Assembly: GCF_902167145.1 (NCBI RefSeq)
Contig: NC_050098.1
Span: 19,364,501-19,428,500 of the forward strand
DNA from: Zea mays
Lineage: Eukaryota; Streptophyta; Magnoliopsida; Poales; Poaceae
Direction: 5' to 3'
Length of the DNA stretch: 64,000 nucleotides
Every line of letters begins with the position of its first letter. Within the stretch, counting starts at the first letter, position 1. The notes under the pieces are model-generated. The model did not search any database and was not told the origin of the DNA. It saw only the letters and a program-made list of their open reading frames with translations. A program made the position numbers and the translations under genes. This document shows positions 1 to 64,000 of this stretch, piece after piece.

Positions 1-2130
1 ACTCAAAAGGTATAGTATTAAGTGTAGGGGAATGATATCAAGTTACAAAGAAAATAGAGTAATCCTAATTGGGGAATTGATTACTCTCTAAATGTTTGGG
101 ACATAGCTCAAAAAGGTTAAGTAGTGATTAAAACAAAGGAAAGTTAGAATTATAATATAAACTTCTCTCATTTAGGAATTTGACTACCTTTAGGTATTAT
201 CCATAATTACATTCCTAATTCTGTTTATGTTATTAAGGCCTAAAGGTTAAGTCCAAAAATAAATCCAAGTGATGCATAACACTAATCTCACAAGATTGAA
301 TGTACTTTATTCCTATAGTTCTTCTTTTATTTATTTCATTAAATAAATAAATATATACTTTAATTCAATATTCCAAGTGTAAAAATTAAAGTATGAAGAT
401 TACAGTTGACTATATTTTATTTGAACAGAGAATAATCTTGTGAACATTTTGCAATTTGAACCACTAAATTTGGAGTTCATATGAAAAAGATATGAAATAA
501 ACAAGTTTTGAAGTTCGAAATATGAAAATAAGGCTAAATCGGTAATTAAATAAAAGTCCAGGGGCTATTTTAAAGAAACCAGGGACCTATGCGCTAAAAC
601 AGAGGACGGCGGGTTGATTTCCTAAAACCAGGGTGTTCTTAAGCAAAACGACCACGCGAAGGGGTACGGGGTAATCTCAGCCATCGGATCAGAAACAGAC
701 GACCCAGATTAGATCGCGCGGACGAGCGCGCGGACGCGACTGACAAGTGGGGCCAGGGCGTCAACGAGCCAGGGCGGACTGACCAGCCGGGCCCAGGGGC
801 AGACGGGTGAGGGGGAGAGAGGAGAGATAGTTGGATCTAGATCGGACGGCTACAATTAGATCCACTCGGGTTAGCTCTACACTGTCCGATCTCGGGCGAA
901 CGACCGAGATCTAACGGCTGGGGGGCGGATATGAGCGCGGTGGCGCCGCTCGGTCCTGCGGCGGGAACTCGCCGGAGACGAGCAGACCAGCCACGGCGGG
1001 GCACCAGAGGCTTGGGGGTTGGCCTAGGCGCGCACAGGGGGATCTGGCGGACTCAGCCGAGGGCACCATGCCGACGCAGGAGCACCAGAGGGCGCTGCAC
1101 ACGGCGAGGCGGGCTAACGGCGGCGCGGGGCAACTCCGGCGATCAATTGCGTGTTAACCAGTGTAGTACACAGGGAAATATGGGCGCGGGGAGGTTGCTC
1201 ACCTTGAGGGGAAGCACTGGAGGCACGGGGCAACGACAGAGGCACAGGGACGCGACGGGGCGACGGTGGCGGAGCTCCGGCTGCGCAAGAACCACTCCGG
1301 TGAGCGTGGACCGGATAGAGTAGAGAGGGGGAGGGCACACCGAAGGGTGTCCCGAGTAGCTGACGGCAAGGCGAAGCTTACCGTGGCACTGGATGGGGCA
1401 CGAACACAACGGCGGCCACGGAACAGGCGGTGGATGTCGGTGGGCGGTGGCGGAGGTTCTCGGTTCGCGTGGGCAGAGCGAGAGAGAGGGCAAGAGAGCT
1501 GGGCAGAGGGCACAAATGGAAGAGGGGAGGTGGGCGAGCAGGGCGCGAGGTTCAAAAGGGGTGCGGGGGCTCGATCGTGGCCAGAGAACGCGCGGACGTG
1601 GGCGCGTCCACGGTGGGGAGATCGTGGGCGGGAGGTTGAGGACGGCTGACAGTTTGGGACGGCGGGACAGAGAGAGGGAGAGAGCGGGCGCTCAGGGTTG
1701 CGCCAATAGACGGGACCCGCCTGTCAGGCAGAGGGGGCGCGCGGGCGCGGGCGCGCGCACGGACTAGGCTAAGTGGGCTGCCTTGGGCCGAATTCGGTTT
1801 TCCATTTTCCAGGGAATTTCTAATTACTTTTCTATTTATTTTCTCTAGGGTTTTGAATTCAAATTCAAATCAAGTTTCAAATTCAAACCAAATCAAATAT
1901 GTGTAACAATTCAAAGAATATTTAGGCTCAATATGATGCAACATTCCATGACTCATATGTTTTGGGCAAAATAAAATAAATAATCTCTCACTAATACAAC
2001 TAACTCTAATAAAAGAGAGAGAGAAAACTAGAGAGAGAGAGGGAAACTAAAGTGAGATAGAGAAGAGTAACACCTGAATTTGGATGATCATAAGAAAGAA
2101 ATTTTATACCCACAAATTCAGGGTGTTACA
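1..2130. repeat. Right part of a probable long Ty3-type LTR (left end outside window)
   Basis: The segment ends in GGGTGTTACA at 2121-2130, the kind of terminus seen on chromovirus LTRs. A partly inverted copy of this end (GTAACACCTGAATTTGG) sits near 2068. Composition changes sharply: AT-rich at 1-600, very GC-rich at about 600-1780, then AT-rich again with a GA microsatellite around 2014-2042. The short reading frames in the GC-rich block overlap on both strands and show no domain. I see no primer-binding site or polypurine tract, so a solo or truncated LTR is the best guess. The family is not recognised. Confidence 0.35.
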
Positions 2131-2380
2131 CACAGTTAGGTGTGTCTTGCTAGCTTTACAAGTCAATGGGAATTTAGAAGAAGAGGAAGAAAGCACGATC
2201 AAGAAAACCAAGCAACAAGAGCAACAAGAAAGCACAATGTCACACTCTCGAATATCCCTTACAAGTCGCTAATCACTAATGATCATAATCACGATTCTAG
2301 CACTTAAAGGATCTTTGGAGCTTTGAATGTGTCTTTGAGTGGAGTTCTTGCTCTTGTATTGAAAGTGAATTAATGTAATG
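2131..2380. other. Unclassified intergenic segment left of element A
   Basis: This is 250 bp of mixed composition with purine-rich text (AAG/CAA-rich around 2170-2240) and no credible reading frame. It resembles the R/U5 part of a copia-type LTR but cannot be assigned. Its last bases (TAATG, 2376-2380) are presumably the left target-site copy of element A, whose right copy lies outside the window. Confidence 0.25.
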
Positions 2381-2576
2381 TGAAAGGGAAAAAGGCTTAC
2401 ACCTTTTCCTATATGAATTTTGGTGGTTGAATTGCCCAACACAAATTAATTCGACTAACTAGTTTGCTCTAGATTATGAGTTCTACAGGTGCCAAAGGTT
2501 CAACACAAACCAATAAAAGTCCAAGAAATGGTTCAAATAAAAAGAGCAAAAGACAACCCAAAGGCAGCCCTGGTCT

Positions 2577-2955
2577 GGCGCAACGGACTGTCCGGTGTGC
2601 CACCGGACAGTGTCCGGTGCACCAGGGAACCCAACTCCGAACTTGCCACCTTCGGGAATTCTGGGAGCCACTCCGCTATAATTCACCGGACTGTCCGGTG
2701 TAGCACCGGACTGTTCGGTGTGCCAGCGGAGTAACGGCTATACAACGCTAACGGTCGTTTGCAGAGGAACAGTGAAACGCTACAGTGTGCGACTGCGCGC
2801 GCAGAAGTCAGAGCAGGCGCAGAAGGCGCACCAGACAGTGAATAGTGACTGTCCGGTGCACCACCGGACTGTCCGGTGGCCCAGTTGTCAGAAGCTCCAA
2901 CAGTCAAAACCCAACGGCCTGGTGACGTGGCTGCGCGCACCGGACTGTCCAGTGC
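2577..2955. repeat. Cluster of CACCGGAC-GTCCGGTG palindromes in LTR A
   Basis: At least six perfect or near-perfect copies of a 16-17 bp palindrome (CACCGGAC, 0-2 central bases, GTCCGGTG) occur in the U3 region upstream of the TATA box. The same motif recurs in the U3 regions of LTRs C, D and F. It could form hairpins or cruciforms and is rich in CG and CHG methylation sites. Confidence 0.8.
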
Positions 2956-3002
2956 GCCATACAACAGCCGTCTCCACCAACGGTTCTTTTGGTGGTTGGG
3001 GC

Positions 3003-3009
3003 TATAAAT
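3003..3009 (+). promoter_or_regulatory. TATA box of LTR A
   Basis: TATAAATA follows GGGGC, downstream of the palindrome cluster and about 340 bp before the B insertion. The same GGGGCTATAAATACCCCC context occurs in both LTRs of element C at about 24437 and 43269, which supports its role as the LTR promoter. Confidence 0.6.
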
Positions 3010-3347
3010 ACCCCCAACCACCACACTTCAATGCATCCAAGTTTTTAGCCATCAAACCTCATACAAGAGCTCTAGACTTCATTCAAAGACACAATCAAAG
3101 AAATCAAATCCTCTCCCAAGTCCAAAGATCATTCCAATCAAATAGTGACTAGTGAGAGAGACAATTGTGTTCATTTGAGTTCTTGCGCTTGGATTGCTTT
3201 TCTTCTTCCTTCTTTCTTGTCTCCTACTCAATTGTAATCAAGGCAAGAGACACCAATTGTGTGGTGGTCCTTGTGGGGACTTAGTGTCCCGATTGATTGA
3301 GAAGAGAAGCGCACTCGATCTAAGTGACCATTTGAGAGAGGGAAAGG

Positions 3348-3931
3348 TGTTGGGTCTATGCTTCGGCGCCGAAGGTCTTCTAGGAAGAAGCGGCTTTTGG
3401 CTGAAGTTGCTTGTGTGAGATGGCCGAAGGTTCTTCTTCATGAAGCTTCGGTATTACAAACCGACTTAAGGATAGAATGACCTTTTAGTCCATAAAGGTC
3501 TGGGTCAATGTTATAAACTTTTATGAGGGGCATAATTGTAATTCCTCACAGGCTGTGTCCTGTGCCTATAAATAGTGAACAGTATTCCTTTACTGTTCAC
3601 GGGTTCTGGCAATTGTAATCACATCTTTCGGGAACCAATCTTTGTCAAGGCAGAGGTATAATTGTATTCAATAATTCAATATATTAAATAAATATAATTT
3701 AATTCGTTTGTGATTCATTTATCTCATCATACCCTTTATTTTATGTTATCTTATGTCATCTATTAGAATTTAATTACGAAGACTTAACCTTCGTAATTAT
3801 ATTCTAATAAACCTTCGTCCATGGTTCATTATTCTCAAGGGAATATTGTTTCACGGGCGAAGGGCGTTAACATTTAACATTTTATGTTGCCTTGTTCTTA
3901 ATTCATAGCATTTGAGAACAAGTTCCCAACA
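3348..3931 (+). repeat. 5' LTR of element B
   Basis: 584 bp, TGTTGGG...CCAACA. A TATA box (CTATAAATAG, about 3566-3575) marks the U3 promoter. The right part is AT-rich. A TGG-initiated primer-binding site follows directly. Confidence 0.92.
3566..3575 (+). promoter_or_regulatory. TATA box of LTR B
   Basis: CTATAAATAG, about 220 bp into the LTR. It is repeated identically in the 3' LTR at about 12340-12349. Confidence 0.6.
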
Positions 3932-3932
3932 T

Positions 3933-3948
3933 TGGCGCCCACCTCCGG
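3933..3948 (+). other. Primer-binding site of element B
   Basis: TGGCGCCCACCTCCGG begins two bases after the 5' LTR. It has the TGG start expected to pair with the CCA end of a tRNA. The tRNA species was not determined. Confidence 0.6.
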
Positions 3949-3975
3949 TGAACTCACTTCCACTTTTTTGAGCTG

Positions 3976-5322
3976 ATGGCTTCGTTCAACGATCAAGCTG
4001 GAGCTGCTTCGGACCCGAAGCTGGTGCTCCCGATTACAGGTGGTTCGTGCTCAGAACCAGCCAATAAAAAGCAGAAGAAAGAGGCACAGAGAAGAGTACA
4101 ACATGTTGGAGTGCAAGGGCCCTTTATCAAGTCAAGGTGGTCCCACATCCCAATCACCTTCTCCCAGGAGGACCTTCAGCTCAAGGATTTTCCTCATAAC
4201 GATGCTATGGTTATTTCTTGCGTTATCAAAGGGTTTCTGGTCCACAACGTCTTGGTTGATACAGGCAGTGCAGCTGATATCATATTTGCTAAGGCCTTCA
4301 GGCAAATGCAAGAGCCAGAAGATAAAATTCATGATGCTACACATCCTCTCTGTGGCTTCGGAGGAAGACAGATTGTAGCGCTGGGCAAGATCACCATGTC
4401 AGTGACCTTCGGGTTCATCAACAACACTAGAACTGAGCAAGTTATATTTGACATTGTTGACATGGAATACCCTTACAATGCAATTATTGGTCGTGTCACC
4501 CTCAATGCTTTCGAAGCAATTCTTCATCCTGCTTATCTTTGCATGAAGATACCTTCGGATCAAGGACCCATCGCTATTCATGGAAGTCAGGAAGCTGCCA
4601 GTAGGGCCGAAGGAAACTGGACTGACTCAAAAGCAATCCATAACATAGATGGAGCTGAAGCTTGTGAACAGTACAAATTCAGAAGGGAGAAAGCAGCTTC
4701 AGCAGATCAGCCGAAGCCCATGCTCTTATGTGAGGACATAGCAGAGCAGAAGGTGCTGTTGGGCTCTCAATTATCCGAAGAACAGGAGAAAACCTTGATA
4801 AGGTTTTTGTTCAACAACAAAGATGTTTTTGCATGGTCAGCCAATGATCTCTGTGGAGTAAATAGGGATGTTATTGAACACTCGCTCAATGTTGACCCAT
4901 CCTTCAGACCTAGAAAGCAGAGGCTTCGGAAAATGTCTGATGATAAGGCCGAAGGTGCTCGTAATGAAGTCAAAAGACTCCTCAGTGCAGGAGTTATCAG
5001 AGAAGTAAAGTACCCAGAATGGCTAGCTAACACTGTTATGGTAAAAAAGGCCAATGGCAAGTGGCGAATGTGTATCGATTTTACAGATCTTAACAAGGCT
5101 TGTCTGAAGGATGAATTCCCATTGCCAAGGATAGACTCTTTAGTTGATGCAGCAGCTTCTTCAGAGCTCATGAGTCTGCTAGACTGTTACTCAGGCTACC
5201 ACCAAATCTGGATGAAGAAGGAAGATGAGCCGAAGACTAGCTTCATAACCCCAAGTGGCACATATTGCTATCTTCGGATGCCTGAGGGGCTAAAAACGCT
5301 GGAGGAAGTTTCAGCAGAATGA
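3976..5322 (+). pseudogene. B gag remnant, protease and N-terminal reverse transcriptase (frameshifted)
   Basis: The frame opens with ATG 45 bp after the 5' LTR. About 25 residues look like the N-terminus of a Gag, and the text then moves straight to the Gag-protease linker, so the body of gag (matrix/capsid and zinc knuckle) is missing. An aspartic protease active site (VDTGSAADIIF) lies near residue 95. The RT region includes the fingers, the WRMCIDFTDLN block and the LLDCYSGYHQ block near the end. The frame is lost in an A-run at 5292-5296, one base shorter than needed to stay in the frame of the following pol. The break falls just before the YVDD block. Confidence 0.85.
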
Positions 5323-7928
5323 CTGCGAAGGTTCTCCACTCTCAGATAGGCAGAAATGTGCTAACTTATGTTGATGACATCATTGTAAAAAGCACGAAAC
5401 AGGAAAATCATATTGCTGATTTGCAGGAGACCTTCGCCAGTTTCAGACAAGCTGGCTTAAAATTGAACCCAGAAAAATGTGTCTTCGGAGTGAAGAAGGG
5501 AAAATTTCTTGGATGCTTGGTATCAAGAAAGGGAATTGAAGCTAATCCAAGTAAAATTGAAGCTATACTTCGAATGGAGCCACCAACCACAAAAAAGGGG
5601 GCCCAAAGATTAACAGGGAGGTTGGCATCTCTTAATAGATTTATAGCTAGATCAGCAGAAAGAAATTTACCATTCTTCGAAGTGCTGAAATCAGCCGAAG
5701 TCTTTCAATGGGGACCAAGCCAACAAAAAGCCTTCGAGGAACTGAAGCAATATCTGATAGATTTAACAACATTAACTCCACCAACGCCAGGGGCTCCTTT
5801 GTTATTATATGTGGCAGCTTCGCACTCAGCGGTAAGTGCAGCACTTGTTCAGGAGAAGCTTGATGGCCAAGTCAAGAAGCAGGTCCCAGTGTATTTTGTA
5901 TCTGAAGTTCTTAGTATATCAAAGAAAAACTACACAGAATTAGAGAAGGTATTATATGCTGTTTTGATGGCATCCAGGAAGCTTCGGCACTACTTTCAAA
6001 CATACAATATTGTTGTTCCTTCTTCGCAGCCGTTGAAGGATATTATGAGAAATAGAGAAGCTACTGGGCGGATTGGAAAATGGGCTGCAGAGCTCAATGA
6101 ATTTTGCATTGATTATGTGCATAGATCTTCGATCCAGTCCCAGGCGTTAGCAGACTTCATTGCTGACTGGACGCCAGGGGCTCAGGATGAAGAAACAAAT
6201 AAAGATGCCGAAGTATGGACAGTGTTTTGCGATGGGTCTTGGGGAACCTTCGGGGCAGGAGCAGCTGCTGTGTTGGTCTCGCCATCCAAAGTTAAAACTT
6301 GTTATGCGGCAAGACTCGATTTCAGTTGTACAAACAATATTACCGAGTACGAAGCCCTGCTTTTGGGTCTTCGGAAGCTAAAAGCAATGGGAATCAGAAG
6401 GGCCATTCTTAAAACTGATTCCCAGGTTGTTTCGGGGCATATCGACAAGAGTTGCAAGGCTAAAGATCCGAAGCTTGAAAGATATCTAGACATGGTTCGA
6501 AGAATTGAAGCTTCCTTCGAAGGATTTTCTGTCAAGAATATCCCTCGAGGACAAAATGAACATGCTGATTTGCTAGCTAAGTCAGCAGCACAGGGGCTGC
6601 CTTTACCTTCGGATGTGTTCTTCGAAACAATAAAGGCACCTTCAGTGGAACTCCTTGAAAGAGCAGTCCTCAATATATCTCCTGTTTATAGCGAAGATTG
6701 GAGAACTGAAATCATCTCTTACCTTCAGGGTAAATTCCTTTCAGATGACGAAACTTATAACAGGAGGATAGAGGCAAGAGCTCGTCCATATGTCATGATA
6801 GAAGGGGAGTTGTACAAGCATGGAGTTTGTGCTCCATTGCTCAAGTGTTTATCTAGAACCGAAGGCATAGAGTTGATGAAAGAAATACATGCAGGTCTGT
6901 GTGGATCTCACATTGGATCTAGGCCGTTACTTGGAAAAGTTTTCCGTCAAGGGTTTTATTGGCCGAAGGCAGCTTCAGATGCAGCGGAATTAGTTCAAAA
7001 GTGCGAAGGTTGTCAGAAATGTGCAAGAGATCAAAAACAACCTTCGTCCTTAACACAGCTCATACAACCCATCTGGCCATTGCAAAGGTGGGGCCTTGAC
7101 TTGTTGGGTCCATTACCACCGGCCCAAGGGAACTTAAGATATGTTGTAGTGGCTGTGGAATATTTTTCCAAATGGATTGAGGCAAAGCCTTTAGCCACAA
7201 TAACTTCGGCCACCATTCAAAAGTTTTTCTGGCAGAATATTGTTTGTCGTTTCGGGGTACCAAAGGCCATCACTGTGGATAATGGAACACAGTTCGACTC
7301 CGAAGCTTTTAGGGATTTCTGTGATCAAATTGGTACGAAGATCCATTTTGCATCAGTCAGGCATCCGGAGTCAAATGGGCTCGTTGAAAGAGCCAATGGC
7401 ATTATAATGACAGGAATAATGAAGTTAATCTTCAATCAACCTAGGGGAAAGTGGCCAGATCAGTTAACCAAAGTGGTGTGGAGCCACAACACAACAACAT
7501 CAAGGTCTACAGGCTTTACTCCATTCAAGTTATTATTCGGTGACGAAGCAATAACTCCGGAGGAAGCTAAAACTGGATCAATAAGAGTAGTAGCTTCGGT
7601 AGAATCAGGTTCTGAAGATGCTTATTCTGTGGAAAAAGATGCTTTAGAAGGGATTAGGCTTCAAGCTGTGGAAAATATCAATAAATATCAAGCCGAAACA
7701 ATCAAATGGCGAGATAGAAAGGTTCGGCTAAAGAATATTGAGCCAGGACATTTGGTGCTTCGGAGAGTGGCCAACCCAGACACAGTGGGCAAGTTGCAGT
7801 TGAAATGGGAGGGACCTTTCTTAGTAGTATCTTCGTCAAGACCCGGTTCATACAGATTGAAGGATATGGACGACAACGACATTCCTAGATCTTGGAATGC
7901 GGATGAGCTTCGGCGATATTATGTGTAA
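5319..7928 (+). CDS. B pol: reverse transcriptase C-terminus, dual RNase H, integrase
   Basis: This is the 869-codon remainder of B pol after the one-base break. It starts just before the YVDD catalytic block (LTYVDDIIVKS). In order, it has the RT thumb and an RT-linked RNase H (residues about 120-290), then a second, archaeal-type RNase H (VFCDGSWG, TEYEALL, KTDSQVV and HADLLAK, residues about 300-430). The integrase follows, with an HHCC zinc finger (HAGLCGSH...CEGCQKC) and a D-D-E core (GLDLLGP, VDNGTQF, GLVERANG). The C-terminal GPF/Y-like module contains WEGPFLVV. Two RNase H domains are a recognised mark of the Tat lineage. The ATG at 5319 is internal to pol, so this piece is probably not made separately. 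No chromodomain is visible. Confidence 0.88.
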   Translation: MTAKVLHSQIGRNVLTYVDDIIVKSTKQENHIADLQETFASFRQAGLKLNPEKCVFGVKKGKFLGCLVSRKGIEANPSKIEAILRMEPPTTKKGAQRLTGRLASLNRFIARSAERNLPFFEVLKSAEVFQWGPSQQKAFEELKQYLIDLTTLTPPTPGAPLLLYVAASHSAVSAALVQEKLDGQVKKQVPVYFVSEVLSISKKNYTELEKVLYAVLMASRKLRHYFQTYNIVVPSSQPLKDIMRNREATGRIGKWAAELNEFCIDYVHRSSIQSQALADFIADWTPGAQDEETNKDAEVWTVFCDGSWGTFGAGAAAVLVSPSKVKTCYAARLDFSCTNNITEYEALLLGLRKLKAMGIRRAILKTDSQVVSGHIDKSCKAKDPKLERYLDMVRRIEASFEGFSVKNIPRGQNEHADLLAKSAAQGLPLPSDVFFETIKAPSVELLERAVLNISPVYSEDWRTEIISYLQGKFLSDDETYNRRIEARARPYVMIEGELYKHGVCAPLLKCLSRTEGIELMKEIHAGLCGSHIGSRPLLGKVFRQGFYWPKAASDAAELVQKCEGCQKCARDQKQPSSLTQLIQPIWPLQRWGLDLLGPLPPAQGNLRYVVVAVEYFSKWIEAKPLATITSATIQKFFWQNIVCRFGVPKAITVDNGTQFDSEAFRDFCDQIGTKIHFASVRHPESNGLVERANGIIMTGIMKLIFNQPRGKWPDQLTKVVWSHNTTTSRSTGFTPFKLLFGDEAITPEEAKTGSIRVVASVESGSEDAYSVEKDALEGIRLQAVENINKYQAETIKWRDRKVRLKNIEPGHLVLRRVANPDTVGKLQLKWEGPFLVVSSSRPGSYRLKDMDDNDIPRSWNADELRRYYV

Positions 7929-8098
7929 CTTGATGTAACTTTTTTATGTTTTTTCTTTTTCATGGCACCCTTTTCCTTTCTAAAGGGGGAGAAAGGTTTT
8001 TAATGGGGCCATCATATGTAACTTTTTTATGTTTTTTAGTTCTATAAGAGCAAAATCCCCAAAGAATGTAAATGTAAAAGCTGAGAACGCACCATCGA

Positions 8099-8325
8099 GT
8101 GCCAAAAAGTAAAAGGCGAAGAAGCTCCAAAGTCGTTCCTAAGGGAATGCAGAGCTTACAGCGAAAAGTCAACGCTGATTCCGCCAAAAGTAAAAGGCGA
8201 AGAAGCTCCAAAGTCGTTCCTAAGGGAATGCAGAGCTTACAGCGAAAAGTCAACGCTGATTACGCCGAAAGTAAAAGGCGAAGAAGCTCCAAAGTCGTTC
8301 CTAAGGGAATGCAGAGCTGATGTGT
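8099..8325. repeat. 81-bp tandem repeat, about 2.8 copies, downstream of B pol
   Basis: Units begin near 8110, 8191 and 8272 with TAAAAGGCGAAGAAGCTCCA and are nearly identical. The period is a multiple of three, so an open frame of 73 codons passes through, but it lacks other coding signs. Short tandem arrays between pol and the 3' LTR are common in Tat-lineage elements. The rest of 7929-8796 is non-coding: pol 3' UTR on + and antisense 3' UTR on -. Confidence 0.85.
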
Positions 8326-8796
8326 GATTGTTTCTAAGAAAATAATGGCTGAGAGTATAGCTTCGGATATGTGTTTGGACATTCATTCGCACATCACATT
8401 ACATCATAGCATTTGCATTCATAAACATTCATCCAGGCATATGTAGGGCAATCATCATCATGGCATAAGTAATTGCTTCGGCACAAGAGAAGAGCTTCTT
8501 CGCGTGCAAAAAGGAGAGCTTCGGAAGAAAGGGAAATGTTGTTTTCTATGCTTCGCTGTGTACGAAAAGAAGGGGAGGTGTTTTTTCGCCTTCGGCTCAA
8601 AAAAGATAATTTCGTCCACAACAAAGCACTTCACATACATTAATGGAAGGGTAAGAGCATGATACAAGGTATGAATAGAATTCATTAAAGACAAGTTTAG
8701 TTACATTTACAAAAGTTATCCCAAAAGTTTCCTAAGTCTGTCTACAATCTACTCCTACTTAATCTTCGGGGGATCTTAGCTTCGGCGTCATTCTTT

Positions 8797-11670
8797 TCAA
8801 TCATCGGCTTCGGCTTCGTCATTCTATATGAATTAAGTTGTTGTAAGTCAAAATTGAGCTTGAAGGAAGAGGTAAGCACAAGGTATGATTTCTTACTGGT
8901 TCAAGATGACTCCGAGCTTCGTCTCCAGCCTTTTCTCGCCCGCCTTTTGTCCATATCATTTTCACAAATCTATTGGAAATGCTTCGGGCGAGATTAGGAG
9001 TGTCATCTAGGATTGATGGTGATAAAGTGAAATTGGGCCTATTGACAATCTTTCCGTGATCGCAGCCAGCTTTCAGGAAGGCTGCAGCAGTGCCCCGAGA
9101 AGCTACCCAGGCACAGAAGTCACCGTGCCCAGCTATAACTTCGTCGAGCTCGTCAATTTCACCCTCAATATGTTCGAAGGTCTTCGATAAATCTTCAGCT
9201 GAGGGGGTGAATTTCTCACTGCTGGCTCCAACTGAGTGAAAAAATTTTCTTAGTCGTTGAATGCATCTGTTGCTAAATTCCAAACATTTTTCTTGAAGGC
9301 CCGCCAATAGTTTTTTCAAATCTGAATTTTGTTGAGCTTCGGCTTCAAGTTTTGTATTAAGTTCTTGCTTTTCTTGGTCAAACTGCTCAGATTGGCGGAG
9401 AAGCTTCGTGTTCAGTTCTGTTATTTTTGCTTCGGCTTCCACCAATAAACCTTCGGTTGCCTGGAGCTCAAAATTCTTTTTCTCGATAGCATCTGATTGC
9501 TCCTTTATTTTGCTTTCTAAATTTTCAATTATAGCTTCGTGTTTCTTGTCTTCAAAATCTTGCTGCATTTTCAAGGCTTTGCTCAACAGCATACTCTGCA
9601 CGAAAACAACCTTTGTTAGACATGTTTTTATTATTAAAAACAATAAAAGTTAAGGGAAAAGTAGTTCACCTTGAAATTGGAATAAAATAAACTACCAACG
9701 ATATGTTGTCGTCGGTAGCGGCTAATGTCCGTTTCTAGCTTCGGAAAACCAATACTCTTTGACAGAGTACCGATAACTTTGGCTCCAGTTTGGTTTCGGA
9801 TACAATCTAATTTCTCATCATCAATACCTCCGAAGAGGAGTGCTCCTGGCTTGTACCCGCAAGATTTGGCATACTCTTTAAGCTCTTCTATTTCGGGTTC
9901 TGACAATTTTTCTCCAACTAAATTTTGAAACATGAAGGCTTCGTTTTCTGAAGCTTCATCAGCAATTTCCTTCCCTTTCCCCGACGCTGCAGCCGCGGCC
10001 TCTTCGGCGGCGGGGGTAGCTTCTTCTGCAGCCATGTCTAGCAGTATTTTGTCAATGTGTTCGATTGTGCTCTCCAGGTTCAAATCTTCAGCTGAGGCAG
10101 CTTCGGCAGCCGCGACCTCCGAAGGTGTGATTTCAATATCTGTCCCTTCCTCAGCCGCTGGTGTCTTCTGAGCTGAAGCTCTTGGCGGTGTCTTGTCAAT
10201 TACCTCTATCACACCGATGATCCTCTGTCTCTTTACTTTAGTCGTTTTCTTCATTTTTTCGGGCTCCTTTTCCTTCTGAAAAAACTTTGTCAGTTGAGGC
10301 CCCAATGGACTTAGCTTCGCAGGCAGGGATTCAGTCATTACCTTCAAAATTGCCTCCACATCAGTGGCAGAGGGTGATGCGGGGATTTCTTCTTCGTCGG
10401 ATATTTTTCGCTTCGGAGAAGACGCTTTCCTCTTCTTCGGAATTTTCTTCTTTGGTGGTTCTTTTTCATCTTCATTTAAGGCTTCAGTTATCCTTTTCCT
10501 TTTCTGGCCTCCGGCACCTTTGTTCAGATTTTCATAGTCAGGGTATTCAAAACCCAAGGCGTCCAGCACTCGATTCAGTCTTCGCTTCGGACAGGTGCCG
10601 AAGGCCGCAGTCATCAATTGATCTTCTTTTTTGGAGTAGTTGCCAAGTATTTCATTACACATTACTTCAATTGTATCCAGCCACTCTTGGCAAGGTGTTT
10701 TAAAGTATTTCTTAAACTTGAAATAGTAAGGTAAACACACAAGTTCACCTTCTTTCTTTTCCCCCTTTAGCTTCGGCATTTCCCATTCTTTTAAACTAGG
10801 AAAAACCTTGAAAGCCAAAAACTCTTGAACCAGGTCTCTTGTACTGATATGCTCTGCAATAATTCTGAATTCATTCATTGCTTTTTGAGTTGGACCTTCC
10901 GGTGTCATGTTGCGATGGGGGCGGGTTTCTCCGAAGATTAGTTCAAGTGGACTTTGCACAAGCTTCTCCTTGTCGTCATCAACCTTGATATAGAACCACT
11001 CCGACTTCCAGCCTGCTGCCCATTTGCTTCGGTAGCTGATTACAGGAAACTTTGTGGTTTTCCGGTAAGCAAAATTATAGCAACCAAAATTGTCATGCAA
11101 TCCATCTTTTCTAGCCTTCGTCTGATAGTGCAGTTCGTGAACTCGACAAAAGCTGTCCGCAAACGGCTCCACCGCTTGGCTTCGGAGGGCCCAGATATAA
11201 ACGCTAAGCCTAACAATAGCGTTAGGAGTCAGCTGATGAAAGTAGATACCAAACCTCTTCAGTACCTCTGCAATAATCCCATGTAGGGGGAATCTTAATC
11301 CAGCCTTTAAAAAGCTCTTGAAAATGACAATTTCATCCTTCTCTGGCTTTGGGGTAGTCTCTTCTCCCCCGAAGCGTAATAGCTTCTTCTGATTCTCATT
11401 GAAAAAGCCCGACTTTACCATTTTGGAAAGATCAGCCTTCGAAACAGTAGACTTTCCGAAGTCCAAGTGGCTGGGCTTGCTTGCCATGGCAATTCGATAA
11501 TCGTCTTCGGGATCAGTTTCCTCAATATCTTCTTCTTCTGCTTCGGCAACTGCTTGTTCTGCCTGTTCTACATCATCACTGGGGATCTTTTCCGAAGTTA
11601 CCAGTCCGGACCTCTGCATCGCTTCGCCCCCCTCACGCTCAACCCTAGCGGTAGAACGCACTCTGGCCAT
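8797..11670 (-). CDS. B antisense gene: PF04195-like domain protein with coiled coil (3 predicted exons)
   Basis: This gene lies opposite to pol. Exon 1 (11670-9670) has an ATG start and encodes about 667 residues. An acidic N-terminus is followed by a domain like Pfam PF04195 ('putative gypsy type transposon', about residues 100-250, including FGIYFHQLTPNAIVRL and WKSEWFYIK). Basic stretches with likely nuclear-localisation signals follow (KKKIPKKRK), then an Ala/Glu-rich part. A 74-nt GT-AG intron (9669-9596, phase 0) leads into exon 2 (9595-8897), a long Glu/Lys-rich coiled coil plus a tail. A second 73-nt GT-AG interval (8896-8824) joins a short acidic end with TGA at 8799-8797. The spliced product is about 908 residues with no stop. 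If intron 2 is retained, the frame ends at 8819 instead. The function of this family is unknown. Exon boundaries are inferred from splice motifs and frame. Confidence 0.72.
8824..8896 (-). other. Predicted intron 2 of the B antisense gene
   Basis: The donor is CCA|GTAAGA and the acceptor CATATAG|AATGAC on the minus strand. It is 73 nt and phase 0. It swaps a hydrophobic read-through tail for an acidic one (NDEAEADD). Confidence 0.5.
9596..9669 (-). other. Predicted intron 1 of the B antisense gene
   Basis: The donor is AAG|GTGAAC and the acceptor GTGCAG|AGTATG on the minus strand. The intron is 74 nt, T-rich near the acceptor and in phase 0. Removing it fuses the PF04195-like frame to the coiled-coil frame without a stop. 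Confidence 0.65.
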
Positions 11671-11855
11671 TTAATTCTGAATTTGTAAAAATTTAATATT
11701 TTTTTCTTCCCAAGTTTTTTCTTCTGACGAAGCAGGCTTCAAACTGGAGCTTCGTTCGATTCCGAGAGTTAAGCTTCGGCGATGGTTAAAAATTTTGGCA
11801 GCAAAACAGTGCAAATAGCAATGAATGCTGTGGTAACTTCACACCTACTCGTCTG

Positions 11856-11866
11856 TTTATATAGTA
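11856..11866 (-). promoter_or_regulatory. Putative TATA box for the B antisense gene
   Basis: TACTATATAAA reads on the minus strand about 190 bp upstream of the antisense ATG at 11670. The interval between them is AT-moderate and has no other obvious promoter motif. Position and sequence fit an internal promoter independent of the LTRs. Confidence 0.45.
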
Positions 11867-12108
11867 CTGCAGGTAAGAAGGCGAAGCGCCAGGATTTTTA
11901 CACCAGGCGGGCACCCGCTCGCACTCACTGCAAGGTGGACCGCAGAGACCAAACAGTAACTCTGCAAGGTGGGACCGCTACGCGCTGGGAAACTGAATCG
12001 TTTCTCGACAACGAGCTCAGGGGAGGTGTTTTTTGGACCTTCGGCTTCCCGAAGCTTAAGAGACTTTTTTCACGGATCAAGCTCGTTACGAAAAACGATC
12101 TAGCACCG

Positions 12109-12119
12109 CGAAAGGGGCT
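12109..12119 (+). other. Polypurine tract of element B
   Basis: GCGAAAGGGGC lies directly before the 3' LTR start at 12122, the expected primer for plus-strand synthesis. Confidence 0.6.
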
Positions 12120-12121
12120 AC

Positions 12122-12705
12122 TGTTGGGTCTATGCTTCGGCGCCGAAGGTCTTCTAGGAAGAAGCGGCTTTTGGCTGAAGTTGCTTGTGTGAGATGGCCG
12201 AAGGTTCTTCTTCATGAAGCTTCGGTATTACAAACCGACTTAAGGATAGAATGACCTTTTAGTCCATAAAGGTCTAGGTCAATGTTATAAACTTTTATGA
12301 GGGGCATAATTGTAATTCCTCACAGGCTGTGTCCTGTGCCTATAAATAGTGAACAGTATTCCTTTACTGTTCACGGGTTCTGGCAATTGTAATCACATCT
12401 TTCGGGAACCAATCTTTGTCAAGGCAGAGGTATAATTGTATTCAATAATTAAATATATTAAATAAATATAATTTAATTCGTTTGTGATTCATTTATCTCG
12501 TCATACCCTTTATTTTATGTTATCTTATGTCATCTATTAGAATTTAATTACGAAGACTTAACCTTCGTAATTATATTCTAATAAACCTTCGTCCATGGTT
12601 CATTATTCTCAAGGGAATATTGTTTCACGGGCGAAGGGCGTTAACATTTAACATTTTATGTTGCCTTGTTCTTAATTCATAGCATTTGAGAACAAGTCCC
12701 CAACA
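12122..12705 (+). repeat. 3' LTR of element B
   Basis: 584 bp, the same length as the 5' copy, with four visible substitutions and no indel. It is followed by the AAAGG target copy, where LTR A resumes. Confidence 0.92.
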
Positions 12706-12710
12706 AAAGG

Positions 12711-12937
12711 GTTGAAAGAGACCCGGTCTTTGTGACCACCTCAACGGGGAGTAGGTTTGCAAGAACCGAACCTTGGTAAAACAAATCACCGTGTCATCCA
12801 CCTTATTTGCTTGCGATTTGTTTTCGCCCTCTCTTTCGGACTCGAATTTAATTCTAACGCTAACCCCGGCTTGTAGTTGTGCTTAAAGTTTATAAATTTC
12901 AGATTTGCCTATTCACCCCCCCTCTAGGCGACTTTCA
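12711..12937 (+). repeat. 5' LTR of element A, right part
   Basis: This continues LTR A after element B, beginning GTTGAAAGAGACCCGG and ending CTCTAGGCGACTTTCA. It matches the ends of the two LTRs of element C (24784-25012 and 43617-43845). Confidence 0.85.
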
Positions 12938-12939
12938 AT

Positions 12940-12952
12940 TGGTATCAAAGCC
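12940..12952 (+). other. Primer-binding site of element A
   Basis: TGGTATCAAAGCC lies two bases after the LTR. It is near-complementary to the 3' end of initiator methionine tRNA, as is usual in copia elements. Confidence 0.65.
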
Positions 12953-12985
12953 CGGTACTTCATTAGATCTTAACCGCTCGAAGTG

Positions 12986-14919
12986 ATGTCGGGAGCATCC
13001 GCCAAGAGGGAGATCGGGACCGACGACAAGTCCGCAAGCTCGGGGAGAACGCACTCAAGGGAGTCCGCCCACAAGCACAAGGAGGAATCCTCTTCCTCTA
13101 TCAAGTCTCAATGGAAGGGTGACAAGAAGAAGATGAAGAAAGTGGTCTACTACGAGACCGACTCTTCGTCACCCTCCACCTCCGGCTCGGAATCGACATC
13201 CGCCACTTCTAAGCGCCATGAGCGCAAGAAGTATAGTAAGATGCCCCTTCGCTATCCTCGTATTTCAAAACGCACTCCATTACTTTCTGTCCCATTAGGC
13301 AAACCACCTATGTTTGATGGTGAAGATTATTCTATGTGGAGTGATAAAATGAGGCATCACCTAACCTCACTCCACAAAAGCATATGGGATATTGTTGAGT
13401 ATGAGCGCAGGTACCAAAGGAAGGGGACAAGGATTATGATTCGGAGGAGGTCGAACAAATCCAACACTTCAACTCCCAAGCCACTACTATACTCCTTGCA
13501 TCTCTAAGTCGAGAGGAGTATAATAAGGTGCAAGGGTTGAAGAGTGCAAGGAGATTTGGGACATGCTCAAAACCGCGCACGAAGGAGACGAGGTGACCAA
13601 GATCACCAAGAGGGAAACGATCGAGGGGGAGCTTGGTCGCTTCATGCTTCATAAAGGGGAGGAGCCACAAGCAATGTACAACCGACTCAAGACTTTGGTG
13701 AACCAAGTGCGCAACCTCGGGAGCACCAAATGGGATGACCATGAGATGGTCAAGGTTATTCTTAGATCACTCGTTTTTCTTAACCCTACACAAGTTCAAT
13801 TAATTCGTGGTGATTCAAGGTATAAACTAATGTCTCCCGAGGAAGTGATAGGAAAATTTGTGAGCTTTGAATTGATGATCAAAGGCTCCAAGAAAATCAT
13901 CGAGCAAGGCGCCACCTCAACACCATTCAAGGCGACGGAAGAAGAGAAGAAGGATTCTACACCAAGTAGGATTCCCATCGATGCCTCCAAGCTCGACAAC
14001 GAGGAAATGGCGCTCATCATCAAGAGCTTCCACCAAATCCTCAAGCAAAGGAGGGGGAAGGACTACAAGCCCCGCTCCAAGAAAGTTTGCTACAAGTGTG
14101 GTAAGCCCGGTCATTTTATTGCAAAATGTCCATTATCAAGTGAAAGGGGCGACGACAAGAAGGGAAAGAGAAGAGAAAAGAAGAGGTACTACAAGAAGAA
14201 AGGCGGCGATGCCCATGTTTGCCGGGAGTGGGACTCCGACGAGGGCTCCACCGACTCCTCCTCCGACAAGGACGCTGCAAACATCGCCATCACCAAAGGC
14301 CTTCTCTTCCCCAACGTCGGCCACAAGTGCCTCATGGCAAAGGACGGCAAGAAGAAGAAGGTAAAATCAAGATCCTCCACTAAGTATGCAACCTCTAGTG
14401 ATGAGGATAATTCTAGTGATGATGAGGATAACTTGCTTACTCTTTTTGCCAATCTTAACATGCAACAAAAAGAGAAATTAAATGAATTGATTAGTGCTAT
14501 TCATGAGAAGGATGAACTCTTGGATAGCCAAGAGGACTTCCTTAATAAAGAAAACAAAAAGCATGTTAAGACTAAAAATGCTTATGCTCAGGAGGTAGAG
14601 AAAAATAAAAAACTAACTAATGAGCTTAGTACCTGCCATGACACTATTTCTAGCCTTAGAAATGAAAATGCCAAATTAATTGCTAAGGTTGAGAAATCAA
14701 ATGTTTGTGATGATTCAATTGTTAATCTTAGAAATGATAATGCTAGTTTAATTGCTAAGATTGACAAGTTAAATGAATCTCTTGCTAGTCTTAAGTATGA
14801 GAATGACAAATTAATTGCTAAGGCTAAGGAATTAGATATTTGCAATGTTTCTATTTCCAATCTTAGAGATGAGAATGCTACTTTACATGCTAAGATTGTT
14901 GAATTAAATAATTGCAAAC
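12986..14919 (+). pseudogene. A gag (Sirevirus), frameshifted and cut by element C
   Basis: The start ATG is at 12986. The first frame (to 13507) has a charged N-terminus and the conserved GKPPMFDGEDYSMW block. Two one-base losses, near 13400 and near 13548, shift the frame. The last frame (from 13563) carries the gag core (EGELGRFMLHKGEEP), a zinc knuckle CX2CX4HX4C (CYKCGKPGHFIAKC, about 14089-14130) and an acidic Ser/Asp-rich part. A long coiled coil of 'LRNENAKLIAK'-type repeats follows. The frame runs into element C at 14919 and continues at 43846. AAG|GTAAAATC at 14361 matches in position and phase the splice donor proposed for elements C and D. Confidence 0.85.
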
Positions 14920-15186
14920 TGAAAGGGAAATAGGCTTACACCTTTTCCTAATTGATTTTGGTGGTTGAACTGCCCAACACAAATAATTGGACTAACTAGT
15001 TTGTTCTAGATTATAAGTTTTACAGGTGCCAAAGATTCACAACAAACCAATAAAAAGACCAAGAAAGGGTTCAAATAAAAAGAGCAAAAGAATACCAAAG
15101 TGTGCCCTGGTCTGGCGCACCGGACTGTTCGGTGTGCCACCGGACAGTGTCCGGTGCACCAGGGAACTCAACTCCGAACTGCTCAC
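14920..15186 (+). repeat. 5' LTR of element C, left part
   Basis: It starts TGAAAGGGAAATAGGC and ends at the CTCAC target site of element D (15182-15186). The text closely matches 42662-42907 of the 3' LTR. Two to three palindrome copies lie near its right end. Confidence 0.85.
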
Positions 15187-16437
15187 TGAAAGGGAAATGT
15201 GCCCTTGGGCCATTTCTAAGTATTTTGGTGATTGAGTGTCAACACAAGTGCTTAAATGTGAATCAATGCCCATGGATGAACAAAGTGCAAATCTAGAGCA
15301 AAGGTATGTTTCTAAGTCTTAGTACATTGGTTTTGTGTACTAATATACTTGTCTAAGTATTAGAAACAGGAAGAAGAAGAAGAGAAGAAAGTTGGCTGTG
15401 TACAGCCAACAGGCTGTTTCGGTCTGGTGCACCGGACTGTCCGGTGGTGCACCGGACAGTGTCCGGTGCGCCAGGCTGCCTCGGCCGAAGAGGCCGCTCT
15501 CGGGAATTTGCTGACGGCGTACGGCTAAAATTCACCGGACTGTCCGGTGTGCACCGGACTGTCCGGTGAGCCAACGGTCGGCCGGGTCAACGGTCGGCCG
15601 CGCGATCAGCGCGGGACACGTGGCCGAGCCAACGGTCGGAAGGGGGCACCGGACTGTCCGGTGTGCACCGGACATGTCCGGTGCGCCAACGGCTCCCGCA
15701 TCTGCTACGGTCGGCTTCGCCAATTAAGGAAAGGAATCGGGCACCGGACACTGTCCGGTGTGCACCGGACTGTCCGGTGCGCCCGACGACAGAAGGCAAA
15801 GATGGCCTTCCAGATTTGTTCTCAACGGCTCCTAGCTGCCTTGGGGCTATAAAAGGGACCCCTAGGCGCATGGAGGAGTACACTAAGCAACCTTTGAGCA
15901 TTCTTGATCATCCACACTCAGTCTTTGCGCATCCGTTTGTGATTCTAAGTGATTCGAGCTCCGTTCTTGTGAGAAACTGTGAGATAGTCTTTGAGCTCGA
16001 TTCTTGGCCGTGTGTGTGCGCATTTCGCTGTGGATTTGTGTGTGTTGCTTCCCTCCCTTACTCCGTGCTTCTTTGTGAATCTTAAGTGTAAGGGCGAGAG
16101 ACTCCAATTTGTGGAGATTCCTCGCGAGTGGGATAAAGATAAGCAAGGCAAAAACACCATGGTATTCAAGTGGGTCTTTGGACCGCTTGAGAGGGGTTGA
16201 TTGCAACCCTCGTCCGTTGGGACGCCACAACGTGGAGTAGGCAAGTTTTGTACTTGGCCGAACCACGGGATAAATCACCGTGTCTTCCCTGTGTTAAATT
16301 CTTTGTGATTGTCATATTGTGCAAGATCTCCTCTTTAGCCACTTGGCAATTATTGTGCTAACCCTTAACAAGTTTTTGTGGCTATAAGTTAAGTTTTTAC
16401 AGGATCACCTATTCACCCCCCCCTCTAGGTGCTCTCA
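15187..16437 (+). repeat. 5' LTR of element D
   Basis: 1251 bp. U3 has clusters of CACCGGACTGTCCGGTG palindromes (about 15426-15470, 15534-15572, 15648-15685 and 15741-15782), then a TATA box (CTATAAAAGG, about 15847). The end is CCCCTCTAGGTGCTCTCA. Confidence 0.92.
15847..15856 (+). promoter_or_regulatory. TATA box of LTR D
   Basis: CTATAAAAGG sits in a GGGGCTATAAAAGGGACC context, repeated in the 3' LTR at about 23529 and, inverted, in LTR F at about 44630. Confidence 0.6.
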
Positions 16438-16439
16438 AT

Positions 16440-16452
16440 TGGTATCGGAGCC
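16440..16452 (+). other. Primer-binding site of element D
   Basis: TGGTATCGGAGCC, two bases after the 5' LTR, is of initiator-Met tRNA type. Confidence 0.65.
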
Positions 16453-16486
16453 GTTCTCTTCACAAAGGGACTTACCGCCCGAAGAG

Positions 16487-18859
16487 ATGGATCCTAAGGG
16501 GAAGGGAATCGTGATCAACGACAAAGAAAAGGAATCCTTCGTCAACGAGCCGAAGGACGACAAGCCTACCGACTCCGGCTTGGGGCATAGACGGAAGGAA
16601 GGGAAGAAGAAGAAGACAAGGCGCATCAAGGAGATCATCTACTACGACGATAGTGATGAGTCTACTTCTTCCCAAAAGGATGATGACAACGACTACAAAA
16701 AGACGGTCAATTCGAACTTTTCATTTGATTATTCTCGTATTCAACATAGTTCGAATTCGCATTTGCTTTCCATTCCTCTTGGCAAACCTCCACACTTCGA
16801 TGGGGAGGACTACGGATTTTGGAGTCACAAAATGCGTAGTCACTTATTCTCTCTCCATCCAAGCGTATGGGAGATTGTGGAGAATGGAATGAAATTTGAT
16901 AGCTCGGATAGCCCTATGCTTATAAATGAACAAATTCATAGAAATGCACAAGCTACTACTGTTCTCTTAGCATCTTTGTGCAGGGAAGAGTACAATAAGG
17001 TGAGCGGCTTGGACAATGCCAAGCAGATATGGGACACCCTCAAGATCTCTCACGAAGGGAACGACATCACCATGCTCACCAAGATGGAGTTGGTGGAGGG
17101 CGAGCTTGGACGATTCGCCATGATAAGGGGAGAGGAGCCAACTCAAACTTACAACTGGCTCAAGACCCTTATCAACAAAATAAGGAGCTACGGAAGCACG
17201 CGTTGGACGGATCACGACGTCGTCCGCCTAATGCTCAGGTCATTTACCGTTTTTGATCCTCATCTCGTGAACAATATTCGTGAGAATCCCAGGTACACGA
17301 AGATGATGCCCGAGGAGGTACTCGGAAAATTCGTAAGCGGGCGGATGATGATCAAGGAGGCAAGATACGTCGACGACGCCTTGAATGGTCCGATCAACGA
17401 GCCTCAACCCATTGCTCTCAAGGCAACAAGGAGCAAGGAGGCGCTACCCAGCAAGGTGGCACAAATTGAGGCTGCCGGTCTTAATGATGAAGAGATGGCC
17501 CTCATCATTAAAAGATTCAAGACGGCGCTAAAAGGTCGAAAGGGACAGCCAAGCAAGGCCAAGACCAAGGGAAAGCGATCATGCTTCAAATGCGGTAAGC
17601 TTGGTCATTTTATTGCTAACTGTCCCGAAAATGATAGTGACCAGGAGCAAGGGAAAAATGGGAAGAGAGAGAACAAGAAGGTTTACAAGAAGGCCAAAGG
17701 CGAAGCACACCTTGGAAAGGAGTGGGATTCGGATTGCTCTTCGTCCGACTCCAACGACGAAGGACTCGCCGCCACTGCCTTCAACAAATCGGCTCTCTTC
17801 CCCAACGAGCATCACACTTGCCTCATGGCAAGGGAAAAGAAGGTAATCACTCGTAATGCTAATACTTATGATTCTTCTAGTGATGATGAATCTAGTGAGG
17901 ATGAAATTGATTACTCTAGTTTATTCAAGGGATTGGATAGAACTAAGATAGCTAAGATTAATGAGTTGATTGATGCCTTAAATGAAAAGGATAGAATCTT
18001 AGAGAAACAAGAAGACCTTTTATATGAAGAACATGATAAATTTGTTAGTGCACAAAATTCACTTGCTCTAGAAGTTAAAAGAAATGGAATACTTTCTTGT
18101 GAACTTTCTACTTGTAATGAAACCATTTCTTCTTTAAAAGGTGAAATTAATGTTTTAACTGCTAAACTAGAAGTAGCAAGTAACTCTTGTGTTGAAAATA
18201 TTACAATTTGCACTAGGTGTAAGGATTTTGATGTTAATGCTTGTAGTGAACACTTAGTTTCAATTTCAAAACTAAATGATGAAGTGGCTAGTCTTAATGC
18301 TCAACTTAAGACTAGCAAGAGTGAAGTTGATAAAATAAAATTTGCAAGGGATGCCTACACGGTGGGTAGACACCCCTCAATTAAGGATGGTCTTGGCTTC
18401 AAGAGAGAGGCCAAGAACTTAACAAGCCATAAGGCTCCCATCTTCGTCAAGGAGAAAGGGAAGGCCCCTATGGCTAGTTGTGCTAAAAGGAACCATGCTT
18501 TCTTATACCATGATAGGAGACATGCTTATAATGATTTTGATTCACATGTTTATGATTCTCATGCCATGTTTGCTTCTAGTTCTTCCTATAAGCATGATAG
18601 AGATATGTGTAGGAGAAATGTTGTGCATATGCCTAGGAGAAATTTTGCTCATGTTCCTAGAAAAGTTGTGAACAAACCTTCTACCATTTATTATGCTTGC
18701 AATGCTCCCTTTGCTATTTGTAGAAAGGGTAAGAAGGTAATTGCTAGGAAATTAGGGGCAAGATGCAAGGGAGATAAAACTTGCATTTGGGTCCCTAAGG
18801 AAATTTGCACTAACCTTGTAGGACCCAACAAGAGTTGGGTACCTAAGTCCCAAGCCTAA
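16487..18859 (+). CDS. D Gag (unspliced form), 790 residues
   Basis: The start is the first ATG after the primer-binding site (MDPKGKGIVINDK). The frame stays open to TAA at 18857-18859. Order: charged N-terminus, gag core with GKPPHFDGEDYGFW near residue 105 and EGELGRFAMIRGEEP near 205, zinc knuckle CX2CX4HX4C at residues 366-379, acidic linker, then a long coiled-coil C-terminal part. From 17843 (after residue 452) the coding text lies inside the proposed retained intron 17843-18872. Full Gag would therefore come from unspliced RNA and the first 452 residues from both forms. Gag is the structural protein of the virus-like particle and binds element RNA. Confidence 0.88.
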   Translation: MDPKGKGIVINDKEKESFVNEPKDDKPTDSGLGHRRKEGKKKKTRRIKEIIYYDDSDESTSSQKDDDNDYKKTVNSNFSFDYSRIQHSSNSHLLSIPLGKPPHFDGEDYGFWSHKMRSHLFSLHPSVWEIVENGMKFDSSDSPMLINEQIHRNAQATTVLLASLCREEYNKVSGLDNAKQIWDTLKISHEGNDITMLTKMELVEGELGRFAMIRGEEPTQTYNWLKTLINKIRSYGSTRWTDHDVVRLMLRSFTVFDPHLVNNIRENPRYTKMMPEEVLGKFVSGRMMIKEARYVDDALNGPINEPQPIALKATRSKEALPSKVAQIEAAGLNDEEMALIIKRFKTALKGRKGQPSKAKTKGKRSCFKCGKLGHFIANCPENDSDQEQGKNGKRENKKVYKKAKGEAHLGKEWDSDCSSSDSNDEGLAATAFNKSALFPNEHHTCLMAREKKVITRNANTYDSSSDDESSEDEIDYSSLFKGLDRTKIAKINELIDALNEKDRILEKQEDLLYEEHDKFVSAQNSLALEVKRNGILSCELSTCNETISSLKGEINVLTAKLEVASNSCVENITICTRCKDFDVNACSEHLVSISKLNDEVASLNAQLKTSKSEVDKIKFARDAYTVGRHPSIKDGLGFKREAKNLTSHKAPIFVKEKGKAPMASCAKRNHAFLYHDRRHAYNDFDSHVYDSHAMFASSSSYKHDRDMCRRNVVHMPRRNFAHVPRKVVNKPSTIYYACNAPFAICRKGKKVIARKLGARCKGDKTCIWVPKEICTNLVGPNKSWVPKSQA

Positions 18860-18872
18860 ATTTGCCTTGCAG
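17843..18872 (+). other. Proposed retained intron joining D gag to pol
   Basis: The donor is GAAGAAG|GTAATC and the acceptor CCTTGCAG|GTTTATG, spaced 1030 nt. The donor falls exactly between two gag codons and the acceptor exactly between two pol codons, so removal turns the +1 frame offset into a continuous Gag-Pol frame. Element F has this same junction already made in DNA (63669/63668). CTAAAT overlapping the gag stop resembles a branch point, but it lies close to the acceptor. The splice is inferred, not demonstrated. Confidence 0.6.
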
Positions 18873-21800
18873 GTTTATGCATCCGGGGGATCAAGCTGGA
18901 TTATCGACAGCGGATGCACAAACCATATGACGGGGGAGAAGAAGATGTTCACTTCCTACGTCAAGAATAAGGATTCCCAGGATTCAATTATATTCGGTGA
19001 TGGGAATCAAGGCAAGGTAAAAGGGTTAGGTAAAATTGCAATTTCTAATGAGCATTCTATCTCTAATGTATTTTTAGTAGAGAGTCTTGGATATAATTTG
19101 CTATCTGTTAGTCAATTATGTCATATGGGATATAACTGTCTATTTACAAATGTAGATGTGTCTGTCTTTAGAAGAAGTGATGGTTCACTAGCTTTTAAGG
19201 GTGTATTAGACGACAAACTTTATTTAGTTGATTTTGCAAAAGAAGAGGCCGGTCTAGATGCATGCTTAATAGCTAAGACTAGCATGGGCTGGCTGTGGCA
19301 TCGCCGATTAGCACATGTGGGGATGAAGAACCTTCACAAGCTTCTAAAGGGAGAACACGTGATAGGTTTGACAAACGTGCATTTCGAAAAAGATAGACCT
19401 TGTGCAGCTTGTCAAGCAGGTAAACAAGTGGGAGGAGCGCATCACGGCAAGAACGTGATGACCACTTCAAGACCCCTGGAGCTGCTGCATATGGACCTCT
19501 TCGGACCCGTCGCCTATCTGAGCATAGGAGGGAGTAAGTATGGTTTAGTTATTGTTGATGACTTTTCCCGCTTCACTTGGGTATTCTTTTTGCAGGATAA
19601 GTCTGAAACCCAAGGGACCCTCAAGCGCTTCCTCAGGAGAGCTCAAAATGAGTTTGAGCTCAAAGTGAAAAAGATAAGGAGCGACAACGGGTCCGAGTTC
19701 AAGAACCTTCAAGTGGAGGAGTTCCTTGAGGAGGAAGGGATCAAGCACGAGTTCTCCGCTCCCTACACACCACAGCAAAATGGTGTGGTAGAGAGGAAGA
19801 ACAGGACGCTAATCGATATGGCGAGGACAATGCTTGGAGAATTCAAGACCCCCGAGTGTTTCTGGTCGGAAGCCGTGAACACGGCTTGCCACGCCATCAA
19901 CAGGGTCTACCTTCATCGCCTCCTCAAGAAGACTTCGTATGAGCTACTAACCGGTAACAAACCCAATGTATCTTACTTTCGTGTATTTGGGAGCAAGTGC
20001 TACATTCTAGTGAAGAAGGGTAGAAATTCTAAGTTTGCTCCCAAAGCAGTAGAAGGGTTTTTGTTAGGTTATGACTCAAATACAAAGGCGTATAGAGTCT
20101 TCAACAAATCATCGGGTTTGGTTGAAGTCTCTAGCGACGTTGTATTTGATGAGACTAATGGCTCTCCAAGAGAGCAAGTTGTTGATTGTGATGATGTAGA
20201 TGAAGAAGATGTTCCGACGCCCGCCATACGAACCATGGCAATTGGAGAAGTACGGCCACAGGAACAAGATGAATGAGATCAACCTTCTTCCTCAACTATG
20301 GTGCACCCCCCAACCGAAGGTGACGAACAGGTACCTCAAGTGGAGGCGCTTGATCAAGGGGGAGCACAAGATGATCAAGTGATGGAGGAAGAAGCGCAAC
20401 CGGCACCTCCAACCCAAGTTCGAGCGATAATTCAAAGGGATCATCCCGTCGATCAAATTCTGGGTGACATTAGTAAGGGAGTAACTACTCGATCTCGATT
20501 AGTTAATTTTTGTGAGCATTACTCCTTTGTCTCTTCTATTGAGCCTTTCAGGGTAGAGGAGGCCTTGCTAGATCCGGACTGGGTGTTGGCCATGCAGGAG
20601 GAGCTCAACAACTTCAAGCGCAATGAAGTTTGGACACTGGTGCCTCATCCGAAGCAAAATGTTGTGGGAACCAAGTGGGTGTTCCGCAACAAACAGGACG
20701 AGCACGGGGTGGTGACGAGGAACAAGGCTCGACTTGTGGCAAAAGGTTATGCCCAAGTCGCAGGTTTGGACTTTGAGGAGACTTTCGCTCCTGTGGCTAG
20801 GCTAGAGTCCATTCGTATCTTGCTAGCATATGCCGCTCACCATTCTTTCAGGTTGTACCAAATGGATGTGAAGAGCGCTTTCCTCAACGGGCCAATCAAG
20901 GAGGAGGTATATGTGGAGCAACCCCCTGGCTTCGAGGATGAACGGTACCCCGATCACGTGTGTAAGCTCTCTAAGGCGCTCTATGGACTTAAGCAAGCCC
21001 CAAGAGCATGGTATGAATGCCTTAGAGACTTTTTAATTGCTAATGCTTTCAAGGTTGGGAAAGCCGATCCAACTCTTTTCACTAAGACATGTGACGGTGA
21101 TTTGTTTGTGTGCCAAATTTATGTCGATGACATAATATTTGGTTCTACTAACCAAAAGTCTTGTGAAGAGTTTAGCAGGGTGATGACGCAGAAATTCGAG
21201 ATGTCGATGATGGGCGAGTTGAACTACTTCCTTGGGTTCCAAGTGAAGCAACTCAAGGACGGCACCTTCATCTCCCAAACGAAGTACACGCAAGATCTGC
21301 TAAAGCGGTTTGGGATGAAGGACGCCAAGCCCGCAAAGACTCCGATGGGGACCGACGGACACACCGACCTCATCAAAGGAGGTAAGTCCGTTGATCAAAA
21401 AGCATACCGGTCAATGATAGGTTCTTTGCTTTACTTATGTGCTAGTAGACCGGATATTATGCTTAGTGTATGCATGTGTGCTAGATTTCAATCCGATCCT
21501 AAGGAGTGTCACTTAGTGGCGGTGAAGCGAATTCTTAGATATTTGGTTGCTACGCCTTGCTTCGGGCTCTGGTATCCAAAGGGGTCTACCTTTGACTTAG
21601 TTGGATACTCAGACTCCGATTATGCTGGATGTAAGGTCGATAGGAAGAGTACATCGGGGACGTGCCAATTCTTAGGAAGGTCCCTGGTGTCATGGAACTC
21701 TAAGAAACAAACCTCTGTTGCCCTATCCACCGCTGAGGCCGAGTACGTTGCCGCAGGTCAGTGTTGCGCACAACTACTTTGGATGAGGCAAACCCTCCGG

Positions 21801-22073
21801 GACTTTGGCTACAATCTGAGCAAAGTCCCACTCCTATGTGATAATGAGAGTGCTATCCGCATGGCGGAGAATCCTGTTGAGCACAGCCGCACAAAGCACA
21901 TAGACATCCGGCATCACTTTTTGAGAGACCACCAGCAAAAGGGAGATATTGAAGTGTTTCATGTTAGCACCGAGAACCAGCTAGCCGATATCTTCACTAA
22001 GCCTCTAGATGAGAAGACCTTTTGCAAGTTGCGTAGTGAGCTAAATGTCTTAGATTCGCGGAACCTGGATTGA
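18873..22073 (+). CDS. D Pol: protease, integrase, RT, RNase H (one in-frame stop)
   Basis: In copia order: aspartic protease (IDSGCTNHM, residue about 12), GAG-pre-integrase zinc finger ([14 protein letters not shown]...CAACQAGKQ, about 135-190), and integrase core with D-D-E (LHMDLFGP about 207, RSDNGSEF about 270, NGVVERKNR about 305). RT ([12 protein letters not shown] about 600, [10 protein letters not shown] about 750) and RNase H ([23 protein letters not shown], about 905-1000) follow. There is no ATG at the start: pol is +1 to gag and needs splicing or recoding to be reached. A single TGA at 20274-20276, in the low-complexity linker between integrase and RT, interrupts an otherwise open frame of about 1066 codons. 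The downstream part (ATG 20298) is in the same frame. Confidence 0.88.
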
Positions 22074-22846
22074 ATTATAGCATACATGTATTTATGCTTT
22101 TGATCATGTTCCTTTTTGCATTTTATTGCTTATTATGGTGCTCAAGTTGTAAAAACACTCCCTGGACCTCACAAGTCCGTTGCAAAGTGATGCACATGTT
22201 TAGGGGGAGATGTGTTACAACTTGACCCTTTGAGACTAACCATGTGCTTGAGTTTGATGATTTAGTCTCGAAGGAGGATTGAAAGGGAAAAGGTGGACTT
22301 GGACCATGAAAGACTTCCACTGCACTCCGATGAGAGGGTAACTTATTCCAAGTTCATCTCATGAAATCTTATTGCCATTTGCTCTTAATTGAAGACCTTG
22401 GTGAGGCAATGGGGTTAAAAAAGGCCAAGATTGATCCCGTTTTGGTGCTTGATGCCAAAGGGGGAGAAAATAAAGGCCAAAGTGATAAATGGATCAGCTA
22501 CCACTTGAGAGATTTTGAAAATAGTAGAATAGAGTTTTTGTTGTGTCAAAAGCTTTTATTGTCTCTTATTGTCTCTATTGTCAAAAGTTGGTTTCTTGTG
22601 GGGAGAAGTGTTGATTATGGGAAATAGGGGGAGTTTTTGAAATCTTCTTTATGCCTCAACATGTGTGTTTGACATAGAAATAGAGATTTGAGTTTAATTT
22701 GCAAAAACAAACCAAGTGGTGGCAAAGGATGATCCATATATGCCAAAATTGAATCAAAACCAATTTGAGTTTTTATTTGAAGTAATTTTGCACTTGTTCT
22801 ATCTGCTTTATGTTGTGTTGGCATAAATCACCAAAAAGGGGGAGAT
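22074..22846 (+). other. D 3' untranslated region with repeated polypurine tracts
   Basis: No coding frame is supported. G-rich polypurine motifs recur at about 22202 (AGGGGGAGATG), 22459 (AAAGGGGGAGAAAA), 22625 (TAGGGGGAG) and 22833-22845 (AAAAAGGGGGAGA). The last primes the 3' LTR. Multiplied polypurine tracts are a known Sirevirus trait. Confidence 0.7.
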
Positions 22847-24122
22847 TGAAAGGAAAATGTGCCCTTGGGCCATTTCTAAGTATTTTGGTGATTGAGTGTC
22901 AACACAAGTCCTTAAATGTGAATCAATGCCCATGGATGAACAAAGTGCAAATCTAGAGCAAAGGTATGTTTCTAAGTCTTAGTACATTGGTTTTGTGTAC
23001 TAATATACTTGTCTAAGTATTAGAAACAGGAAGAAGAAGAAGAGAAGAAAGTTGGCTGTGTACAGCCAACAGGCTGTTTCGGTCTGGGGCACCGGACTGT
23101 CCGGTGGTGCACCGGACAGTGTCCGGTGGTGCACCGGACAGTGTCCGGTGCGCCAGGCTGCCTCGGCCGAAGAGGCCGCTCTCGGGAATTTGCTGACGGC
23201 GTACGGCTAAAATTCACCGGACTGTCCGGTGTGCACCGGACTGTCCGGTGAGCCAACGGTCGGTCGGGTCAACGGTCGGCCGCGCGATCAGCGCGGGACA
23301 CGTGGCCGAGCCAACGGTCGGAAGGGGGCACCGGACTGTCCGGTGTGCACCGGACATGTCCGGTGCGCCAACGGCTCCCGCATCTGCTACGGTCGGCTTC
23401 GCCAATTAAGGAAAGGAATCGGGCACCGGACACTGTCCGGTGTGCACCGGACTGTCCGGTGCGCCCGACGACAGAAGGCAAAGATGGCCTTCCAGATTTG
23501 TTCTCAACGGCTCCTAGCTGCCTTGGGGCTATAAAAGGGACCCCTAGGCGCATGGAGGAGTACACTAAGCAACCTTTGAGCATTCTTGATCATCCACACT
23601 CAGTCTTTGCGCATCCGTTTGTGATTCTAAGTGATTCGAGCTCCGTTCTTGTGAGAAACTGTGAGATAGTCTTTGAGCTCGATTCTTGGCCGTGTGTGTG
23701 CGCATTTCGCTGTGGATTTGTGTGTGTTGCTTCCCTCCCTTACTCCGTGCTTCTTTGTGAATCTTAAGTGTAAGGGCGAGAGACTCCAATTTGTGGAGAT
23801 TCCTCGCGAGTGGGATAAAGAAAAGCAAGGCAAAAACACCGTGGTATTCAAGTGGGTCTTTGGACCGCTTGAGAGGGGTTGATTGCAACCCTCGTCCGTT
23901 GGGACGCCACAACGTGGAGTAGGCAAGTTTTGTACTTGGCCGAACCACGGGATAAATCACCGTGTCTTCCCTGTGTTAAATTCTTTGTGATTGTCATATT
24001 GTGCAAGATCTCCTCTTTAGCCACTTGGCAATTATTGTGCTAACCCTTAACAAGTTTTTGTGGCTATAAGTTAAGTTTTTACAGGATCACCTATTCACCC
24101 CCCCCCCCTCTAGGTGCTCTCA
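22847..24122 (+). repeat. 3' LTR of element D
   Basis: 1276 bp. It is longer than the 5' copy mainly through one extra palindrome unit near 23113-23150 and a longer C-run near 24099-24109. It ends TAGGTGCTCTCA and is followed by the CTCAC target copy. Confidence 0.92.
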
Positions 24123-24127
24123 CTCAC

Positions 24128-25012
24128 CTTCGGGAATTCTGGGAGCCGCTCCACTATAATTCACCGGAATGTCCGGTGCAGCACCGGACTGTCCGGTGTG
24201 CTAGCGGAGCAACGACTACTTCGCGCCAAGGGTCGTCTGCAGAGAGCAGTTAATGCGCTACAGTGCGCGCAGAAGTCAGAGCAGAGCTAGAAGGCGCACC
24301 GGACTGTCTGGTGGCCCAGAAGACAGAAGCTCCAATGGTCGAACCCTAACGGTCGAGTGACGTGGCTAGCGCACCGGACTGTCCGGTGCGCCATGCGACA
24401 ACAGCCTCCACCAACGGCTCCTTTGGTGGTTGGGGCTATAAATACCCCCAACCACCCACCATTCATTGCATCCAACTTTTCAGCCTTCACACCTCATACA
24501 AGAGCTATAGCATTCAATACAAGACACAAACAAGAGATCAAATCCTCTCCCAAGTCCAAAGACAATTCCAATCAAATAGTGACTAGTGAGAGAGAGATAC
24601 TTGTGTTCATTTGAGCTCTTGCGCTTGGATTGCTTTTCTTCTTCATTCTTTCTTGATTCCAACTCAATTGTAACCAAGGCAAGAGACACCAATTGTGTGG
24701 TGGTCCTTGTGGGGACTTAGTGTCCCGTTTCATTGAGAAGAGAAGCGCACTCGGTCTAAGTGATCGTTTGAGAGAGGGAAAGGGTTGAAAGAGACCCGGT
24801 CTTTGTGACCACCTCAACGGGGAGTAGGTTTGCGAGAACCGAACCTCGGTAAAACAAATCACCGTGTCATCCGCCTTATTTGCTTGTGATTTGTTTTTCA
24901 CCCTCTCTTTCAGACTCGTTTATATTTCTAACGCTAACCCCGGCTTGTAGTTGTGCTTAAAGTTTGTAAATTTCAGATTTGCCCTATTCACCCCCCCTCT
25001 AGGCGACTTTCA
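24128..25012 (+). repeat. 5' LTR of element C, right part
   Basis: LTR C resumes after element D and ends CTCTAGGCGACTTTCA. A TATA box (GGGGCTATAAATACCCCC) lies at about 24433-24450. The last 300 bp match 43540-43845 with about eight differences by eye. Confidence 0.85.
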
Positions 25013-25027
25013 CAAACCCTCTACATC
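25013..25027. other. Repair scar: filler copied from the flank of the 3' LTR
   Basis: Directly after the 5' LTR of C stand CAAACCCTCTACAT, the same 14 bases that follow C's 3' LTR at 43846-43859 (its target site plus A's gag). Mid-gag sequence (CGAGCAAGGCGCC) then begins without primer-binding site or gag start. The joint shares CATC with both sources. Confidence 0.7.
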
Positions 25028-26741
25028 GAGCAAGGCGCCACCTCAACACCCAAGGTGCAACCCGTCGCCTTCAAGGCAACGGAGGAGAAGAAAGAAGACT
25101 CTACACCTAGTAGGGTCCCCATCGACGCCTCCAAGCTCGACAATGAGGAGATGGCGCTCATCATCAAGAGCTTTCGCCAAATCCTCAAGCAAAGGAGGGG
25201 GAAAGACTACAAGTCCCGCTCCAAGAAGGTTTGCTACAAATGTGGTAAGCCCGGTCATTTTATCGCTAAATGCCCTTTGTCTAGTGATAGTGAAAGGGAT
25301 AACGACAAGAAGGGAAAGAAGAGAGAAAAGAAGAGGTACTACAAGAAGAAGGGCGGCGATGCCCATGTTTGCAGGGAGTGGGACTCCGACGAGAGCTCCA
25401 CCAACTCCTCCACCGACGAGGACGCCGCCAACATCGCCGTCACCAAAGGACTCCTCTTTCCCAACGTCGGCCACAAGTGCCTCATGGCAAAGGACGACAA
25501 GAAGAAGAAGGTAAAATCTAAATCCTCCACTAAGTATGCAACATCTAGTGATGAGGCTAGCTCTAGTGATGATGAGTATGATTTATTAACGCTTTTTGCC
25601 AACCTAAACATGCAACAAAAGGAGAAATTAAATGAGATAATTAGTGCTATTCATGAGAAGGATGAACTCTTGGACTCCCAAGAGGACTTCCTAATTAAAG
25701 AAAACAAAAAGCATGTTAAGGTTAAAAATGCTTATGCTCTAGAGGTAGAAAATTGTGAAAAATTATCTAGTGAGCTAAGCACTTGCCATGATGTTATTTC
25801 CAACCTTAGAAATGAAAATGCCAAATTAATTGGTAAGGTTGAGAAATCAAAAGTTTGTGATGATTCAATTGACAATCTTAGAAATGATAATGCTAGTTCA
25901 ATTGCTAAGATTGAAAAATTGAATGCCTCTCTTGCTAACCTTAGAAATGAGAATGAAAAATTAATTGCTAAGGCTAAGGAATTAGATGTTTGCAATATTT
26001 CTATTTCTAATCTTAGAGATGAGAATGACATTTTACATGCTAAGATTGTTGAACTAAATTCTTGCAAACCCTCTACATCTACCGTTGAGCATGTTACTAT
26101 TTGCACTAGATGTAGAGATGTTAAAATTGATGCTATTCATGATCACACTGATATGATTAAACAACAAAATGATCATATAGCAAAATTAGATGCTAAAATT
26201 GCCGAGCATGAGTTAGAAAATGAAAAAATTTAAATTTGCTCGTAGCATGCTTTATAGTGGGAGACGCCCTGGCATTAAGGATGGTATTGGTTTCCAACAG
26301 GGAGGCAATGTCAAACTCAATGCCCCTCCTAAAAAATTATATAACTTTGTTAAGGGCAAGGCTCCCATGCCTCAGGATAACGAGGGTTACATTTTGTACC
26401 CTGCCGGTTATCCCGAGCACAAAATTAGGAGAATTCATTCTAGGAAGTCTCACTCTGGCTCTCATCATGCTTTTATTTATAAGAGTGAGGCATCTAGTTC
26501 TAGGCAATCCACTCATGCTAAATTGCCTAAAAAGAAATCTCTTATTGCATCAAATGAGCCTAACATTTCATTTAAGACTTTTGATGCATCCTATGTGCTC
26601 ACTAACAAATCAGGCAAAATAGTTGCCAAATATGTTGGGGGCAAACACAAGGGATCAAAGACTTGTGTTTGGATACCCAAGGTGCTTGTTTCTAATGTGA
26701 AAGGACCCAAGACCGTTTGGGTACCTAAGAACAAGGCCTAA
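25027..26741 (+). pseudogene. C gag, N-terminally deleted and frameshifted
   Basis: It starts inside gag (EQGATSTPK), corresponding to 13900 of element A. It has a zinc knuckle (CYKCGKPGHFIAKC, about 25231), an acidic linker and a coiled-coil region similar to but distinct from A's. An extra A in the run at 26222-26228 shifts the frame, and the correct gag end is then read from 26220 to TAA at 26739-26741. This shift lies inside the proposed intron 25511-26754, so it would not affect a spliced Gag-Pol. The apparent upstream reading frame through the LTR (from 24953) is accidental. Confidence 0.82.
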
Positions 26742-26754
26742 AATTGTTTTGTAG
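25511..26754 (+). other. Proposed retained intron joining C gag to pol
   Basis: The donor is AAGAAGAAG|GTAAAATC and the acceptor TTTTGTAG|GTTTATG, spaced 1244 nt and phase 0 at both ends. The last three intron bases are a TAG in the pol frame, so pol cannot be extended upstream by simple translation. The D acceptor reads CAG at this place, which fits a YAG splice site rather than a conserved codon. Confidence 0.55.
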
Positions 26755-28509
26755 GTTTATGCATCCGGGGGCTCAAGTTGGATAATTGATAGCGGGTGCA
26801 CAAACCACATGACTGGGGAGAAAAGGATGTTCTCCTCCTACGAGAAAAACCATGATCCCCAAATAGCTATCACATTCGATGATGGAAATCAAGGTTTGGT
26901 CAAAGGACTTGGTAAAATTGCTATATCTCCTGACCATTCTATTTCTAATGTTTTTCTTGTAGATTCTTTAGATTACAATTTGCTTTCTGTTTCTCAATTA
27001 TGTAAAATGGGCTACAACTGTCTTTTTACGGATATAGGTGTTACTGTCTTTAGAAGAAGTGATGATTCAGTACCATTTAAGGGAGTGTTAGAGGGTCAGC
27101 TATACTTGGTAGATTTTGATAGAGCCGAACTCGACACTTGCTTAATTGCTAAGACTAACATGGGTTGGCTCTGGCACCGCCGACTAGCCCATGTTGGGAT
27201 GAAGAATCTTCATAAGCTTCTAAAGGGAGAGCACATTTTGGGACTAACCAATGTTCATTTTGAGAAAGACAGGGTATGTAGCGCATGTCAAGCAGGAAAG
27301 CAAGTTGGTGTCCACCATCCACACAAGAACATCATGACGACCGACAACCCGCTTGAGCTACTCCACATGGACCTATTCGGCCCGATAGCTTACATAAGCA
27401 TCGGCGGGAGTAAGTATTGTCTTGTAATTGTGGATGATTATTCTCGCTTCACTTGGGTGTTCTTTTTGCAGGATAAATCTCAAACCCAAGAGACCTTAAA
27501 GGGATTCTTGAGACGGGCTCAAAATGAGATCAACTTAAGGATAAAAAAGATTAGAAGCGACAACGGGACGGAGTTCAAGAACTCACAAATCGAAAGCTTT
27601 CTTGAGGAGGAGGGCATCAAGCATGAGTTCTCTTCTCCCTACACGCCACAACAAAATGGTGTAGTGGAGAGGAAGAATAGAACTTTATTAGACATGGCAA
27701 GGACCATGCTTGATGAGTACAAGACTTCGGATCGGTTTTGGGCCGAGGCGGTCAACACCGCTTGCTACGCCATCAACCAGTTATATCTTCACCGAATCCT
27801 CAAGAAGACATCTTATGAACTCCTAACCGGTAAAAAGCCCAATGTTTCATATTTTAGAGTCTTTGGTAGCAAATGCTTTATTCTTGTTAAAAGAGGTAGA
27901 AAATCTAAATTTGCTCCTAAGGCTGTAGAAGGATTTTTACTAGGATATGATTCAAACACAAGGGCATATAGAGTCTTTAACAAGTCCACTGGACTAGTTC
28001 AAGTTTCTTGTGACATTGTGTTTGATGAGACTAACGGCTCTCAAGTAGAGCAAGTTGATCTTGATGAGCTAGATGATGAAGAAGCTCCATGCGTCGCGCT
28101 AAGGAACATGTCCATTGGAGATGTGTGTCCTAAGGAATCCGAAGAGCCTCCACATGCACAAGATCAACCATCATCTTCAAATCAAGCATCTCCACCAACT
28201 CAAGATGAGGATCAAGCTCAAGATGATAATGATGAAGATCAAGAGGAGCCACCTCAAGAGGAGGACAATGATCAAGGGGGAGATACTAATGAAGACAAGG
28301 AACATGATAAGGATCCAAGACAGCCACACCTAAGAGTCCACCAAGCAATCCAACAAGATCACCCCGTGAACACCATCCTCGGTGATATTCAAAAGGGGGT
28401 AACCACTCGATCTCGTGTTGCTCATTTTTGTGAACATTACTCTTTTGTTTCCTCTATTGAGCCACACAGGGTAGAGGAAGCACTTCAAGATTCGGATTCG
28501 GTGCTGACG
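26755..28509 (+). pseudogene. C pol, 5' part: protease and integrase, cut by element H
   Basis: It begins [21 protein letters not shown] (protease), then the zinc-finger region ([14 protein letters not shown]...[10 protein letters not shown]). The integrase core follows with D-D-E motifs ([25 protein letters not shown]) and a Glu/Asp/Gln-rich linker (about 28130-28320). The frame is open until element H interrupts it at the TGACG target (28505-28509), just as RT begins (EEALQDSDS). It continues at 40362. Confidence 0.88.
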
Positions 28510-31500
28510 TGTGACACCTCAAATCCATCAATTAAAAACAATCTGATTTCATTCACTTTCATTAGGAAGAAAAATGTTTTCAAATAATTAAGTAATGATA
28601 TAACTGAGTTTAACAAATTTTTATGAATGATTAAATATCTACCAAAATGATTGATACCTTCATTTTTGTAGGCATGATTTTTGTTCGCTAATGAATTGTA
28701 ACGATTTTATTTATTTTATTTTATAAGAAGCTCAATTTATTTAATAATAGAAATCTGCCTAAAAATTTATTTATAGGATAATTTATAAAAATTTTTTATA
28801 TTTAAATATAATTATTTATCTAATAAACAAAAGAAGAAAACAAACAAAAGAAATAAAAAAAGGACGATCCAACGTCCATTCAATCTCTACGCCCACTCCT
28901 CTTTATTTTCTTTCTTTTATTTCTCTCTCCCTTCTCTTTCACTTGCAAGTGGACCCTCCCAAGTCTTCTTCTCCCCACGGCTTCTCTCTGTCTGCACGAA
29001 GCGCGTCCGCCGTCGGCCGGCCGGATCTTCATCTTCACGCGCACCCAGGGTGGAGCAGCCCCACCATGCCTGGTCCTCCCCTCCTCTCCTCCACTAATGC
29101 TGCCCCATCACTGCTCCTCTTCTCCCGCTAGCCGTCAGTTTCTCCTCCACTTACGACTCGCAAACGTCTGTAGTAAAGCCGCCGCCATTAATGACCAATA
29201 AAACTCCACCTGCGTCCGTTAGTCTCTCAGCCTCGCTCCTAGCCTATAAATCGAACACCGCGGATCTACGTGCTTGTTACTAGTCTCACTTTTCTTCTCT
29301 CACGCTGTCCTATGTGCTGCTCACGGAGCCGAGCCACCGCCGTCATCATCCTTCGCCGCCGTGCCGTTTCAGAGCCTATCCGCCGCCGGTGAAGACTTCC
29401 TCGTGACCTTGGACGCCCGCTCTTCCACTTTCCTGTGCTCGGCAACGCCCCGGTTCGCCTCGACGCCGCCAGCCGTGGTCCCATCCACCTCTGCGCAAGT
29501 AACAGCAAGGTGAACGCGATTGAATCTAGCCCCTAATACTGTGTAAAAATTATTTAGACAAATTTTTTTCAGCTCAAAAGGAAGTGAAAATAAGCCCCTG
29601 TGATTTTATGTGCTATCACGAACCAATTTCTATATCGTTACGTAATTTTAGTTGTATATTTTCTTTTAGTGTAAAAATCAAGTGTATACCGAACGATTAA
29701 TTTCATATGTATGTGATGGTTTATTTTAATTAGTGTATGTTGTCTTTCCCCTTTGTGTATTTTAATTTAATTATGATTGTTGACATTAATTTTAATATAG
29801 TTTGTTAGAGTAAAAGATTAATGGATAGGTAAACCATATATTTGTAACAATAATACTAGATGAATAATTCTACGGTTGTCTTTGCTCAGGATGAATTATA
29901 GATTTTAGTCATATCGTATGTGTTCGTATGTGCGATTATATACAAATTGCTAGTCATGCTAGAGCCTCGATTAATAAAATAATATAGCGACTATGTCCAC
30001 TATAAACTAAATAGTAGAATTAAATTGGTAGGTTAATTTAGTTCTCTTAAATATCAAGGTTATGTGACTTTTTAAATAAGGTGGTAACGTCTACGATAAT
30101 TTTCTTTTAGAAAGAAATAATAAAAGATTACCCACATCTTTTTCGGTGGAAATACAATAATTAATTGGTTATTTTTCTAGATTCCATAAAGATTGAATTA
30201 GAGCCATATTTATGTATTTTTAAATGAATCTATATAGTATATACTTCCATAGTCAATTTGCCATATAGGTTCCTCTAGTGTATTCTCGAAACTAAATTAT
30301 TAGTAGTTTACCTCATAGCAAATGAGACGATCGTCGATATGGATAGACTTATATTATAATTACAAATCAAGTTTTACTTTTAGATGTCTTCCTTTTATAT
30401 GTATGATTTGTAAAGTGTATGTTTCATTGTTTGTTGAATGGTGCGTGTTTATTTATTGGTGAATGATTTCTTTTGTATGTACGATATGTGATTCGTTATT
30501 AGAAGCTGATTGTGTGGTAGAGGATTCGAATACGTTCGAGGACGACCCACAGGATACTTTTGAGCAAGGCAAGTGGATTCGCCCTCTGCATATTCTTTTT
30601 GTACATATTCATTGCATATAACAATATTTACTTTTTGATATATTGCATAATTTGATGGGTTTACCTAATTAAGGATTTCCTAGATTTACTACCTGTATTC
30701 CTTGTTTACCTGGGAAAATTGTTAAGCTGTGCAAAATTTATGCTACCGCCCAACTTAATGATTCCTAATGTCACTCCTTAATTGGTTTCAATGTTCCAAA
30801 ATGTTAATTAGCAATTATGACATTAACCCGATGGTTAAGATAACTTTATTATAAACTTAATTGGAACATGGAGTGACCACCCAGGATAACAGTGCAACCA
30901 CGAGTGCTATCATGGCTCTGGCTTTGGTAATTAGCTCTATATGCTTAGTGCCTAGCAACCTTACCTGAAAGATGGGCAAGAGGGGGAGCGGTAGGTGCTG
31001 GCAGCCCATGTTAACATGGGGTCGTATTCTTGGCTAAGGTACTTCACCCAGGGGGTCACCACCATCGTCTTTAGAAACCTTAGCGGGTTGCTTCGTATTA
31101 AGTGTATTTTGTGAAAGTCTCATAATGGATCCCTAGCCATTCACCTCGACAGTGTTTAAGGGTCCGATCAACCCAGGCTAGATGGGATACATGGCTTGTG
31201 GGTAAAGTTGTACCACCTCTGTAGAGTGTAAAACTGATATATCAGCCGTGCTCCCGGTTATGAGCGACCTGGACTCCTCACATGATAATTGAACTTAAAG
31301 ATGGACATAAATTGAGATCCGATGATATGCCAACAGTTTGCTTAAGTGGTTTCACTTAAGTGTTTTTGTTATATTCATAATCCTTTGTTTAATTGGGATA
31401 TTTGGGATTCACTCTTATTAGTAAGACAGATGTTGATAATAAAATGTTGACCAACTAAAATGCTTACTGCTCAACCTTAGCCTCACCTTGTTATACCTGC

Positions 31501-31864
31501 ATTAATTTTTCCCCCACTTGCTGAGCCCCGACCATAAGTGAGCTCACCCTTGCTAATATTTTGATCATAGGGTGATGCTGGAGACTTTGATGGAGAATTT
31601 ATCGACGAAGAATTCTAAGTCTAACGATGCGCCGGTCAACTTCCTGTGGAAGATTGCCCAGTTGTTTATTTCCGCTCTACTTTGATGTGATACTTGTTTA
31701 AGACACAATGTCTCAGATGATGTAATAAAGTTTTATACTCCCTTTACGCCTTTATTGCATTGTCTTTTGATATATTACACTTGTGACGTCAACATATGTG
31801 TGGAAATGGATCCTGGCACACATATGGTATGCGCTCGGTTCTACCCCTGGAATCGGGTGTGACA
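28510..31864 (+). repeat. 5' LTR of element H
   Basis: 3355 bp. It has an AT-rich left third, a GC-rich block (28950-29510) with a TATA box (CCTATAAATCG, about 29243-29253), and a long AT-rich right part. Reading frames in the GC-rich block are mirrored in the 3' LTR and show no domain. Confidence 0.92.
29243..29253 (+). promoter_or_regulatory. TATA box of LTR H
   Basis: CCTATAAATCG lies at the centre of the GC-rich block and is repeated at about 37739 in the 3' LTR. Confidence 0.55.
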
Positions 31865-31868
31865 GAAG

Positions 31869-31880
31869 TGGTATCAAAGC
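31869..31880 (+). other. Primer-binding site of element H
   Basis: TGGTATCAAAGC, four bases after the 5' LTR, is of initiator-Met tRNA type. Confidence 0.65.
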
Positions 31881-32445
31881 TATGCTGACCCTAGGTCGTT
31901 AGACTAGTTAGAAATGGAAAGTCTAGTTAGTCTTTCAAAACTTGAGTTATTTTCCTCCATAAAAACTTATTTTATCTCAAAACTCAACTCCTTCATATTC
32001 AACTCTTCTAGTCTGATTTTCTCTCGTCTATCGGAAGGTTGCTATCAGAAGAACTGCTTACAAAAGTATCGCCTATGTTGCTCAAGATCGGCCAGCACCC
32101 TCTACCCCACCTTTGGATGATGAAGAAGAAATGTCTTTCTCTGCCTTATCCTCATTCTTTTTGGAAGGCTTTGTTATGGAACCCCTTAGTCTATCACCAT
32201 ACTCCTTTAGGTTGATAGGATAGTTTATTGAAATAAGCTAGACGTGATAGACGATAAAACAGTGTTATACTATAATAATAACAACAATGTGATGGTGATG
32301 TTTGATATGTTTGAGTTGGATTTTTGTTTGAGTGCAATGGTCTGATGGCCATAAGAGCATTAAAAAAACATAAACTTAAGAAATTCCCCTCTAGAATCTT
32401 TTCTACTCCCCACTTCTCTAAGGACTTCACCTCCTAACCAATCAG
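31881..32445 (+). other. Leader between primer-binding site and gag of element H
   Basis: About 560 bp, AT- and TC-rich, with only short overlapping frames. No supported feature. Confidence 0.5.
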
Positions 32446-35400
32446 ATGGTGAACGCTCGTCAAGGACCCAACAACAACCGGAACCAGCGTGGTCAACAAA
32501 TACCACCACCACCACCGAATCCCAATATGGAGCAGTTCATCGCCGCCCAGATGCAGATTCTGCAAGGAATCACTGCAGCTGTTCAACAAATTCAGCAGAA
32601 CCAACAGAATCAACAACATCAGCAGCAACAACAGTATGCACCCCCGGCCAGAGATAAACACCGGGATTTCATGAGTCATCACCCGCCGACATTCTCTCAT
32701 GCGGTTGATCCTCTAGATGCCGATGACTGGCTCAAGGTCATTGGAAAGAAGCTGGACATAACTCAGTGCAATGACCGGGAGAAGGTCTTGTACGCCTCGG
32801 GAAGACTCGAGGGAGCTGCGTCCGATTGGTGGGATGCCTTCACAGCGGCACATCCCAATGCTGATACAATAACCTGGCAGGAATTCCAAGAGAACTTCCG
32901 CGCTCACCACATCCCCTCTGGAATCATGAAGCTGAAGAAGAAGGAGTTCCTTTCCCTTACTCAAGGGAATATGTCTGTCAGTGAGTATCGTGATCGCTTC
33001 ACTCAGCTTTCACGTTATGCCCCTGAAGAAGTCGACACTGATGAGAAGCGCCAAGAGCGTTTCCTGGAAGGATTGATTGGACCTCTGAACTACCAACTTC
33101 AGAGCCATACATTCCCCAACTTCCAGACACTGCTGAACAAGGCAATTGGCCTTGAAAGCAAAAGGAAGGAGCTATCTGACCATAAGAGAAAATTCCAAGG
33201 TCAGTCCAGCAGGAACACTCGTCCGAATAATGCTCAAGGTTCGCAGTTCCGCTCTGGAAATCAGGGTGGAAACAACTATCAAGTGCAACGCTCTGAACAG
33301 CAAAGCCAGAGAAATAATCAGAACCAGAACCAGCAAAGGAGCAACTCCCAGACCAACCAGAGGTCTGGTGGAAATTCACAGAACCGTCAAGGTGGCACCA
33401 ACAACACGCAGGCCAGGAACAACGCACCTGTCCAACCCAATGGATGCTTCAAGTGCGGTGAGCTAGGCCACTATGCCAACAATTGCCCAAGGCGTAACCA
33501 GCAAACACCCCAAAGGAGTAATACTCAGAGGAATGACCAGAACACCCCCGCTCGTGGATCGGCTCAAAGCAAGACACCACAGAACCAGAGCCGAGGAAGG
33601 GTCAATCACGTCACTGCGGAATCAGTGCCTGAGGATGCCGACATAGTGTATGGTATGTTCCTTGTTAACTCCATACCTGCATCAGTTTTATTTGACTCTG
33701 GAGCATCGCATTCATTTATAACTGAGTCATTTGTGGAAAAGCATAACATACCTAAGTACCCTCTGAAGAGGATATTACACATTAGTTCACCGGGAGGTGA
33801 CATGAAGGCCACACACTCATGCCCTCATGTTAATATCAAGATTCAAGGAATAGATTTTACAGTCGACCCAGTGGTCCTAGGATCCAACGGGATTGATGTG
33901 ATTCTTGGATGCAACTGGTTGAAAAGTTGTGATGGAGTGATACGGTGTGCCAATGGAACAATTATGTTGACAAGTCCTCGAGGTGAAAGAATCCAAGTTA
34001 ACATAGACAAGTCAACAGATGAAAAAGGGAAGACAGTGATCAATCACTTGGAAGAAAAGCCCTTGGAAAATATCAAAGTAGTGTGCGAATACCCAGATGT
34101 ATTTCCGGAGGAATTGCCAGGTATGCCACCTGACCGTGATATAGAGTTTTCTATTGAATTAGTACCCGGAACCGCACCTATCTCGAAAAGACCTTATAGA
34201 ATGGATGTCAAAGATTTAGTAGAACTGAAGAAACAAATAGAAGAACTACTAGAAAAAGGTTTTATTCGCCCAAGTTCATCCCCTTGGGGAGCCCCAGTGC
34301 TATTTGTGAACAAGAAGGATGGTTCAAGGAGAATGTGCGTTGATTATAGAAGTTTGAATGAAGTAACCATCAAGAATAAATACCCACTACCTCGGATCGA
34401 AGATTTATTCGATCAGATGAAAGGAGCTAAGATATTCTCAAAGATAGATCTGAGATCAGGATATCATCAGTTAAAGATTCGAGCAGAAGATGTACCGAAG
34501 ACAGCCTTCACGACGAGATATGGATTATATGAGTTTTTGGTCAATGTCGTTTGGACTGACTAATGCACCAGCATACTTTATGAACTTGATGAATAAAGTA
34601 TTCATGGAATATCTGGATCAGTTTGTGGTCGTATTCATTGACGACATACTGATATATTCTCCGAATGAAGAAACACACGAAGATCATCTAAGGCTAGTCC
34701 TACAAAAGCTTCGTGACAACCAACTGTACGCAAAATTCTCGAAGTGTGATTTTTGGTTGAAAGAAGTTGCTTTCTTAGGGCATATTGTTACCGATGGTGG
34801 AATTAAAGTGGATCCAGGAAAGATAAGTGAGATACTAAATTGGAAGCAACCCAAGGATGCGTCCAAGATCAGAAGTTTTCTTGGATTAGCAGGATACTAT
34901 AGAAGATTTATTGAAGGTTTTTCCAAGTTAGTGAAGCCTCTTACCTCTCTACTGGAGAAAGGCAAAGAGTTCAAATGGGATGAAGCTTGTCAGAATTGTT
35001 TTGAGGAACTCAAGAAGAGGTTAACCACCGCACCAATATTGGTAATGCCAGACATCCACAAGGGATTTGATGTGTATTGCGATGCATCACACCTTGGACT
35101 TTGATGTGTGCTAATGCAAGAAGGAAAGGTGATTGCTTATGCTTCAAGACAGTTGAGGAAACATGAGAAGAATTATCCTACGCATGATTTGGAACTAGCT
35201 GTCGTAGTGCATGCTTTGAAGATTTGGAGGCACTATATGATTGGAAACAAGTGCAAAATCTTCACGGATCACAAAAGCTTGAAATATATATTCACTCAGA
35301 AGGAACTCAACCTCAGGCAGAGAAGATGGCTTGAGTTGATTAAAGATTATGATTTGGAAATACAATATCACCCCGGAAAAGCAAATGTAGTAGCTGATGC

Positions 35401-36970
35401 TTTGAGCCGTAAGGGTCAAGTGAACAACATCACTACTCGTTTGATGTCACAAGAATTGTGCTGGGAAATGGAACGACTCAACCTTGGATTTCTCAATAAT
35501 GTAGAAGCAACGGTGATGGAAGTCGAATCTACTTTGGAAGAAGAGATTCGTAAAGGACAAGAGTCCGATGAGAAGATTAAGGAAATTAAAACTTTGATTA
35601 GTTTGGGTAAAGCCCCAAATTTCACGGAAGATGAACAAGGCACCATATGGTTTAAAAAGAGAATCTGTGTACCAGAAATCGAGCACTTGCGCCAACTTAT
35701 TTTGAGAGAAGCTCATGATTCAGCTTACTCTATTCATCCTGGAAGTACAAAGATGTACCAGGATCTTAAGGAAAAGTATTGGTGGTACGGTTTGAAAAGA
35801 GATGTTGCTACTCATGTTGCATTATGTGACGTGTGTCAGCGAGTTAAAGCTGAACACCAAAGACCAGCAGGATTGCTACAACCTCTCAAGGTACCTGAAT
35901 GGAAATGGGAAGAAATCAGTATGGATTTCATAGTTGGACTACCCCGTACTCGAGATGGCTATGATTCAATATGGATCATAGTAGATAGGTTAACTAAAGT
36001 AGCACACTTTATACCTGTGAAGACAACTTACTCAGGAGCCCAGTTAGCAGAGTTATACATGTTGAGGATTGTTTGTCTGCATGGAGTACCGAAGAAGATC
36101 GTATCAGATCGAGGAACCCAGTTTACCTCGCGCTTTTGGAAAAGACTACATGAGTCCATGGATACTAAGCTAAATTTTAGTTCAGCTTATCATCCGCAGA
36201 CGGATGGGCAAACGGAAAGAACAAACCAAGTGTTGGAAGATATGCTAAGAGCTTGCGCTCTAAAGCATGGTAGAAGCTGGGATAAAAGTTTGCCTTATGC
36301 AGAATTTTCGTATAACAACAGTTATCAGGCAAGTCTAAAAATGGCACCATTTGAAGCACTTTATGGACGAAAGTGTAGAACACCGCTTTATTGGAATCAG
36401 ACTGGAGAAAGTCAAGTATTCGGTCCAGAAATTCTCCAAGAGGCGGAAAAGCAAGTACAAATTATCAAAGAAAATTTGAAGACAGCACAGTCAAGACAGA
36501 AAAGCTATGCTGATAATAGAAGAAGAGAGTTGATGTTTGAAGTAGGAGACTTTGTCTACCTTAAAGTTTCACCGATGAGAGGAATGAAAAGGTTTAAGGT
36601 TAAAGGAAAATTATCACCTCGCTATATTGGCCCATTCAAGATTTTGGAAAGAAAAGGTGAAGTAGCCTATCAGTTAGAGCTACCCGATAGATTATCAGAT
36701 GTGCATGACGTATTTCACGTATCACAACTTAAGAAGTGCTTAAGGGTACCAGAAGAACAGTTACCTATGGAGGAATTGAATGTCAATGAGGATTTGACCT
36801 ATTCGGAGTACCCGATCAGAATTTTGGAAACATCTCGTAGAATTACACGGAGTAAAGTTATTAACATGTGCAAGGTTCAGTGGAGGCATCATTCGGAAGA
36901 TGAGGCCACTTGGGAAAGAGAAGATGAACTCAATGCAGAATTTCCCCAGTTATTCTCAGAAGTTTCTTAA
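32446..36970 (+). pseudogene. H Gag-Pol polyprotein with chromodomain (one frameshift, one stop)
   Basis: The ATG at 32446 starts a Gln/Asn/Pro-rich Gag N-terminus. It is followed by the retrotransposon gag core (about residues 80-240), a zinc knuckle ([14 protein letters not shown], about 33447) and a protease ([11 protein letters not shown], about 33690). RT ([22 protein letters not shown]) follows. An extra base in GTCAATGTCG (34541-34550) shifts the frame, and RT resumes in the frame that includes [12 protein letters not shown] at 35102-35104 interrupts the RT/RNase H junction. The remainder (35105-36970) holds RNase H, integrase (zinc finger, then [23 protein letters not shown]) and a C-terminal chromodomain (about 36800-36960, including [16 protein letters not shown]). 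The chromodomain is thought to guide integration to chromatin. Two lesions make this copy non-autonomous. Confidence 0.9.
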
Positions 36971-36991
36971 TCTCGAGGACGAGATTCTTTT

Positions 36992-37005
36992 TAAGAGGGG
37001 TAGGT
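36992..37005 (+). other. Polypurine tract of element H
   Basis: TAAGAGGGGTAGGT lies immediately before the 3' LTR at 37007. Confidence 0.55.
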
Positions 37006-37006
37006 T

Positions 37007-40000
37007 TGTGACACCTCAAATCCATCAATTAAAAACAATCTGATTTCATTCACTTTCATTAGGGAGAAAAATGTTTTCAAATAGTTAAGTAATGATATAA
37101 CTGAGTTTAACAAATTTTTATGAATGATTAAATATCTACCAAAATGATTGATACCTTCATTTTTGTAGGCATGATTTTTGTTCGCTAATGAATTGTAACG
37201 ATTTTATTTATTTTATTTTATAAGAAGCTCAATTTATTTAATAATAGAAATCTGCCTAAAAATTTATTTATAGGATAATTTATAAATTTTTTTATATTTA
37301 AATATAATTATTTATCTAATAAACAAAAGAAGAAAACAAACAAAAGAAATAAAAAAAGGACGATCCAACGTCCATTCAATCTCTACGCCCACTCCTCTTT
37401 ATTTTCTTTCTTTTATTTCTCTCTCCCTTCTCTTTCACTTGCAAGTGGACCCTCCCAAGTCTTCTTCTCCCCACGGCTTCTCTCTGTCTGCACGAAGCGC
37501 GTCCGCCGTCGGCCGGCCGGATCTTCATCTTCACGCGCACCCAGGGTGGAGCAGCCCCACCATGCCTGGTCCTCCCCTCCTCTCCTCCACTAATGCTGCC
37601 CCATCACTGCTCCTCTTCTCCCGCTAGCCGTCAGTTTCTCCTCCACTTACGACTCGCAAACGTCTGTAGTAAAGCCGCCGCCATTAATGACCAATAAAAC
37701 TCCACCTGCGTCCGTTAGTCTCTCAGCCTCGCTCCTAGCCTATAAATCGAACACCGCGGATCTACGTGCTTGTTACTAGTCTCTCTTTTCTTCTCTCACG
37801 CTGTCCTATGTGCTGCTCACGGAGCCGAGCCACCGCCGTCATCATCCTTCGCCGCCGTGCCGTTTCAGAGCCTATCCGCCGCCGGTGAAGACTTCCTCGT
37901 GACCTTGGACGCCCGCTCTTCCACTTTCCTGTGCTCGGCAACGCCCCGGTTCGCCTCGACGCCGCCAGCCGTGGTCCCATCCACCTCTGCGCAAGTAACA
38001 GCAAGGTGAACGCGATTGAATCTAGCCCCTAATACTGTGTAAAAATTATTTAGACAAATTTTTTTCAGCTCAAAAGGAAGTGAAAATAAGCCCCTGTGAT
38101 TTTATGTGCTATCACGAACCAATTTCTATATCGTTACGTAATTTTAGTTGTATATTTTCTTTTAGTGTAAAAATCAAGTGTATACCGAACGATTAATTTC
38201 ATATGTATGTGATGGTTTATTTTAATTAGTGTATGTTGTCTTTCCCCTTTGTGTATTTTAATTTAATTATGATTGTTGACATTAATTTAAATATAGTTTG
38301 TTAGAGTAAAAGATTAATGGATAGGTAAACCATATATTTGTAACAATAATACTAGATGAATAATTCTACGGTTGTCTTTGCTCAGGATGAATTATAGATT
38401 TTAGTCATATCGTATGTGTTCGTATGTGCGATTATATACAAATTGCTAGTCATGCTAGAGCCTCGATTAATAAAATAATATAGCGACTATGTCCACTATA
38501 AACTAAATAGTAGAATTAAATTGGTAGGTTAATTTAGTTCTCTTAAATATCAAGGTTATGTGACTTTTTAAATAAGGTGGTAACGTCTACGATAATTTTC
38601 TTTTAGAAAGAAATAATAAAAGATTACCCACATCTTTTTCGGTAGAAATACAATAATTAATTGGTTATTTTTCTAGATTCCATAAAGATTGAATTAGAGC
38701 CATATTTATGTATTTTTAAATGAATCTATATAGTATATACTTCCATAGTCAATTTGCCATATAGGTTCCTCTAGTGTATTCTCGAAACTAAATTATTAGT
38801 AGTTTACCTCATAGCAAATGAGACGATCGTCGATATGGATAGACTTATATTATAATTACAAATCAAGTTTTACTTTTAGATGTCTTCCTTTTATATGTAT
38901 GATTTGTAAAGTGTATGTTTCATTGTTTCTTGAATGGTGCGTGTTTATTTATTGGTGAATGATTTCTTTTGTATGTACGATATGTGATTCGTTATTAGAA
39001 GCTGATTGTGTGGTAGAGGATTCGAATACGTTCGAGGACGACCCACAGGATACTTTTGAGCAAGGCAAGTGGATTCTCCCTCTGCATATTCTTTTTGTAC
39101 CTATTCATTGCATATAACAATGTTTACTTTTTGATATATTGCATAATTTGATGGGTTTACCTAATTAAGGATTTCCTAGATTTACTACCTGTATTCCTTG
39201 TTTTACCTGGGAAAATTGTTAAGCTGTGCAAAATTTATGCTACCGCCCAACTTAATGATTCCTAATGTCACTCCTTAATTGGTTTCAATGTTCCAAAATG
39301 TTAATTGGCAATTATGACATTAACCCGATGGTTAAGATAACTTTATTATAAACTTAATTGGAACATGGAGTGACCACCCAGGATAACAGTGCAACCACGA
39401 GTGCTATCATGGCTCTGGCTTTGGTAATTAGCTTTATATGCTTAGTGCCTAGCAACCTTACCTGAAAGATGGGCAAGAGGGGGAGCGGTAAGTGCTGGCA
39501 GCCCATGTTAACATGGGGTCGTATTCTTGGCTAAGGTACTTCACCCAGGGGGTCACCACCATCGTCTTTAGAAACCTTAGCGGGTTGCTTCGTATTAAGT
39601 GTATTTTGTGAAAGCCTCATAATGGATCCCTAGCCATTCACCTCGGCAGTGTTTAAGGGTCCGATCAACCCGGGCTAGATGGGATACATGGCTTGTGGGT
39701 AAAGTTGTACCACCTCTGCAGAGTGTAAAACTGATATATCAGCCGTGCTCCCGGTTATGAGCGACCTGGACTCCTCACATGATAATTGAACTTAAAGATG
39801 GACATAAATTGAGATCCGATGATATGCCAACAGTTTGCTTAAGTGGTTTCACTTAAGTGTTTTTGTTATATTCATAATCCTTTGTTTAATTGGGATATTT
39901 GGGATTCACTCTTATTAGTAAGACAGGTGTTGATAATAAAATGTTGACCAACTAAAATGCTTACTGCTCAACCTTAGCCTCACCTTGTTATACCTGCATT

Positions 40001-40361
40001 AATTTTTCCCCCACTTGCTGAGCCCCGACCATAAGTGAGCTCACCCTTGCTAATATTTTGATCAGAGGGTGATGCTGGAGACTTTGATGGAGAATTTATC
40101 GACGAAGAATTCTAAGTCTAACGATGCGCCGGTCAACTTCCTGTGGAAGATTGCCCAGTTGTTTATTTCCGCTCTACTTTGATGTGATACTTGTTTAAGA
40201 CACAATGTCTCAGATGATGTAATAAAGTTTTATACTCCCTTTACGCCTTTATTGCATTGTCTTTTGATATATTACACTTGTGACGTCAACATATGTGTGG
40301 AAATGGATCCTGGCACACATATGGTATGCGCTCGGTTCTACCCCTGGAATCGGGTGTGACA
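37007..40361 (+). repeat. 3' LTR of element H
   Basis: 3355 bp, the same length as the 5' copy, with the TATA box at about 37739-37749. It is followed by TGACG and the resumed pol of element C. Confidence 0.92.
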
Positions 40362-41828
40362 TGACGATGCAAGAGGAGCTCAACAACTTCACAAGGAACG
40401 AGGTATGGCATTTAGTTCCATGTCCTAACCAAAATGTTGTATTAACCAAGTGGGTCTTCCGCAACAAGCAAGATGAACATGGTGTGGTGACAAGGAACAA
40501 AGCCCGACTTGTGGCCAAGGGATATTCACAAGTCGAAGGTTTGGATTTCGGTGAAATCTATGCACCCGTAGCTAGGCTTGAGTCAATTCGCATTTTACTT
40601 GCCTATGCTACTTACCATGGACGTGAAGAGTGCCTTCCTCAATGGACCAATCAAGGAGGAAGTCTATGTTGAGCAACCTCCCGGCTTTGAAGATAGTGAG
40701 TACCCTAACCATGTCAATAAACTCTCTAAGGCGCTTTATGGGCTCAAGCAAGCCCCAAGAGCATGGTATGAATGCCTAAGATATTTTCTTATCGCTAATG
40801 ACTTCAAAGTCGGAAAAGCCGATCCTACTCTCTTTACTAAAACACTTGCAAATGATTTGTTTGTATGCCAAATTTATGTTGATGATATCATATTTGGGTC
40901 TACTAACGAATCTACATGTGAAGAGTTTAGTAGGATCATGACTCAAAAATTCAAGATGTCTATGATGGGGGAGTTGAAGTATTTCTTAGGATTTCAAGTG
41001 AAGCAACTCCAAGAGGGCACCTTCATTAGCCAAACAAAGTAAATTCAAGACATACTCACAAAGTTTGGAATGAAGGATGCCAAGCCCATCAAGACACCCA
41101 TGGGAACTAATGGGCATCTCGACCTCGACACGGGAGGTAAATCCGTAGATCAAAAGGTATACCGTTCGATGATAGGTTCTTTACTCTACTTATGTGCATC
41201 TCGACCGGATATTATGCTTTCTGTATGCATGTGTGCAAGATTCCAAGACGATCCTAAGGAAGTTCACCTTAGGGTTGTAAAACGAATCTTGAGATATTTA
41301 GTTTATACTCCTAAGTTTGGCCTTTGGTACCCCAGGGGATCCACTTTTGATTTAATTGGGTATTCGGATGCTGATTGGGCAGGGTGTAAAATTAATAGAA
41401 AGAGAACATCAGGGACTTGCCAGTTCTTGGGAAGATCTCTGGTGTCTTGGGCTTCAAAGAAGCAAAATTCTGTGGCTCTTTCTACCGCCGAAGCCGAGTA
41501 TATTGCCGCAGGCCATTGTTGCGCACAATTGCTTTGGATGAGGCAAACCCTCAGGGACTATGGTTACAAATTAACCAAAGTTCCTCTTCTATGTGATAAT
41601 GAGAGTGCAATCCGCATGGCGGATAATCCCGTTGAGCATAGCCGCACTAAACACATAGTCATTCGGTATCACTTTTTGAGGGATCACCAACAAAAGGGGG
41701 ATATCGAGATTTCTTATATTAACACCAAAGAACAATTAGCCGATATCTTTACCAAGCCATTAGATGAGCAAACTTTTACCAGACTTAGGCATGAGCTAAA
41801 TATTCTTGATTCTAGGAATTTTGGTTGA
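40362..41828 (+). pseudogene. C pol, 3' part: RT and RNase H (deletion and stop)
   Basis: RT resumes after element H ([20 protein letters not shown]). A small deletion near 40612-40618, between CTTACCA and ATGGACGTGAAG relative to element D, shifts the frame. RT then continues with [11 protein letters not shown] (about 40875). A TAA at 41040-41042 interrupts the connection region. RNase H follows (YSDADWAGC, STAEAEY, LLCDNES) to TGA at 41826-41828. Confidence 0.85.
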
Positions 41829-42661
41829 TATTTGCACACATAGCTCATTTATACCTTTGATCATCTCTTTCTTTGCTATGACTAACGTGTTTGTCAAGTA
41901 AATTTCATACCAAGTCATAGATTGAAAGGGAAATGGAGTCTTCGGTGAAGACAAGGCTTCCACTCCTCTCCACCGAATTATTCATCCTTCGCCGTCGCTC
42001 CACACCGCTCTCCAATTTGGTATAATCTTCACTCCTATATTATTTACCAAAGGGGGAGAAAGTTTGAAAAAGGGCTTATATTTCACTCACAAGTATCCGT
42101 TTTTGGCGATTCATGCCAAAGGGGGAGAAAGTATTAGCCCAAAGCAAAAGGACCGCACCACCACCAATTTAAAAAATGTAGTCTTTCAAATATGGATTAA
42201 GAAAAGATTTTTCAATTGGTATGTTTTTCAGTTGGTATCTTATTTTTGATATAATTTCAAATTAGTATACCCTCTTCAAAAATAATATCTAAAACCATCT
42301 TGAACACTAAGAGGAGGATTTCATTAAGGGGGAGTTTTGTTTAGTCAAAGGAAAAACATTTGAAACAGGGGGAGAAAATTCAAGTCTTAAAAATGCTTCT
42401 CAAAATCTTATTCATATACCTTTGACTATTTGCAAAAGATTTTTGAAAAAGAATTTCCAAAACTTTGCAAAACAAAACAAGTGGTGCAAGCGTGGTACAA
42501 AATTTTAAATAAGAAGAAAGCCATCCATGCATATCTAGTAGAAATAATTATGGGTTTCATTCCAAGCAATCTTTGCACTTACCTTATGCAAACTAGTTCA
42601 ATTTTGCACTTGTATATTTGCTTTGGTTTGTGTTGGCATCAATCACCAAAAAGGGGGAGAT
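41829..42661 (+). other. C 3' untranslated region with repeated polypurine tracts
   Basis: No coding frame is supported. Polypurine motifs recur at about 42050 (AAAGGGGGAGAAAG), 42117 (AAAGGGGGAGAAAG), 42327 (AAGGGGGAG), 42367 (AGGGGGAGAAAA) and 42648-42660 (AAAAAGGGGGAGA). The last primes the 3' LTR at 42662. This multiplication marks Sireviruses. Confidence 0.7.
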
Positions 42662-43845
42662 TGAAAGGGAAATAGGCTTACACCTTTTCCTAATTGATTT
42701 TGGTGGTTGAATTGCCCAACACAAATAATTGGACTAACTAGTTTGCTCTAGATTATAAGTTTTACAGGTGCCAAAGATTCACAACAAACCAATAAAAAGA
42801 CCAAGAAAGGGTTCAAATAAAAAGAGCAAAAGAATATCGAAGTGTGCCCTGGTCTAGCGCACCGGACTGTCCGGTGCACCAGGGAACTCAACTCTGAACT
42901 GCTCACCTTCGGGAATTCTGGGAGCCGCTCCACTATAATTCACCGGACTATCTGGTGTAGCACCGGACTGTCCGGTGTGCCAGCGGAGCAACGACTACTT
43001 CGCGCCAACGGTCGTCTGCAGAGAGCAGTTAATGCGCTACAGTGCGCACAGAAGTCAGAGCAGAGCCAGAAGGCGCACCGGACGGTGAACAGTGACTGTC
43101 CGGTGCACCACCGGACTGTCCGGTGGCCCAGAAGACAGAAGCTCCAACGGTCAAACCCTAACGGTAGGGTGACGTGGCTGGCGCACCGGACAGTGTCCGG
43201 TGGCGCACCGGACTGTCCGGTGCGCCATGCGACAGCAACCTCCACCAACGGCTCCTTAGGTTGTTGGGGCTATAAATACCCCCAACCACCCACCATTCAG
43301 TGCATCCAAGTTTTCAGCCTTCACACCTCATACAAAAGCTATATCATTCAATACAAGACACAAACAAGAGATCAAATCCTCTCCCAAGTCCAAAGACAAT
43401 TCCAATCAAATAGTGACTAGTGAGAGAGAGATACTTGTGTTCATTTGAGCTCTTGCGCTTGGATTGCTTTTCTTCTTCATTCTTTCTTGATTCCAACTCA
43501 ATTGTAACCAAGGCAAGAGACACCAATTGTGTGGTGGTCCTTGTGGGGACTTAGTGTCCCGTTTGATTGAGAAGAGAAGCGCACTCGGTCTAAGTGACCG
43601 TTTGAGAGAGAGAAAGGGTTGAAAGAGACCTGGTCTTTGTGACCACCTCAACAGGGAGTAGGTCTGCGAGAACCGAACCTCGGTAAAACAAATCACCGTG
43701 TCATCCGCCTTATTTGCTTGTGATTTGTTTTTCACCCTCTCTTTTGGACTCGTTTATATTTCTAACGCTAACCCCGGCTTGTAGTTGTGCTTAAAGTTTG
43801 TAAATTTCAGATTTGCCCTATTCACCCCCCTCTAGGCGACTTTCA
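42662..43845 (+). repeat. 3' LTR of element C
   Basis: 1184 bp, TGAAAGGG...GGCGACTTTCA, with palindrome clusters (about 42860-42985 and 43075-43225) and a TATA box near 43269. The CAAAC target copy and A's gag follow directly. Confidence 0.88.
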
Positions 43846-44046
43846 CAAACCCTCTACATCTACCGTTGAGCATGTGTCTATTTGTACTAGGTGTAGAGAC
43901 ATTAATGTTGATGCTATTCATGATCACCTTGCTATGATTAAACAACAAAATGATCATATAGCTAAACTAGATGCTAAAATTACCGAGCATGAACTAGAAA
44001 ATGAGAAATTTAAATTTGCTCGTAGCATGCTTTATAGTGGGAGACG
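43846..44046 (+). pseudogene. A gag, continuation after element C, cut by element F
   Basis: This continues the gag coiled-coil part of element A (PSTSTVEHVSICTRCRD...ARSMLYSGRR), matching C's gag at 26055-26268. It ends at 44046 where element F starts. AGACG (44042-44046) is the presumed left target copy of F. Confidence 0.8.
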
Positions 44047-44832
44047 TGAGAGCACCTAGAGGGGGGGTGAATAGGTGATCCTGTAAAAACTTAAGACTTA
44101 AAGCCACAAAACTTGATTAAGTGTTAGCACAATGAAATCAAGTGTCTAAGGACCGTGCTCTTATGAAACACAATAGTCACAGTGAGAACAAGCACAAGAG
44201 ACACGATGGTTTATCCCGTGGTTCGGCCAAGTACAACACTTGCCTACTCCACGTTGTGGCGTCCCAATGGACGAGAGTTGCACTCAACCCCTTTCAAGTG
44301 ATCCAAAGATCCACTTGAATACCATGGTGTTTTTCTTTCTTTCACTATATCTCGTTTGCGAGGAATCTCCACAACTCGGAGCCTCTCACCCTTACAAATG
44401 ATGATCATAAAGAAACACAGATGTAAGGGAGGGAAAAGCAACACACACAAATCCCAGCAATACGTACACACACAAGCCAAGACTTGAGCTCAAATGAAAC
44501 ACAACAAGTTCACCACTAGAACGGAGCTCAAATCACTAAGAATGTCAATCGAGTGTGCGAAGATGGAGTGCGGGAGTCTTAGAATGTTCAGAGTATGCTT
44601 GGTGTACTCCTCCATGCGCCTAGGGGTCCCTTTTATAGCCCCAAGATAGCTAGGAGCCATTGAGAGCAATCCAGGAAGGCAATCCTTGCCTTTTGTCGGG
44701 TGGCGCACCGGACAGTCCGGTGTGCCACCGGACAGGCACTGTTCGGTGTCCGGTGCAGATTGCTTTCCTAAATTGGCGCAGCCGACCGTTGAAGATTTGG
44801 AGCCGTTGGCGCACCGAACAGTCTGGTGCCCC
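44047..44832 (-). repeat. 3' LTR of element F, left part in window coordinates
   Basis: This is the inverse of the R/U5 and part of U3 of an Opie-like LTR, with the TATA box on the minus strand at about 44630-44638 and palindromes around 44706-44835. It ends at the GCCCC target (44828-44832) of element G. Confidence 0.83.
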
Positions 44833-45461
44833 TGTCGGTGTTTTGGGTCCGACCGCACACCCGGGGTTGCCCCTCAAGGTGTTTTTAGGAGTAGGACGGT
44901 GTCGACGACTGTAGCAAAATGGTTCGTGCCAGTTGCACGAGGGTCAGTGGACAATGTTTACAGGTTCGGGCCGCTTAGAGATGCGTAACACCCTACGTCC
45001 TGGTGAGTATGCTGGATGAGTAAGGTTACAAGAGGGCTCTCTGAGTTGAGAATACAGAGAGTCGAAGTGGGTGGCTAAGTAATAGGGTCGATCGTTCTGA
45101 AGGGGTGCCCCCTAGGCCTTATATACTCGACCGTGGGGCAATACACGGGGATATGATAACAATGTGTAGCTAAAAGATAGTGATCTGTTTGAGTTTATCT
45201 CCTTGTAGTTCTGCCGACTTATCCTCGCATGGCTCCGTTGCATGGGGGCTCCAGCGCTGGAAAGTCGGATCTCTGTTGTGGTCGCTCGCTCGACGTTGTG
45301 GGCCATCTGGGTTCGCACCAATCCGGCCCCATGTCGATCTGCTTTGCTGGTTGTTCCTCCCCAGGCCCACGAAAGAATGACCTTACGATTTATTGGGCCC
45401 TTGGGCCTTTCGTGAGGTCTTTTACTCTTTTAGTGGACCTGGGGGATATCTATCCCCCACA
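44833..45461 (-). repeat. 3' LTR of element G
   Basis: 629 bp, reading TGTCGGTGTTTTGGG...ATCCCCCACA on +. For the minus-strand element this is the downstream copy. A purine tract on the minus strand (AGATCGGGGGCT, 45462-45473) abuts it. Confidence 0.92.
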
Positions 45462-45599
45462 AGCCCCCGATCTTTGGTTAATTTAGAGGTAATCAACCCA
45501 AAGATCCCAGGTCCAGCTTGCAGGCGATTTGAAGAAAACGACTTCTTACTGTCTCCTCCTGCTTTGATCACTCGTAAACCGAAGCTTTGTTTCGTGTTT

Positions 45600-45935
45600 G
45601 TGCCTTAGAGGTCGGCATTTCGTTTTGTAGGACCCTGAAGTTCATTGGGTGCACCGGAGGTGCACCCAATGGGTGTAGCCCCCGAGCTTCGAGTAGATTT
45701 TTAGAAAATAATCTACTCGAAGGTCTTCACCAAAAATTATTTCTATTTTTACTCCTGCGTTTTGGTTGAGGGCCAGCCTTGTCTTTAATCTTGCCCCATG
45801 CCTTAGAAGTCGGCACTATCTTGGCTTGGAGTGATGATCCATGGGGTGCACCGAAGGTGCACCCAATGGGTGTAGCCCCCGACCTTCGAGTGGATTTTTG
45901 AGGATAATCCATTCGAAGGTCTTCCTTTTGTGTCT
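45600..45935. repeat. Two copies of a degenerate ~198-bp repeat with hairpins
   Basis: CCTTAGAGGTCGGC (45603) and CCTTAGAAGTCGGC (45801) start two related units. Each includes GGTGCACC-GAGGTGCACC text, CCCAATGGGTGTAGCCCCCGA, and an inverted repeat around a short AT-rich loop (CGAGTAGATT/AATCTACTCG at about 45691-45721; CGAGTGGATT/AATCCATTCG at about 45886-45917). The remainder of 45936-46560 is non-coding with no other clear feature. Confidence 0.6.
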
Positions 45936-46560
45936 TTTTGCTGAAGATTATCCTTTCTGCTTGTAAAAATTGGCATGATGCCATCTGCATTATGCTTTGG
46001 AGGTCAGCATTATGTCATCAATATTATGCATCAGAGGTCAGCATGTATTTTGTCTTTTGCAGCCGAGTTCGCAATCCATCCATATCTTGCTAGGTAGTGT
46101 AATTTATTTGCTCTGTGACTGATTGGACATTTGATGGATGTTCTCTGTCTAGTCTTCACGTCGCTTCTATCGGCCATATTTTGTACTTCACTGGCTATAT
46201 TTGGCTTTCCTCTGATCCTTGTTGATATCTCATTTTTGTCTTGAGGTATTCACTGCGTGCCCTGCACAGATGTGACCGTTTTGAAAAATATACTGATAAT
46301 TCCTGGGCGTCCCCCCCAATGGGTGTGGGCAAGGAACGGCTTGGTATGCTGAGTGTTTTAGCCGGCTGCTTCTGAGTAGTAATGTGATGTGACGGCGGGT
46401 GTAATCATATCCTTCGCGCTGTTGACTGGAGTCCCAATGGGTGTTTTGTTGCGTGAAACGGCGTCAGCCGCCTGACGTGTCTTCAGACGGGTTGAAGTGC
46501 TTATTGAATGCTTTGCGACTGTTCAGTGACCGCGGTTGGAGGTGAGCGGTTGCCTTCTCC

Positions 46561-46570
46561 TTCTATAAAT
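46561..46570 (+). promoter_or_regulatory. Putative TATA box of the short antisense gene in G
   Basis: TTCTATAAATAA lies about 85 bp upstream of the ATG at 46652, on the strand opposite to G's gag-pol. Spacing fits an independent promoter. Confidence 0.5.
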
Positions 46571-46651
46571 AACGCCGTTGTCTCTTCGGCTTTTTCACAT
46601 CTCTTGTTGTTCTCTGTTGCTTGCCTTTCTTCTCTCCCTTTCGCTTCCACC

Positions 46652-46927
46652 ATGGGCAAGAACAACAAGCGCAAGCGTGAGCCAACTCCTCCATCGGAGG
46701 ATTTTGGTGACTCGAAGTACTCAGAGCAGGAGTTCTCCTCTGAGTCTGAGGGGTCTCCGGCTCCCATCCCCCTGCGTGAGTCGTCTGACGACTCAGACGA
46801 CTCCCAGGGGCTCGCGGCGGAGGTCTGGACGTACATCTGGGCCGTCGAGCGCTCCGGGCTCGAGGGCTCGGATGAGTCGGAGTACTCCTTGGATGAGGAG
46901 GACTCGGACGGCGGCGGCGAGGACGAG

Positions 46928-46959
<32 letters not shown>

Positions 46960-47053
46960 TGACGGTGACGGCAGCGGCAGGGGCGGCGGCAGCGGCAGCA
47001 AGGACGGTGACGGCGGCGGCAGTAGGGGCGGCAGCGATAGGGCCAGTGGCTAG
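46652..47053 (+). CDS. Short acidic Gly/Asp-rich protein gene, antisense in element G
   Basis: The ATG at 46652 lies in a strong initiation context (CCACCATGGGC) downstream of a TATA box. The frame encodes 133 residues. It has a basic start (MGKNNKRKREPTPPSED), a Ser/Glu/Asp-rich middle, then low-complexity Asp and Gly/Ser runs ending in RGGSDRASG. No fold or family is recognised. GC-rich low complexity keeps all frames open here, so the frame was chosen from the ATG context and promoter, not from conservation. Grande elements are reported to carry an extra gene in this region, which fits. Confidence 0.5.
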
Positions 47054-47369
47054 ATGCCACTGGTCTTTTAGATATTAGTATAGTATAGTTAGAATAATGT
47101 AGTAGTATTTAGCAGTGTAGAGTAGTATAGTGTAGTGTAGTAGTAGTAGCAGTAATGTAATGTAATGTAGTAGTAGTAATAGGGAAGTATCAACTCATAA
47201 AGAGTTGATTTGTAAGTATGTTATCTTCCCTTTAATGAATGAAATGATGTTGGTTTCTCTGTGATGATTACTCTTTGATATTCATAACTCGAAGTTCTTG
47301 AGTCATTCCTCTTCCCGGCTTTTTCGTGAAGTTGATTCCTTTGAGACAGTAAGTGAATAACTCGGGCAT

Positions 47370-47950
47370 CATACTGATGCTTTTAGAAGTAGCCACCGAG
47401 CGACTTGTAGATGATGTCAGAGAGCTTTTAGAGATAACTGCCGAGTAACTTGGAGACGACGTCGGCGCCTTAGAGGTAACTGCCGAGCGACTGAACACGA
47501 TGTCGGAGTTTTAGAGATAACTGCCGAGTGACCTGAGGGCGACGTCGGCGTTTTAGAGGTAACGCCGAGCGACTGAACACGATGTCGGAGTTCTAGAGAT
47601 AACTGTCGAGTGACTGGAGGGCGACGTCAGCGTTTTAGAGGCAACACCGAGCGACTGGAGGGCGACATCAGCGTTTTAGAGGTAACGCCGAGCGACTTGA
47701 AGGCGATGCCAGCGTTTTAGAGGTAACGCCGAGCGACTTGAAGACGATGTCAGCGTTTTAGAGGTAACACCGAGTGACTGGAGGGCGACGTCAGCGTTTT
47801 AGAGGTAACGCCGAGTGATAGTAGGCTACGTGGGCCACTTTGAGGATGATAGCCGAGTGATGAGGCGGCGCACCAATGTTCTGGAAATAACTGCCGGGTG
47901 ATCACGTGGCACGCCGGTGTTTTGGAAATAACCGTCGGGTGCTGACTGGG
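47370..47950. repeat. ~41-bp tandem repeat array, about 13 degenerate copies, in element G
   Basis: Units have the pattern GTTTTAGAGGTAACGCCGAGCGACTT plus a variable GAxGGCGAxGTCAGC. Starts at 47671, 47712 and 47753 give a 41-bp period, and divergence rises toward both ends. The stretch 47054-47369 before it is AT-rich with GTAGTA repeats and no gene. Confidence 0.75.
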
Positions 47951-48076
47951 CACTTTTTGAAACGGTATCTGGCTCGGGAATATCCCATAAGTGCTGCGCT
48001 TTTAGCCGCCTCTGCTTTCCGTGCCCTAGTTCTTGCTTTCTCGCTTCCGAATCCTCTCTGCAATTCTCCTCCCACT

Positions 48077-51000
48077 ATGCTCGCCGGTAGAATCGAGATG
48101 GCGCCCAAGAGAAAAACCTCGAGTTCGTCTGCCGTGGTGATTCCTCCAATCGACCCCAACAGCCAGTTGCCTTTCGCAGGTAACCACATGTTCGTCATCT
48201 CTGAGCCTGAACTTCTCCATCTCGTGTCCTCGGGGTTCTTCCTCCGCGGGAACTCTGTTCTTGGCGGATTTGCCATGGGGTTACTGTCCCAACTGAGGAT
48301 ACCCATGAGTCCGTTGTTTATGCTCCTTTCCTTCTCCGCGGCCTTGGCCTTCCCATTTCTCCCTTTTTCCGCGGCCTCCTTGATTTCTACCATCTTAACT
48401 TGACCCATCTGAATCCCAATTCTATCCTGCAAATCTCCATCTTTGTTCATTTATGTGAAGCCTTTCTTGGTGTGCTGCCACATTTCGGGTTGTGGAAGTA
48501 CTTGTATCACTGTCGCCCTGGGATGGCCGGGGGATAACATCAGTTGGTTGTGGGTGCCAGCTTGGAGATGCGCCGCGGGAGGAAGACTGAGTATCTCGAA
48601 ATCCCCCTCAAAGACAGTATCAAGGGATGGCGCTTGGAGTGGTTCATAGTTGAGAATTATGGAAACTCTCTCCCCCCTCGGTTGGGAAGACAACCGGATG
48701 TTCACACCCCAAGCTGGACCGAGTCCCCCACAGATCAGGAGGTAGCTGAGGCAGGTGCTTTGCTGGCTGAAGTTGGGCTGCTGAAGGAGAGGGGTCTGAC
48801 TGCTGAAGCTGTTGTTGCTGATTTTGTCTTCAAGAATATTCAGCCGCTGAAAGACAGGGTGCACCTGGCTTATTTGTATCGAGGCCTAGCCGACTCAACT
48901 CGGGTTACCAACAGGAAAATTCCCTCTGCGGACTTGGTGAGCCGACTTGAGATGATCCTTAGAGGCAAAGTGTCAAATGTTGGTGCCCCAGTGGCATACT
49001 CGGCCTGGAACCTGCCTCCTCACAAAGCCTTCACCCTTTTTGTGTCGAATCCACCTGTTACTGACGGCAGTTTGGGTCTTAGAGTGCGACCCTCTGCTGA
49101 AGAAGTTAGTGCCTTGGTTGCCTCGCTCGGGGAGATTCCTGATGATGAACGGCAGGTCCACTTTGAGGTGCCCCTGAATCCTAGCGATGCAGAGATAAGT
49201 GCTATGCTTGATTTGCTGGCTGAGGACTCTTCTGATGCTGCTCCTGCTGGGACATCGGTGGCGCCCCTCCCAGAGGCTGATACAACTTTGGATATTCAGA
49301 AGCCTACCAGTACTCGCCCGAGGCGCCCTTGCCGGGCCAATCAGCCTGATCCTTCTGCTGATGAGCAGAAAAAGAAAAGGAGACGCCTCCGGCGAGTATC
49401 CAGTTTGGATCGGGACCTTGGTACTTCGGTTCCTGCTGCTGAAGAAGTGCCTGTGACTGAATTTACTGACGCTGACCCCAACGGGTGTACCCAATCTGCT
49501 GCTGAACCCAATGGGTGTGCCCCTTCTGTTGCTGATCCCAATGTGGGTGCTCCATCTGTTGTTGATCCCAATGGGTGTGCTGTCTGTGTTGCTAACGTGG
49601 ACGACGAGGAGGAAGAAGATGAAGTTCCTTTGACTTGGAAAAACAGTCGGCAGTTCATTGCTAGTGGTGAAAGTAGTGGAGTCCCTTCTCCTGCTTTGTC
49701 TGCTCTTATTGGCCTGCAAGAACTGTCCCTGGCCAATTTTGATCAGACTCTTGAGGATATGGTTGCAGAGGATTTGTTATCGGAGCCAGTGGATGATGGT
49801 ATGATGGAGGTTTGTGCTAATGTGCTAGATGCTGGGTTGAGGTCATCTCGTGCCTCGTCGACCTTGGAGCGCGATCTCGAGGGTCGGGAGACTGAATTGG
49901 ATCGTTCTGGTCCCATGGAAGTAACTGAGGGCCCATCAGCCTTAGAAGTGGCTACCGCAGAGAACCTGAACCCCCAGGGTGGTGTTGACACATGCCCAGC
50001 CCCCGAGGATGTCGCCGGGGATGACTTGGTTCGGGTGGGAAGTGTAAGCCACTGCCCAGCCCCCGAGGGTGCTGCCGGGGATGATCCGGCTCAAGTGGGC
50101 AGTGCAAACTATGACCCAGCCCCCGAGGGTGTCCGAGCGGGGTCTCCCTCCTGTACTTCCATGGACGTTCATGCGGGATCGCCTCCACACTCCGGCTGTA
50201 TGGTGGTAGCCCAAACCTTGGACCAGGAGGTCGCTTTAGAGGGCAGCGTCCCCGCTGACCGAGTGTTGGGCTCTGTTAATGGCACCAAGTTGATTCCTGC
50301 TGGTTCATTGCAAGCTGCTTCGGGTAGTGGCCTTACGCCCAGTTATCAAATGATCTCTCCTGATTTGGGAATCCCTTCGTTCTTTTCCAACCTCCAGGTA
50401 CTGTGATGTATTTTAGCTTGGTTTTTACATTGCACAAACTGCTGTCATTACGCTCATCTGTTCTTCTCATCAGGCTTTGGTGGATGGGATGGCTAGCCAG
50501 CTGAGGTTACAGGGTGCTTCTGTCCCAGGAGTAGCTTCGTCGCTTGCATGTTGGAATCCAGTGTCACTTCAGCATCGTGTCTCTGAATTGGAGGCGACCA
50601 ATGCTGGTTAGTGCTTTTCTTGCTTCTCTTTATCTTCACTGTAGACTGCTTTACATTCTGACCCCTTCTTGTTTGATTGTCTCTTGCTAGGTATGACTCG
50701 GCAGATTTCCACTCTTGAGGAAAAACATTCCCGAGATCAGGCTGAATTGGCCCAGCAGTGCGCTGACTTCGAGGAAAAGTACTCTCAAAGTCAGACCGAA
50801 CTAACTCAGGTCTCTGCTGCCTTAGATGATGCCAATGCTCTGAGTTCTCCTCTTCACGCTCAGCTCAATTCTGAAAAGGTGATTTATGAAACTGTGCTTT
50901 GCCTTGTTGTGCTCCTATTACTTGCTTGGTTTTTGAGGTAGTTGTCTTTTGTTTGCAGGAAGAAAAACGTATCCTTGCTGCTTCTCGTGACAGTCTCGAC

Positions 51001-51420
51001 AGATTGTATCGTGATTCTAGCAACTCGCTGACCATCCTGGAGAGGAGCCATCGCTTCACCATGGAAGAGTTGGACAATCAGCGCTGTAAGCTGCAGGAAT
51101 CCGTGGATGAAGTGACCCGGCTCAAGCAGTTGATATCAGCGAAGGACGCTACTATTAAAGAACTCCAAGCTTCCAAGAAATCCATCGCCCAAGAATTAGA
51201 AACTGCTCGGTTGGCTACCAAGGTTGCCGAAGAAACTTCTATTACTCTTAGAGCCTAGCGCGATAGAGCCATGGACAAGGCTATTCGGGCGGGGCGAATC
51301 TTGATGAGGAGACCCGGCGTGGTTGTTCCCGAAGATATAAGGGCTGATGTGAATGCTGCCCCTGATTTCTCGAGTCGTCCCTCCTCATCGACTGCTCCTG
51401 AGAAAAATATCACAAAATAG
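48077..51420 (+). pseudogene. G antisense gene: PF04195-like domain and coiled coil, 4 predicted exons, damaged
   Basis: From the ATG at 48077 (or 48098, MAPKRK) the frame is lost near 48228 at a G-run. It resumes in another frame that reads a PF04195-like domain (HLNPNSIL, FGLWKYLYH), is stopped by TAA at 48535-48537, then stays open from 48538 to 50406 (WRLEWFIVENYGN). A Pro/Glu/Ala-rich middle includes four PNGC-type repeats (about 49472-49590) and three 60-bp repeats (about 49993-50135). Predicted introns are 50398-50473, 50607-50690 and 50879-50958, all GT-AG and phase-compatible. Exons 3-4 encode a coiled coil (ISTLEEKHSRDQAELAQQ). TAG at 51256-51258 precedes about 53 further open codons to TAG at 51418-51420. 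The architecture matches the B antisense gene. Function is unknown. Confidence 0.65.
49985..50135 (+). repeat. 60-bp in-frame tandem repeat, three copies
   Basis: CCCAGCCCCCGAGG recurs at about 49995, 50055 and 50115. It encodes a 20-residue unit (PAPE, GVAGDD-type, then VGS) inside the large exon of the G antisense gene. Confidence 0.7.
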
Positions 51421-51630
51421 AGAGACATTTTGCGTGCTTTGAGCGTGCGGTTAGCATGGTCAGACATTTGTTAGAAGACGTCATCTCAGTATTTGAACGA
51501 TGTTGTTATTCTCATGTTGTTTCAGAATTAGTTCATGAATTTGCAGTAGTAAAATGATGTGCGACGGTTTTGAGACTTGTTCGCGGGATATAGAAGTCAT
51601 CCCTATATGAATATTTGTAAGCACGTCAGA

Positions 51631-52506
51631 TCGCCTTAAGTCGCTGCTGACTTAAGTCGGTTGCTTCTGTTAATAGGGCGTAGTGGTCACCCTGAATTGC
51701 GTAGGCGTGAGCATGTTACGCCGCCTTAAGTCGTTGCCGACTTAAGCCGATTGCTCCGTTAGCAGGGCATAGTGGTCACCCCGAGTTAAGTAAGCGCGAG
51801 CATATTGCACCGCCTTAAGTCGTTGCTGACTTAAGCCGATTGCTCCGTTAGCAGGGCATAGTGGTCACCCCGAGTTAAGTAAGCGCGAGCATGTTGCACC
51901 GCCTTAAGTCGTTGTCGACTTAAGCCGATTGCTCCGTTAGCAGGGCATAGTGGTCACCCCAAGTTAAGTAAGCACGAGCATGTTGCACCGCCTTAAATCG
52001 TTGCCGACTTAAGCCGATTGCTCCGTTAGCAGGGCATAGTGGTCACCCCAAGTTAAGTAAGCGCGAGCATGTTGCACCGCCTTAAGTCGTTGCCGACTTA
52101 AGCCGATTGCTCCGTTAGCAGGGCATAGTGGTCACCCCAAGTTAAGTAAGCGCGAGCATGTTGCACCGCGTTAAATCGTTGCCGACTTAAGCCGATTGCT
52201 CCGTTAGCAGGGCATAGTGGTCACCCCAAGTTAAGTAAGCGCGAGCATGTTGCACCACCTTAAGTCGTTGCCGACTTAAGCCGATTGCTCCGTTAGCAGG
52301 GCATAGTGGTCACCCCAAGTTAAGTAAGCGCGAGCATGTTGCACCGCCTTAAATCGTTGCCGACTTAAGCCGATTGCTCCGTTAGCAGGGCATAGTGGTC
52401 ACCCCAAGTTAAGTAAGCGTGAGCATGTTGCACCGCCTTAAGTCGTTGCCGACTTAAGCCGATTGCTCCGTTAGCAGGGCATAGTGGTCACCCCGAGTTA
52501 AGTAAG
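51631..52506. repeat. 89-bp tandem repeat array, ten copies, each with a hairpin
   Basis: TGCTCCGTTAGCAGGGCATA recurs exactly every 89 bp from 51752 to 52464, with one more degenerate copy at 51662. Each unit has a 9-bp inverted repeat, CTTAAGTCG and CGACTTAAG, around a 4-nt loop. The array lies between the end of the antisense gene and the end of G pol and is not coding. Confidence 0.9.
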
Positions 52507-52616
52507 AATGCAAGTCAATCGTGAACAAACTGAGTATCTTTGAAACCCCTTTTTTATTGATGACATATTTCCACTTTACAGAGTACATCGTCGTCCCGAT
52601 AGCTTTTGAAATACAG

Positions 52617-54866
52617 CTAGGGATAAAACTTCCTGAGGTGTTCTATGTTCCAGGAGTTCCCGACTTCTGTGCCATCCATCTGAGTGAGACGATATGATCC
52701 TGGCCGAGTGACTTCTGCTACTATGAAGGGTCCTTCCCATAAGGGCGATAACTTGTGTCGTCCCTCCCCCGTTAGAATTCGGCGGAGGACGAGATCTCCT
52801 ACTGAGAAGGATCGCTGTCGCACAGCCTTGTCGTGATAGCGCCTTAGAGTCTGCTGATACCGTGTTGATTGGATTACCGCATTCAGCCGTTCTTCTTCGA
52901 GTATATCAATGTCCTCCAGCCTGGTGGCCTCGACTTCTGCTATGTTTTCGAAGATCAACCTTGGTGCCCCGAACTTGAGATCGGCGGGTAGCACTGCCTC
53001 CGACCCATAGACCATGAAGAAAGGAGTGTTTCCATGCAGAGCTCGGCTAGGTTGGGTTCTTAGGCTCCAAACGACATAGGGCAATTCCCTTATCCACTTT
53101 CCTGCGAATTTTTCATTCTTATCGAAGACCTTTTTCCTGAGTGCCTCTAGTATCATCCCGTTGGCTCGCTCAACCTGCCCGTTGGCTCTTGGATGTGCTA
53201 CAGATGCATACTTGATCTGAATGCTCTTTTGCTCGCAGAAGTCGAAGAACTCTGAACTTGTGAAGTTGGATCCTAGATCAGTTATGATGTTGTTTGGTAT
53301 CCTGAATCTGAATATTATGTCTTGTATGAATTCCACGGCCTTAGCTGAGGTTAAAGAAGCAATGGGCTTGAACTCTATCCATTTAGTGAATTTGTCGATT
53401 GCTACCAATACATGAGTGTATCCTCCTTGAGCTTTCTTGAAAGGTCCAATCATATCCAGTCCCCAGCATGCGAAAGGCCAAGTTACTGGTATGGTCTGCA
53501 GTTGCTGCGCTGGTAGATGTTGTTGTTTTGACAAGTATTGGCAAGCTTCGCACCTCTGAACTAACTCGGCTGCATCACTCTTCGCTGTTGGCCAATAGAA
53601 TCCTGACCTGAAGACCTTCCCGACTAGTGTTCTGGATGCTGCATGTATTCCACATTGCCCAGCATGGACCTCCTCCAGAAGTTGCTTCCCAGTAGATGGG
53701 AGAATGCACTTCATGAGGACGCCTGATGCACCCCTTCTGTACAATGTCTCCCCAATAAGTGTGTAGTGAGCCGACTGCCTGGCAATACGCTCGGCCGAAT
53801 TCTTGTCATCTGGTTCCTCTTCATTCTTTATATATTTGACGATTGGCCTTCTCCAGTCATCAGAGCCTGACTCAGGTTGATCTATAATATTACACTTTTC
53901 TATTTGATCCATTGAGATGCTCGACTGTAGTATTTCTTGCACAAAGACTCCAGGTGGGACCTGAGTTCGACTGGATCCTAGCTTGGATAATATGTCGGCC
54001 GCTGTGTTCCGATCTCTTTCTACATGATGAAATTCCAGACCCTCAAATTTGTCTTCCAGCTTTCGGACGGCAGTGCAGTATTTTCCCATTGAATCGCTTG
54101 AACAATCCCACTCTTTGTTTATCTGGCTAATGACTACCAGAGAGTCTCCGTACACCATCAGTCTCTTGATGCCCAATGAGATGGCGATGTTCAATCCATG
54201 GATCAGAGCTTCATACTCGGCTGTATTGTTGGAGGCTGGAAATAGCAATTGGAGGGCATATTTGAGGTGCTCGCCTCCAGGTGCGGTGAAGAGAATTCCC
54301 GCTCCTGCTCCCTGCAATTTCAGCGAGCCATCAAAATACATTCGCCACACTTCTGTAGTCTCTGGGTTATCTGGTATTTGCTGTTCAGTCCACTCTGATA
54401 CGAAATCAACCAGTGCTTGAGTTTTGATGGCGGTACGAGGTCGAAACTCGATGTCATGAGATCCCAGCTCGCAAGCCCACTTGGCTATTCGGCCAATGGC
54501 CTCCTTGTTGTGAAGAATATCCCCTATCAGAAAACCAGTGACTACTATGACTTTGTGGTCATCAAAGTAGTGACGTAGCTTACGGGCAGTTAGAAGTACT
54601 GCATATAATAGCTTCTGAACTTGAGGATACTTTTTCTTTGAGGGGCCTAGAACTTCACTGATGAAGTAAACAGGATGTTGCACTGGGTAGGCATGTCCTT
54701 CTTCTGCTCGCTCGACTACCAACGCGGTGCTTACCACGTGAGTCGTGCAAGAGATATACAGTAGTAGATCTTCAGCTGGTTGAATCGTCGTGGTGGCTTC
54801 AGTACTGGCGGTGTTGTCAAGAATTTCTTCAGTGCATCTAGAGCTTCCTGTGCCTCTGAAGTCCAC
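52617..54866 (-). pseudogene. G pol, C-terminal part: dual RNase H and integrase
   Basis: This 749-codon frame begins in the RT connection after a one-base shift near 54785-54800. It holds the RT-linked RNase H (LLLYISCTTHVVSTAL), then an archaeal-type RNase H (MYFDGSLKLQGAGAG, TAEYEALI, VYGDSLVV, TAADILSK). The integrase has a zinc finger (HAGQCGIH...CEACQ) and core motifs GLDMIGPF, ITDLGSNF and GQVERANG. The C-terminal module has WEGPFIVAEV. The second catalytic block reads TDLG where TDNG is usual. Stop TAG/TAA context lies at 52617-52619. There is no chromodomain. Confidence 0.87.
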
Positions 54867-55795
54867 TGAAACTTATCCACCTTCTTGAGTAGCTTGTAAA
54901 ACGGTAAACCTTTTTCCCCCAGTCTGGATATAAATCTGCTCAGAGCTGCCATGCATCCGGTAAGTCGCTGAACCTTCTTTTGTGATCGAGGCGCTTCCAT
55001 CTTCATGATAGCTTCAATCTTCTCCGGATTAGCCTCAATTCCTCGGTGGCTGACAATAAACCCGAGTAACTTTCCTGCTGGCACCCCGAAAACGCATTTT
55101 TCGGGATTAAGCTTCCATCTATACCGTCTTAGACTGTTGAAAACTAGCTGCAAGTCTTCGATGAAGTTTTCCGAGTTCTCTGTTTTGATTACTACGTCAT
55201 CTACGTAGGCCTCCACACGCTTGCCCCAGTGATCTGCTAAGCATGTTTGAATGGCTCTCTGATAAGTCGCTCCAGCGTTTTTGAGGCCGAACGGCATGGA
55301 GGTATAACAGAAAGCACCAAACGGAGTAATGAACGCTGTTTTTTCTTCGTCTTCCTTTGCCAAGCTAATTTGGTGGTACCCGGAATAGCAATCTAGGAAA
55401 GACAACACAGAACATCCGGCGGTGGAGTCCACCACCTGATCTATCCTCGGGAGCCCGAAGGGATCTTTCGGACAGTGTTTGTTGAGATCAGTATAGTCGA
55501 CGCACATGCGCCAATCCACTTTATTCTTTTTTAGTACAAGAACAGGGTTGGCTAACCACTCAGGGTGTAATACTTCTCTAATAAATCCAGCCGCGACCAA
55601 ACGAGCTAACTCGGCGCGAATGGCCTCTCTCTTATCAGGCGTGAAACGCCGTAATTTTTGCCGGATCGGCCTCGCCTGGGGATAGACTCTCAGTTTGTGC
55701 TCGACCAGTTCTCTTGGGACTCCCGGCATATCCGCAGGTTGCCATGCGAATACGTCTCGGTTATCTTGCAGAAACTGGACGAGCGCGCTTTCCTA
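54731..55795 (-). pseudogene. G pol: reverse transcriptase
   Basis: The open frame from MPGVPRELVEH (55729) continues upstream in frame to a TAG at 55795-55793, which separates it from the protease side. It has the RT blocks WRMCVDYTDLN, LDCYSGYHQ, SMPFGLKNA and AYVDDVV. The frame is lost near 54785-54800, and pol continues in the frame ending at 52617. Confidence 0.85.
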
Positions 55796-57344
55796 TTTGT
55801 CGTCCAGGCTGGAGCTGATGATGGCAGTCTTGCGTTCATCAGCGAACCCCAGGTTGATCCTTTTAGTTTCTTCAGTCGGCTGCATAGAGGTCGCGGCCAG
55901 AGCTTCGTTTGCCGGTACTGCAAGATCTTCCTCAGGCTTAGAGTTCGCCTGTGTCGAAGAAATCGTCGACGGCTTGGTGGTGAGGGCCGCTTGGATGGCC
56001 ACTCGGAAACACTCTACGACGCCTTGGAAGTCGGCGCGCACAGTTATGATTCCTTGCGGTCCTGGCATCTTCAGTATCATGTACGTGCGGAATGGCCATG
56101 AATTTGGCCAATCCCGGCCTTCTGATGATGGCGTTGTACCCGCAGTCGAAGTTCGCCACTTCGAACCTTAGGAACTCGGTTCTGTAGTTCTCTGGAGTTC
56201 CGAAGGTGACAGGCATGTAGATGTGGCCCAGCGGGTATTCCCCTTTAGTCGGCACGATGCCGAAGAAGGGGGTGTCCGACTCATGGAGCTCTTTGAGGTG
56301 AACTCCCAAGCCTTGGAGTGTCCCGGGGAAGGTGACGTTGATGCTGCTTCCCCTGTCCACTAGCACCTTCTTCACCCGGCTCTCTCGGATCACCGGATCG
56401 ACGAGGAGCGGGTATTTGCCTGGATGGTCGAAGTTGAGCCATTGATCCTCCCGAGTGAAAGTGATCGGGTGCTCCGACCACCGGTACGGGGCGGGAGGAC
56501 CGGTGGTCGCCACCAGTATCTGGCGGTCGTTGAGCTTTTGTTGTCGTTTGTTTTCCTGCGACCCGTGCCCGCCGAAGATGACGTTGACCTCCCTGTCAAC
56601 GCGCGGGAAAGCTCCTCCTCCTCCCTCCTCCTGCTGATGGGGTTGTCGTGGTTCATCTGGTCCTCCCCTTGGCGGAGGAGGAGGTAGAGGTTGGAAGGGT
56701 CGACCGTGCCCGATGGAGTGCTTGAAATCCCGGCAGTTACGAAGAGTGTGGCGCATGTCCTTGTGGTACGGGCACTGGGTGTCGAGGATGTCATCCAGCG
56801 TGCGCTCGCCTCCGCGAGGTCCTCCTCGTGCGCGAGAGGCAGGTGGTCCGGCGGCGTGCACTTCTTCGCGAGGCCTCTTCTCCCAGCGTTTGTCGGGTTG
56901 CTGGTTCGCGTCGCGTCGTGGTGCTGCCGGTGTGGGCTTTGCTCCTCCGATGAGGTCCTGGGCTCGCTCGTCGGCGGTGATGTAGAGGTCAGCTTCCCGG
57001 AACAGCTCCTCGGAGGTAGTCAGTGCCTTCTGTAATATAGCTCGGACGAAGGCCGAGTCATTGGATCCTCTATAGAAGTCCTCGATCACGGCTGCCTCCG
57101 TGACCTCGGGGATACGATTTCTCATGGTCTGGAACCTTTTGAGGTACGACCGGAGAGTTTCGTCTCCCCGGCGCTTGATGGATTTTAGGTCCCACGGTTG
57201 TGCCGGTTTGTCGGAGAGGGACTGGAAATTGGCAGTGAAGCGCCGACTGAAGTCGCCCCAGTCGTCGATGCAGTGTCGGGGTAGATGTCGCAGCCATTGC
57301 AGCGTGTCTTGCCCAAGGACAATGGGTAAGTACGCGGTCATCAC
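55793..57344 (-). pseudogene. G gag core, zinc-binding region and protease
   Basis: From 57344 to about 56090 the frame reads the retrotransposon gag core (WLRHLPRHCIDDWGDFSRRF), a Pro/Gly/Arg-rich linker with a zinc-knuckle-like CPYHKDMRHTLRNC, and an aspartic-protease region. Its active-site text is VDRGSSINV, where the middle residue (R) differs from the usual T or G. A small deletion near 56080 shifts the frame, and the linker toward RT is read as 56080-55793, ended by TAG. The frame at 57344 is in phase with the gag start at 58613. Confidence 0.8.
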
Positions 57345-58613
57345 GTCTTCGGATGCCCCGGCAGCTCGAGCAGCGGTGGTGTAGACGGCTAGCCAACCCC
57401 CTGGATCCTTCTTAGGTTCATATTTGTCAACATTGGATACCTTGAAGTTGGGAGGTCATCGGATGGCCCTAAGGCGCGGAGTAAGAGCTGACACTCCGCA
57501 TGTGTCCTCCTGTCGTCGGGGATGATGTCTGTCCCAGGGAGGGGAGTAGTTGTTGTGGTTCCTCGACCGACCCCGGGTAGTACCGCCAGTTGAGGCCGTG
57601 GCCGACTCAGTTCTGGTGGCCTGGCTCCGAGCTGGGATGCCATGATCCCTGTCGTACTCCTCCCGGCGGCAGATCTCGTTCTCATGTCGTCGTTCACGCG
57701 AAGCATTGATGGAGCTTCACGCGTCTCGGCGACTGTTGATGGCGTGTCGTAGATCGTTCGGCGGGTGAGCGAGCGGTAGGAGATGATTGGCTGCCTGGGT
57801 GAACAGTCGTCGGTAGCCCTCGGCGTCGGGAGTCCGAGGGAGTCCATCAGCTATCCGAGCTAGCACCCCTCCAACTTCGCTCGGCATGTTCATGGCTCGG
57901 GCGAAGTCGGGGTTCAGGTTGCGCCCGAAGAATGGATTCTCCTGGCGTTGCCTTGCATCTTGCTCGGCTTGTTCCTGAGCCCGGCGGCGATCACGTCGTC
58001 GGGAGTTCCTTCGCTCTCTGAAGACACGTTCCTCCGAAGTTTCTCCTATCTCCGAGACCTTGTCCTGCGAGACAGGTTGCTCCGGGTCCCGTTCTCCGGC
58101 CGCGTGATGTCGTCGAACGTTCCTGCGCCGGTTTCTCCATCGGCGGGATTCTCGTTGAGGTGGTTCTTCTCCGGGTGCGGTCGGCTCATCGTTGGAGACG
58201 GTAGGCGACTCCACTCTCCCGATGAAGAGGACGTCGGGATAGAATGGCGCTGCTGTCGTGGCGACCTTCTTTCCGTTCTCCTTTAAGGGCGGAGGAACGG
58301 AAAGAACGACTTGCTTCCCCTTGGTCTCCTTCTTCCTCGCGATTTGTGTCCATTCTTTTGTCGGGGAAGTAGACAGTGGAGTTCTCCGGGTCAGCGGGCC
58401 CTCGGCCCCTGACTTTCCGGAGACAATCTTTTTCCGGAGAGCTGGAGGTTGCGCTTCTCCGACATTTTCGGAGTTTGTTGGAGGAGACTTCTTTTCCGGC
58501 GGATCCGCAATGCGGTGTAGAGTTCCTTCTTCATCTGCTACGGATGAGATTGTTCCGAAGCAGAATACGGATCCGGGACGGAGGGTGATCTTGCTGTGGA
58601 AGGTGATGGCCAT
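57345..58613 (-). pseudogene. G gag N-terminal region with two in-frame stops
   Basis: The ATG at 58613 lies 46 bp from the 5' LTR. The product is charged and Arg/Glu-rich (RRWRNRRRNVRRHH), with no known fold before the gag core. TGA at 57719-57717 and TGA at 57460-57458 are the only stops before the frame meets the gag core at 57344. Both look like C-to-T type changes (one from an Arg codon, one from a Trp codon on the other strand). Confidence 0.78.
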
Positions 58614-58640
58614 TGAGCTAGCTTAGATCGTCGACACACC

Positions 58641-58658
58641 CCCTACCTGGCGCGCCAG
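58641..58658 (-). other. Primer-binding site of element G
   Basis: On the minus strand TGGCGCGCCAGGTAGGGG follows the 5' LTR directly. It has the expected TGG start. The tRNA was not determined. Confidence 0.6.
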
Positions 58659-58659
58659 C

Positions 58660-59288
58660 TGTCGGTGTTTTGGGTCCGACCGCACACCCGGGGTTGCCCC
58701 TCAAGGTGTTTTTAGGAGTAGGACGGTGTCGACGACTGTAGCAAAATGGTTCGTGCCAGTTGCACGAGGGTCAGTGGACAATGTTTACAGGTTCGGGCCG
58801 CTTAGAGATGCGTAACACCCTACGTCCTGGTGAGTATGCTGGATGAGTAAGGTTACAAGAGGGCTCTCTGAGTTGAGAATACAGAGAGTCGAAGTGGGTG
58901 GCTAAGTAATAGGGTCGATCGTTCTGAAGGGGTGCCCCCTAGGCCTTATATACTCGACCGTGGGGCAATACACGGGGATATGATAACAATGTGTAGCTAA
59001 AAGATAGTGATCTGTTTGAGTTTATCTCCTTGTAGTTCTGCCGACTTATCCTCGCATGGCTCCGTTGCATGGGGGCTCCAGCGCTGGAAAGTCGGATCTC
59101 TGTTGTGGTCGCTCGCTCGACGTTGTGGGCCATCCGGGTTCGCACCAATCCGGCCCCATGTCGATCTGCTTTGCTGGTTGTTCCTCCCCAGGCCCACGAA
59201 AGAATGACCTTACGATTTATTGGGCCCTTGGGCCTTTCGTGAGGTCTTTTACTCTTTTAGTGGACCCGGGGGATATCTATCCCCCACA
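58660..59288 (-). repeat. 5' LTR of element G
   Basis: 629 bp, nearly identical to 44833-45461. A minus-strand TATA box (GTATATAAGG) lies at about 58944-58953. The GCCCC target copy at 59289-59293 follows on +. Confidence 0.92.
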
Positions 59289-59293
59289 GCCCC

Positions 59294-59698
59294 CATCAGA
59301 CCGTTGGCTCGGCCACGCGTCACGCGCGGATTGCGCGGCCGACCGTTGGCTCACCGGACAGTCCAGTGCACCACCGGACAGTCCGGTGAATTTTAGCCGT
59401 ATGTCGCCGACGAATTCCCGAGAGCGGCCAGTTGACCAGACTCCAGCCTAGCGCGCCGGAGACTGCGCAGAGTCTTGGCTGCTCCAGCCAAGTCTTTTTC
59501 CTTTTGTAATTTCTCTGATTCTAGCATTAGACAAATATGTTTGTACACAAAAACCAATGTACTAAGTCTAGAATCATACCTTTGTATTGATTTGCACTTC
59601 ATCCACCATTTGGCACTTATAAATACTTAGGACAATTGTGTTGGACACTTTATCACCAAAATCCTTTAGAAATGGCCCAAGGGCACATTTACCTTTCA
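59294..59698 (-). repeat. 3' LTR of element F, right part in window coordinates
   Basis: This completes LTR F after element G and ends ...CACATTTACCTTTCA at 59698, the inverse of the Opie-like LTR start. Palindromes lie near 59351-59391. Confidence 0.83.
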
Positions 59699-60497
59699 AT
59701 CTCCCCCTTTTTGGTGATTTATGCCAACACAACAAAAAGCAACTAAAAGAAGTGCAACATCGATGCAATTTAGAACAAGAATTGTTTTTGATTCAAATTT
59801 GGCATATTTGGATCATTCTTTGCCACCACTTGGTTTGTTTTTGCAAATCAAACTCAATTTCCTATATCTAAGTCAAACACACTTGTTGAGGCATAAAGAG
59901 AGGTATTCTAAGAGAAATTGATCAAAGATTCAAAAACTCCCCCTTTTTCCCATAATCAAACATTCTCCCCACAAGAGACCAACTTTTGACAAAAAGAGAC
60001 ACTTAGAGTATTTTGACAAATCAAAAGTTCTAACTCTACTATTTTCAAAATTCTCAAGTGGTAGCTGATCCATTTTGCTTGCTTTGGCCTTAATTTCTCC
60101 CCGTTTGGCATCAAGCACCAAAACAAGATCATTTGTGGCCCTTGAACCTCATTGCCTCACCAAAATTGTCAAATAAGAGCAAAAAGGCAATAAGAGCATG
60201 GAGATGAACTTGGAGTAAGTTACCCTCTCATCGGAGTGCAGTGGAAGTCTTTCATGGTCCAAGTCCATCTTTCCCTTTCAATCCACTTATGAGACTAAAA
60301 CAAGTAAACTCAAGCACACGGTTAGTCTCAAAGTGTCAAGTTGTAGCATGCCTCCCCCTAAATGAGTGCATCACTTGCAAATGGACTTATGAGGTCTGGG
60401 GATCACTTGCAAATGTGTACAACTTGAGCACCATATATAAACAAAAAGATGCATAAAGGAACATGATCAAAGGCATAAAACGCATGTATGCTATAGA
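59699..60497 (-). other. F 3' untranslated region with repeated polypurine tracts
   Basis: On the minus strand, GGGGGAG-type tracts occur at about 59701-59714 (next to the LTR), 59936-59950, 60097 and 60352. No coding frame is supported. The layout matches 22074-22846 of element D. Confidence 0.68.
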
Positions 60498-63400
60498 TCA
60501 ATCCAAGTTACGTGAATCTAAGACATTTAGCTCACTACGCAACCTGCAAAAGGTTGACTCATCTAGAGGCTTGGTAAAGATATCGGCTAGCTAGTTCTCG
60601 GTATCTCCCTTTTGCTGGTGGTCTCTCAAAAAGTGATGCTGGATGTCTATGTGCTTTATGCGGCTGTGTTCAACAGGATTATCCGCCATGCGGATTGCAC
60701 TCTCATTGTCACATAGGAGTGGGACTTTGCTCAGATTGTAGCCAAAGTCCCTGAGGGTTTGCCTCATACAATGTAGTTGAGCGCAACACTGTCCTGCGGC
60801 AACATACTCGACCTCAGCAGTGGATAGGGCAACGAAAGTTTGTTTCTTGGAACTCCAGGACACCAGGGACCTTCCTAAGAATTGGCACGTCCCTGATGTA
60901 CTCTTCCTATCAACCTTGCATCCAGCATAATCGGAGTCTGAATATCCAATTAAGTCAAAGGTAGACCCCTTTGGATACCAGATCCCGAAGCAAGGCGTAG
61001 CAACTAAATATCTAAGTATTCGCTTAACGGCCACAAGGTGAAACTCCCTTGGGTCGGATTGAAATCTAGCACACATGCATACGCTTAGCATAATATCCGG
61101 TCTACTAGCACATAAGTAAAGCAAAGAACCTATCATAGACTGGTATGCCTTTTGATCAACGGACTTACCTCCTTTGTTGAGGTCGACATGTCCGTCGGTT
61201 CCCATTGGAGTATTTGTGGGCTTGGCGTCCTTCATCCCGAACCGTCTGATCAAGTCTTGCGTGTACTTCGCTTGGGAGATGAAGGTGCCGTCCTTGAGTT
61301 GCTTCACTTGGAAACCCAAGGAAGTAGTTCAACTCACCCATCATTGACATTTCAAATTTTTGAGTCGTCACACTGCTAAACTCTTCACAAGACTTTTGGT
61401 TAGTAGAACCAAATATTATGTCATCGACATAAATTTGGCACACAAATAAGTCACCATCACAAGTCTTAGTGAATAAAGTTGGATCGGCTTTCCCAACCTT
61501 GAAAGCATTTGTAATTAGAAAGTCTCTAAGGCATTCATACCATGCTCTTGGGGCTTGCTTAAGTCCATAGAGCGCCTTAGAGAGCTTACACACGTGGTCA
61601 GGGTACCGTTCATCCTCAAAGCCAGGGGGTTGCTCTACGTACACCTCCTCCTTGATTGGCCCGTTGAGGAAAGCGCTCTTCACATCCATTTGGAACAACC
61701 TGAAAGAATGGTGAGCGGCATAGGCTAACAAAATACGAATAGATTCTAGCCTAGCCACAGGAGCAAAAGTCTCCTCAAAGTCCAAACCTGCGACTTGGGC
61801 ATAACCTTTTGCCACAAGTCTCGCCTTGTTCCTTGTCACCACCTCGTGCTCGTCCTATTTGTTGCGGAACATCCACTTGGTTCCCACGACGTTTTGCTTG
61901 GGACGTGGCACCAGTGTCCAAACTTCATTTCGCTTGAAGTTATTAAGCTCTTCCTGCATGGCCAACACCAGTCCGGATCTAGCAAGGCTTCTTCTACCCT
62001 GAAAGGCTCAATAGAAGAGACAAAAGAGTAATGCTCACAAAAATTAACTAATCTAGAGCGAGTAGTTACTCCCTTGCTTATATCACCCAATATCTGGTCG
62101 ACGGGATGATTCCTTTGAATCGTTGCTCGGACTTGAGTTGGAGGGGCATGTGGTGCTTCTTCCTCCATAACATGAACATCTTATGCTCCCCCTTGATCAC
62201 ACGCCTCTTCTTGATGAACCTGTTCATCATCTTGAGTTGGGGGGGCACCATTGTTGAGGAAGAAGGTTGATCTTGCTCCTTTTGTTCCTGTGGTCGCACA
62301 TCTCCAATCGCCATGGTGCGTATTGCGGCTGTTGGAACTTCTTCATCTACATCATCAAGATCAACTTGCTCTCTTGGAGAGCCATTAGTCTCATCAAATA
62401 CAACATCGCTAGAGACTTCAACCAAACCCGATGATTTGTTGAAGACTCTATACGCCTTTGTATTCGAGTCATAACCTAACAAAAACCCTTCTACAGCTTT
62501 GGGAGCAAATTTAGAATTCCTACCTTTCTTCACTAGAATGTAGCATCTACTCCCAAATACACGAAAATATGAAACATTGGGTTTGTTACCGGTTAGAAGT
62601 TCGTACGATGTCTTCTTGAGTAGGCGATGAAGGTAGACTCGGTTTATGGCGTGGCAAGTCGTGTTCACAGCTTCCGTCCAAAACCGTTCGGGCGTCTTGA
62701 ATTCTCCAAGCATCGTCCTTGCCATGTCTAAAAGTGTCCTGTTCTTCCTCTCTACCACACCATTTTGTTGTGGTGTGTAGGGAGCGGAGAACTCGTGCTT
62801 GATTCCTTCCTCCTCAAGGTACTCTTCCACTTGAAGGTTCTTGAACTCGGACCTGTTGTCGCTCCTTATCTTCTTTACCTTGAGCTCAAATTCATTTTGA
62901 GCTCTCCTTAGGAGCGCTTGAGGGTCCCTTGGGTTTCAGACTTATCCTGCAAAAAGAATACCCAAGTGAAGCGGGAAAATTCATTAACAATAACAAGACC
63001 ATACTTACTTCCCCCTATGCTGAGATAGGCGACGGGTCCGAAGAGGTCCATGTGGAGTAGCTTCAAAGGTCTTGATGTGGTCATCACGTTTTTGCTATGA
63101 TGAGGGCTTCCCACTTGTTTACCTGCTTGACAAGCTACACAAGGTCTATCTTTTTCGAAAGTTACATTTGTTAGACCTAACACATGTTCTCCCTTTAGAA
63201 GTTTGTGAAGGTTCTTCATCCCCACATGTGCTAGACGGCGATGCCACAGCCAGCCCATGCTAGTCTTAGCAATTAAGCATGCATCTAGACCAGACTCCTC
63301 CTTTGCAAAATCAACTAAATAGAGTTTGTCGTCTAGTACACCCTTAAAAGCTAGTGAACCATCACTCCTTCTAAAGACAGACACATCTACATTTGTAAAT

Positions 63401-63668
63401 AAGCAATTATACCCCATATTACATAATTGACTAACGGACAACAAGTTATACCCGAGCGATTCAACCAAAAATACATTAGATATGGAATGCTCGGATGAAA
63501 TAGCTATCTTTCCTAGTCCTTTAACCTTGCTTTGATTCCCGTCACCGAATATGATTGAATCTTGGGAATCTTTGTTCTTGACGTAGGAGGTGAACATCTT
63601 CTTCTCCCCCGTCATGTGGTTTGTGCATCCGCTGTCGATAATCCAGCTTGAGCCCCGGATGCATAAAC
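60498..63668 (-). pseudogene. F pol: protease, integrase, RT, RNase H with multiple lesions
   Basis: It reads from VYASG at 63668. A lost G in a G-run near 63650 shifts the protease (the SGCTNHM block is read from another frame). The zinc finger and integrase first half are open (63615-62908). A base loss near 62912 shifts the frame; integrase continues at 62830 (NGVVERKNR) into the linker. Further shifts lie near 62200 (linker), 61960 (RT start) and 61316 (RT connection). RT has [10 protein letters not shown] (about 61430). RNase H (61319-60591) ends at a TAG, after a small deletion relative to D. The original end is about 60498. The copy is inactive. Confidence 0.85.
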
Positions 63669-64000
63669 CTTCTTCTCCTTTGCCATGAGGCAGGTGTGAC
63701 GCTCGTTGGGGAATAGAGACGATTTGTTGAAGGCCGTGGCGTCGAGTCCTTCGTCGTCGGAGTCAGACGAAGAACAATCCGAGTCCCATTCTTTTCCAAG
63801 GTGTGCCTCGCCCTTAGCCTTCTTGTAAACCTTCTTGTTCTCTCTCTTCCCATTCTTTCCTTGTTCCTGGTCACTATCATTATCGGGACAGTTAGCAATA
63901 AAGTGACCAATCTTACCACACTTGAAGCAGGAGCGCTTTCCCTTCGTCTTGCTCTTGTTGGGATGCTCCTTGCGACCTTTGAGCGTCGTCTTGAAGCGCT
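63669..64000 (-). pseudogene. F gag, C-terminal part of the spliced form (truncated by window)
   Basis: On the minus strand it reads a zinc knuckle (CFKCGKIGHFIANC, about 63930-63889), a basic linker and an acidic Ser/Asp-rich region. It ends in ...HTCLMAKEKK at 63669. The next codon is the first pol codon (VYASG). The coiled-coil part present in A, C and D is absent. The junction corresponds exactly to the donor and acceptor proposed in D. Confidence 0.83.

Follow-up and report, generated by a model that had tools for sequence, protein, structure and literature searches.

Many maize Sirevirus copies lack exactly the gag-pol interval, as if made from spliced RNA, which suggests a splicing switch between coat protein and enzymes

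The window, which is the whole 64,000-nucleotide stretch of maize DNA analyzed here, contains two Opie-type Sireviruses, elements D and F, and a Ji-type element, C (Table 1). Sireviruses are described as making up ~21% of the maize genome (PMC3599292). The homologues of D and F are named Opie3 or Opie4 gag of Zea and Opie3 pol, and the D translation has the order characteristic of the Opie/Ji type, with a CCHC motif and a putative coiled-coil tail in its large gag, followed by integrase ahead of reverse transcriptase. A scan of IMG/VR viral contigs found no relatives of D pol, and 55 pattern matches (L001 to L055) were taken as chance. The window also contains a tandem array (positions 51577 to 52588, repeat family D1) with an 89-bp unit that is 93% alike in the middle of the array.

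Table 1. Coordinates of elements D, C, and F and of the features at their gag-pol borders
Feature	Position	Strand	Remarks
Whole element D with two LTRs	15187..24122	+	LTRs about 15187-16437 and 22846-24122; 5-bp target duplication CTCAC
D gag, putative upstream exon part, from ATG of MDPKGK to AAG codon ahead of donor	16487..17842	+	ORF 16439-18859
D candidate retained intron (Gag tail, gag stop codon, and acceptor)	17843..18872	+	1,030 nt, GT...AG, read directly
D hairpin, 27 nt (11-bp stem, one bulge, 4-nt loop)	18819..18845	+	Minimum-energy fold; 27 nt upstream of acceptor
D gag stop TAA, 10 nt, and acceptor CAG	18857..18872	+	Read directly
D pol, putative downstream exon part	18873..22073	+	Two ORF pieces, 18867-20276 and 20298-22073
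Ji-type element C, homologous interval GTAAAATC...TTTTGTAG	25511..26754	+	1,244 nt; tail frameshift in this copy gives 2 modulo 3
Ji C gag stop TAA, 10 nt, and TAG (pol frame) as candidate acceptor	26742..26754	+	Read from sequence and ORFs
F 3' LTR remnant	59289..59698	-	5' LTR beyond window, window-equivalent 65072-66338
F in window: gag end, joint, pol, and 3' part	59475..64000	-	Runs past window end; blastn against D, 59475-63670 and 63667-63995
F gag-pol joint	63668..63669	-	Last gag base 63669, first pol base 63668; genome place G000:C3:19428157-19428177

In D, the gag codon AAG (17840 to 17842) is followed by GTAATC, and the interval that starts there ends in CCTTGCAG, after which pol begins at 18873 with GTT TAT GCA TCC. 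This layout, read directly from the sequence, is the one given in the preliminary description. The interval length of 1,030 nt is 1 modulo 3 and both borders are in phase 0, so that removal of the interval cancels the +1 offset between gag and pol, as had also been claimed for this GT...AG piece, and opens a gag-pol frame. The homologous interval in C is bordered by AAG/GTAAAATC at 25510/25511 and by TTTTGTAG/GTTTATGCATCC at 26754/26755. C has a frameshift in its gag tail near 26233 (26220 to 26240), which leaves its interval at 2 modulo 3. Following the gag TAA there are 10 nt and then TAG/GTT in Ji, and 10 nt and then CAG/GTT in Opie. As read from these letters, the Ji TAG and the Opie CAG can be regarded as one and the same candidate 3' splice site.

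The interval was compared across 50 donor-bearing copies (30 plus 20 from two donor samples), which were selected by an intact donor, so that donor losses fall outside the sample. The acceptor AG is present in 50/50 copies, and the interval length is 1 modulo 3 in 48/50 despite lengths that range from 1,006 to 1,090 nt (the exceptions are L089 and L110). For the 23 clean-frame copies (from 28 with a length of 1 modulo 3, D included), dN/dS is 0.31 in the tail, 0.091 in the preceding gag (last 400 codons), and 0.075 in pol. Judged by these comparisons, the interval is protein-coding and is no mere spacer. Among 185 tail-bearing proteins that contain the LFPN..LMA anchor, 180 have a valine codon (GTN) at the donor position, while the residue that follows it varies (S in 83, C in 35, N in 18, I in 16, H in 15, R in 15, and each of three others in one). 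Among the five exceptions, P0070 and P0097 have one lysine fewer and then valine. Gags from rice, Paspalum, and Lolium have lysine-valine at the same place, with the exception of Lolium P0183, in a comparison at the protein level made with an expression that favors valine after lysine.

The base composition of D changes from 56% GC in the 100 nt upstream of the interval to 36% inside it and 48% in the 100 nt downstream; the values for Ji are 58% upstream, 35.5% inside, and 48% downstream. The authors of the BARE work used a contrast of this kind, a U-rich intron with GC-rich sequence on either side, as evidence for a plant intron (PMC3735527). Over 500 nt, pol has 39.8% GC in D and 40.4% in Ji, and in D it comes close to the AT content of the interval. 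Scored against a crude consensus, the acceptor shares the top rank among the 193 AG sites of D and among the 171 of Ji. By the same crude measure the donor scores 7/9, a value that is equaled or beaten by 9 of 107 GT sites in D and by 3 of 95 in Ji, itself included; the donor thus appears to be only among the better GT sites, which is a point against splicing. In both D and Ji, the interval starts with GT and ends with AG, its donor and acceptor are plausible, and it is itself coding, as in a retained intron; it is very probably an exitron-like spliceosomal retained intron.

Element F, which lies on the minus strand, lacks this interval. Its gag sequence, ...GGAGAAGAAG (AAG at 63671 to 63669), runs directly onto GTTTATGCATCC (from 63668), which confirms the exact joint reported within 63640 to 63700 and places it at 63669/63668. 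Shortly past the joint, one base is missing from F (GGGGCTC versus GGGGGATC in D), and its frame is now broken just downstream. The LTR pair of F is 85.8% identical (alignment of 466), and the nearest relatives of F are other interval-less copies, L073 and L064. Based on this LTR divergence and on its closeness to joint copies, F comes from an old interval-less lineage, and we dropped the idea that it is a fresh direct copy of a spliced transcript. The original proposal that F descends from spliced RNA is therefore retained in that the joint is exact, recurrent, and splice-like, and amended in that F need not be a direct copy. The 3' LTR of F is cut at 59289, and a repeat matching 44832 to 45131 starts at 58659, as if another element had inserted there (58659 to 59289).

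We searched the genome from which the window comes (2.18 Gb) for the joint. A 21-nt Opie-type joint pattern, GARAAGAAGGTTTATGCATCC, has 103 matches, compared with 0 for the reversed-pattern control, which puts the F joint beyond chance. The intact-donor pattern, GARAAGAAGGTAATCACTCGT, has 1,034 matches (control, 0). With a gap pattern that consists of the gag anchor, any 0 to 30 nt, and TATGCATCC (31 spacings), 71/71 matches have the exact spacing, 31 nt in all; gap patterns of this kind detect joints near the exact one, and endpoints more than about 30 nt away are invisible to them. The codon ahead of the joint in these 71 matches is AAG in 53, AAA in 17, and AAT in 1. Three joint copies that were taken whole are colinear with D apart from the interval and are complete insertions, with LTR pairs that are 94.6, 99.7, and 97.8% alike and with 5-bp target duplications AAACT, TTCTT, and GACAT. 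In 9 of 28 joint loci, the joined frame stays open all the way from the joint through the downstream piece that was fetched (504 or 837 codons).

The same joint is found in Ji. A second, looser anchor that also takes Ji has 54 matches, with lengths of 31 (19 matches), 40 (27), 37 (6), 36 (1), and 39 nt (1). The 24 of these 54 for which letters were shown all read AAG/GTTTATGCATCC; 15 have a Ji length (36, 37, or 40) and 9 the Opie length, and the differences in Ji length come from a run of lysine codons ahead of the joint. A strict Ji joint pattern matches 6 places, of which 5 are Ji by their 200-bp flanks (78 to 90.5% identity to C on the left and 87.5 to 94.5% on the right) and 1 is Opie; this pattern undercounts Ji, as is evident from the at least 15 Ji-length joints found with the looser anchor. 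The Ji donor pattern has 895 genome matches, and by the patterns used the exact joint is much rarer in Ji than the donor. At the protein level, 29 of 110 proteins examined (from 120 among the matches listed, out of 1,718 matches) span the joint and 7 of these are Ji-like; all except P0215 have the source label jgi, and some may be maize DNA in metagenomes.

Exact removal of the interval is what is expected of reverse-transcribed spliced RNA, and it is what the 103 joint matches, the 71/71 spacing, and the Ji joints display. An alternative, raised as a caveat in the preliminary description, is that the interval was lost by deletion between two AGGT repeats, through microhomology repair or template switching in reverse transcription, and that the joint copies are amplified derivatives of such a deletion. 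AGGT is indeed common to both ends of the interval in D and in Ji. However, 648 repeat pairs of at least 4 bp, 59 of them at least 6 bp, are available within 200 bp of the two ends, yet the spacing is exact in all 71 matches of the gap pattern. In addition, no other large deletion of the interval was found in the 50 sampled donor-bearing copies (a sample that requires an intact donor), and the same joint occurs in Ji, whose interval is different. The 17 joint copies that read AAA/GTT would lack the AGGT repeat if this were the source state, although later mutation is possible; having AAA in place of AAG ahead of GTT shortens the microhomology. The finding of many different endpoints would have pointed to random deletion, and in the part of this comparison that was run the result is the reverse, with the joint also recurring on several branches, as described below. 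Deletion after insertion was set aside as well, since the exact joint recurs.

Unrooted trees were made of the gag side (1,200 bp, 59 rows, of which 28 lack and 31 have the interval) and of the pol side (450 bp, 59 rows), and in them interval-bearing and interval-less copies are interspersed. The gag-side tree requires at least 6 changes, 4 of them forced by well-supported branches, and the pol-side tree requires 10, 2 of them forced. A 57-row tree, made after removal of F, which is a short row, and of two long branches, L058 and L060, requires 7 changes, 5 of them forced. On these 57 rows, placing all interval-less copies in a single clade is rejected (p-AU 4.95e-08, with a bootstrap that had yet to settle). 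The intermixing and the rejection of one clade indicate that loss of the interval recurred, and they speak against a single deletion event. L081 is the most clear-cut individual case: its best match is an interval-bearing copy in 6/6 windows up to the joint and on both sides of it (98.7 to 100%), while its best interval-less match reaches 88 to 95% in the 600 bp upstream of the joint and 99 and 97% in the two windows downstream.

Part of the joint count is nevertheless inheritance. Joint copies were compared with one another and with the 31 interval-bearing rows, which were drawn with one donor sequence from a recent subfamily. Over the 300 nt upstream of the joint, the closest relative is another joint copy for 46 of 48, and over the preceding 280 nt for 43 of 47, with one tie. 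Amplification of deletion derivatives would also give such a pattern. The same tally made on the pol side is more evenly divided between the two kinds. In L057 and L063, and in L071, the gag and pol sides have different nearest relatives or unequal identity, which may be due to recombination between co-packaged RNAs. Taken together, these comparisons suggest that the joint has several origins and that some joint lineages multiplied, and we consider it very improbable that microhomology deletion accounts for the joint. Of the microhomology caveat, the shared AGGT stands; the exact spacing, the recurrence in Ji, and the rejection of a single event go against it.

The reverse order of events must also be weighed, in which the joint is the older state, with a single gag-pol frame like that of most Ty1/copia elements, and the interval came in or spread later through recombination of co-packaged RNAs. 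Joint copies do lie on several deep branches of the gag tree, which is unrooted, the sampled interval copies are more alike among themselves, and some copies have gag and pol sides with different nearest relatives; recombination between lineages may move joints. Against this order, the position of the tail and its borders are common to Opie and Ji, and the tail-bearing part has 803 homologues. In a wider comparison over 110 gag residues, which included tail-bearing proteins from the database and the 37 of 48 interval-less copies with a readable frame, 14 copies score best against a tail-bearing relative, 18 against another interval-less copy, and 5 tie; the margins are often a few bits. That L081 is closest to copies with the interval, upstream as well as downstream of its joint, is likewise contrary to an older joint, and we regard this order of events as extremely improbable.

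The joint is exact, recurrent, present in two families, and frame-restoring, and the interval is a conserved coding sequence with conserved splice-like borders. These observations (71/71 exact joints, recurrence in Ji and on several branches, and a conserved coding interval) support the claim of the preliminary description that the Gag tail is a retained intron. We consider it very likely, on the basis of sequence comparison, that the Opie/Ji gag tail is a retained, protein-coding spliceosomal intron, such that unspliced RNA would produce Gag and spliced RNA Gag-Pol. Unspliced RNA would be translated into Gag with its long tail, with translation ending 13 nt upstream of the acceptor. In a fraction of transcripts, removal of the GT...AG piece would join AAG to GTT in phase 0 and produce one Gag-Pol frame without the tail, and the efficiency of splicing would set the Gag:Gag-Pol ratio. 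Spliced RNA would sometimes be packaged and reverse transcribed, leaving genomic copies with the exact joint, some of which would then have multiplied. A conceptual precedent, in which mis-packaged spliced RNA founds a lineage, appears in the background section of PMC1142308.

The gag/pol border of Sireviruses has been interpreted in another way. The motif of Gao et al. (2003) is described as a +1 offset, a UAG 10 nt past the gag terminator, and a 27-nt hairpin (PMC5009743, PMC2829016); bypass or internal entry/initiation has been proposed for pol (PMC2829016, PMC5009743), and translation of the offset pol is counted among the unresolved puzzles (PMC5009743). From the description quoted in PMC5009743, we infer that the D hairpin is the published motif, which thus lies at the same place as the candidate 3' splice-site region and was read there as a signal for bypass or internal initiation. 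If Pol were made by such recoding at a conserved hairpin, the joint would be unrelated to expression. In favor of this explanation, D is predicted to fold a 27-nt hairpin ahead of its gag stop; the lowest-energy fold of the same stretch in Ji C differs from the 27-nt hairpin. Neither the exactness of the joint nor its recurrence follows from recoding. Under splicing, the UAG 10 nt past the gag stop would supply the AG of a 3' splice site, and the overlapping subset that has no UAG would have the same site with CAG. We find it highly improbable that Pol is expressed by recoding with the joint unrelated to expression. If splicing is indeed the switch, it would answer how the offset Sirevirus pol is translated.

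A broader reading is that splicing of the Gag-tail intron is the general route to Gag-Pol in Sireviruses with a +1 offset, with the conserved UAG and hairpin of the 2003 model lying in its 3' splice site, and that spliced copies which multiplied make up a tail-less lineage alongside, one that may depend on unspliced relatives for tail-bearing Gag. We judge the chances of this extension to be slightly better than even. Five metagenome proteins (P0124, P0125, P0244, P0252, and P0257) have the gag tail in frame into pol, with ..LQ/VYASGG or similar. In these five the acceptor is seemingly read as a codon, and in some relatives gag and pol may form one uninterrupted frame that needs no splicing.

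Foamy viruses express Pol from spliced RNA and Gag from unspliced RNA. The Opie/Ji arrangement proposed here resembles theirs in that spliced RNA is used for Pol, and it differs in that foamy virus Pol is made apart from Gag while spliced Opie/Ji RNA would encode a fused Gag-Pol. In Ogre elements, partial splicing of an intron between gag-pro and rt-rh-int is described as the source of the whole polyprotein, so that, as in Opie/Ji, two coding blocks are joined into one (PMC6317226). Ogre elements, however, belong to Ty3/gypsy, and their intron is the region between two ORFs that were on average 274 bp apart in a survey (PMC6317226), whereas Opie and Ji are Ty1/copia elements with a ~1-kb interval that encodes a conserved Gag tail and lies between gag and pol, before the protease part. 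By sequence, the Opie/Ji interval does not belong among Ogre-type gag/pol introns, although it would work alike.

BARE1 is closer in family: it is a grass Ty1/copia element from which a GT-AG intron, U-richer than its flanks, is spliced out close to the border of gag and pol (PMC3735527). As the preliminary description had stated, its layout is different: removal of the 104-nt BARE1 intron creates a stop and hence a Gag-only RNA, which is the opposite of the assignment proposed for Opie/Ji (PMC3735527). The shGAG RNA of EVADE, an Arabidopsis Ty1/copia element, is likewise a case in which alternative splicing sets the Gag:Pol balance, but there splicing removes the protease and makes a short Gag RNA, again the reverse of the proposed layout (PMC12786077). 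In both of these elements splicing truncates the frame to Gag only, in contrast to the removal seen here. Among the matches listed in the open-licence PMC literature (titles and abstract openings), there is no description of splicing between gag and pol in Sireviruses, in agreement with the earlier statement that it was not known for Ji/Opie. What is known, then, is splicing between coding blocks (Ogre) and splicing that sets the Gag level (BARE1 and EVADE), and what appears to be new, relative to the literature searched, is the reversed assignment, in which a retained intron encodes the Gag tail. If this is true, the known Ty1/copia splicing layout is reversed in these elements, and the long Gag tail gets a reason.
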